Shown: one piece after another, positions 1 to 42,906 of the stretch
How positions within the stretch are numbered: the first letter of the stretch is position 1
How the letters are laid out: the number at the start of each line of letters is the position of its first letter
NCBI GenBank assembly: GCA_945883795.1
Contig: CAMCYC010000016.1
Coordinates: 1-42,906, forward strand
DNA: 42,906 bases
Source: Sulfurimonas crateris
Lineage (GTDB): Bacteria; Campylobacterota; Campylobacteria; Campylobacterales; Sulfurimonadaceae
Direction of reading: 5' to 3'
Program-made: the position numbers and the translations under genes
Notes under the pieces: generated by a model
Database searches by the model: none
What the model saw: only the letters and a program-made list of their open reading frames with translations
What the model was told of the DNA's origin: nothing

Positions 1-2
1 GC

Positions 3-800
3 TACGGAGTAACGCTGGGAGGGTTGATAGAGATAGCCCTGTTGATGGTCGCACAAACCATCAAAGCCAAAAAACAATTCGATACATTACAGCGAGATAA
101 AATTATCTTGATGGAAGAGTCTCGTTTTCTTTCTATAGATCAGGTTGTCTCAAACATTGTTCATCAATGGAAGCAGCCATTGACACAGCTTGGCACATCA
201 GTGACACTCATGGAAACATTTATCAATCATAATGAAAACGATGCAATCAAACAGATAAAAAGTGAACTCCCAAAAGTAAATTTTTCTATTGACCTGATGA
301 AAAACACCCTCGAAGAATTTTCATCAGGTAACAATAAAAGCATAGAAAAAGCACCCTTTTTTCCCCTTGAAAATGTTCAAAGCATACTCAATATTTTACA
401 TACTAAAATAATTTTGTTTAATGTAACCGTTGGGCTCAATATCGATAAAGAGCTCCAAATAGTCAGCTATGAACATATTTTTTCAAACATTATGATGAAT
501 TTCATTGATAATTCATTAGATCAATTTCATAACCAAAAAACCAATCTCATAGAGATTGACATCAAAGAGAATTGGCAAAGCTACATCATCCGATACACCG
601 ACAATGCAGGTGGTATCACACTCTCCCCCATCGAGCAAGTGTTTGAATACCGTGTCACTACCAAAGAGGATACAAAGACACATGGAAGAGGACTTGCCAT
701 GGTGAAGATGCTGGTTGAAGACCGACTCAATGGAACCATCGGTGTAAAAAACACAAATGATGGTGTGGAGTTTTTAATAGTGCTCAAAAAAGAGATTTAA
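3..800 (+). CDS. Sensor histidine kinase, 7TMR-DISM type, 5' end outside window
   Basis: The reading frame is open from base 3, so this is the 3' part of a longer gene; the in-frame TTG at 24 is not a convincing start. The first residues (YGVTLGGLIEIALLMVAQ) look like the last transmembrane helix of a 7TMR-DISM sensor, which usually carries a G..iE..llS signature there. A short linker leads to a HisKA-like helix with the phospho-acceptor in IVHQWKQPLTQLG. The HATPase domain follows: N box NFIDNSLDQF, G1 box DNAGGI and G2 box THGRGLAMVK. The HQW-QPL kinase type is common in Campylobacterota. It acts at the inner membrane and autophosphorylates; no partner regulator is visible in this window edge. 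The gene ends tail-to-tail, overlapping by 4 bp, with the TonB-receptor stump on the other strand. The kinase call is firm; the sensor class rests on one helix. Confidence 0.85.
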   Translation, partial: YGVTLGGLIEIALLMVAQTIKAKKQFDTLQRDKIILMEESRFLSIDQVVSNIVHQWKQPLTQLGTSVTLMETFINHNENDAIKQIKSELPKVNFSIDLMKNTLEEFSSGNNKSIEKAPFFPLENVQSILNILHTKIILFNVTVGLNIDKELQIVSYEHIFSNIMMNFIDNSLDQFHNQKTNLIEIDIKENWQSYIIRYTDNAGGITLSPIEQVFEYRVTTKEDTKTHGRGLAMVKMLVEDRLNGTIGVKNTNDGVEFLIVLKKEI

Positions 801-1076
801 AAACTTTTATTTAACTCAAGTCCTACGATTCTAGGCGCACCGAAGTGGTAATAATTATGGCTCGGTGTATAGATCATGAAATCCACATGCCGCGTATCGA
901 GGAGATTGTTTGCGTAGAGTTTGATATGCAAATCTTTTTTTTGGTAACCCATACTTAGGTTTGTGAGTGCGTAACCGCTCTCTTTGGCACTGTTTTGCAC
1001 ATTATAAAAACGCTCCCCTATATATCTGACGCTAGGATTTATGTAATAGTTGTTGGATAGCTTGTATTTTAGGAAT
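797..1076 (-). pseudogene. C-terminal stump of a TonB-dependent outer-membrane receptor
   Basis: Minus-strand reading gives about 90 codons with the typical end of a TonB-dependent receptor barrel: a strand with SVRYIGERFYN, then YALTNLSMGYQ, then the hallmark LYANNLLDTRHVDF, and a terminal phenylalanine after VGLELNK. The frame runs from a stop at about 1075 without a start codon; a GTG at 1000 is internal to the barrel. Full-length receptors are about 650-800 residues, so the plug and most of the barrel are missing. The break lies at the IS end that starts at about 1072, so insertion followed by loss of the 5' part is the likely history. The remaining piece cannot form a receptor. The substrate of the lost receptor (iron chelate, vitamin B12 or other) cannot be told from this part. 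Confidence 0.85.
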
Positions 1077-1171
1077 TAAAATTAAATAAATAGGAAAACT
1101 ATACTCCTATAAAATTGGTTAAAATATCATTTTTCAATATGATAATAAGGATGAAATGCGATGAGAATAAA
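1072..1171 (+). mobile_element. Left end of an insertion sequence (truncated copy)
   Basis: Bases 1082-1171 are identical to 42728-42817, and the match extends to 1072/42718 with two mismatches. The copy at the window end leads straight into a transposase frame starting at 42807. Here the matching start codon lies at 1161, but the sequence departs after ATGAGAATAAA and the frame closes after 26 codons. This is therefore an IS left end without its transposase. It abuts the broken TonB-receptor gene. Confidence 0.85.
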
Positions 1172-1690
1172 AAGAGAAAAATCAGCGGAAGTACAAGAAG
1201 TGAAAATGGAAGAAAAGCTAGAGATACCTTTGCTAGTTTGAAGAAAACATGTAAGAAACTTGTCTTTTCGTTTAATAAATATTTACACGATAGAATATCG
1301 GGCGAAAACAAAATTATGAATTTGGGAGAAGGTGTTAGACTTGCTTATGCTTCTGCTGGGTGAAAAATGAGAAGTTACCTATCTCTGATTTAATGGATAT
1401 TTCGGAGTTAACAAAGTAATGATTGGAGCTAAAAAAAATGGATCGCTTGAATAGCAACACTCACTTGATGCCTTTACCTTGGAAATTGCTCGATTTTACG
1501 CTGATTTTTGATAAGGAGTTTTTTATGATTTATATTACTTTAAGTATAGAGAAGATTTTTTTGAAACGCTTTGTTTTTATGGGATGGTTTTTTTGGCATA
1601 GTTAGAATTGCTGGGTAAAAAGTCTAAAGTGCATAAAATAATTTTGATATGTTATAATTAATCCCCCAATTTTTTACAAAGGTTTTTTTT
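1172..1690 (+). pseudogene. Transposase debris with an IS66-like C-terminal remnant
   Basis: In frame with position 1115, bases 1172-1363 read KRKISGSTRSENGRKARDTF and then a tail with SLKKTCKKL, FNKYLHDRISG and a stop. This pattern (SG-TRSE-GR--RDTF-SLK-TC-KL-SF--YL-DRI) resembles the C-terminal end of IS66-like transposases as I remember them; this is family resemblance, not a search result. It is in a different frame from the 1161 transposase start, so an IS end and a foreign transposase tail have been joined. Bases 1364-1620 carry only short broken frames (for example 1423-1605, 60 codons with no recognisable features), and I see no intact gene before 1691. Confidence 0.5.
1653..1658 (+). 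promoter_or_regulatory. -10 element for the chemoreceptor gene
   Basis: TATAAT lies 32 bp upstream of the ATG at 1691. As is usual for Campylobacterota sigma-70 promoters, no good -35 is needed or seen. The ribosome-binding site is the AAAGG at 1678-1682. Confidence 0.6.
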
Positions 1691-3643
1691 ATGCCCAAAC
1701 ATACTACCATCACCCTTCAAATTATTCGACTCATGACAATTGTTGTAATTGTGACGATTGCTTTTGTTTCTATTATTAGTTACACCGCACGCAGTTACAT
1801 CACAGAAAAAGAACTCGAAGAAGAAAAAGAACTCATATTTCTTAAAATTAATGATGAGCTTAAATTAAAAAAAGATGTTGGTATTCTTTCTGTGGTTGAA
1901 CTTGTTCATAATCATGAACTTCAAATTGCTCTTAAAAACAATGACCGCAAAGGTGTTTATAAGATTATTAGTTCGCTTGCACAAGCTTTTAAGACAAATA
2001 CGAATTACAAAGGAATGAAGATTCATGTTACTACACCTGATTTACACTCTTTTGCTCGAAGTTGGAATCCTGAAAAATTTGGCGATGACCTCTCAATGCT
2101 TCAAAATTATGTAGCTGTTGCACAAAGTAAAAAAGCACAAGCCTCATGGGCTGTGCAACACAGTGGTTTTGTACTTGCTGCAATTGCACCTATTATAACA
2201 CCAGATGGGGAATTTTTAGGGCTTATTAATCTTTCACAAGGTGTTGGGAGTGTTTCAAGAGAGTTTGAAAATGAGGGTGTAAATTATATTCAACTTATTG
2301 ATTCTTCTATTGCTCAGAGGCATCCTGTTCTCTCAAAAATGGAAAAGGTAGGTGATTTTGTTGTTTCTAATGATGAATGGTTTTCAAGTGGTGTTAAAAA
2401 ATTTGCACATCAGTTAAATTTTAACGCTCTATTTGAAAAAGGTTATCTTTTAGACGCTACTTTTTTTACAGTGAGTGTTCCTGTTCTTGATGTTAATAAT
2501 CAACGGGTAGGATACCATATTTTAGGGATACAAAAATCTAAAGTAGAAGACCAAATTAATCAAGCTTTAGCCATTAACACTTATTATATTTGGCTTATTG
2601 TTGCTATTTTCTTTTGGATAGCAATTTTTATTTTTATAGGATTAAAACGCTTGGTTGTGACTCCTTTACGCTCACTTGAAAAAAATCTTGCTATAACTGC
2701 ACAAACAAAAGACCTTAGTACGCCTTTGATTGTTGATACAACAAATGAAGTGGCTCGTATTTGTGATGCTCTTAATAACCTTTTGTTTTCTTTTTCTAGT
2801 TCTCTTAAAGAGGTGCAACAATCAAGTTATGAAAATGTTGCTCTTTCTCAACAGCTTTCAAATACTTCTAAATTGATTGAAGAAAATGTTCTTAAAGAGT
2901 CTTCATTGCTAAAAGATGTTTCTTCTAAAGGGGCAACAATGCAAACGCAACTTGAAGAATCTTTGGCTATGATGGAAGAAACTCAACAGCAAATTGCACA
3001 TACTCATGAAACACTTTCATCTTCACAATCAAAACTCTCTTTTTTAGTTGGTAATATTGAACAAACTGCTCAAAAAGAGATTGAGTTATCTCAGCGACTT
3101 ATACAACTTAGTGGACAAACTAATGATGTACGAAATGTTTTAGGTGTTATTGATGACATAGCAAACCAAACGAATCTTTTGGCGCTCAATGCAGCTATAG
3201 AAGCAGCTCGTGCAGGTGAGCATGGACGAGGCTTTGCCGTGGTTGCTGATGAAGTGCGAAAACTTGCTGAACGAACACAAAAAAGTTTAGGTGAAATCAA
3301 TGTAACTATCAATGTTATTGTTCAAGCCATTTCTAATAGTGCTGATGACATGGAGCAAAATGCTCAATCCATGGAGAATTTAGTAGAAGATTCTAAAGAG
3401 GTTCAAGGCGCAATTGATATGCTTTCTCAAATGATGCAAGGTACAAAAAATACAAATCAGTCTTTGTCTCACATGTCGCATTCAAATACAAAGCAGACTC
3501 AAATTATTTTAGAATCTATTACAAGTATTGCCTCACTCTCAAGCCAAAATGCACGCAGTGTAGAAGAAATATCGCAATCTGCTAATTTTTTATACGAAAA
3601 AAGTGAATCGCTCGAAACAACAATTGAGAGTTTTAAAATTTAA
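1691..3643 (+). CDS. Methyl-accepting chemotaxis protein with double-Cache-like sensor
   Basis: This 650-residue transmembrane chemoreceptor would bind a periplasmic ligand and control CheA through CheW. Helix TM1 spans about 11-33. A periplasmic region of about 260 residues follows, with Cache-type features ([16 protein letters not shown], a proximal [14 protein letters not shown] strand, then a second lobe with [16 protein letters not shown]). TM2 is at about 298-320, followed by a HAMP linker starting [10 protein letters not shown]. The cytoplasmic methyl-accepting domain has the highly conserved hairpin tip [20 protein letters not shown] and ends without a CheR/CheB-binding pentapeptide. 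The ATG follows AAAGG and a TATAAT promoter. The ligand is unknown; the Cache class is inferred from pattern. The gene is monocistronic as far as can be seen, with mobile-element debris upstream and a kinase remnant downstream. Confidence 0.92.
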
Positions 3644-3668
3644 TAAATTTTAATAAAATAGTAAAAGA

Positions 3669-3681
3669 GTGCCTGACACCC
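3669..3681. repeat. GTGCCTGACACCC motif
   Basis: A short GC-rich motif with an internal GTG...CAC dyad sits between the chemoreceptor and the kinase remnant, in otherwise AT-rich DNA. I recall similar TGTCAGGCAC-type sequences near REP-associated (IS200-like) transposases in other bacteria. Only one copy is present in this window, so a repeat family is a guess. Confidence 0.2.
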
Positions 3682-3703
3682 ATTTACCGCCCTTTATTTT
3701 TTC

Positions 3704-3889
3704 ATAGAAGAGGAAAATAAATGTAAAATATGGATAAAATATTCCGCTGGAGGGATTAAGCCAGAGATTTTAAAAAATATTTTTCAGCCATATTTTAGTA
3801 CAAAAAATGAAGAAATGGGGACAGGTTTGGGACTTTACCTCAATGGGGAAAAGTTTACTATTGCGATTCCAAAATTTATAGGGAGGTAA
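3704..3889 (+). pseudogene. Histidine kinase ATPase-domain remnant
   Basis: With no start codon, the frame reads IEEENKCKIWIKYSAGGIKP, then EILKNIFQPYFSTKNEE and MGTGLGLYL, followed directly by NGEKFTIAIPKFIGR and a stop. These are the G1 box (normally DNGGGI, here YSAGGI), the F box (YFSTK) and the G2 box (GTGLGL) of a HATPase domain. The dimerisation and phospho-acceptor part is absent. About 20-25 residues between the G2 helix and the final beta strand are also deleted. The stop overlaps the GGGAGGT ribosome-binding site of the response regulator that starts at 3898, so this was very likely the partner kinase gene in a kinase-regulator operon. Confidence 0.8.
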
Positions 3890-3897
3890 CAAAGATT

Positions 3898-4935
3898 ATG
3901 ATTAACGCTAAAAAGGTGCAATATTTTTCTCAATATTTACATATTTTATATGTAGAAGATGATGAAACTGTTAGAGTAAATATGCAAATGTTGTTTGATA
4001 TATTTTTTGAACATATTGATTGTGCAGTAGATGGTTTAGATGGGCTTGAGATGTATAATAATCATAAATATGACATTGTTATAACAGATATTAATATGCC
4101 AAGAATGAATGGTGTGGAGATGGTTGAAAAAATACGGGAGATTGATCCTGAGCAAAAAATTATAGCAATTTCAGCAAATGATGATTCAGCAACACTTATA
4201 AACTTAATACAAAAAGGGGTCAGTGGATTTTTACTCAAACCAGTAGAACAGCAAATCATTTTAAATGCTTTGTATCCTATTTGTCGTGATGCTCATGCAC
4301 AGCGTGAAAATATTTCTCTCTATGAAGAACTTAATGAAGAACGCTTAAAACTCCAACGAAAAGTCAAAGAGCTAGAGATGTCTCATCACGCTTCGAGTGT
4401 AAAACATCAACAACTCGGTGAAATCCTGTCCAAAGATACAAACAATATTCCAAGTAAGTTTCTTGAAGATTATTTTACACAAGATAAAGATGAAGGGGGT
4501 GAAAATGTTGTATTTATGAAAGAGGATGCGGATGAACTGATAGAAATTTTTGCAGATATTCCAGCGTTGATGACGAATTATGTGGAGAGTAGTGACATGG
4601 AAAGACTTTACGAGGTTATTCACTCTTTTAAAAAAGTTGCCTCTATTTTATTACGATATACACCATTTTTGGATACTTTAGCAGAAAGTTACACAGATTT
4701 GGCACTCGTCATCGAAACCAAATTAGATGCATGTAAATTTTCTTCAGAATCAATGCTACTTCTTCTAGATGCTGTAAGCGTGGACATGGAGCGGTATGTA
4801 CAATATTTTAGCCACCATAGCATGGCGATGAAAAATATTCATCATGTGCATCAACCTACAAGTTTGAGTATTAAGCAAATTATTGCTTTGCTTGACCCAC
4901 TTGAGGCAGAAATTGGTGAGATTGAGTTTTTTTAA
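3898..4935 (+). CDS. Response regulator with degenerate HPt-like C-terminal domain
   Basis: The 345-residue protein has an N-terminal receiver domain (about 13-128) with acidic residues E20-D21-D22, phospho-acceptor D64 in VITDINMPRMNG, and K114 in FLLKPVE. A coiled-coil-prone linker follows (LYEELNEERLKLQRKVKELE). The C-terminal part (about 205-345) is all helical and contains IHSFKKVASIL at 241-251, which resembles the HPt motif H-x-L-K-G but lacks the glycine. No DNA-binding or enzymatic output is seen, so signalling by protein contact is likely (inference). The start is secured by GGGAGGT ten bases upstream. The kinase expected just upstream survives only as a fragment, so the regulator is now an orphan. 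It overlaps tamB tail-to-tail by 4 bp. Confidence 0.85.
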   Translation: MINAKKVQYFSQYLHILYVEDDETVRVNMQMLFDIFFEHIDCAVDGLDGLEMYNNHKYDIVITDINMPRMNGVEMVEKIREIDPEQKIIAISANDDSATLINLIQKGVSGFLLKPVEQQIILNALYPICRDAHAQRENISLYEELNEERLKLQRKVKELEMSHHASSVKHQQLGEILSKDTNNIPSKFLEDYFTQDKDEGGENVVFMKEDADELIEIFADIPALMTNYVESSDMERLYEVIHSFKKVASILLRYTPFLDTLAESYTDLALVIETKLDACKFSSESMLLLLDAVSVDMERYVQYFSHHSMAMKNIHHVHQPTSLSIKQIIALLDPLEAEIGEIEFF

Positions 4936-7900
4936 AAATCTTTGACATAAATAATATTTACCCCTTGCCCTGTTTCTTGTACATCAACATCAATGCGTAA
5001 TGATTTACTCAAACTGTATTGAAGTATGACGCTTGAGGCAGTGTCGTTTTTGTAGATTATACGGATATTTTTATTAAAACGGGTACCTATTTCGTAGCCT
5101 AAAGTTCCCTCTTTATTACTCACAATATTGAGCGTATCAACTTTTATTCCAGCGGTCTTATTAAATACTTCTTTTAAACCAGTTCCTAAAACTAATGAGC
5201 TTAGAGATGCCTTCGTTGCACCCTCTGAGCTTTCAAATAAAGTGGTTGCGGGTTCTCCAAAAAGTATGTAGGACATAATATCATTTTGACTCATGGTAGG
5301 TTTTGAGGAAAAAATAATTACAGGGGAGCTAAGGCTGTTTGTAATAAAAATTTCAATATCAATATAGTCGAGTGTGTAATAATGAAGGTTCATATTGAGT
5401 TGTGGATTGATAGGGTTTTCGCCAGTAAAATAGATTTCACTTTTGTCAAATACAAACTCTTTATCTCCACCTACTACATCTCCATCGTTGATAGTGACCA
5501 TCCCTAAAAGCTTCAGTGGCGTATTAAACTCTTGATAGATTACAATATCTGGTATCAAATTAATATGAATATCTTTGGTTTTATAAGCAATTGGCACGAG
5601 TGATTTGATACTGAGATTAATAAAACGGTTTGCACTATAATCTGCTTTAATATTTTGAATAATAATAATATCTTTGTCGCTCACAACATAATCTTGCGTA
5701 GGTTCATAGCTTATAGTACCACCGAGTAACGAAATTTCTCCCTCAATTTTTTGTTTGCTAGAACTATCTATTTGAACTGTTATATCCGCTTTTACTGTAA
5801 TATTTGCATCTTTACTTTCATAATGAAACCCATCACTTTTTAGATTTATATTTACCTCATTTTTTGAAGTATCAATCTTCCCACTTGCTAAGAGGTTATC
5901 ATAAATCCAAAGCTGTTGTATTTGTAGATTGCCATCAGAATCTAAAAAAAGTGTAGAGGGTTTATTGGCAAATAATCTTTGCTCCATGGAATGTGCAGAA
6001 TAGTTATTGATAATAAATTTTTGATTTTTGTATTCAGTATTTAGCTTAATATCTTCTACCAAATAGATGGTGTCAGAATCAGGCATGAGCGTATACCAAG
6101 GGAGATGGATATTGCTTTTTATATCAAAATACTCATCAAAAGTAAGAGTGGAATGAATCTCTAACTCCCCATCATGACTAACACTATTCTCTTTTGAATC
6201 TACATGAAGCTCAGATAAAAACTCTTTAATAGAGGGAATTTTTGTAAAAAGTTCTAAAGAGATTTGCTTATCTTGCGTTTGTTTTGAGGAGAGAGTAAAT
6301 TGACTTGAAGCGATATTTCCTTTTCCTTGTATGATATCCCCTTTTTTAGAGAGTGTTGCATGGAAGAGATTTGCATTCATAGTAAGTTTTTGACCTTGAA
6401 TATTTTTTTTGTATTTGAGATTAATAGGTGAAAATAAATCTATTGGATAGTTCTTATATAACGCCTCTTTTGGAGTGAATTGTGCTTGAGAAAGTATATC
6501 CGTTTCAGAGAGTTTGAAATTTATATCTGTTTTAAAATAATCATCATTAGCTTTGAGCGTTCCTTTGAGTGAGAATGGGGATATTTGCATCAAGGCTTCT
6601 GTTTTAAAAGAGAGTTTATCTTTTTTGAGTTTCTCTGGAACTGCTTCAAAAGAGGATAAAGCAAAGTTCTTTTTTTCCCCATTTATCAGAAAATGTTCAT
6701 AATCTTTTGAAGTGATATAAAAATTGAGTGCATCGGTTTGGAGGTTGATTTTTATATTTTTTTCATCCCCTTTGATGAATGTTTGGATATTTTTAAATGG
6801 AAGTTTGAGTGTTTTATCTTTGATTGTAACATTGAGTAATGAGATTTTTCCATCAATTTTTTGTTTCCCTAAGGAATCTATAGTAAGATTCAAATCTGTT
6901 TTGATTGTGACATTTGTATCATCAAATGGATAAGAAAAACTATCACTTTTTACATTGAGATACACCTCTTTTTTTGTAGTATCAATAACTCCCGTTGTAA
7001 GTAAATCTTCAAAAAGCCAAAACTCTTTTATTGTGATATTTTCATCTATGAGAAGAGTTGCTGGTTTATTTGAAAATAACTTTTGTTGCATGTAGGTTGC
7101 ATTATAGTTATTAATTGTGAGTTTTTTATCACAATAGTTGGTGGAGACAAAAATATTTTCTATCCCAACGGGTTTTTTATCTTCTGTTTTGAGTGTGTAT
7201 CGTGGCATGGAAATATCATTTTGAATACAAAAAGTTTTGCCAAAATCAAGTGTGGAAACTATTTTGACACTATCGTTATAGATAATTTTGGACTTATCGG
7301 CTGTAAGCTCAGATAATAGTTTTTGCAGTGATTCTGTTTTGGTTTGGATATTTATATGGGGATTTTCATCTATTTTTCCAGCTAAAGAAAATTCACTTGA
7401 ACCCAAATTTCCAACTCCGCTTAAAAACTTTTCTTTTTTACTAAGTGTTGCTTGTAAAAGATTAGCATCTATCTTGATTTTATCTTCTTGAGCCATTTGT
7501 TCGTATTGAATTTTTATAGGCGAAAAGAGTGTTATAGGTAAATCTTTGTAAATTTCATTTTCTAGTTTTGGATAAATAACTGCCTTGTAAAGATTTTTAT
7601 CAATCAATAATTTTATCTCTGCTCTAAGATGCGTATCTTCAGCCAAAAGAAGAAATGATTTATAGTCATGTGAACTGATATTACAATCAATTAAACCTGC
7701 TTGAAGTTGTGCTTTTAGAGTGTTTTCATCTCCTAAAACGGCTATATTGATATTTTTAAACGGAAGTGCAAAGGGGTCTTTTTCTATAGAAGCATTGATA
7801 TCCGAAGTATATTTCAGCTCATTATCCAAAAGAAAATTTTGATTGATAAGAGTTGCAAAATTTTGATAAAGAACTTTATATTTTGCATTTGCATGGAGTG

Positions 7901-8663
7901 AATAGTCGCTAAAAATATAGGCAACGCTAAGATTGCCATCTTGTATCTTTACATCTTTATTTTCTTTGAGTGTTAGGTTATTTAGTTTTGTATTTAAAAC
8001 TATTTTGTCAGAATTAAGCTCAATATTTATAGCTAATTTGTTTGGGATATTTTTCAAAAAGTCAAGATATTCTTGCTTTATAGAACTGCTTATTTGAGCC
8101 GAAGATTCCCCTTGAAACTCATTGGATAGGACATGACCGCTAATGAGTGCATTTGCATAAGAAGTTTGAAGATTCAGTTCTAACTTTCGTATATCAATAC
8201 TGTCATGATAGAAAAGGTCTTGTGTTTTTAAATCAAATTTAATTGTTTCATCTTCAGCCATGATAACTGTATTTTTGAGTTCAATATCTGCGATGATAAA
8301 GGGAAAAATAGTTATTTGTGTTGTTGTATTGTCCTCTGAAGTGGGAAGTTTATTTGTGGCTACAAATAAGCCATCTATCTCTATTTTTGTAATTTTTGGA
8401 GTTGGTCGAAGGAGAGATAAAAGGTTGTAATGTACTTGTAATTTTTTAATTTTAACAGTATCTGCATAATTTATATCATGAAGAATAATCCCTTGAAAAA
8501 AAGTGCCTTCAACTTTTGTGTAGGAAACTTTATATTCTTTCAAATATTTCTTTGCCAAAGGTGCAAGGAGATAACTTTGGGATAAAAAAAGGGTGACACC
8601 AAGAGTGATAAGTACCATGGCAAAAGTAAAATGATGAAAAATAATATAGGTTTTTTTTATCAA
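4932..8663 (-). CDS. tamB: Translocation and assembly module protein TamB (DUF490)
   Basis: This 1243-residue protein has an N-terminal membrane anchor (about 13-30), a long beta-rich AsmA/TamB-like body and a C-terminal DUF490 domain (about 990-1243) with SYILFGEPATTLFESSEG and LVLGTGLKEVFNKTAGI. TamB spans the periplasm, working with TamA in outer-membrane protein insertion or phospholipid transfer. Its ATG overlaps the last 4 bp of the upstream Omp85 gene, so the two are translationally coupled, as in other tamAB operons. The body holds a clear internal duplication: residues about 301-621 resemble 622-986 (YKDLPITLFSPIKIQY against YKNYPIDLFSPINLKY; NNYNATYMQQKLFSNKPATL against NNYSAHSMEQRLFANKPSTL). 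The length is within the normal 900-1400 range. Confidence 0.93.
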   Translation of the reverse strand: MIKKTYIIFHHFTFAMVLITLGVTLFLSQSYLLAPLAKKYLKEYKVSYTKVEGTFFQGIILHDINYADTVKIKKLQVHYNLLSLLRPTPKITKIEIDGLFVATNKLPTSEDNTTTQITIFPFIIADIELKNTVIMAEDETIKFDLKTQDLFYHDSIDIRKLELNLQTSYANALISGHVLSNEFQGESSAQISSSIKQEYLDFLKNIPNKLAINIELNSDKIVLNTKLNNLTLKENKDVKIQDGNLSVAYIFSDYSLHANAKYKVLYQNFATLINQNFLLDNELKYTSDINASIEKDPFALPFKNINIAVLGDENTLKAQLQAGLIDCNISSHDYKSFLLLAEDTHLRAEIKLLIDKNLYKAVIYPKLENEIYKDLPITLFSPIKIQYEQMAQEDKIKIDANLLQATLSKKEKFLSGVGNLGSSEFSLAGKIDENPHINIQTKTESLQKLLSELTADKSKIIYNDSVKIVSTLDFGKTFCIQNDISMPRYTLKTEDKKPVGIENIFVSTNYCDKKLTINNYNATYMQQKLFSNKPATLLIDENITIKEFWLFEDLLTTGVIDTTKKEVYLNVKSDSFSYPFDDTNVTIKTDLNLTIDSLGKQKIDGKISLLNVTIKDKTLKLPFKNIQTFIKGDEKNIKINLQTDALNFYITSKDYEHFLINGEKKNFALSSFEAVPEKLKKDKLSFKTEALMQISPFSLKGTLKANDDYFKTDINFKLSETDILSQAQFTPKEALYKNYPIDLFSPINLKYKKNIQGQKLTMNANLFHATLSKKGDIIQGKGNIASSQFTLSSKQTQDKQISLELFTKIPSIKEFLSELHVDSKENSVSHDGELEIHSTLTFDEYFDIKSNIHLPWYTLMPDSDTIYLVEDIKLNTEYKNQKFIINNYSAHSMEQRLFANKPSTLFLDSDGNLQIQQLWIYDNLLASGKIDTSKNEVNINLKSDGFHYESKDANITVKADITVQIDSSSKQKIEGEISLLGGTISYEPTQDYVVSDKDIIIIQNIKADYSANRFINLSIKSLVPIAYKTKDIHINLIPDIVIYQEFNTPLKLLGMVTINDGDVVGGDKEFVFDKSEIYFTGENPINPQLNMNLHYYTLDYIDIEIFITNSLSSPVIIFSSKPTMSQNDIMSYILFGEPATTLFESSEGATKASLSSLVLGTGLKEVFNKTAGIKVDTLNIVSNKEGTLGYEIGTRFNKNIRIIYKNDTASSVILQYSLSKSLRIDVDVQETGQGVNIIYVKDF
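5706..7763 (-). repeat. Internal tandem duplication within tamB
   Basis: Two units, 7763-6801 and 6800-5706 (minus strand), encode homologous stretches of about 320 and 365 residues. Landmarks repeat in the same order: PFKNI...GDE, the SPI(K/N) strand, NLxxATLSKK, the NKPxTL turn, and GxISLL at the end. Protein identity is moderate, so the duplication is old. Confidence 0.75.
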
Positions 8664-10348
8664 AATGATTCTCCAATATGAAAATGAAAGGCATGTTGCA
8701 GAGTTGGATTTGCGATATCAAAGCCAAAATCTATAGCAAGCGGTCCAATGGGTGTGAGATAACGAAGCCCCACGCCAGCACTATAATATCCATCTATAAA
8801 ATCAGGAATAGATTGCTGTCCTATAAAAGTGTTGTCATTAAAAACAACCCCTTTAATATCCCCATAAATGGGAAATCGTTCCTCAATTTTTGTCTCCATG
8901 ATAGAATCGAATCCAATAGGATTTGAACTGCTATCCAATGGACCTAGTTTACGATAAGAGTAAGCCCGATTGCTATCCATACCACCCGCATAAAAACGGT
9001 ACGAAGCAGGAATATCCCCTTGATAAAGATGCAAAGAGCCAAAACTAATTTTGGTTGCTAAAATAGTTGAAGAGAGTGGCAAAATGTAACCGCCAGAGAG
9101 TTTAAATTTATAATAAGTGGCATCTGAAATATTACTCATCAAAGAACCCATTGCTTCAGAACCAATAAAATACCCTTGGCTTGGGTCTAAAAGTTTATCT
9201 CTTGTATCGTAACTCAACTCAAGTTTTGGAGAGATAACAAAAAGTGAACCATTATGAAATAATATTTGGTCTTCACTTGCATAAGTGGTGACATTATCAA
9301 AAAAGAGGCTTTCTTTGAGTGCAGTTGGGTTGAATCGTTGTTTGAGATATACACTTCCAAAAATTCTATTTTCTTTAAAACCATCAAAAATCTCATTATC
9401 CAAACCGACATCGCTACCAAAAGTTTCTCTATTGACAAGTGGCATGTCATAGCTTATATCAACGGTTTGTTTTATTTGTGTGACTCTGGTGTTGAGTGCT
9501 AAGGTTTTAAGATTTCCAAAGAGGTTTCTATGTTTTACCCCAAACGAAGCCATAGCACCTTCATTACTACTGATACCCAAACCAACTTGGGTACGGATTG
9601 GTTTTTCATTTTGAGTGATAGTAACTGTTGTTTTAATTGTATGATTTTTATCCGCTTTGGTATCTATTAACGCTTTAGAAATTCCATCATGGCTATATAA
9701 GTTTTGGTAACTTTTTGTGATAGTTTCAAGAGAATAGGGGTCGCCCTCATTGATATATATAAGCGATTGGATAATTGCTGTATCAATATTTGGGGAGTCA
9801 TTAAATGTGATTTCTGAAAAATGACAAATTTCATTTGGAGTAACTCTATAAATAAGATAAGCAGAATTAGTATCTGTATCAATCCAAGCTTTTGCATCCA
9901 AAAGCGAATTACAATAATGGTTATTTGCATATAAAAGGTTGATATCTTTTTTGGTTTGGATAAATTTTTCTGCATCAAAAATATCATTCTTTTTAAAAGG
10001 AATTTTAAATTTTAGTTCCAAATTTGCAATAGTTGTAATCTCTGCAATACGAATAGGGGTATTTTCATTGATGGTAATTGTAATGCTCTTTTTATCTTGA
10101 GTATAAGTTATGTTTGCATGATAAAAACCTTTAGTTTTATAATAATTCAAAAGAGTTTGTGAAAGAATCGGGAGTGTTTTTGGATTGATTGTAGGTTTGT
10201 CTTTGTAGAATTCATAAAGATAAGGCTCATATAAATTCAAAACTTTATACAACTCTCTCGAAGAGAGTTCTTGGTTGCCCTTAAAAAAAAGTGGAACAGT
10301 TGAAGCATATAAAAATACTGTAAAAAGTAGCAAAAAAATGATTTTCAT
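8660..10348 (-). CDS. tamA: Omp85-family outer membrane protein, TamA-like
   Basis: The 562-residue precursor has a signal peptide (MKIIFLLLFTVFLYAST). Three POTRA-like repeats at about 22-96, 97-175 and 176-248 are periplasmic. A C-terminal 16-strand-type barrel (about 250-562) ends in phenylalanine. The barrel carries GGMDSNRAYSYRKLGP, the position of the Omp85 loop-6 (V/I)RG(F/Y) motif, here with Ala in place of the usual Gly. Three POTRAs and linkage to tamB, overlapping by 4 bp, favour TamA over BamA, which normally has five. Its role is assembly of outer-membrane proteins together with TamB. Transcription runs leftward from the short region shared with recN. Confidence 0.9.
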   Translation of the reverse strand: MKIIFLLLFTVFLYASTVPLFFKGNQELSSRELYKVLNLYEPYLYEFYKDKPTINPKTLPILSQTLLNYYKTKGFYHANITYTQDKKSITITINENTPIRIAEITTIANLELKFKIPFKKNDIFDAEKFIQTKKDINLLYANNHYCNSLLDAKAWIDTDTNSAYLIYRVTPNEICHFSEITFNDSPNIDTAIIQSLIYINEGDPYSLETITKSYQNLYSHDGISKALIDTKADKNHTIKTTVTITQNEKPIRTQVGLGISSNEGAMASFGVKHRNLFGNLKTLALNTRVTQIKQTVDISYDMPLVNRETFGSDVGLDNEIFDGFKENRIFGSVYLKQRFNPTALKESLFFDNVTTYASEDQILFHNGSLFVISPKLELSYDTRDKLLDPSQGYFIGSEAMGSLMSNISDATYYKFKLSGGYILPLSSTILATKISFGSLHLYQGDIPASYRFYAGGMDSNRAYSYRKLGPLDSSSNPIGFDSIMETKIEERFPIYGDIKGVVFNDNTFIGQQSIPDFIDGYYSAGVGLRYLTPIGPLAIDFGFDIANPTLQHAFHFHIGESF

Positions 10349-10390
10349 GTTTGATTTTTATCCAATTTAAATTTTTTAATACTAAGAAAG

Positions 10391-10396
10391 TATAAT
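10391..10396 (+). promoter_or_regulatory. -10 element for recN
   Basis: TATAAT lies 25 bp upstream of the recN ATG. An A-rich leader with AAAAAAAGGG provides the ribosome-binding site. Confidence 0.6.
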
Positions 10397-10421
10397 TCTA
10401 CAATAAAAAAAGGGCGATATT

Positions 10422-11966
10422 ATGATAGAAAGATTTTATCTAAAAGATTTTTTGAGTTTTAAAGAAGTTGAGCTAAACATGGCATGTGGTCTTGTTGTGT
10501 TTACTGGACCTAGTGGAAGTGGAAAATCTATTTTAATGAATTCAATACTTGCCTCTCTTGGTGCTAGTAGTTGCGAAGCCTCCCTTTGTGAATCGAGTGT
10601 TACATGGCAACTTGATAGTGAAAATAGTGGGATAGAAAATGATGAAATTAATATTTTTAAACATATCAAAAAAGAGAAATCAAGATATTTTATAAACAAT
10701 CAAAGTGTTTCCAAAAAATCTATGGGATTGCTTAATAGTAAATATTTACGCCATTTGAGTTTAAAAGATTTTAGTGATTTTGAAAATGAAAATTTAATCT
10801 CCATTTTAGATGATAGGATTGAACATAAATCAGCCAATATAAGTGCGTTAAAAGTTGAATATAAAGATACATTTTTAAGTTTTAAGAAGCTGAAATCAGA
10901 ATTGGCAAAAATAGAAGAAGAGGAAAAAAAGATAGTTGAACTCAAAGAATTTGCCTCTTTTGAGATAAAAAAGATAGAAGATATTTCTCCAAGAATTGGA
11001 GAAGACGAAGAGCTTTTAGAGATAAAACGGGAACTTTCCAAAAAAGAAAAGGTGCTTGAATCTATCTCTCAAGCCTATACGATTTTTGATAATGAATACA
11101 AAATTTCATTAACTTTGGATTTACTTGATACACAGAGTGCTTTTTTTGATGATGCGATGAATGAACTCAGAACAGTTTTGGATAATGCTCAAGAAAAATT
11201 TAGCGCACTTGATGATATTGATGTAGAGGAAATTTTAAACCGTATTGAAGAACTTAGCGGTCTAAAACGACGCTATGGAAGTATAGAAGAAGCGTTAAAT
11301 TATAAAGAGCAAAAAAAAAGAGAGTTGGCTGAATATGAAAATATTGAGTTTGTCAAAAATGATTTGGAAAAAAAATATGGTGTGCTTGAGAAAAAAATAA
11401 AAAATTTAGCCCAGAAATTGACTGATTTGCGTCTTGATGAAGTGAGTTTTTTTAACAAAGATTTGAACAAATATTTAAAAGAGTTGTATCTCAGAGAAGC
11501 CACGGTCACTCTAAAAGAGAGTGAATATAACAGTTATGGAAAAGATGAAATTTCTCTAAAACTTAATAATACAGAACTCCAAAAAGTAAGTACAGGGGAG
11601 TTTAATAGACTTCGCCTTTCCATTTTAGCACTGAAATCTGAATACATGAATCAAAATGGTGGTGTGCTGATGCTAGATGAGATTGACGCAAATTTAAGCG
11701 GTGAAGAGTCTATGAGTGTTGCAAAAGTTTTGAGACAATTATCAAAACATTTTCAGATTTTTGTTATCTCCCATCAACCACAACTGACTTCAATGGGCGA
11801 CCAACATTTTTTGGTCTATAAAGAGCAAAACAGTTCCCATGTAAAAGAATTAAACTTTGAAAATAGAGTTGATGAAATAGCCCGAATTATTAGCGGTGAG
11901 AGTATTTCTAAAGAGGCTAAAAAATTTGCAAAAGAGTTGTTAGAAGCGAGTGCAGGTGTTTTATAA
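10422..11966 (+). CDS. recN: DNA repair protein RecN (SMC-like ATPase)
   Basis: RecN is an SMC-like ATPase that acts in double-strand-break repair. The 514-residue protein has an N-terminal ATP-binding lobe with Walker A GPSGSGKS at 29-36. Two long helical coiled-coil arms (about 140-215 and 270-345) follow. The C-terminal lobe has the ABC signature STGEFNRLRLSI (390-401), Walker B VLMLDEIDANLSGEES and a switch histidine in VISHQPQL. It is about 40 residues shorter than E. coli RecN, which I take as the compact form common in this phylum. The ATG at 10422 is preceded by a good ribosome-binding site and TATAAT. It converges with tgt, and a strong hairpin separates the two. A generic SbcC-like ATPase is less likely because the arms are short and the motif spacing fits RecN. 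Confidence 0.88.
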   Translation: MIERFYLKDFLSFKEVELNMACGLVVFTGPSGSGKSILMNSILASLGASSCEASLCESSVTWQLDSENSGIENDEINIFKHIKKEKSRYFINNQSVSKKSMGLLNSKYLRHLSLKDFSDFENENLISILDDRIEHKSANISALKVEYKDTFLSFKKLKSELAKIEEEEKKIVELKEFASFEIKKIEDISPRIGEDEELLEIKRELSKKEKVLESISQAYTIFDNEYKISLTLDLLDTQSAFFDDAMNELRTVLDNAQEKFSALDDIDVEEILNRIEELSGLKRRYGSIEEALNYKEQKKRELAEYENIEFVKNDLEKKYGVLEKKIKNLAQKLTDLRLDEVSFFNKDLNKYLKELYLREATVTLKESEYNSYGKDEISLKLNNTELQKVSTGEFNRLRLSILALKSEYMNQNGGVLMLDEIDANLSGEESMSVAKVLRQLSKHFQIFVISHQPQLTSMGDQHFLVYKEQNSSHVKELNFENRVDEIARIISGESISKEAKKFAKELLEASAGVL

Positions 11967-11970
11967 TCTC

Positions 11971-12019
11971 TAAAGAAAAAAATTGCTAAATCATAGCCAT
12001 TAAGAGCTATGATTTAGCA
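11971..12019 (-). terminator. Intrinsic terminator of tgt
   Basis: A perfect 14-bp inverted repeat (11984-11997 with 12006-12019, TGCTAAATCATAGC) has an 8-base loop. On the minus strand it is followed by a T-rich run (the A tract at 11974-11982). It lies 3 bp after the tgt stop and also separates tgt from the convergent recN. Confidence 0.85.
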
Positions 12020-12022
12020 GTA

Positions 12023-13213
<1,191 letters not shown>

Positions 13214-13257
13214 TTAGTGTAAAATTCCAAAATTATTTTAAAAAAAAAGGTGTGTTT

Positions 13258-13824
13258 ATGGCAACTATCGGAATGAGCGATATTAAGAAAAATGTTCGTT
13301 TAATTATAGGGGAAGTACCATATAAAGTGGTAGAGTTTCAACATGTAAAACCAGGTAAAGGTGCAGCTTTTGTGCGTATGAAAGTAAAAAGCTTTTTAAA
13401 CAATAAAGTGGTTGATAAAACTGTACACGCAGGTGATAAATTTGAAGTTCCAGAAATCACTTATATAACAATGCAATATCTTTATGATGATGGTGAGATG
13501 TATCAGTTTATGAATAATGATACTTATGAGCAAATTGCTCTTTCTTATGAGCAATGTGATGATGCTTCAAAATGGTTCAAAGATGGGATACAAGTAGATA
13601 TTATTTTTTATAGAGGTAAGGCTATCTCTGTAAGCGCTCCTGAAATTATGGAATTATTGATTACAGAAACACCACCAAACTTCAAAGGTGATACTTCAAG
13701 TGGCAGTAGAAAACCAGCAACACTTGAAACAGGTGCAGTTGTTCAAGTGCCTTATCATGTTTTAGAGGGTGATACTATTAAAGTAAATACTGTTGATTGT
13801 GAGTATTTAGAAAAAGTTAAGTAA
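13258..13824 (+). CDS. efp: Translation elongation factor P
   Basis: EF-P binds between the P and E sites of stalled ribosomes and promotes peptide-bond formation at polyproline stretches. The 188-residue product has three beta-barrel domains. The tip loop KPGKGAAFVRMK carries the lysine equivalent to E. coli Lys34, the site of beta-lysylation. The C-terminal OB fold has ITETPPNFKGDTSSGSRKPA and ends VDCEYLEKVK. The start is the ATG at 13258, which gives the family N-terminus MATIGMSDIKKN and follows AAAGG. The frame extends upstream to 13186, but that extension has no ribosome-binding site or homology. No modifying enzyme (EpmA/EpmB) is encoded in this window. Confidence 0.96.
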   Translation: MATIGMSDIKKNVRLIIGEVPYKVVEFQHVKPGKGAAFVRMKVKSFLNNKVVDKTVHAGDKFEVPEITYITMQYLYDDGEMYQFMNNDTYEQIALSYEQCDDASKWFKDGIQVDIIFYRGKAISVSAPEIMELLITETPPNFKGDTSSGSRKPATLETGAVVQVPYHVLEGDTIKVNTVDCEYLEKVK

Positions 13825-13906
13825 TTTTTGAACAAACATAATCCGTACTTCTCTTCTATAATCTTGGATTACAGGAGGGGTCAAGGATTATTTGTTATAT
13901 CGCTTT

Positions 13907-15967
13907 TTATTCTTCTATTTGAACTTGATTTCTACCATTTTCTTTTGCTTTATAGAGTGCTTTATCTGCTCTTTGTATTGTAGTATCAATATTTTCACCA
14001 ACTCTGTAAAGCGTTGCACCAAAGCTACATGTAAGTTTTCCAATATCACTAAAAGTGTTGTATTGCACTCTTTGTCGCAAGTGTTCTAAGGCTCGTAAAA
14101 GAGATTGTATAGATTCGCTTTCTATTAAAACAATAAACTCTTCTCCACCCCATCGGATAAAAAAGTCTTTTTTTCGTATGGATGAAGTAGCCAATTTTGT
14201 TAACTCTTTTAAAATAGTATCTCCCACAATATGACCATAATTGTCATTTACTTTTTTGAAAAAATCTATATCCAAAATTGCCAAGCCTAAATGGTTTGCA
14301 TCTGAAATTTTAGTGACTATATGAGAAAAGTTGTTATCTAAAAACTCTCTGTTGAGCGCACCAGTGAGTTTATCATGCGTTACTTTGTTTTTTAGGTCAA
14401 TTTTTTCTATCATTGTTGAGCTAATATCTGTGAGTGACACAATAAAGTCATCTCCCTCAAATTTACTAATAGCAACACTAAATGCATGTGGCATATTGTG
14501 TAAATCGTGCATAGCAACTACTCTGCAATCATCTTCAAGAGGTTCCAAGGCTTCTATCCAGTTTATACCTTTTGGAATTTTACTCACGCTAAAATAGTTA
14601 TGCATCTCTATAAATTTATCACTAATATCTGCATAAAACTTTGTAAATTCTTCGATTTTACTAATTCCAAAAAAATGGCACATAGAGTAGTTTGCCATTT
14701 TTAATTGTTTTCCATCAGATATAATAATCATATTTTTTTGGTGGTCAAAAAGTTTTTGTAGCTTTTTTTGGCTTTTTTTAATTTCTATTTGTTGCTCTTC
14801 TTTGGCTTTTTTGTCTGTAATATCTTGTCTAATTGCCATATATCCAATTTTTTTATCATCATCATCCAAAAGAGGAAATATTGTTGCATTTACCCAATAA
14901 AGAGAGCCATCTTTTTTTACATTTTTCACTTCTCCATTCCATATTTCATTATTCTTAATTGTATCCCAGAGTAAATCATAGGTGCTGTCTTCTATATCTA
15001 CATGGCGTAAAATATTGTGGCTTTTTCCAATAAATTCCTCTCTTGAATAACCTGTTAATTTACAAAATGCTTTTGAAACATCAGTAATAATTCCATTCAA
15101 ATCTGTTGAAGAAGAGATAATATTTGTATCCATAATATCCACATACCGTGCTATCTTCTTTTCATATATTTTTTTCTGGCTAATATCTTCTGCTATTCCC
15201 ATATAGCCGATAATTTCTTTTGTACTATTTCGCAAGGCACTTACAGAGAGATTTACAACTATTTTATTATTTTTTTTAGTTATAAAGTCCCATTCATGCA
15301 TATTACTCATCTCATATCTGCTTTTGATGACAAAAACATCAAATCCTACTTCAATATCTATTCCAAGCTCTTTTGAAAACTGTTTTGCTCTTTGTTGCAC
15401 TTGAATGATATCGTCAAAAAGAAAAGGTGTTTTTTTACCTAGTAACTCTTCTGAAGCGTACCCTAACATCTCCTCTGCAGCCTTATTAAAGAGTGTAATT
15501 GTTCCATTTAAATCTGTGACAATAATCGCATGAGAGGAGTATTGCAAAACAGATTGCAAAAAGTTTTTATTCTCTGAGAGTTCTACGCTTAATTTATATC
15601 GCTGAAGGTGGTTATGAACTCTAGCCAAAAGTTCTTCTCTGGAAAAAGGCTTGGATATATAATCTACAGCTCCCTCTTGAAACCCTTTAACCATACTTTG
15701 AGAGTCACTTTTAGCGGTTAAAAATATAAAAGGTATAGTAGAAGTTTCGTGATTTTGCTTGAGCTTTTGTGCAACCTCATAACCATTCATCTCAGGCATG
15801 ACAATATCGAGTAAAATTAAGTCAATATTCTCATCTGAGTTTACTATCTCTAAGGCGGTAAAACCATCTATTGCAACTAATAGATTATACTCTTCATGGA
15901 GTATCTCTAATAAGATAGAGATATTTGTACTCTCATCATCTACGATTAAAATAGTTTGCTTATCCAT
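13907..15967 (-). CDS. Response regulator diguanylate cyclase, REC-PAS-PAS-PAS-GGDEF
   Basis: This 686-residue protein is the likely output of the adjacent kinase cluster. The receiver domain (1-120) has D10-D11, phospho-acceptor D54 in LILLDIVMPEMNG and K107. It is followed by two clear PAS domains (about 132-264 and 273-388) and a weaker third (about 403-520). The C-terminal GGDEF domain (about 525-686) has an intact active site RWGGEEF (607-611) and the inhibitory I-site RKKD at 598-601, exactly five residues before it. It should therefore make cyclic di-GMP under product feedback. No membrane segment is seen. Its start overlaps the end of the HPt-containing kinase gene by 8 bp, so the two are translationally coupled. 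That pairing makes D54 a good candidate receiver for the neighbour's HPt (inference). Confidence 0.93.
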   Translation of the reverse strand: MDKQTILIVDDESTNISILLEILHEEYNLLVAIDGFTALEIVNSDENIDLILLDIVMPEMNGYEVAQKLKQNHETSTIPFIFLTAKSDSQSMVKGFQEGAVDYISKPFSREELLARVHNHLQRYKLSVELSENKNFLQSVLQYSSHAIIVTDLNGTITLFNKAAEEMLGYASEELLGKKTPFLFDDIIQVQQRAKQFSKELGIDIEVGFDVFVIKSRYEMSNMHEWDFITKKNNKIVVNLSVSALRNSTKEIIGYMGIAEDISQKKIYEKKIARYVDIMDTNIISSSTDLNGIITDVSKAFCKLTGYSREEFIGKSHNILRHVDIEDSTYDLLWDTIKNNEIWNGEVKNVKKDGSLYWVNATIFPLLDDDDKKIGYMAIRQDITDKKAKEEQQIEIKKSQKKLQKLFDHQKNMIIISDGKQLKMANYSMCHFFGISKIEEFTKFYADISDKFIEMHNYFSVSKIPKGINWIEALEPLEDDCRVVAMHDLHNMPHAFSVAISKFEGDDFIVSLTDISSTMIEKIDLKNKVTHDKLTGALNREFLDNNFSHIVTKISDANHLGLAILDIDFFKKVNDNYGHIVGDTILKELTKLATSSIRKKDFFIRWGGEEFIVLIESESIQSLLRALEHLRQRVQYNTFSDIGKLTCSFGATLYRVGENIDTTIQRADKALYKAKENGRNQVQIEE

Positions 15968-18900
15968 CTGCTAATTCCAATAACTTATAAATTTCACTAA
16001 ATATCTTATTTGCTTCTTTATATTTATAACCAAATAGAAAAGAACTTAATTCTTCTCTTCTCTTTTTACTTATATAAGGCGTTAATATCCCTTGCAACAA
16101 GACAACCCTTTCTTGAGATATCGCTTTAAAGTGTTTTACATCTTCTGATATTTCATACGAGTATTTTATCACTTCTTCTTTTGTATACTCTTTAAGCACA
16201 ATATCCTCTTCTTCATTTAAATTCATGAGAAGATTTTTGCGTGTCTCTTTGAGCAGTATAACCAATATTGAAGTAAGTTTTGTTTTAATTTGGATATCTT
16301 GTGAGTCATGTATCTCTTTTGAAAGTTTATATATCTCTGTGAGTGAAATATTTCCACTGACACCTTTGAGTGAGTGAATGGCTTTGTCAAAAGCATCTGT
16401 TTGTATTTTTGATATATCAAAAATATTTTCTACACTTTCATACTGTTTGCAAAAATTCATAAGGAGTTGTTTGATTATTTTTGGTTTATCTCCGATTCTA
16501 TGGTGTAACTCTTCTAAATCTACTCCATAAAATTCTATTTTTTTTAATTGAGTTGATGGGAGTTCTTTTTGGAAAATCTCTTGATGAGATTTTTTTGGTT
16601 TTATAAATTCAAGCAGAGTGCGAATCAGCTCATTTTGATTTATAGGTTTTGCTAAATGTGCAGACATTTTAGCTTCGCTTGTTTTTATAACATCTTCTTG
16701 CATGACAGCAGCACTCAAAGCAATTATAGTGGTATATTTGTCTATTTTTTTGATATGTTTGGTTGCTTCAAAACCATCCATGATAGGCATTTGAAGGTCC
16801 ATTAAAATAAGGTCGTATTTTTTACCTGCTTTTATCATCTGTACCGCTTCTTTGCCGTTATTGGCTATTTCGACAATAATCTCTAAATTTTCTAACATTC
16901 CAGTTGCTACTATTTGATTTATCTCATTATCTTCTACAAGTAAGATATGAGCGTTTTTAAGAGCATCTGTATTTAATTCTAAACTAGGTTGTATTATTTT
17001 GTACTCTTGTTTTTCAGCTTTACCAAATGTGGCACTAAAAATAAATGTACTTCCAACGCCCTCATGACTCTCTACCCAAATATCACCACTCATAAGATTT
17101 ACAAGCTGTTTAGAAATAGCAAGACCAAGTCCTGTTCCACCATATTTACGGGTTATAGAATTATCTGCTTGTGTGAACTCTTTGAAAATGTTTTCTTGAG
17201 TCTCTTGATTCATCCCCATGCCACTGTCTTTTATAGAAAACTTTAATTTTTTATGGTAATTATCTTCGTGTATAAGTGTAACATTTATATCAATCGAGCC
17301 TTGTTTTGTAAATTTGATGGCATTGCCTACTATATTTGTAAGTATCTGTGTCAAACGAAAAGCATCCCCAATAAGAACGAAATTTTTTTTAGAATCTATA
17401 TTGAGCAACAGATTTTTAGTACTTGCCTGATAACCAAAAAGGTCTTTTATATTCTTCAATACGCTCTCAAGCTCAAATATATTATGTTCTAAATTTAATT
17501 TTCCTACTTCAATTTTAGAATAATCAAGTACATCGTTAATCACATGTAAAAGTGCTTTTGAAGAAGTTTTTGCTTTTTCGAGGTAATCTCTTTGTTGTGC
17601 ATTAAGGTTTGTTTTTAATGCAAGTTCTGTTAGACCTATAACACCATTAAGTGGAGTGCGTATTTCATGGGACATATTTGCTAGAAACTCTGATTTTGTT
17701 TTGTTGGCTTTTTCCGCTGTTTCTTTGGCGATAATGAGTTCTTCTCGTATCTTTTTATCTTCGGTAATATCTTTAGTGCTTATAAATAATCTCTTTTTGT
17801 CTGGCATCAACACCATGCTCATATTAACAGTTATTTGTTTATTATCAAAAACACATGATTTTTCAAAATTTGTTATAAACCCTTTTTCAAAAGCTTCAGC
17901 TACTATTTTTTTTGCTCTTAGTTTATCTTCTGATATGCTAAGACCTATACAAGATTTAGTGAGTAAAACATCTCTGGAAAAACCTGTCATCTGAAGATAG
18001 GCTTCATTAAAATCTAAAAAGTTAGTTTCTGAATCTAAGATAGCAAGTCCATCTTTTGAGGATTTGAATATTGCCTCAAACTCATTTTTTTGATACTCTA
18101 TTATATTTTGTTGCTCTTGTGCTTTTGTCACATCATGAAATGTTGCATAGAGATAAGGTTTTTCATCCAAAATAATTCTTACAACATTTACAGATATATC
18201 TTTTATAGTACCATCATTTGTTTTGTGTTTTGTGAGAAATTTATCCCATCCTTTTTGAATTATATTTATTTGACGCACTTTTATCTCATCCTCATTTTCG
18301 AGTATTTCAAGCTCTTTTGTAGTGAGATTTTTAAACTCCTCTTTTGTATAACCATACATCTCGAGAGCTTTTTTATTGAATTCTAAGAATTTTTGAGTCT
18401 TTATATCTAGCAAAACAATCGCATCCAAAGCTTCTTGAAAGATAGTGAAAAACTTTAATTCAGCTCTGTAAATTTTTAATTCAATATTTTTTAATGTGGT
18501 AATATTTCTAGCAATCCCAAAGAGTCCAATTACTTTTCCAGCAGAGTTTTTTATTGGATATTTGCGATTGTCTACCCACCCTTGTTCATTATTTTCATCA
18601 ATAAAAGGTTGAATTTCCTCAATGGAAGAGAGATTTCCTTTGTAAATCTCTTTTTCAAGTTCATAATAGATATCTGCATGTTCTTTTGTAAAGAGTTCAT
18701 AATCCATTTTCCCAACTATCTCTTTACCTTTTTTATATCCTACAATCTTTGCCATACTATCGCTTGATGCGGTTAAAATATGGTTTGCATCTTTAAAAAA
18801 AATAAAATCGTTTGTATTTTCCAACATCGCTTTAAAGTTCATCTCCATGATACTTAGCTCATCTGATTTTTCATCCAAGTTGTGCAAATTTCTTACATCA

Positions 18901-19196
18901 ATTAATTTGAGTGTAAATATATTATTCTCAATAGGATTAAATGTACCCTTTACTATGATGATTTCTTTGTTTTTTTTGAAAATACGAAAAATGAGTTCAA
19001 AAGATTCATTTACGGTAGAGATAACAAATACTTCAATATCATCAGGATGAATAAGTTCAAGTAGATTTATCCCATTATTTAGAATCTCTTGATGAATTTT
19101 AATCTCAAATATAGTTTCAAAATTTTCTTTTTCTATATAAAATAGGAGTTGCTTATTGTTATAATTATTGTAGATTAGAATAGTATTTTTTATCAT
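15960..19196 (-). CDS. Hybrid sensor histidine kinase, PAS-HisKA-HATPase-REC-HPt
   Basis: The 1078-residue protein lacks transmembrane helices. An N-terminal PAS-like part (1-105) is followed by PAS domains at about 120-233, 245-360 and 372-482. HisKA has H510 in [15 protein letters not shown]. HATPase boxes are [15 protein letters not shown] and [10 protein letters not shown]. The receiver (about 748-868) has E755-D756 and phospho-acceptor D800 in [13 protein letters not shown]. The HPt domain (about 890-985) has H941 in [11 protein letters not shown]. It is the only one of the three hybrid kinases here with an HPt, so it may serve as the shared phosphotransfer node. It overlaps the REC-GGDEF gene by 8 bp and lies 8 bp from the phytochrome gene. 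A C-terminal helical tail (about 1000-1078) is unassigned. Confidence 0.92.
16593..17696 (-). repeat. Kinase-receiver core, copy 1 of 3
   Basis: The segment coding HisKA-HATPase-REC is closely similar at DNA level to 19214-20314 and 22549-23646. Long blocks are identical or nearly so, including synonymous positions, around the receiver Asp and the HisKA start. Confidence 0.8.
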
Positions 19197-19204
19197 GCTA
19201 ACTC

Positions 19205-21892
19205 TTATTGAATTTTTTTTGGTTTTATAAATTCAAGCAAAGTGCGAATTAATTCATGTTCATCAATAGGTTTTGCCAAATGTGAATCCATTTTAGCTTC
19301 ATTTGTTTTTATAATATCTTCTTGCATGACAGCAGCACTAAGAGCAATTATAGGAATATCTTTGTCTATTTTTTTGATATGTTTGGTTGCTTCAAAACCA
19401 TCCATGACAGGCATTTGAAGGTCCATTAAAATAAGGTCGTATTTTTTACCTGCTTCTATCATCTCTACTGCTTCTTTGCCGTTATTGGCTATTTCGACAA
19501 TAATCTCTAAATTTTCTAACATTCCACTTGCTACGATTTGATTTATTTCATTATCTTCTACAAGCAATATATAGGCATTTTTAAGAGCATCAGCATTTAA
19601 TTTTAGAATAGGCATGATTATTTTTTCTTCTTGTTTCACTTCGCCAAATATGGCATTAAAGATAAAAGTACTTCCTACGCCTTCTTCGCTTTCAACCCAA
19701 ATATCGCCATTCATAAGATTGATAAGTTTTTTAGAGATAGCAAGTCCAAGTCCTGTTCCACCGTATTGGCGTGTTATGGAATTATCTGCTTGACTAAACT
19801 CTTGACAAAGTCTTTTTTGAGCCTCTTTACTTATTCCTATACCACTGTCTTTTATAAAAAACTTTAACTTTTGTTCATTGTTATCTTCATGTATGAACTC
19901 AACTTTTATATCTATAAAACCTTGTTTTGTAAATTTTATTGCATTACCTACTAAATTTGTAAGGATTTGAGTCAAACGAAGAGAATCGCCAATAAGCGAA
20001 ATTTTATCGTATGTCATTGTGAGTGATAAACCTTTTTGATTCGCTTGGTATTCAAACAAATATTTTATATTGTTCAAGACGCTCTCAAGTTCAAATAACT
20101 GCTGTTCTAAATAAAGTTTTCCTGCTTCTATTTTTGAATAATCAAGAATATCATTGACAACTTGTAAAAGTGCGTTAGAAGAAGTTTTTGCTTTTTCGAG
20201 ATAACCCCTTTGTTGTGAATCAAGATTTGTTTTTAAAACCAATTCAGTCAAGCCCAAAACACCATTAAGTGGAGTTCTTATCTCATGGGACATATTTGCT
20301 AAAAACTCACTTTTAAATTTATTTGCTTTTTGGGCTTCATCTTTTTCGATTCTGAGTTTTTTAGTTTCCTCTAAGAGTTCAAATTTTTTATAAATACCAA
20401 AAAACTTTTGGGCTATTAAAACAACAGAATTAATCTCTTCAGGTAAAAAAGGAGATGAAGTACCTACAACAACCTCTTTCCAACTCTCAAAAGAGGCTCT
20501 TGGCTCAATGATTTTTCTACCATTTTCATAGCGAACTTGTTTTTGTGGTTCTCCTGCCCATGTTTTAATTTGTGCTTCTTCATAGCGAAGAAATAAAAGG
20601 TAAGCATCCTCTATATCAGGAATTTTAACACCAACAAGACCACCAATTTTAGTTGCTAAATTTTGAGTTTGTGGAAATTCTATACCTAAATGAGAAGATT
20701 GAAAATAGTTCTCAGAAATATTTTCTTTTGTGATGTTCAAAAGTATATTAAAATCAGTTGTTGCCATACTTTTATTATTGCTAATATATTTATCATGATA
20801 ATACACAGCCACTACATCACATTGAATAGTTTCTTTTAAAAACTCAATCTTTTCCGTGATTGTTTCTTGAAAGTTATGCTCATTTTTTGATTCTAGTTTA
20901 CTTAAATATACTTCCCTTTTGATACGAAGCTCAACTAAGAATTTATACTCTTCAAGATTTTGTTTTTGCTCAATTTTCAAAGAGAAAATCTTACTTAAAA
21001 GATAATATGCAGAGTAGAATTTTAAGTTGATTTTTTTAGGAATAGGATGATGACAGGCAATAAGTCCCCATAATTTTCCTTCAATTATAAGAGAGATTGA
21101 CATGGAGGAACCAACGCCCATATTTTTTAAATACTCAATATGTATTGGAGAAACACTACGACAATAACAATGACTCATGTCTAAAGGCTTTTGTGTCAAA
21201 GGGTTGAGAGTGGGTGTAATGATAGAAGAAGTTTCATGTACATCTTCTATAATACGAAAAGTATTTTTTAAATATAAAGCACGGGCTTGAGCGGGTATAT
21301 CACAGGCGGGAAAGTGATGTCCCAAATAGTTCTCTTCTAATATGTCATTTTCTTGTGTTAAAACAATTCCATTATAATCTTTATCAAATTTATAAATCAT
21401 AACTCTATCAAATCCACTTATATCTTTGACCGATTTTGCGATAGATTGAAGTAATATTTCCAAAGTTTTATCTGTTTGGCAATATTCAAGTGCTTTACTT
21501 ATAATATCTGCTGTATTGAGATAATTAGCATCATATATTAAATTATCATGACTTATCTCAAGAATAATAAAGTGTTCTTCACAATGAAGTGTACAGAAAA
21601 TCTTTTGAGAATTATTATTTTCATACAAAGTGCCAAAATTCAATTTGTGTAAGAGCAAATTATCAATAGTGCTATGAAGACTCTGTATAAATTGAGGTGT
21701 AAAAAAATCTTGTAAATCTTTTTGAAGCATCTCTTTTGCAGAAATATTTGTAATAGATGCACAATTATCACTTACTTGCAAAACTTTCAAATCATCATAA
21801 CTCACTACAATTAAAATAGCATTTTGTTGTATCGCAGAAAGCGTATGAATAGGCTCTTTGTCACAACTGTTTAATTCTTCAATATTCATCAT
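19205..21892 (-). CDS. bphP: Bacteriophytochrome hybrid histidine kinase, PAS-GAF-PHY-HisKA-HATPase-REC
   Basis: This is a red/far-red photoreceptor kinase of 895 residues from the ATG at 21892 (21889 also possible), with the start overlapping the heme oxygenase stop. The PAS domain begins [14 protein letters not shown], where C10 matches the biliverdin-linking Cys of bacteriophytochromes. The GAF domain has [11 protein letters not shown] (D198, equivalent to the Asp of PASDIP; Ser is replaced by Cys), [16 protein letters not shown] (H251, Y254) and LIACHHP (H281). The PHY domain has the tongue motifs WAGEP and EPRASF (PRxSF). HisKA H536, HATPase and a C-terminal receiver with D824 follow; there is no HPt. 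With all chromophore-pocket residues present and a heme oxygenase upstream, a photoactive holoprotein is expected. Its receiver suggests phosphorelay to an external HPt, plausibly that of the downstream gene. Confidence 0.95.
19214..20314 (-). repeat. Kinase-receiver core, copy 2 of 3
   Basis: This is the 3' part of bphP. Its DNA nearly matches the cores at 16593-17696 and 22549-23646, while the upstream sensor regions are unrelated. It looks closest to copy 3: both end [15 protein letters not shown] and share SHLAKPID. Confidence 0.8.
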
Positions 21893-22436
21893 AAAAGCTC
21901 TCAAGTTCAAGATAAAGCTTACATACATCTAATATAAGTTTTTTTTGTTTCTCTTTTGTATTACTGTAATCTTCTATGGTTTGTATGATAATTTTCCACT
22001 GTTGCATAAAAAGAGATGGATTTGTTTGTAAAAATAAAAAGCGATAATCCGAGGGCATAAAAGAGCGAATAGATTTTAAAATCACCATGGCTCCATGTCT
22101 TGAACCTTCTGTTATATAAAGTGCGGCAATCGCTGAGGAAAAATCAGTAATAAACGAAGCATCAAAACTTACTTTTGGCAAAGGGATATTATAAGCTTCT
22201 AACTCTTTTTTAGCTTCTAATCCTCGTGGAATATACACAATTCCATATTTCTCAAATTGAGGTAGAAAATGGTTGAGTTTACTATCAAGAGCTGTAAAAA
22301 TTACATATTGAAGAGATAAAAACCTCTGATAATCATTAATACTTGCATTTTGTGAAAATAAATTTTGATTTATACTTTTACTCTCAAGATTGTCATGGAA
22401 AGGTTTTGAAAGTTTTTTTATTCGCTCTGATAGCAT
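21879..22436 (-). CDS. bphO: Biliverdin-producing heme oxygenase (BphO-like)
   Basis: The enzyme opens heme to biliverdin, iron and CO, and here would supply the chromophore for the phytochrome encoded immediately downstream. The product of about 185 residues matches compact bacterial heme oxygenases: an N-terminal helix [11 protein letters not shown] with the proximal heme-ligand His, [19 protein letters not shown], and the distal-helix-like [15 protein letters not shown], which corresponds to the (Y/V)xEGSxLGG motif with a His replacing Leu. Two consecutive ATGs start the frame; the second (22436) has better spacing from AAAGG. The stop overlaps the start of bphP, giving tight coupling. A TATAAT lies just upstream, so bphO-bphP may be transcribed separately from the large kinase gene before it. 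Confidence 0.88.
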
Positions 22437-22463
22437 CATGCGCCTTTATTATATTTTAATTTA

Positions 22464-22469
22464 ATTATA
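22464..22469 (-). promoter_or_regulatory. -10 element for the bphO-bphP transcription unit
   Basis: The minus strand reads TATAAT 25 bases ahead of the bphO ATGs, inside the only non-coding gap (106 bp) of the signalling block. It could let the light-sensing genes be expressed independently of the upstream kinase. Confidence 0.5.
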
Positions 22470-22545
22470 TCAAATTACTTTTTCAGATTCTTCTGTTTTG
22501 AATCTTTTCAAAAAAATCTAAATTTTCTTCATCACACTTAAAAAC

Positions 22546-25500
22546 TTATTTTGGTTTTATAAATTCAAGTAAAGTGCGAATTAATTCATGTTCATCAATC
22601 GGTTTTGCCAAATGTGAATCCATTTTAGCTTCATTTGTTCTTATAATATCTTCTTGCATAACAGCAGCACTAAGAGCAATTATAGGAATATTTGTATCTA
22701 TTTTTTTGATACGCTTTGTTGCCTCAAAACCATCCATGACAGGCATTTGAAGGTCCATTAAAATAAGGTCGTATTTTTTACCTGCTTCTATCATCTGTAC
22801 TGCTTCTTTACCGTTGTTGGCAATATCGACAATAATCTCTAAATTTTCTAACATCCCACTTGCTACCATTTGATTTATTTCATTATCTTCTACAAGCAAT
22901 ATATGAGTATTTTTAAGTGAATCAGCATTTAATTTTAGAATAGGCGTGATTATTTTTTCTTCTTGTTTCACTTTGCCAAATGTGGCATTAAAGATAAAAT
23001 TACTTCCTACGCCTTCTTGGCTTTCAACCCAAATATCACCACTCATAAGATTGATAAGTTTTTTAGAGATAGAAAGTCCAAGTCCTGTGCCTCCGTATTG
23101 TCGAGTTATGGAATTGTCTGCTTGATTAAACTCTTTAAAAAGATTTTCTTGCGCTTTTTTACTCATTCCTATACCGCTATCTTGTACAGAAAATTGTAAC
23201 TTTTTGTAGTGTTTGTCTTCATGTATAAGGGTAACTTTTATATCTATAGAACCTTTTGTTGTAAATTTTATGGCATTGCCTACGATATTTGTAAGTATCT
23301 GCATTAAACGGAGAGAATCGCCAATAAGAGAGAAGTTGTCATTTGTTGTTATAAGTGATATCCCTTTTTGATTTGCTTGGTATTCAAATAAATCTTTAAT
23401 GTTACTGATAACAGTTTCAAGTTCAAAGATATTATGCTCTAAATTAAGTTTTCCTGCTTCTATTTTGGAATAATCAAGAATGTCATTAATAACATGTAAA
23501 AGTGCTTTAGAAGATTTTTTTGCCTTTTGAAGATAATCTCTTTGTTGTTCATCAAGGTTTGTTTTTAAGACAAGTTCTGTAAGACCTATCACGCCATTAA
23601 GTGGAGTGCGTATTTCATGGGACATATTTGCTAAAAATTCTGACTTTGATTTATTGGCTTTTTCTGCTTCCTCTTTTGCAAGAATAAGCTCTTTATTTTG
23701 TTCTTGAATCACTTCTGCTTGTTTTTTTAATTCACTAATATCAAAAGTAATCCCAATGGCTTCGGTAGAGTCTTTTCGTAAAGAGGTCATGCTTGTGAGT
23801 AAAACTATTTGTGTTCCATCTTTTTTAACGCAGTTTATTTCTCGTGTAAAAACTCCGCTAGTATTGAGTGCTGTGTAACCTTCTTTACCATAACTGATAT
23901 ATTCTTTTTCATCTTGGTACATAATTCTGCTAGGTTTGCCTTGAAGTTCCCCTTTTTCATACCCTAGCATTCGCTCAAATGTTTCATTCGTCCATTTAAA
24001 GTGCCTATCTTTTAAATGAACAAAACCTGTTGTTTGCACTTTATAAAGGGCTTCTTGTTCCGTTAAAAGAGTTTCTAAGTGTATCTCTTTATTTTTTTGT
24101 TCAGTTATATCATGAAAAGTAGCATGTATAATAGGTTCATCATCTAGTACAAAAACCTTAACAGTTACTACAATATCTTTTAAACTCCCATTTTTCATTC
24201 TATGTTTTGTTGTAAATCTATCAAAACCATTTTTTAAAATTGCTTGTTGTGTTGCAATAATTTGTGCTTCATCATGCATAGCATCAAAAGCTTTTACGCT
24301 TAAATGTGCAAACTCCTCTTTTGTATAACCATACATCTCATAAGCTTTATGATTAAACTCAATAAATGTTTGTGTCTTTGGATTCATTAAGACAATGCCA
24401 TCAAGTGATTCTTCAAAAAATGTTTGGAATTTTAATTGTGTTTTATGCAAAGCGAATTCAATTTGTTTTTGATGGGTAATATCTCTAGCGGAGGCATAAA
24501 GGTACAATTTTCCTTCAATTTCAATCCCTTTTGCATTGATTTGCGCATCAACTATTGTTCCATCTTTTTTGATGTGTTTTGTTTCAAATGTTTTAGGAGA
24601 AGTTATCAATTCTTGAATAACTATTGGAATTTGTTCTTTTTGGAGGATAAATTCCCAATCTTTTACATTTAAGTTGCGAACTTCATCATATTCATACCCT
24701 AAATGTTGTGCAAAAGAGCGACTATAAGCGATAATATTTCCAGCTTCGTCTAAAATATGGATACCATCAGATGCCAATTCCAAAAGTTTTTCATAATAAT
24801 TTTTAGCATTTTGCACTTTTAATTCAGCAATTTTAGTTTCAGTTATATCATGAATATACCCATACCAAATGACACTTCCATTGGTTTGTTTTTCGGGTTT
24901 AGATACTCCTTTTACCCAAATAACACCTTTGTCTGGATGAACAACTCTGTATTCTGTTTCCCATAATGTGAGACGCTTAAAAGAGGTTTGTATTGTGCCA
25001 ACAACATGTTCTATATCTTGTGGGTGCAAGACTTTAAAAATTTTTGTAGCATCTTCTTTTACTTCTTGAGGGGTGACGCCATAAATATTATAAATATGTT
25101 CGGAAGCATAAGGAAAACAACTTTTTCCATCTGGAAATACTTGAAAAGTATAAATAACTCCAGGGATATTTTCTGCAATATTTGTAAGTTTTTTATTGGA
25201 CTGGAGTAGTTTATCTTCAAGAATTTTTTTGTCTGTAATGTTACGAACTGAAGCATAAATATAATTTGTGTCAAAAATAGGAATTTTTACGGCTGTAATA
25301 CTTGCATCGTAAATTGTTCCCTCTTTACGGCGATGTTTTGTTTCAAAGCTAATTGGTTGCGTTGGTGTATTGGCTACATGTTGGATTGCTTGCTCTTTTG
25401 TATGTGCTACATCCCAATCATAAACATGCAAACTTTGCATCTCCTCGATGCTATATCCAAGTGTTTGTGCAGCCATTTGAGAACATTCAAGTAAACTACT

Positions 25501-26373
25501 TTGTGTGTCCATAATAAAAATACTATCAGAGGCATTTTCCATGATTGCTTTGTAGCGTTGTTTGTCAATTTCTGTTTGTTTTTGGAGTTGTTCAAGTTTT
25601 GCTTCATTCTCTTTTGCTTGTGTAATGTCAGTGATGATAGAAAAAATTAGTTTTCCATTTTCGGTATCGATAGGAGAAGCTAAAACTTCAACAGTGCGAA
25701 TATCTCCATTTTTGAGTTTATGCTGAAAAATAAAATCATTTTTTTCTCTTTGTATTGCTGCTTGTTCATACATTAAAATTGTGTTATATTCAAGGGTATT
25801 AATATCGTTAATATGAAGTGAGAGAAATTCATCATGCGTATATCCATAAAATTTTTGAGCACTTTCATTAGCATCAATAATGGCACTATTGAGAGGATTC
25901 ACAAGTAACATCACTGAATCATGTTTAAGAAACATGGAACTCATGCGGTCTTTGAGAATACTTGTTTCTCTTTGAAGCTCGATTTCACTAGAAACATCAA
26001 GGATATAACCAATATAATGGGTAATCTCACCATTTTCTGAGCGAACTATTTGGCATGAATCCTTAACCCAACGGTATTTTCCAGAGCTATCTAAATAGCG
26101 ATAAGGTTTATGTACAAAAAAATTGGATTCAAGGTTATTTGTCGCAATTATTATCTCCTGAGATACTTCTAAAAGGTCGTCTGGATGGATTTGATTTATG
26201 TAGTTTAATGTACCGCCAAGATACGCTGAGGGTTCATATCCATAGATATTAAAAAGATTACCAGTAACCAACTCAACAGGCCATCCAGATTTATTTTTAA
26301 ATATGAATACAACAATAGGACTTTTTTCAAATAACTCTATATTCAATAGTGAATGCTCAATTTTATGATTCAT
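22546..26373 (-). CDS. Multi-PAS hybrid sensor histidine kinase (seven PAS, HisKA-HATPase-REC)
   Basis: This very large soluble sensor kinase has 1275 residues. PAS units lie at about 12-130, 143-253, 270-383, 395-513, 525-634, 645-758 and 767-884. Several end in the typical DIT/DIS PAC motif, and two pairs look like internal duplicates (GYSIEEMQSLHVYDWD against GYEYDEVRNLNVKDWE). HisKA H919 lies in [15 protein letters not shown]; HATPase has [15 protein letters not shown] and GGTGLGLSIS. The receiver has D1207 in [13 protein letters not shown] and ends at FIKPK without an HPt, so an outside HPt is needed to pass phosphate on. No obvious heme or flavin ligand motif stands out. It is the first gene of the minus-strand block, preceded by TATAAT at 26434-26429 and a weak ribosome-binding site. 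Confidence 0.93.
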   Translation of the reverse strand: MNHKIEHSLLNIELFEKSPIVVFIFKNKSGWPVELVTGNLFNIYGYEPSAYLGGTLNYINQIHPDDLLEVSQEIIIATNNLESNFFVHKPYRYLDSSGKYRWVKDSCQIVRSENGEITHYIGYILDVSSEIELQRETSILKDRMSSMFLKHDSVMLLVNPLNSAIIDANESAQKFYGYTHDEFLSLHINDINTLEYNTILMYEQAAIQREKNDFIFQHKLKNGDIRTVEVLASPIDTENGKLIFSIITDITQAKENEAKLEQLQKQTEIDKQRYKAIMENASDSIFIMDTQSSLLECSQMAAQTLGYSIEEMQSLHVYDWDVAHTKEQAIQHVANTPTQPISFETKHRRKEGTIYDASITAVKIPIFDTNYIYASVRNITDKKILEDKLLQSNKKLTNIAENIPGVIYTFQVFPDGKSCFPYASEHIYNIYGVTPQEVKEDATKIFKVLHPQDIEHVVGTIQTSFKRLTLWETEYRVVHPDKGVIWVKGVSKPEKQTNGSVIWYGYIHDITETKIAELKVQNAKNYYEKLLELASDGIHILDEAGNIIAYSRSFAQHLGYEYDEVRNLNVKDWEFILQKEQIPIVIQELITSPKTFETKHIKKDGTIVDAQINAKGIEIEGKLYLYASARDITHQKQIEFALHKTQLKFQTFFEESLDGIVLMNPKTQTFIEFNHKAYEMYGYTKEEFAHLSVKAFDAMHDEAQIIATQQAILKNGFDRFTTKHRMKNGSLKDIVVTVKVFVLDDEPIIHATFHDITEQKNKEIHLETLLTEQEALYKVQTTGFVHLKDRHFKWTNETFERMLGYEKGELQGKPSRIMYQDEKEYISYGKEGYTALNTSGVFTREINCVKKDGTQIVLLTSMTSLRKDSTEAIGITFDISELKKQAEVIQEQNKELILAKEEAEKANKSKSEFLANMSHEIRTPLNGVIGLTELVLKTNLDEQQRDYLQKAKKSSKALLHVINDILDYSKIEAGKLNLEHNIFELETVISNIKDLFEYQANQKGISLITTNDNFSLIGDSLRLMQILTNIVGNAIKFTTKGSIDIKVTLIHEDKHYKKLQFSVQDSGIGMSKKAQENLFKEFNQADNSITRQYGGTGLGLSISKKLINLMSGDIWVESQEGVGSNFIFNATFGKVKQEEKIITPILKLNADSLKNTHILLVEDNEINQMVASGMLENLEIIVDIANNGKEAVQMIEAGKKYDLILMDLQMPVMDGFEATKRIKKIDTNIPIIALSAAVMQEDIIRTNEAKMDSHLAKPIDEHELIRTLLEFIKPK
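22549..23646 (-). repeat. Kinase-receiver core, copy 3 of 3
   Basis: This is the 3' part of the seven-PAS kinase. It shares long near-identical DNA blocks with copies 1 and 2, for example the segment around 22736-22860 against 19405-19530. Confidence 0.8.
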
Positions 26374-26428
26374 TTCTTTTACTCTTTTTTAATTGCAGTA
26401 CAACAGTTTCAAAATTATTGCGATAATC

Positions 26429-26434
26429 ATTATA
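26429..26434 (-). promoter_or_regulatory. -10 element for the signalling block
   Basis: The minus strand reads TATAAT 55 bases before the ATG of the seven-PAS kinase, in the divergent intergenic region shared with the deacetylase gene. Confidence 0.5.
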
Positions 26435-26630
26435 TCAAAAGAGTGATGGATAAATGATGTGTAGTTGCCCTAATCGTTGAATATTTTTAAATAATAAGCT
26501 TATAGCCTCTTCTGAATCCTGTTAATAAATATTATACAATTGAATCATCATCGCCTACTATAAATTTCTAGAGATTCTATTAAAATGCTTAAGGAAAACT
26601 AAACTTGAAAATATTCGCAAATTCACTGGC

Positions 26631-26636
26631 TATAAT
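26631..26636 (+). promoter_or_regulatory. -10 element, decides deacetylase start
   Basis: TATAAT lies 31 bases before a TTG start at 26668 and downstream of the alternative TTG at 26605. If it is the promoter, only the shorter protein can be made from it. Confidence 0.45.
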
Positions 26637-26667
26637 TGCGGATTTATTTTATACAAAAAGGTTTTTT

Positions 26668-27441
26668 TTGAAAACATCACCTATTCTTTTCATTCGTATT
26701 GTCTCTCTTGTGACATTATCCTTCAGTTCTACATTTGCAGTGGATAAAAGTATTCCCATTTTATGTTATCACCGATTTGGTCAAGAGATTAAAGACTCAA
26801 TGACCATCAAGACAAAAGCGTTTGACGAACAGGTTAAATGGCTTATGAATAACGGTTATACGGTTATTTCTCTTGATACTGCGGCAAAATACATTAAAAA
26901 GGAAATACAATCCATTCCAGACAAATCTGTTGTAATTACGGCAGATGATGGACATAAAAGTGTCTATACAGATATGGCACCAATTATTGAAAAATACAAA
27001 ATTCCTGTCACCCTTTTTATTTATCCAAGTGCCATTTCTAATGCCAAGTACGCCATGACATGGGACCAATTACATGAACTCGAAGCGACAAAACTGTTTC
27101 AAGTTGAATCTCATACTTATTGGCATCCTAATTTTAAACAAGAGAAAAAAAATCTCTCTAAAGAGGAATATGAAAAATCAGTTCATATTCAACTGTATAA
27201 ATCCAAAGCAACGCTAGAGAAAAAAATGGGACATGACATCAAGTATTTGGCATGGCCTTTTGGACTTGATGATGAATATCTTTTGGTAAAAGCAAAAGAA
27301 GCGGGTTATGAAATGGCTTTTTCAGTTGATAAGCATAACGCTAATCAAGGATTTAATAACATGGCACAACCTCGACATATGATTTTTAATGCCTATGATT
27401 TAAAACGATTTGAATCTATTAGTAGCGGAAAAGAAAAATAG
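26668..27441 (+). CDS. Secreted polysaccharide deacetylase (NodB domain)
   Basis: This predicted carbohydrate esterase family 4 enzyme removes N- or O-acetyl groups from a polysaccharide in the periplasm or at the cell surface. The chosen TTG start gives MKTSPILFIRIVSLVTLSFS, a normal signal peptide cleaved near FAVDK. AAAAAGG lies 6 bases upstream. An alternative TTG at 26605 adds 21 residues and also has AAGGA. NodB motifs: ILCYHRFG, ITADDGHKS (usual TFDDG, here A for F, both Asp kept), SHTYWHPNF (metal His pair), LAWPFGLDD and the late strand AFSVDK. It lacks the extra domain of PgaB, so it is closer to short IcaB-type enzymes. No polysaccharide synthase is adjacent; a glucan synthase lies about 6 kb away. 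The substrate is unknown. Confidence 0.88.
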   Translation: MKTSPILFIRIVSLVTLSFSSTFAVDKSIPILCYHRFGQEIKDSMTIKTKAFDEQVKWLMNNGYTVISLDTAAKYIKKEIQSIPDKSVVITADDGHKSVYTDMAPIIEKYKIPVTLFIYPSAISNAKYAMTWDQLHELEATKLFQVESHTYWHPNFKQEKKNLSKEEYEKSVHIQLYKSKATLEKKMGHDIKYLAWPFGLDDEYLLVKAKEAGYEMAFSVDKHNANQGFNNMAQPRHMIFNAYDLKRFESISSGKEK

Positions 27442-27468
27442 GATTAGGCAGTGGTCTCATTTTATAAG

Positions 27469-27490
27469 CCCTCGCTATTTATAGCGGGGG
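27469..27490. terminator. Bidirectional hairpin between deacetylase and DUF475 genes
   Basis: CCCTCGCTAT and ATAGCGGGGG pair with a short loop (one G-U). The hairpin sits between two convergent genes, 27 bp after the deacetylase stop. The flanking T/A tracts are modest. Confidence 0.7.
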
Positions 27491-27501
27491 TTATTAGAAG
27501 T

Positions 27502-28539
27502 TTATTTGGATTCTTTTTGTTTTTCGTTATGCTTTAAAGAGGACCAAAGCGAGAGGATGATAAATCCAACTCCGATAAGTCCTGTCACAACTTCTGGTAT
27601 ATGAAATTTCATACTTAGTAACATAATTAATGCCAATATACCTATGGCATAGTGTGCGCCATGTTCGAGATAAATATACGCATCTAAAGTTCCTTTTTCA
27701 ACTAAATAAATAGTCAAAGACCTTACAAACATCGCACCTATTCCTAAACCTATCATAATAATTACAATATCTTTAGTAATTGCAAAAGCACCAATGACAC
27801 CATCAAAAGAGAAGGACGCATCCAATACTTCAAGATACAAAAATCCACCTACACTTCCCTTTTTAACTATATTTGCAATATTTGGGTCATGTTCCTCTTT
27901 TTCTAATACAGAACCTATAATATCAACTCCTACATAAATAACAACGCCCCAAAGACCAGCCATTAAAACAGCAAATTTATTTTCTTCTGAAATTAGAGAA
28001 AGTGCTAGTAATAAACTTAAAATAGCTATAAAAATTGAGATTGCTTCTATTTTTCCAAGTAACCCAAGTTTTTCTTCAATCACTCCAAGCCAGTGAACTT
28101 TTTTACTTTCATCAAAAATAAAGTTTAAAAATACAAGCAATAAAAATATGCCACCAAAAGCCGAAATTTCTGCATGATGTGCTGTGAGTTTACTTGAATA
28201 TTCATCTGGATTGTTTAATGCTAAGTTCCAAACATCCATAAGATTTAAATCTGCAGTTTGAGCAACAATCACTAAAGGGAAAAGAAGTCTCATGCCAAAA
28301 ACTGCGACCAACATACCAATAGTTAAAAATAGTTTTTTCCAATAATCGTCCCAAGTTTTAAGAATAGAAGCATTAACAACTGCATTATCAAATGAAAGTG
28401 ATACTTCCATGACAGCTAAAATAGTAACAATAAATACCATATTCAAAGCAAGAGATACACCTCCACGCTCAAAACCCCAAAAAGCAGCTACAATCAAGCC
28501 GAAAAAAGTCACAATTAATGAAAAACTAAAATATTTCAC
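27502..28539 (-). CDS. DUF475 / TerC-like integral membrane protein
   Basis: The 345-residue protein has about eight to nine hydrophobic helices. The paired acidic intramembrane motifs of the TerC/DUF475 group are present: MEVSLSFDNAVVNASIL near residue 45 and LEVLDASFSFDGVIGAFAI near 235, which appear to be internal repeats of the same (E-V--SFD) motif. A cytoplasmic loop contains SVLEKEEHDPN. Members of the wider TerC family are linked to tellurite resistance or metal-ion (Mn) export, but DUF475 itself has no settled function, so I give none. The ATG follows AAAGGGG. It stands alone, convergent with the deacetylase. Confidence 0.88.
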   Translation of the reverse strand: MKYFSFSLIVTFFGLIVAAFWGFERGGVSLALNMVFIVTILAVMEVSLSFDNAVVNASILKTWDDYWKKLFLTIGMLVAVFGMRLLFPLVIVAQTADLNLMDVWNLALNNPDEYSSKLTAHHAEISAFGGIFLLLVFLNFIFDESKKVHWLGVIEEKLGLLGKIEAISIFIAILSLLLALSLISEENKFAVLMAGLWGVVIYVGVDIIGSVLEKEEHDPNIANIVKKGSVGGFLYLEVLDASFSFDGVIGAFAITKDIVIIMIGLGIGAMFVRSLTIYLVEKGTLDAYIYLEHGAHYAIGILALIMLLSMKFHIPEVVTGLIGVGFIILSLWSSLKHNEKQKESK

Positions 28540-28811
28540 ACAACACCCCTTTAAAATTTAAAATTTGGAGATTATAAGCCATGCAACCTATTGTACATCT
28601 TAGAATTGCCTTTGAATCACTAAAAGGTATGATATTCCATTTATATTTTTCTATGAGCAAAGCCATGTTCAACTTTTACTCTTATTTTTAGTAAAATCTG
28701 GAGTGCGTATGTAGTTTAGTGTTTTCAAGGTTCACGAGAGATTACTAATGATGAAAACGAAGCAGTATTTAAAATTCGCTTTTAAGATAGAGTACAAATA
28801 GGAGAAAAAAG

Positions 28812-29204
28812 ATGCAAATACGAGTCTATTATGAAGATACAGACGCAGGTGGGATTGTTTATCATTCCAATTATTTAAATTTTTGCGAGAGAGCTAGAAG
28901 TGACGCTTTTTTTGGTTTAGGATTAATGCCCATTTTGGAATCTGGTCATTTTGTGGCAAAAAGAGTTGTGGCTGATTATTTTTTGAGTGCAAAGTTAGGC
29001 GATTTACTGAAAGTAAAAACTGAGCTTTTAGAGATGCGGGCAGCTTCATTTGTATTAAAGCAGATAATAAGCAAGGATGAAAAAAAACTTTTTGAGCTGG
29101 AAATTACTTTAGCTTATATTACTTTTGAGGGGCGGGTTCAGAAGATAGACATTTCTACAAAAGAGCTTATCACATCACTTTTCTCTGACGATAAAACTAA
29201 GTGA
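28812..29204 (+). CDS. ybgC: YbgC-type acyl-CoA thioesterase (hotdog fold)
   Basis: The 130-residue single hotdog domain has the signature YYEDTDAGGIVYHSNYLNFCERAR, in which the Asp of DTDAGG and the following Tyr-His belong to the 4-hydroxybenzoyl-CoA thioesterase/YbgC active site. YbgC proteins hydrolyse acyl-CoA or acyl-ACP in the cytoplasm. In many proteobacteria the gene sits next to tol-pal, which is not the case here. The ATG follows TAGGAG. The 270-bp region upstream holds a plausible -10 (TAAAAT near 28690) and a 17-codon frame just before the gene, but nothing else recognisable. The short length is normal for the family. Confidence 0.93.
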   Translation: MQIRVYYEDTDAGGIVYHSNYLNFCERARSDAFFGLGLMPILESGHFVAKRVVADYFLSAKLGDLLKVKTELLEMRAASFVLKQIISKDEKKLFELEITLAYITFEGRVQKIDISTKELITSLFSDDKTK

Positions 29205-29222
29205 ACGGCATCCTTCACAACC

Positions 29223-29252
29223 TATAGCCCTCTAATGCATGGAGGGGTTATA
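29223..29252. terminator. Hairpin between ybgC and the convergent gene
   Basis: TATAGCCCTC pairs with GAGGGGTTATA (one wobble, one bulge) around the loop TAATGCAT. It lies 18 bp beyond the ybgC stop and can serve both convergent genes. Confidence 0.65.
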
Positions 29253-29296
29253 AGTCTTGTAATAATCCTTATACTTTTTGAGATAAGAGTCAAAAA

Positions 29297-30499
29297 TTAA
29301 TTTGGAGAAAATTTTACAAATCTTGAAAAAGATGGTCGTAAAAGTTCTATGTTGTAAATCATTTGATTGTTCTGCATTTTAATAGGGTATGCTTGAGCTT
29401 CTTTTGTTATGAGATTATAAAAATAATCAATCCCTACTGTTGTTGTATAATTTATCCAATCATAGGCAATATCATTATTTAAAAGTTCATTTGTTTCTGT
29501 AAGAAAACTATTATATTCGGTAATAGAATTTGCTACTATCATCCCTTTTCTATCTTGATATTGAGTCATTGAGAGTAAAAGTGGGTCATAGTTAATTTGT
29601 GTAGAGAGTATATTTTTTGGATGTGTACTATAGAGCGTTAACTGCGACATTATCATGCCTGTTTTCACTATAGGGGTATTCATAAAAAAAGAGCCTGAAT
29701 GTATTGATGTATTGTTTTTAAGTTGGCTTTGAAGATTTGTTGTTCTTGTTGGGATAGAAAACTTTATCACTCGTGGATATCGTGTTGCATCTTGTTTAAA
29801 GTGTTCCTCTTCGTATTGTGACAATTGAGCTCCAATAGGAGAACTATCGTAAAAAATTACAAGTGGAGAAACGGCCTGTTTTAAGAGTAAATCACTTTGT
29901 GCCATATAGTCTATACCGCCATAATAAAAAGAAAGAGGTGCGATAGTGGATTCTTTTTTGTGAATAGTTGGAAAATAGATACTAAGAGCAGGGTTAAGAG
30001 CCAAAACATTATCTGCACCTTTTTGTGTAAGTGGTGCTATTACATAGGAAAATCCATCTTTTTGGAGTTGGGTAATTCCCGTTTGTATATCTTCTATATT
30101 TTCACTTTCTATTTTGTAACTTTTAAGTGTAAATGCACGATTTTTTGCAATAAGATAAGCAAAAACAGCATTAGTCGTTGACGCTGTATATTTACCAATC
30201 GTTTTGTATGGAAGGAGCATGGCTATTCGTATTTCTTCCGTTTTAATAGTTGAACCGAGGTTTAAAATGGAAACATGCATCATTCTCATTTGCTCTTGTT
30301 CCTCATTTTCAAGTTTTGTATCAGCGTATGCCAAAAACGAAAAAATCATATTTTTTTTAAGATATTCTCTTAAACAAAAAGTGTCACAAGGGTAAGGGTC
30401 AAGATTTTGTATATAAATTGTGGGCAAAGGAATATCAGAGAGTAAATAGCTTTTCGCAAAGATGGAGAATGGTAGAAGTAGAAGGAATATTTTTTTCAT
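29297..30499 (-). CDS. Periplasmic-binding-fold protein of unknown function
   Basis: The 400-residue secreted protein has a signal peptide (MKKIFLLLLPFSIFAKS). The body reads like a type-1 periplasmic binding fold: IRIAMLLPYKTIGKYTASTTN at the first strand, then QTGITQLQKDGFSYVIAPLT, LSIYFPTIH and PLVIFYDSSPIGAQL. This is the LpoA/branched-chain amino-acid receptor type of alternation. I do not recognise a specific family, and the ligand or partner is unknown. A Cys pair near the N-terminus (PCDTFC) might form a disulfide. It overlaps the uracil-DNA glycosylase gene by 4 bp, so they are co-translated, although the functions look unrelated. Another possible role is a peptidoglycan-synthesis activator, but this is only fold resemblance. 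Confidence 0.6.
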   Translation of the reverse strand: MKKIFLLLLPFSIFAKSYLLSDIPLPTIYIQNLDPYPCDTFCLREYLKKNMIFSFLAYADTKLENEEQEQMRMMHVSILNLGSTIKTEEIRIAMLLPYKTIGKYTASTTNAVFAYLIAKNRAFTLKSYKIESENIEDIQTGITQLQKDGFSYVIAPLTQKGADNVLALNPALSIYFPTIHKKESTIAPLSFYYGGIDYMAQSDLLLKQAVSPLVIFYDSSPIGAQLSQYEEEHFKQDATRYPRVIKFSIPTRTTNLQSQLKNNTSIHSGSFFMNTPIVKTGMIMSQLTLYSTHPKNILSTQINYDPLLLSMTQYQDRKGMIVANSITEYNSFLTETNELLNNDIAYDWINYTTTVGIDYFYNLITKEAQAYPIKMQNNQMIYNIELLRPSFSRFVKFSPN

Positions 30500-31155
30500 A
30501 AGCAGCTCTTTATGGTTTTTAAATCACTTAATGTGATATCTTTGAGTTTGGGATTTCTGAGTAAATAACTAGGATGATAAATCGGTATAAGTTTATAGCT
30601 TTTGAAATCTATAACATTTCCTCTGACACTTTCAAAATTTTCACTTTCACCTGTTACTTTACTATAAGCATCTTTACCTAATGTAATAATTACTTTTGGT
30701 TTAATAAAATTGATTTGTGAAAAAAGGTATGATTTACAAGAGTTCCATTCGGATTCGGATGGAGTGTTAGCATTTGAAGGTTTACATTTTACAGCATGGG
30801 TGAAATAGACTTCACTTGGTTGTAGATTTAAAACATTCTGACACATCTTTTTTAAACTTTCTCCAGAACGACCCACAAAATAGGAATTAGTATCATCTTC
30901 ATTAGAGGAAACACTAAAGTCTATTATCATTAATTGTGCGTTTGGATTGCCATATCCACTCATACTTTGAGAACGAGATTTACTCAAATCGCAGAGTTGA
31001 CATGTAGAAATATGTGTAGATAACTGTTCTAAACTCGAAGGTGTAGAATAGTTGGTTTTTGGATTGACAGAAAAAGGGTCTATGTATTCAAAACCTAAAG
31101 CTTTAAGGCGGTAAAGATTTTGAAGTAGAACGAGATTTTGAAAAGATTTCAGCAC
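30496..31155 (-). CDS. Uracil-DNA glycosylase family 4-like protein, altered motif A
   Basis: The 219-residue protein has the four cysteines of the family-4 [4Fe-4S] cluster: C52 and C55 (CQLCDLSKSR), C124 (HAVKCKP) and C140 (WNSC). It also has YFVGRSGESL, the NxNTP-type loop (KPSNANTPSESEW), and motif B HPSYLLRN at 194-201. Family 4 enzymes excise uracil from DNA. The first motif, normally GEAPGxxED, here reads IDFSVSSNEDD: the Gly-Glu-Ala-Pro-Gly is gone and only the acidic pair remains. Activity may thus be changed, or the protein may have another role. The N-terminal 45 residues are helical. It overlaps the next gene by 4 bp and diverges from the EAL gene. Confidence 0.82.
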   Translation of the reverse strand: MLKSFQNLVLLQNLYRLKALGFEYIDPFSVNPKTNYSTPSSLEQLSTHISTCQLCDLSKSRSQSMSGYGNPNAQLMIIDFSVSSNEDDTNSYFVGRSGESLKKMCQNVLNLQPSEVYFTHAVKCKPSNANTPSESEWNSCKSYLFSQINFIKPKVIITLGKDAYSKVTGESENFESVRGNVIDFKSYKLIPIYHPSYLLRNPKLKDITLSDLKTIKSCL

Positions 31156-31264
31156 AATTTCCTTATTTAAAAGTAGGGCGTGAGTATATTTAAAGAGTTG
31201 TTAAAATATACTTTATTGATTTTTTTGGTACACTATCTTTTTTTAAAGTGAAGTGGGAGTATGT

Positions 31265-32818
31265 ATGGGTTTAAAAATTGAGAGTTTTACATTAACTTTG
31301 TTCGGCGACATTTCTGAAATAATTTTTAGTATTGAAAAGATAAAGACAGAGCATGGGCTGATACATATCGTTGCAAATAATTACGATACACCTTTGGTTC
31401 AAAAGTTGCAGGCAGAATTTTTACAAATCTTGCCAAAAATTGGTATAAGCTTGATACACCATGAAGACAAAGAAAAAATCTTTGTACTTGCATACTTTTT
31501 AGATGAGACAATAGGCGACCACTCTATCTCTGATAAACTTTTAATGCAGTTACACTTAGAAAATAGCTTAAAAGAAAATCTGATACAAGATTATAGAAGT
31601 AAACTTTTTAATAAATATTTTACAGATAATTTAACAAATCTCCCAAATGTATATCAACTTAGAAAAGATTTAGGTGATAATGAAAATGCGGGTCTTGTAA
31701 TTATTAGCTTAGATAATCTAAAAACAATTAGTAATTTTTATGGGTTTGTTGTATGTGATTTTAGTGTTGAAGAGGTTGGAAAAGAGCTTAAATCTAGAAT
31801 GAAAGAGCATAAAGTGTATAAACTATCAGAGGATGAGTTTGCTATAATTTTGGAAGATAATTTGCCATTTTATACATTAAAAACTTTTTTAAATGAACTC
31901 TATGAAAGCATACAAAATGTTGTCGTAAAATACCAAGATATAAAAATATTTATTGATTTTACACTTGCTTCTTGCTCTAATACCAATAATCAAGAGATGT
32001 TTTCAAAAGTCTCCATGGCAATGAAATATGCAAAAGATAATAGACTGAGATTTTGGATATATGAGGACAGAATGCATTTTGAAAATGAGTATGAAAAAAA
32101 TATTCATCTCTCAGGAATTGTACGACATGCTGTAGAGAATTCTAAAATTATCCCTTATTATCAAGCTGTTATTGATAATAAAACTTTAAAAATTGTCAAA
32201 TATGAATGTTTGGCAAGGATGATAGATGAAAATGGCAAAATACTTTCCCCTTTACTATTTATCCCAATAGCAAAAAAAATAAAAGTTTATAATGTTGTGA
32301 CAAAAACAATTATAGATAAATCTTTTGCTGCATTTGAAAATAGTGAGTTATCTTTTAATATAAACTTGTCTATTGAAGATATTATGAGTAGTGAAATTTT
32401 TAACTTTATTTTAGAAAAACTCAAAAACTCCAAAGCATCTTCCCGTGTAACTTTTGAAGTTTTGGAATCAGAAGCTGTACAAGATTTTCAAAGAGTGGGT
32501 AAATTTGTAAGCGAAGTGAGACGCTATGGTGCAAAAATTGCTATAGACGATTTTGGAAGCGGATATTCAAATTTTTCCTATTTGACAAAAATGAGCCCAG
32601 ATTATATAAAAATAGATGGTTCTCTTATAAAAGAGATTGATGTGGATAAAAATGCACTTTTAGTGGTTGAAACTATTGTGCAATTCGCTCAAAAATTAGG
32701 TGTAAAAACGATAGCAGAATATGTAAGTTCAAGCACTATCATGAATAAAGTGCAATCCTTGGGAATTGATTATTCTCAAGGATATTATATAGATGAACCC
32801 TCAGTTAATTTTAAATAA
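31265..32818 (+). CDS. c-di-GMP phosphodiesterase, degenerate GGDEF plus EAL
   Basis: The protein has 517 residues from the ATG at 31265 (GGGAG five bases upstream; a GTG at 31253 is less likely). Residues 1-110 are an unassigned N-terminal domain. A GGDEF-like domain (about 115-270) keeps the fold start NLTNLPNVYQL, but its signature is LSEDEF, so it cannot be a cyclase and may bind nucleotide. The EAL domain (about 285-517) appears complete: ECLAR for EAL, FNINLS, FEVLESE, DDFGSG, DYIKIDG and the late Glu in TIAEYV, then QGYYIDEP. It should hydrolyse cyclic di-GMP to pGpG. Its stop codon lies inside a hairpin that is repeated beyond the next gene. A cytoplasmic location is likely, as no membrane helix is seen. 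Confidence 0.9.
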   Translation: MGLKIESFTLTLFGDISEIIFSIEKIKTEHGLIHIVANNYDTPLVQKLQAEFLQILPKIGISLIHHEDKEKIFVLAYFLDETIGDHSISDKLLMQLHLENSLKENLIQDYRSKLFNKYFTDNLTNLPNVYQLRKDLGDNENAGLVIISLDNLKTISNFYGFVVCDFSVEEVGKELKSRMKEHKVYKLSEDEFAIILEDNLPFYTLKTFLNELYESIQNVVVKYQDIKIFIDFTLASCSNTNNQEMFSKVSMAMKYAKDNRLRFWIYEDRMHFENEYEKNIHLSGIVRHAVENSKIIPYYQAVIDNKTLKIVKYECLARMIDENGKILSPLLFIPIAKKIKVYNVVTKTIIDKSFAAFENSELSFNINLSIEDIMSSEIFNFILEKLKNSKASSRVTFEVLESEAVQDFQRVGKFVSEVRRYGAKIAIDDFGSGYSNFSYLTKMSPDYIKIDGSLIKEIDVDKNALLVVETIVQFAQKLGVKTIAEYVSSSTIMNKVQSLGIDYSQGYYIDEPSVNFK

Positions 32819-32823
32819 CTGAG
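32778..32823. repeat. 46-bp direct repeat, copy at the EAL gene 3' end
   Basis: It matches 35598-35643 at 43 of 46 positions. It includes the last 13 codons of the EAL gene and the hairpin. The two copies bracket the glucan synthase gene with a period of 2,820 bp. Confidence 0.9.
32800..32823. terminator. Hairpin over the EAL stop codon
   Basis: A perfect 8-bp stem CTCAGTTA/TAACTGAG encloses ATTTTAAA, and the right arm contains the EAL stop codon TAA. It lies between two convergent genes and could be a weak bidirectional terminator, though it lacks a T tract directly after the stem. Confidence 0.5.
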
Positions 32824-32828
32824 AGCCA

Positions 32829-35423
32829 TTAAAATTCAACTTTTTTTTGTCCACGAATCTCTATAATTCTTAAAATAATCGCCGAAATATAAGGGATACT
32901 TTGTACCAAAAGTGTTAGAGCAAATAAATCTATCTCAATAATTTCATTTTCATTACTCCAAAGAAGTCCAAAAAATGAACCAAGCAGTAAAAAAGCTAAT
33001 ATGGATTCATATATTATAGGATTGGAGGAAGATTTTTTTGTATTTCCCCCTTTTTCCGTTCTCTTAAAAGGTAATTTATCTTTTACAAATCCATCAAAAA
33101 CTGCTTTAAAAATTGTAAGTTGCAAACTCATAGCCGCAAATGCACCCAAAAGTGAATGAAAGAAATCGGCTTTTACTCTTGTTTTATAAAGTACAAAAGA
33201 GTGAATGACATTGACCAAAAATGAGGTTAAAATCGGTATGGTTAAAGCGATAGTAGGAATTGTAACACCTACAAAAATAATCACTGGAACCCAGATAATA
33301 TTTAAAACAGCAGTAACTGTTCCAAGTGCATCAGATAGCCAAAAAAACCATCCTGTTATAAAATGATGCTTTTGCGCATGCGTTAGTGTCGTGGAAGAGG
33401 ATTTGAAATGTTTCCAATGTTTTTTAAGAATCTGTATCGCACCATACGCCCATCTATGGCGTTGATTTTTAAATGCTTCTAGCGTGTCTGGAAGAAGTCC
33501 ATATCCATATCTACGGTTTGTATAATGTGCGATATATCCTGCCTCAAAAAGTCTTAAACCAAGTTCGCTATCTTCAACAATTGTATCGGTATTCCATTGC
33601 CCAACTTCATCAAAGGCACTTTTGCGAAGTAGTAGCATTGTTCCATGAGCAACGATAGCATTTTCTTCATTGCGTTTTACCATGCCAATGTCAAAAAAAC
33701 CTGCGTATTCTGCGTTCATAGCAGATTTGAAAAGTGATTCATCCCCATCTCTGTGGTCTTGAGGCGCTTGAACTAATGCAACTTTTGCATCATCAAAAAT
33801 CGGTACTAAATCAATAAGCCAATTTGGACTTATTACATAATCGGCATCAATAATAGCTAAAATTTCAGTGTCTGGATTAGTAGAAGACAGAGCAGCATTA
33901 AGCGCTCCAGCTTTAAACCCAGTACATTGAATATCAAGATAAATAAATTTTGGACCGAGTTTTTCACATAACTCTTTGATAGGGGTTTTATAAAAATCTT
34001 CAGGGGTATTATTGATAATAACAAGCACTTCATAATTTGTATATTTTAGTTGTGATAATGCTATGAGCGTTTCTTCAAGAACATGGGGCTGTTCTTTGTA
34101 CGCTGGTACATGAATACTTACAAAAGGGACTTGATTTGATTTTAAATCAAGCGGAATAAGTCTTCTAGGGGGAAGCCCAATTGTACATTTAAAAAGTTCA
34201 TTCGCTTTGGCAAGAGTGATAATTGTAAGTGGTATCATAAGCATAGTTCCCATACCCCACATCACCCATACCCCAAAATTCATATAGTGAATAAAAGGAT
34301 AAACTGCAGACATGACAATACCAAAAGAGATACCTTGTGCAGCAAGAGCGTAAGTGATAGCATGCGTAAAGTTCATATATTGATTTCTTAAACCAATGAA
34401 AGTTAAAACAGAACCTAAAAAAGCTGCCACAACCATTTGAATAAACCAATATGGATAGACAAGAACATCCCCATGTAACTCAAATTTCAGATTGCGATTA
34501 GCATCAAATATTCCCCAATACTCTCCAACTCCACCCTCATCTTTTCCTTTCCATGGTTGGTCAAAAGCTTCAAGAAGGTTATAAGTGATATGCTGTTTTT
34601 TGGCTAAAATTAAAAATTTTCTAATAACGGTTGCTTGATTCTTTGGACTTGCAATGGCATCTTGATAATTATAACCTTGACTTGGCCAACCAAACTCCCC
34701 AATAGTAATTTGTTTATTTTTAAAAATATCTGTTGCTTGGGTATATACATTTTTGAAAAATGGCATAAAATTTTCAGCTTTGATTTTTTCCCAATATGGA
34801 AGAATGTGCATGTAGATAAAGTCTACCTCATTTGCCAAAGTTGGATTGTCAAACCAAATATTCCATACCTCCGCAGTAGTGACAAGCACTTTATGTTCAT
34901 GAAAGAGAATGCTTTTTCGATTTTTATTTTGTTTATTTGCTTCTGCATTGAGAGTAAAGAGCATTTGTTTAAAATCTCTGATAATGGTCACTAATTCTTC
35001 AAATTTTAAATCTTTACGAAGCAATACCTCATTTCCTACAATAACTGCATCCATATTTGTAAAATAGAGTGAAATAAGTGTTTTTGAAAGTTCTATTTCT
35101 TTAGTGTTGGCATCTGCATCAGAAGATAACCAGAGACCAAAATATGTCTGCATGCCAAGTTGTTTTGCAAACGGTAATACTTTTTGGGCATCAGAAGCAG
35201 AGTAAAGTCTAATCTTATTCGTAAAGCGTTTTAGAAGTTTTAAATCATGAATTATTTCATCATCACTTAACAACTCTTTTCTTGCATTTTTATAAGGCGT
35301 GTACGAGAGCGATTCTATAATATTATCAGCATCTGGTGGAGATATGATTTTATTGTTATTGTTGAGCCATAAAAAGATTTGAACGAGTGATGCAAAAAGA
35401 ACGGAGCTAATAATATATTTCAT
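32829..35423 (-). CDS. Membrane beta-glucan synthase, GH17-like plus GT2 (NdvB-like)
   Basis: The 864-residue membrane protein has an N-terminal anchor (about 5-20) followed by a periplasmic GH17-like domain. Candidate catalytic residues are E132 in AVIVGNEVLLR and E243 in ITIGEFGWPSQG. Two to three helices (about 325-405) precede a cytoplasmic GT2 domain with VSIHVPAYKEQ, IIDADYV (DxD at 526-528), VEDSELGLRL (E617-D618) and QRHRW (654-658). More helices follow (about 690-860). This architecture matches NdvB of Pseudomonas aeruginosa, which makes periplasmic (1,3)-linked glucans tied to biofilm drug tolerance. The GH17 part would transfer or cyclise chains (inference). The gene is flanked by 46-bp direct repeats and sits next to an EAL gene. 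Confidence 0.88.
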   Translation of the reverse strand: MKYIISSVLFASLVQIFLWLNNNNKIISPPDADNIIESLSYTPYKNARKELLSDDEIIHDLKLLKRFTNKIRLYSASDAQKVLPFAKQLGMQTYFGLWLSSDADANTKEIELSKTLISLYFTNMDAVIVGNEVLLRKDLKFEELVTIIRDFKQMLFTLNAEANKQNKNRKSILFHEHKVLVTTAEVWNIWFDNPTLANEVDFIYMHILPYWEKIKAENFMPFFKNVYTQATDIFKNKQITIGEFGWPSQGYNYQDAIASPKNQATVIRKFLILAKKQHITYNLLEAFDQPWKGKDEGGVGEYWGIFDANRNLKFELHGDVLVYPYWFIQMVVAAFLGSVLTFIGLRNQYMNFTHAITYALAAQGISFGIVMSAVYPFIHYMNFGVWVMWGMGTMLMIPLTIITLAKANELFKCTIGLPPRRLIPLDLKSNQVPFVSIHVPAYKEQPHVLEETLIALSQLKYTNYEVLVIINNTPEDFYKTPIKELCEKLGPKFIYLDIQCTGFKAGALNAALSSTNPDTEILAIIDADYVISPNWLIDLVPIFDDAKVALVQAPQDHRDGDESLFKSAMNAEYAGFFDIGMVKRNEENAIVAHGTMLLLRKSAFDEVGQWNTDTIVEDSELGLRLFEAGYIAHYTNRRYGYGLLPDTLEAFKNQRHRWAYGAIQILKKHWKHFKSSSTTLTHAQKHHFITGWFFWLSDALGTVTAVLNIIWVPVIIFVGVTIPTIALTIPILTSFLVNVIHSFVLYKTRVKADFFHSLLGAFAAMSLQLTIFKAVFDGFVKDKLPFKRTEKGGNTKKSSSNPIIYESILAFLLLGSFFGLLWSNENEIIEIDLFALTLLVQSIPYISAIILRIIEIRGQKKVEF

Positions 35424-35468
35424 GAATATCCCTAATAAAAATCGTCATTGTATATCAAATTTTAAAAA

Positions 35469-35480
35469 TTAGCATGCTAA
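35469..35480. promoter_or_regulatory. Palindrome in the glucan synthase upstream region
   Basis: TTAGCATGCTAA is a perfect 12-bp palindrome 46 bp upstream of the glucan synthase ATG. It could be an operator, but no regulator gene is nearby. Confidence 0.3.
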
Positions 35481-35597
35481 CATTTTTTATCGGCTATTAT
35501 CCGCTATTTCGTTCATATTTTTTTTAGTTTTAATAAATAAAATTTTAAAAGTTGGTTTGAATGTTTGAGTTATATTAAAAAAAGTGAAACATATTAT

Positions 35598-35643
35598 AAG
35601 GATATTATATAAATGAATACTCAGTTAATTTTAAATAACTGAG
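35598..35643. repeat. 46-bp direct repeat, second copy with EAL-tail remnant
   Basis: This copy still reads GYYINEYSVNFK and a stop on the plus strand, the C-terminus of the EAL protein. The upstream in-frame codon is a stop exactly at the repeat edge. It keeps the CTCAGTTA/TAACTGAG hairpin (35620-35643). The EI24 gene ends inside it. Confidence 0.9.
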
Positions 35644-36425
35644 TCTGAATGATGAATCTTTCTTAGCTCTATAAAGTAAGTATGTCCTAAATAAATTACA
35701 TAAAAAATAGCTCCAAAAAATATAGCAAATGGGACAAGTGAGATGAGATAAAGGGCTAATGTTCTGAATTTTATTTTATTACCATTAAAAAACTCTATTT
35801 TTTTGTTTTCTTCTGCAGAACAAAGAGTTGAAGAGATATCATAAGTGATTGTTTTATGAAAGAAATAATACAGCGGATAATTAAGTGCGACTAGATTGAC
35901 AATTGGTATAAAATAGAGCGGTATAAAAACTAAAAAGAGCAAGAGCATCACAAAAGTCCATTTGAGCATAAGTGTGATTCCTAGGAGCATGTTAGAGTGT
36001 CCTATAATTTGTATGTCTGGATAGTGTTTGGATTGAATCTCTTTTAGCACATAGGGTGTTAAAAATCCTAAAACAATAAGTGCCACAAAAATAGAGAGAT
36101 AAAGCACCAAAAAACCACCAATAGCATATACTAAAAAGCTTACAATCCAAGAGGTAAGAGCATAACTCATAAGAAAATTTACAAGCGTATTTCCTTGAAG
36201 TTGTGCATTGAGTGTTTCAGTGTGAGGTATCCCATTTTCTATGGTTGTTTGAGTAGATTCGATATGCATCGCTCCAATTTGGTCTACCCCGTATCCAGCA
36301 ACAGAAAAAAAGATAACATATAAAACAATCATAGTAAGCACAAACGGCATCAATGAATATTTAAGCATCCTTGGACTAAAAAAATCTTTTACACTTAAAG
36401 TTATCAAATCGGTTTCGGTTTTCAT
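35631..36425 (-). CDS. EI24-domain (CysZ-like) membrane protein
   Basis: The 264-residue membrane protein has about five to six hydrophobic helices (for example at 25-45, 90-130, 150-190 and 225-250) and the EI24/CysZ-type segment NYPLYYFFHKTITYDISSTL. CysZ itself is a sulfate transporter, but Campylobacterota EI24 proteins are uncharacterised, so no substrate is assigned. It overlaps the DUF3137 gene by 4 bp and belongs to a lemA-DUF3137-EI24 operon. The last codons (Ser-Val-Ile-stop) lie within the 46-bp repeat, so the C-terminus may have been altered when the repeat formed. Confidence 0.8.
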   Translation of the reverse strand: MKTETDLITLSVKDFFSPRMLKYSLMPFVLTMIVLYVIFFSVAGYGVDQIGAMHIESTQTTIENGIPHTETLNAQLQGNTLVNFLMSYALTSWIVSFLVYAIGGFLVLYLSIFVALIVLGFLTPYVLKEIQSKHYPDIQIIGHSNMLLGITLMLKWTFVMLLLFLVFIPLYFIPIVNLVALNYPLYYFFHKTITYDISSTLCSAEENKKIEFFNGNKIKFRTLALYLISLVPFAIFFGAIFYVIYLGHTYFIELRKIHHSDSVI

Positions 36426-37387
36426 CTTTTACTCCATAATTTTTGATTAAGTTTGAGTTCTTCTACTATACCTAAGGCAAGATGTAGCGTCTTGACATAT
36501 TCCATCGCTATTTTATACTCTAGTAGCGAATGAAATACTGAAGGTTCAAAGAGGTCCTTCTTGTGATAAATCGCTATATAGATTGTTCCACCAATAAAAG
36601 ATACATAAACAGGGTGTTGTGACTTTTGTTGAAAATTGAGCAGGCGTGTCATAAGTGCATGTGAAAGAATATATCGAGCTTCAATCTGGTCTGTAGAGTA
36701 CACAACAAACTCTTTTTCAAAGTTATTATCATCCATTTTTACAAGTTCATCTCTACTCATATTTTTTGATTGGAGCCAATTTCCTAGTAAACTTCCGAAT
36801 GTTTTTTGTGCAGTATCTGCTAGAACGATAGTTTTTCCATGGAAGTTTTTATTAAACTCACTCACAATAAAAAGCCCTTGAAATAGAGTTTCTAAGCTTT
36901 CTTGTCCTTTAGAATTTTTATGTCTTTTTTGAGCATGTATATCTGAAAACTGTATTTTAACACCATCAATTTCACCACTGACAAAATCATTTCCGCTGAA
37001 TCTATCTGGTTTTTGCGTAAAAAGTTCAGATTTATTAAAATCAAGTTCTGAGACATGCATCTCGCTCCAATAAGAAAGTTTTTCATCTATTGCTTTAATA
37101 AGTGGTCCTAAGATAGTAGTTTTGAACTCTTGCGTATAATCTTTGAGAAGCCATTTATATAAAAATACCCCAAAACTAAAATGTCCAACTCCAAAAATCG
37201 CTAAGATATGTGGGCTAAAGTATGAGGAATTAGAAAAACTCAACCCAAAAACTAGGGCAATTACAATATAGAAAACGGCAATAATGATAATTCTATATCG
37301 CAGTTTTTTTCTCTCATTTTCAAGTTTTTGAAGTGGAGGGTAGAGCGTTTTATAATAGAAGTCTGTTAATTCACTCACCGTTTTCAT
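36422..37387 (-). CDS. DUF3137 membrane protein
   Basis: The 321-residue protein has an N-terminal FYKTLYPPLQKLENERKKLR followed by two transmembrane helices (about 30-50 and 55-75) and a cytoplasmic domain with NDFVSGEIDGVKIQFSDIHA, the pattern of DUF3137 proteins. The family is often encoded beside LemA, as here (15 bp from lemA, 4-bp overlap with EI24). Its function is not known; the pairing suggests a LemA partner at the membrane (inference). Confidence 0.85.
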   Translation of the reverse strand: MKTVSELTDFYYKTLYPPLQKLENERKKLRYRIIIIAVFYIVIALVFGLSFSNSSYFSPHILAIFGVGHFSFGVFLYKWLLKDYTQEFKTTILGPLIKAIDEKLSYWSEMHVSELDFNKSELFTQKPDRFSGNDFVSGEIDGVKIQFSDIHAQKRHKNSKGQESLETLFQGLFIVSEFNKNFHGKTIVLADTAQKTFGSLLGNWLQSKNMSRDELVKMDDNNFEKEFVVYSTDQIEARYILSHALMTRLLNFQQKSQHPVYVSFIGGTIYIAIYHKKDLFEPSVFHSLLEYKIAMEYVKTLHLALGIVEELKLNQKLWSKR

Positions 37388-37402
37388 GGGTTTAACAAAT
37401 CC

Positions 37403-37957
37403 TTAATTGAAAAGTTCTTTGATAGAGATATTTTGTCTTTCATGGCTTGGTATCTCAAAAAGCTCTTTCTCTTTATAATTCATTGCTTTTGCCATAAAAT
37501 TTGTAGGAATCATCTCTATGGCATTATTGTAGTCAGTAACAGCTTGATTATAAGCACGCCGAGCTGCTGAGATTTGCTCTTCTATCTCATTAATAGAGTG
37601 TTGCAAATGCATCACATTTTCATTTGCTTTTAATTCAGGATAATTTTCAATTGCAACCATAATAGAATCAATTGTACTACTTACTTTTGCATCAAGAGCA
37701 ATCTTTTGCGCATCAGAGATATTTGGCTTATTTGCATTTGCACGAAGTTTTGTGACCTCTTCTAGGAGAGATTTTTCATGTTGCATATATTTATTTACAG
37801 AAGCGACAAGGTTTGGAATGAGGTCGTATCTTTTTTTGAGTATAGTCTCCACACTTGCAAAAATATTTGCAACTTGATTCTTCTTTGAAACCAATGAGTT
37901 GTAAATAAGCACTAAAATAACTGCAACGACTATTAAAATAATAAGAGATGTTGGCAT
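37403..37957 (-). CDS. lemA: LemA family protein
   Basis: The 184-residue protein has one N-terminal helix (about 4-21) followed by the LemA body: NQVANIFASVETILKKRYDL with IPNLV, then helices ending ARRAYNQAVTDYNNAIEMIP and NFMAKAMNYKEKELFE. This is the standard four-helix arrangement of the family with normal length. The function is unclear; LemA proteins are often expressed with membrane or protease partners. The ATG follows AAAGGGGAA. A possible -10 (ACTATAAAAT, minus strand near 37980) precedes it, and it diverges from the kinase at 38149. It is first in the operon with DUF3137 and EI24. Confidence 0.92.
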   Translation of the reverse strand: MPTSLIILIVVAVILVLIYNSLVSKKNQVANIFASVETILKKRYDLIPNLVASVNKYMQHEKSLLEEVTKLRANANKPNISDAQKIALDAKVSSTIDSIMVAIENYPELKANENVMHLQHSINEIEEQISAARRAYNQAVTDYNNAIEMIPTNFMAKAMNYKEKELFEIPSHERQNISIKELFN

Positions 37958-38148
37958 CTAAATTCCCCTTTAAAATTGATTTTATAGTATATATAAAACA
38001 ATCTTGATATCTATTAAAAAAAAGAGTAGAAAAAAGTCTCAAAAAAGTACCAAAATATAGAAAATAAATAAAAAGTGTGATACAATCTATCTTAATAAAA
38101 TAAAATAAAACTCGAAGTATATTTTTGTAAGTCGGGGAGGTGGTGTCA

Positions 38149-38955
38149 TTGAAAGTGTTAATTTTTTCTTTTTTGTTGTTAAGTCTCATATCTTTTATTG
38201 TTCTTTATTATCAAAGAAAAGTGAGGATGTTGCATTTTCAACTTGCTCAAAAAAATGAGATGCTTATTCTCAAATCAAAACAAGCTGTGATGGGTGAAAT
38301 GATTAGTATGATTGCACATCAGTGGAGACAACCCCTTTCTATGGTAACACTTCAAATTTCAAATCTTGAGTTTGATAAGATGTTTGGAAGAGTTATGGAT
38401 GAAGATAAAGTTTGGAATACTTTTAGACAAGTGAGTGATACTATGGTATATCTTTCTGAAACTGTAGATGATTTTCAAACATATTTTCTTACAGACAAAG
38501 AAACTCAAAAAATAGAAGTTCATGAACTTTTAGGAAAAGTGCTTAAGTTAGTTTCTCCTCGTGCAAAGGTAAAACAGATAAATTTTGAGATTCACAAGGA
38601 AAAAGATATTTATTTACAGACTTATAGAAATGAGCTTATGCAAGTGTTATTAAATATTGTCAATAATGGTATAGATGCATTTGAAGGTCTTCAAAGAGAA
38701 GAAAAACATATTTTCTTGCATGTCAAAGAGCATGAAAATATGATTGAAATTTTTATTGAAGATAATGGTTGTGGAATTTTAGAAGAAAATTTACACAAAT
38801 TATTTAGTCCTAACTTTAGTACAAAAGGTAAAAATGGAACAGGACTTGGACTTTACATGAGTCAACAAATAATGCAAAATCATCTTCATGGAAAAATCAA
38901 TATACAAAGTTCCCCAAAGGGAAGTAGTGTTATTGTGAGTGTTGGAAATCTTTAA
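38149..38955 (+). CDS. Sensor histidine kinase with a single N-terminal membrane helix
   Basis: The TTG at 38149 is chosen because GGGGAGG at 38134-38140 is 8 bases upstream; GTGs at 38140 and 38143 overlap or touch that site. The protein of about 268 residues has one membrane helix ([19 protein letters not shown]) and no sensor domain. HisKA carries [12 protein letters not shown]. HATPase boxes are [22 protein letters not shown] and [10 protein letters not shown]. It is a small HQWRQPL kinase, which may sense through its membrane helix or rely on a partner. A -10 TACAAT lies at 38081-38086. No response regulator is adjacent; the orphan regulator at 3898 is far away but of a fitting type. It overlaps the chemoreceptor gene tail-to-tail by 4 bp. 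Confidence 0.88.
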
Positions 38956-40625
38956 AATTTTGCTTTGGATGTTGCTTCTATAAGTTCTTTACTAATATCA
39001 GAGATAGATGAGGTGAGATTATTTATATCATTAGCAATATTTGAGTTTTCTTTTGAGATATTGTTAAATTCAATCAAAGAGTTGTTAATGCCTTTGATTT
39101 GATTTTCTTGCACTTTAAAAGTTGTCGTTGCACTCAAGACACTTGCAACCATTTTATCTATACTTGCACTAATTTCAAGAAGAGCGTCTTGTGTACTCTC
39201 TGCTAGTTTTCTTACTTCATCTGCTACAACTGCAAATCCTCTTCCATGTTCTCCAGCACGAGCTGCTTCTATAGCAGCATTTAACGCTAAAAGATTTGTT
39301 TGATTTGCAATAGTGCTAATTTTTTCAAGGATATTTTTCATATTTTCAGAATCATCCTTCATATAAAGCATATTTTGATTATTTTCTTCTAAACTTTCTA
39401 CCATTTTTTCAGTTATATTGTTGATTTTCATCAGACTATTATTTTGTATCTCTACTGAATGATTGAGACTTTTTGAACCACTAGAAAGTGATGTTATAGA
39501 GCTTTGAAGTACATTGTTTGCATTAGAAATAATACCTAAAAGTGATGATATATTTTTGCCGAGATAATTACTATTTTCAATTAATTCACCCATTTGACCA
39601 TCAAGTTTTTCATGAATTGTAAATCTAAAATCGGCATTTTGGTAAGATTGAAGTGCATTTTGTATTAATTTAAGATTTTTTGATGAAGATAAAATCATGT
39701 CATTGAGAACATCTTTTAAATGTTCTATATGCTCATTCTCACTTTTATCTTGCACTAAAATTGAATAGTTTCCATACTTTATAGTCTCAACAACCGTACT
39801 TACCGTATTTATAAATTGCTCATCTTGCACTATGGAACTGTTTATTTTTTGAATATAGGTATTGAAGAGTTTAGATAATTGACCTGTTTCATCATTACTA
39901 TTTATCTCAAAATCTGCATTAATATTTTTTCCCTCTATCAAATCATGCATTCTCTGTTTAAGCGAATTTACAGTCCTTGTCAAAGTTCTTACGAGGATTA
40001 AACCAAGTATCATGGTAATAGTTATTCCCACAAGTGCTGTTATAAAAATCAGTTTTTTAATAGAGATTGCACGATTGGTGACAAATTCAAATCTTTCCTC
40101 TACTGTGGTATTTATTTTATTACTCAGATTATCCAATATTATTTTTATCTCTTCTGAGTATTGGTTAGCTGCACTAATAGAATCTATCCCCTTTTCAAAA
40201 CTATGTACAAAATCTGATGGCATTTTTCCAGCTAAAACATAAAAAATATGGTAAGCCTTGGTAAGGTCTTGGATTATTTCTTGAATCTCTTCTTTATTCT
40301 CAAATGAAAAAAGTTCAAGTTTGTGAGAAAGTAAATCAATTTTATTTTTTGTTTGATTATAAAAAGTATTGCGTTTTTCTTCACTCTGAGGATTGATAGA
40401 TTTATAGATAGAAGCTTCCATAAGCATATCATGAAATATAAGCACATCATATTTGAGTGCAACTATATCGGTTTGGATTTGAAGTTCATTCTCTTTTATT
40501 GAGTTAAATTCCCTAAGACCAAAATTTGCCAAATAAAAACTATAATACAATATAGCAATCATGGCTATCATAAAAAGAGTTTGAATAATTCGGATTTTAC
40601 TGAGTGTATTCATATTTTTAAACAT
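38952..40625 (-). CDS. Methyl-accepting chemotaxis protein, helical-bundle sensor
   Basis: The 557-residue chemoreceptor has TM1 at about 14-32, a helical periplasmic region (about 35-185) of four-helix-bundle type without Cache motifs, and TM2 at about 191-212. HAMP and a second HAMP-like stretch follow (about 213-262 and 275-355). The signalling domain has the tip [20 protein letters not shown] at 453-472. It is shorter after the tip than most receptors (about 80 residues). Two in-frame ATGs (40625, 40613) both lack a ribosome-binding site, but a 29-codon frame with a good site ends 12 bp upstream, suggesting translation by coupling. Ligand unknown. Confidence 0.9.
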
Positions 40626-40637
40626 GGGGTTGTCTGA

Positions 40638-40727
40638 TTAGAGCATAGTGTAAGCATAAGTAGTAGTTGCGATAAATATAGTGAGAGATAATATCTCAAA
40701 TGAAACATCTTTTATAAAATTAAACAT
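40638..40727 (-). CDS. Predicted 29-residue membrane microprotein
   Basis: The ATG at 40727 is preceded by AAAGGAATC at good spacing. The 29-codon product starts MFNFIKDVSFEILSL and continues TIFIATTTYAYTML, one hydrophobic helix. The stop lies 12 bp before the chemoreceptor ATG, which has no site of its own. It may be a functional small protein or a leader that carries ribosomes onto the chemoreceptor gene. I do not recognise it. Confidence 0.5.
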   Translation of the reverse strand: MFNFIKDVSFEILSLTIFIATTTYAYTML

Positions 40728-40770
40728 TTTTGATTCCTTTTTTTATGTATATATTGAAATTGTAGAAGAG

Positions 40771-40837
40771 TATAATTACAAGGAGATTACATAACAAAAG
40801 TTGTTTTGTAACTGTTTTGTAATACACTCAAGATAAT
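40771..40837 (+). promoter_or_regulatory. Upstream control region of the pyruvate-kinase-like gene
   Basis: TATAAT at 40771-40776 and a second GATAAT at 40832-40837 could be -10 elements for the gene at 40870. Between them lie an inverted repeat ACAAAA/TTTTGT (40794-40799, 40804-40809) and a direct repeat of TGTTTTGTAA (40802-40811, 40813-40822), arranged like an operator. Confidence 0.4.
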
Positions 40838-40869
40838 CTTGCTCATTTAATAAATAAAGGAAATAGCGT

Positions 40870-42717
40870 ATGTTAGACAAAAACTTGATGGAAGTAACAC
40901 TTCATGAGATAGATAAAATTAGGGCTGATATACTAAGTGTAAATGGAAGTGTAGATATACATCATTTACGATATAAAAGCATAGTGAATTTAAAACAGTA
41001 TTTAGCTTTACGCAGTAAAGATAGAACAAAAGTACAAGAAAAATTATTTTTATTATCATTATCATCGCTAGGTCGTTCTTATGCACATGTTGGTGGGAGT
41101 ATAGAAACTTTATATGAACAATTAAATAGTTCTCTTTCTAGTCTTTCTAGTGATTTACAACAACAAGTACAACATGTTTCGCATCTCAAGATTCAAGAGG
41201 CAATTGAACTTGCATCTAAAAATGCTACTCGTATGTTTGGTGGTAAAGTCAGTTCAAAACTCAGTAAACAAATAACTGCAATTATGGTAACCCTCCCATC
41301 AAATGCAGCTGAAAATGATGGACAACTTATCTATGAATTAGCACGAGCAGGCGTGAATGCTTTTAGAATCAACACAGCACATGATGATATACGAGTTTGG
41401 CAAGCTATGGCAGATGTGATTGCAAAGATAAATATTCCACTTGAAGAAAATAATAAAATCAAAATATTTGTAGATTTAGCAGGACCAAAAATTCGCACAG
41501 GCAGAATTAGAAAACTTGAAATTCCTGTAGTTATTGGGAGTAATAAAGCAAAAAAAGAGCTCCTTATTTATCATTCACAAGCGATGAAAACTATTTGTGA
41601 AACGACTGATGAGATAACACAAAAAAAAGAACTTGCACATCTTGTTATAGATAAAAAGTTTTTTAAAAAACTCCATGAAGGAACTGCTATTAGAGTAGTG
41701 GATGCAAATGAAAAAAAAGCACTTATAACAATTGATGAGGTGCATGATGATTATATAAAAGCTTCTATAGATAAAAAAGTATTTTTAGATAAAACAGCAA
41801 GACTCTATAAGAAAAAAACAGAAGCTCTTATTTTAAATATAGAGATGCAAGTAGAGCCAATTCGCCTTTTTAAAGGGGATATTCTTACTATAAGTGAAGA
41901 AGATATTTTGGGATATGCAGCAATTTATAATGACAAAACAAACCATCAAGAACCCGCTTTTATTAGTTGTAGTTTTGAAGGAATAGCAGAACATGTAAAA
42001 ATTGGTGAAAAAATTTTTATAGATGATGGCAAAATTGGTTTGGTGGTAATTGACAAACAAGAGAAATTGCTAATTTGTAAAGTAACACTTGCAAAAGGAA
42101 ACGGAACGGTTTTAAAAGAGGAAAAGGGGATTAATTTTCCAGATTCTCATGTTAAAACGGCAGCTTTGACTAAAATTGACCGTATTAATGCAAAATCTGT
42201 TCTTCATTTTACAGATGCCTTTAGTCTTTCATTTTCTCAAAATGCACAAGATGTTCGTGATTTACAAGAATTGTTAAGAGACAACAATCGTATTGATATT
42301 GGGATAATTACAAAAATAGAAACAAAACAAGCAGTTGTGAATATGCCAGAGATTTTAGAAGAGTTGCTTAATTGGGAAAAAACTGGTGTGATGATTGCAA
42401 GAGGAGATTTGGCTATTGAAGTTGGATTTGAGAATCTCGCTCACATGCAAGAAGCATTACTTGATATTTGTGATGCGGCTCACATGCCAGTTATTTGGGC
42501 AACACAAGTTTTAGAGAGTCAAATGAAAACAAATCTTCCAAGCCGTGCAGAGATTACAGATGCTGCAATGTCTGGAAGAGCTGATTGTGTCATGCTCAAC
42601 AAAGGTGCTTTTGCAAAAGATACTATAGGCGTATTAATCCATATTTTAAACGATATGCACAATATTTTCAAAAAAAATAGACAACTTTTAAGCAAAGAAG
42701 TTTTGTGGAGTAATTAA
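40870..42717 (+). CDS. Pyruvate-kinase-like protein with N-terminal extension, no C-terminal domain
   Basis: The protein has 615 residues, against about 470-500 for classical pyruvate kinase. Residues 1-130 are an unassigned helical extension. The barrel starts at about 135 (ITAIMVTLPSNAAENDG, AGVNAFRINTAHDD). FVDLAGPKIRTG at 200-211 is typical. A B-domain-like insert (about 212-425) is about twice the usual size. The barrel resumes with IDIGIITKIET (K482 and E484, catalytic and metal positions), IARGDLAIEVGFE (D513), PVIWATQVLESQ (T545) and LPSRAEITDAA. MLNKGAFAKD replaces MLSGETAxG. The protein stops about 30 residues later, so the allosteric C-terminal domain is missing. It may convert PEP and ADP to pyruvate and ATP without fructose-bisphosphate or sugar-phosphate control, or have drifted to another substrate. 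RBS AAAGGA. Confidence 0.85.
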   Translation: MLDKNLMEVTLHEIDKIRADILSVNGSVDIHHLRYKSIVNLKQYLALRSKDRTKVQEKLFLLSLSSLGRSYAHVGGSIETLYEQLNSSLSSLSSDLQQQVQHVSHLKIQEAIELASKNATRMFGGKVSSKLSKQITAIMVTLPSNAAENDGQLIYELARAGVNAFRINTAHDDIRVWQAMADVIAKINIPLEENNKIKIFVDLAGPKIRTGRIRKLEIPVVIGSNKAKKELLIYHSQAMKTICETTDEITQKKELAHLVIDKKFFKKLHEGTAIRVVDANEKKALITIDEVHDDYIKASIDKKVFLDKTARLYKKKTEALILNIEMQVEPIRLFKGDILTISEEDILGYAAIYNDKTNHQEPAFISCSFEGIAEHVKIGEKIFIDDGKIGLVVIDKQEKLLICKVTLAKGNGTVLKEEKGINFPDSHVKTAALTKIDRINAKSVLHFTDAFSLSFSQNAQDVRDLQELLRDNNRIDIGIITKIETKQAVVNMPEILEELLNWEKTGVMIARGDLAIEVGFENLAHMQEALLDICDAAHMPVIWATQVLESQMKTNLPSRAEITDAAMSGRADCVMLNKGAFAKDTIGVLIHILNDMHNIFKKNRQLLSKEVLWSN

Positions 42718-42906
42718 GGAATCAAAGTTAAATAAATAGGAAAACTATACTCCTATAAAATTGGTTAAAATATCATTTTTCAATATGATAATAAGGATGA
42801 AATGCGATGAGAATAAAGCCATATTCAAAAGAGATTGAGGCACAAATGCTAAAAGTATATAAGAGTTTATCAGAGAAAGATAGACGACATTATGCTGCTG
42901 TTGAAG
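42718..42906 (+). mobile_element. Insertion sequence, left end, runs off the window
   Basis: It begins directly after the stop codon of the pyruvate-kinase-like gene. Its first 100 bp repeat 1072-1171 (42728-42817 identical to 1082-1171). The copy continues into an open transposase frame. It is in the same orientation as the truncated copy, 41.6 kb away. Confidence 0.85.
42807..42906 (+). CDS. Transposase N-terminus, ISAzo13-like (partial)
   Basis: The 33 codons visible before the window ends start MRIKPYSKEIEAQMLKVYKS and go on LSEKDRRHYAAVE. The (L)SEK-RR-YAA-E pattern is what I recall at the start of ISAzo13-family DDE transposases. No catalytic residues lie in this part, so the family is tentative. 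AAGGA lies 10 bases before the ATG. Confidence 0.65.
   Translation, partial: MRIKPYSKEIEAQMLKVYKSLSEKDRRHYAAVE

Follow-up and report, generated by a model that had tools for sequence, protein, structure and literature searches.

A predicted beta-glucan synthase gene of Sulfurimonas crateris lies between the two copies of a 46-bp direct repeat, and one copy is the native 3′ end of a neighboring EAL-domain gene. The window, which is the whole stretch of 42,906 nucleotides of contig CAMCYC010000016.1 that was analyzed, has no sign of a dedicated mobile element at this gene, and the gene's phylogeny argues for a resident of the genus. We give about an even chance to the explanation that this resident synthase gene was moved into a junction created by rearrangement, with a long duplication of the target as the result. 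Overall, the locus is an ordinary though instructive scar of genome rearrangement, and probably a case of a known kind of gene movement that is poorly understood. No new element is revealed by it.

The repeat and the gene ends that it carries

The positions of the features are collected in Table 1. The two repeat copies are identical at 43 of 46 positions and are 2820 bp apart from start to start, which agrees with an earlier note on this DNA made from the sequence alone. The mismatches fall at repeat positions 15, 21, and 22. The final 24 bp are without differences, and these 24 bp are the hairpin CTCAGTTA-ATTTTAAA-TAACTGAG. A gapped alignment of both copies extends weakly to ~53 nt, and the outer flanks of the copies are unrelated in sequence. 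When a 141-bp probe around copy 1 was searched against the organism's own genome (2.41 Mb in 126 contigs), copy 2 was the sole other match (E = 1.8e-13). When as many as 3 mismatches were allowed, the 24-bp hairpin was found at two sites in the genome, both of them the repeat copies, and there was no exact match in viral contigs. A dispersed repeat was thus ruled out, and a chance origin of the 46-bp repeat is excluded. The interval between the copies consists of 5 bp, the synthase gene, and 174 bp of upstream region, so the glycosyltransferase gene does fill this space, as had been described.

Table 1. Features at the EAL, synthase, and EI24 genes of the window.
Feature	Position	Strand	Basis
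EAL/GGDEF-domain gene, 521 aa	31253..32818	+	ORF; Pfam EAL 1.5e-59, GGDEF 8.6e-10; conserved block
Repeat copy 1: native EAL 3′ end with right hairpin arm	32778..32823	+	Tail conserved in orthologues
24-bp hairpin with 8-bp perfect arms and 8-nt loop, at the convergent EAL and synthase ends	32800..32823		Fold z
Unique interval between repeats, 2774 bp	32824..35597		Repeat boundaries
Predicted GH17-GT2 beta-glucan synthase, 864 aa, NdvB-like	32829..35423	−	Pfam and NdvB identity
Putative synthase promoter/leader region	35424..35473	−	Conservation with relatives
Repeat copy 2: EAL-tail duplicate outside any EAL gene; carries EI24 3′ end	35598..35643		Repeat comparison
EI24/CysZ-family gene	35631..36425	−	Pfam EI24 5.1e-19; conserved EI24-DUF3137-LemA block

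Copy 1 encodes the last 12 codons and the stop codon of the EAL gene (13 codons had been counted in the earlier note) and reads GYYIDEPSVNFK-stop. The tail GF/YYIDEPS(V/I)N is conserved in the EAL orthologues examined, with rare exceptions. Because these orthologues share the tail, copy 1 can be identified as the native end of the EAL gene, which supports the previous claim that the repeat derives from there. Copy 2 is also still readable to a stop, as GYYINEYSVNFK-stop, and the proline found in nearly all orthologue tails is missing from it. Such a loss is expected of a non-coding copy, and we regard copy 2 as a non-coding duplicate of the EAL tail.

The EI24 gene ends within copy 2, and its codons S-V-I-stop are repeat sequence read on the minus strand. 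The EI24 orthologues in relatives terminate close to this position, at most a few codons away, and have different residues there. On the opposite side of the interval, the stop codon of the synthase gene is 5 bp outside copy 1, where the hairpin overlaps the final EAL codons. On the minus strand the hairpin folds better than shuffled sequence (z = -3.5 and -2.5), and on the plus strand at copy 1 it is not clearly better than shuffled sequence (z = -1.1). A terminator consensus scan, in which 2 sites were found versus 1.6 expected, flagged only copy 2 on the minus strand as terminator-like. A canonical terminator was rejected for copy 1, which was not flagged and has no T-run right after the stem.

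The synthase gene and the blocks beside it

Pfam places a GH17 domain (Glyco_hydro_17, 4e-12) at residues 58-316 and a GT2 domain (GT2 families, to 1e-25) at residues ~435-720 of one protein, which is 35.5% identical to NdvB of P. aeruginosa over 95% of the protein. NdvB-like proteins with GH17 and GT2 have been proposed as makers of cyclic beta-1,3-glucan (PMC10237404). The BcsA-like orphan/NdvB proteins of pseudomonads have the same order, GH17 and then GT2 (PMC10237404), although the Sulfurimonas synthases are more distant relatives whose activity is putative. From these domains, the window gene would encode an NdvB-like GH17-GT2 beta-glucan synthase with a predicted beta-1,3-glucan activity. 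About 50 bp upstream of the start of the gene are conserved, with ~81% identity over 74 bp, including the start codon region, in comparison to the nearest relative (G131). Similar conservation was seen in many other relatives, so the synthase gene carries its own promoter region.

The gene was found in 30 of the 135 genus genomes searched (29 besides the window genome) and in 3 more genomes of the family. Its neighborhood is stable in one subclade. Among the window's clade and neighbors (G131, G049, G061, G067, G033, and G066), the flanking genes largely differ, and in G131 and G049 the gene is at a different location from that in the window genome. Nevertheless, the protein distances of the synthase follow those of EI24 (Spearman 0.83, 300 pairs from 25 genomes), and the window genome and G131 are sisters in both the synthase and EI24 trees, with support of 0.999 and 0.995. 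Since the synthase tree follows that of EI24 with the same sister genome, the comparison favors vertical descent, accompanied by loss and relocation, over a recent import. On the best reading, the synthase is a resident that now has a new location. It was absent from phages, and plasmids contained one distant NdvB only; carriage by a phage or plasmid was ruled out by these results. As a separate observation, several genomes have an interruption or a frameshift in the gene (loci L060 in G031, L061 in G110, and L054 in G051), which is in keeping with ongoing loss.

In relatives, the EAL gene belongs to a conserved YbgC-LPO29-UDG-EAL block, and EI24 heads the conserved block given in Table 1. Hundreds of kb separate the two blocks in single-contig genomes; examples are G004, with positions of 1.40 and 1.71 Mb, and G014, with 1.13 and 0.90 Mb. 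The gene downstream of EAL in many relatives encodes desulfoferrodoxin, and the gene downstream of EI24 in G131 encodes a UvrD-type helicase. Both of these former neighbors are present in the window genome on other contigs (C58 and C7, respectively), where they face other genes. Because the blocks are far apart in relatives and their former neighbors are on other contigs, the junctions at EAL and at EI24 are, on this comparison, both new in the window lineage. The adjacency of EAL and EI24 is thus not ancestral, and the junction is a lineage-specific rearrangement.

The earlier note had pointed to two arrangements to look for. One was an EAL gene directly facing EI24 without the synthase; this was found in no relative, the nearest of which, at only 72-82% identity in protein, is a distant one. 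The other was the 46-bp sequence beside other cargo. What lies 3′ of EAL varies within the genus. The sequence following EAL was inspected in 13 other genomes and held no direct repeat of the EAL tail, by which an attachment-site hotspot at the EAL end was rejected. The inverted similarities that do occur downstream of EAL in relatives are convergent EAL paralogues.

Possible origins of the arrangement

Re-siting of the resident gene would have proceeded as follows. A chromosomal rearrangement would have brought the EAL and EI24 blocks together at their 3′ ends, with the convergent EAL and EI24 genes sharing the EAL tail and its hairpin. The resident, vertically inherited synthase with its own promoter would then have entered this junction through recombination that was not site-specific and left 46 bp of the target duplicated. 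The EAL gene would have retained an intact end, and the other copy would have remained with EI24, giving it a stop codon and a 3′ hairpin, and may have drifted at its former coding positions. We infer in what order these steps occurred, which way the movement went, and by what mechanism the DNA recombined. An EI24 gene that reads into the hairpin and a synthase gene that stops 5 bp outside of it are expected if EAL-hairpin-EI24 is the older junction, and the promoter region going with the gene also supports re-siting. Against it, the predicted intermediate is the very arrangement that was absent among relatives. Also, the end product is the same whether the synthase moved or the flanking blocks moved to it. 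Of the cassette entry that the earlier note had proposed, a native EAL end in copy 1, a duplicate in copy 2, and one gene with its promoter inside are all retained in this scheme. The arrival of foreign DNA is not, since the synthase tree follows EI24, and cassette import was ruled out as the first choice for the same reason.

Insertions with this outcome are known elsewhere. Helicobacter pylori belongs to the same phylum as the window organism, Campylobacterota. In H. pylori, restriction-modification genes are reported to have been inserted in this manner with no mobile element involved (PMC1643837, PMC3031569, and PMC4978471, citing Nobusato et al. 2000), and insertion with long target duplication is reported for strains 26695 and J99 (Nobusato et al. 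2000, Gene 259:99). As described there, a gene without a transposase or integrase lies between long direct repeats, and the repeat originates from the target locus itself; the window is alike in both respects. Its 46-bp repeat exceeds ordinary transposon target duplications and is native to the target, being single downstream of EAL in the 13 other genomes. No integrase or transposase had been noted inside the interval, and the Pfam scan of the named window genes matched neither. The H. pylori cases are frequently restriction-modification genes and were observed as polymorphisms between strains, whereas the cargo in the window is a glucan synthase and no empty site was found among the relatives. 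The window case resembles insertion with long target duplication by analogy and is not a proven member of that class. In Arabidopsis, flanking direct repeats of >30 bp are more common at transposed genes than at non-moved genes, and they derive mostly from genic target sequence, as the window repeat does from EAL (PMC2869330). These are plant genomes, however, and the proposed route is circle excision from tandem duplications (PMC2869330).

A second scar was found in G134, where a 54-bp direct repeat flanks the synthase (locus L104, 7665-7730 and 10460-10540). The 54 bp just 3′ of the gene recur on its 5′ side, 114 bp ahead of the start. A hydrogenase-like gene is adjacent, and the 3′ copy is its native leader; the similarity score to the sister genome G031 is 60 for this copy compared to 29 for the 5′ copy, and G031 has no 5′ copy. 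The ancestral gene order is kept in G134, and a block with a hydrolase and an EAL-domain gene is inserted on the 5′ side of the synthase. When direct repeats in the flanks of 367 genes in the fetched loci were scored, the top two were both synthases (39 for the window and 33 for G134). The third (25.5) was apparently a coding paralogue and the remainder scored 18.5 or less. The window case was preselected in this comparison, and the chance that the next-best gene is another synthase (~21 among 366 genes) is ~6% by arithmetic. The link of flanking repeats to synthase genes is suggestive, not strong. Flanking repeats of this sort occur at 2 of ~31 synthase loci and were therefore ruled out as a regular mark of the gene. 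It is rather doubtful that the Sulfurimonas GH17-GT2 synthase, an ordinary metabolic gene and not a restriction-modification or toxin gene, repeatedly takes part in recombinase-free rearrangements that copy ~50 bp of the 3′ neighbor to the 5′ side.

The G134 case is also a difficulty for re-siting, as the synthase appears unmoved there and it is another inserted block that the duplicated segment goes with. It favors duplication and loss, or template copying at a break, over insertion. Under this possible though less probable explanation, the synthase first became the convergent neighbor of EAL, and the 46 bp of EAL tail just 3′ of it were copied to its 5′ side, either by a tandem duplication after which the first copy of the gene was lost, or through a template switch during replication. 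The EI24 block was then joined to the copied segment. The duplication alternative of the earlier note is kept in this modified form. It explains G134, where the geometry is the same and 54 bp from the 3′ side recur 5′ at the new block, better than insertion does, and it is consistent with the two strongest flanking repeats both being at synthases. On the other hand, three or more events would be needed in the window lineage, together with a deletion that ends exactly at the hairpin edge, and no remnant of a second synthase was found in the organism's own genome.

Natural transformation from another Sulfurimonas, with integration beside EAL through short homology, could account for the patchy presence of the gene and for the changing neighborhoods within the window's clade. 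The shared history of the synthase and EI24, sister genome included, makes this unlikely, and the one subclade with a stable neighborhood means that the patchiness can be due to loss. We find it more improbable still that the synthase is a small site-specific cassette that used the EAL 3′ end as its attachment site and displaced the old end. The anatomy does fit attL/attR, in that a 3′ gene end with a hairpin is directly repeated and one copy restores the gene, and a variable region 3′ of EAL would fit too. Unlike attL/attR elements, however, the window has no integrase domain or other recombinase in its named genes (Pfam), no attachment-site relatives, and, as cargo, one gene with a vertical phylogeny. 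The 13 other genomes had no EAL-tail direct repeat downstream of EAL and no other cargo with this repeat, the hairpin had no exact match in viral contigs, and the record from phages and plasmids is that given above. An assembly artefact, with a misjoin at the identical 24-bp palindrome, is the least probable of these explanations. The assembly is fragmented and the copies do share those 24 bases, but they differ at three positions and are therefore distinct sequences, with non-identical left parts in two contexts, and on each flank there is a match to a block conserved in the same genus. A very short k-mer would also be needed for a misjoin at 24 bp.

Genes can move without a recognizable mobile element, with long target duplications among the few traces left. 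The window case concerns a biosynthetic gene of an ordinary sort in an organism that is free-living and related to Helicobacter. Together with the similar scar at the synthase of another species (G134), it provides material on how general this route is in the phylum.

Other features of the window and its relatives

EAL paralogues were found tail to tail in five loci: L099 (G014), L100 (G004), L101 (G125), L103 (G065), and L093 (G131). These convergent pairs enclose 0 to 10 kb of variable genes, and their 3′ ends are inversely similar, which could permit inversion of the enclosed interval. Another GH17-domain gene (~640 aa) directly follows EAL in L109, L110, L111, and L112 (G020, G124, G021, and G104).

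The window-wide scan for long repeats found two further cases. A 108-bp direct repeat, 96% identical, is present near both contig ends (1064-1171 and 42710-42817) and has four partial matches elsewhere in the genome. The second copy begins at the stop codon of a pyruvate-kinase-like gene and runs on into an ORF that is truncated where the contig ends. A 33-aa fragment at this repeat had no Pfam match; the repeat looks like an insertion-sequence end where the assembly broke. The first copy is in a gene-poor stretch after the first ORF (800-1690), together with an apparent decayed gene remnant. The other case is three neighboring, paralogous hybrid histidine-kinase genes (15963-26373), one of which has a phytochrome-type PHY region. 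Long stretches of their DNA, up to 656 bp, are similar, which points to duplication accompanied by gene conversion.
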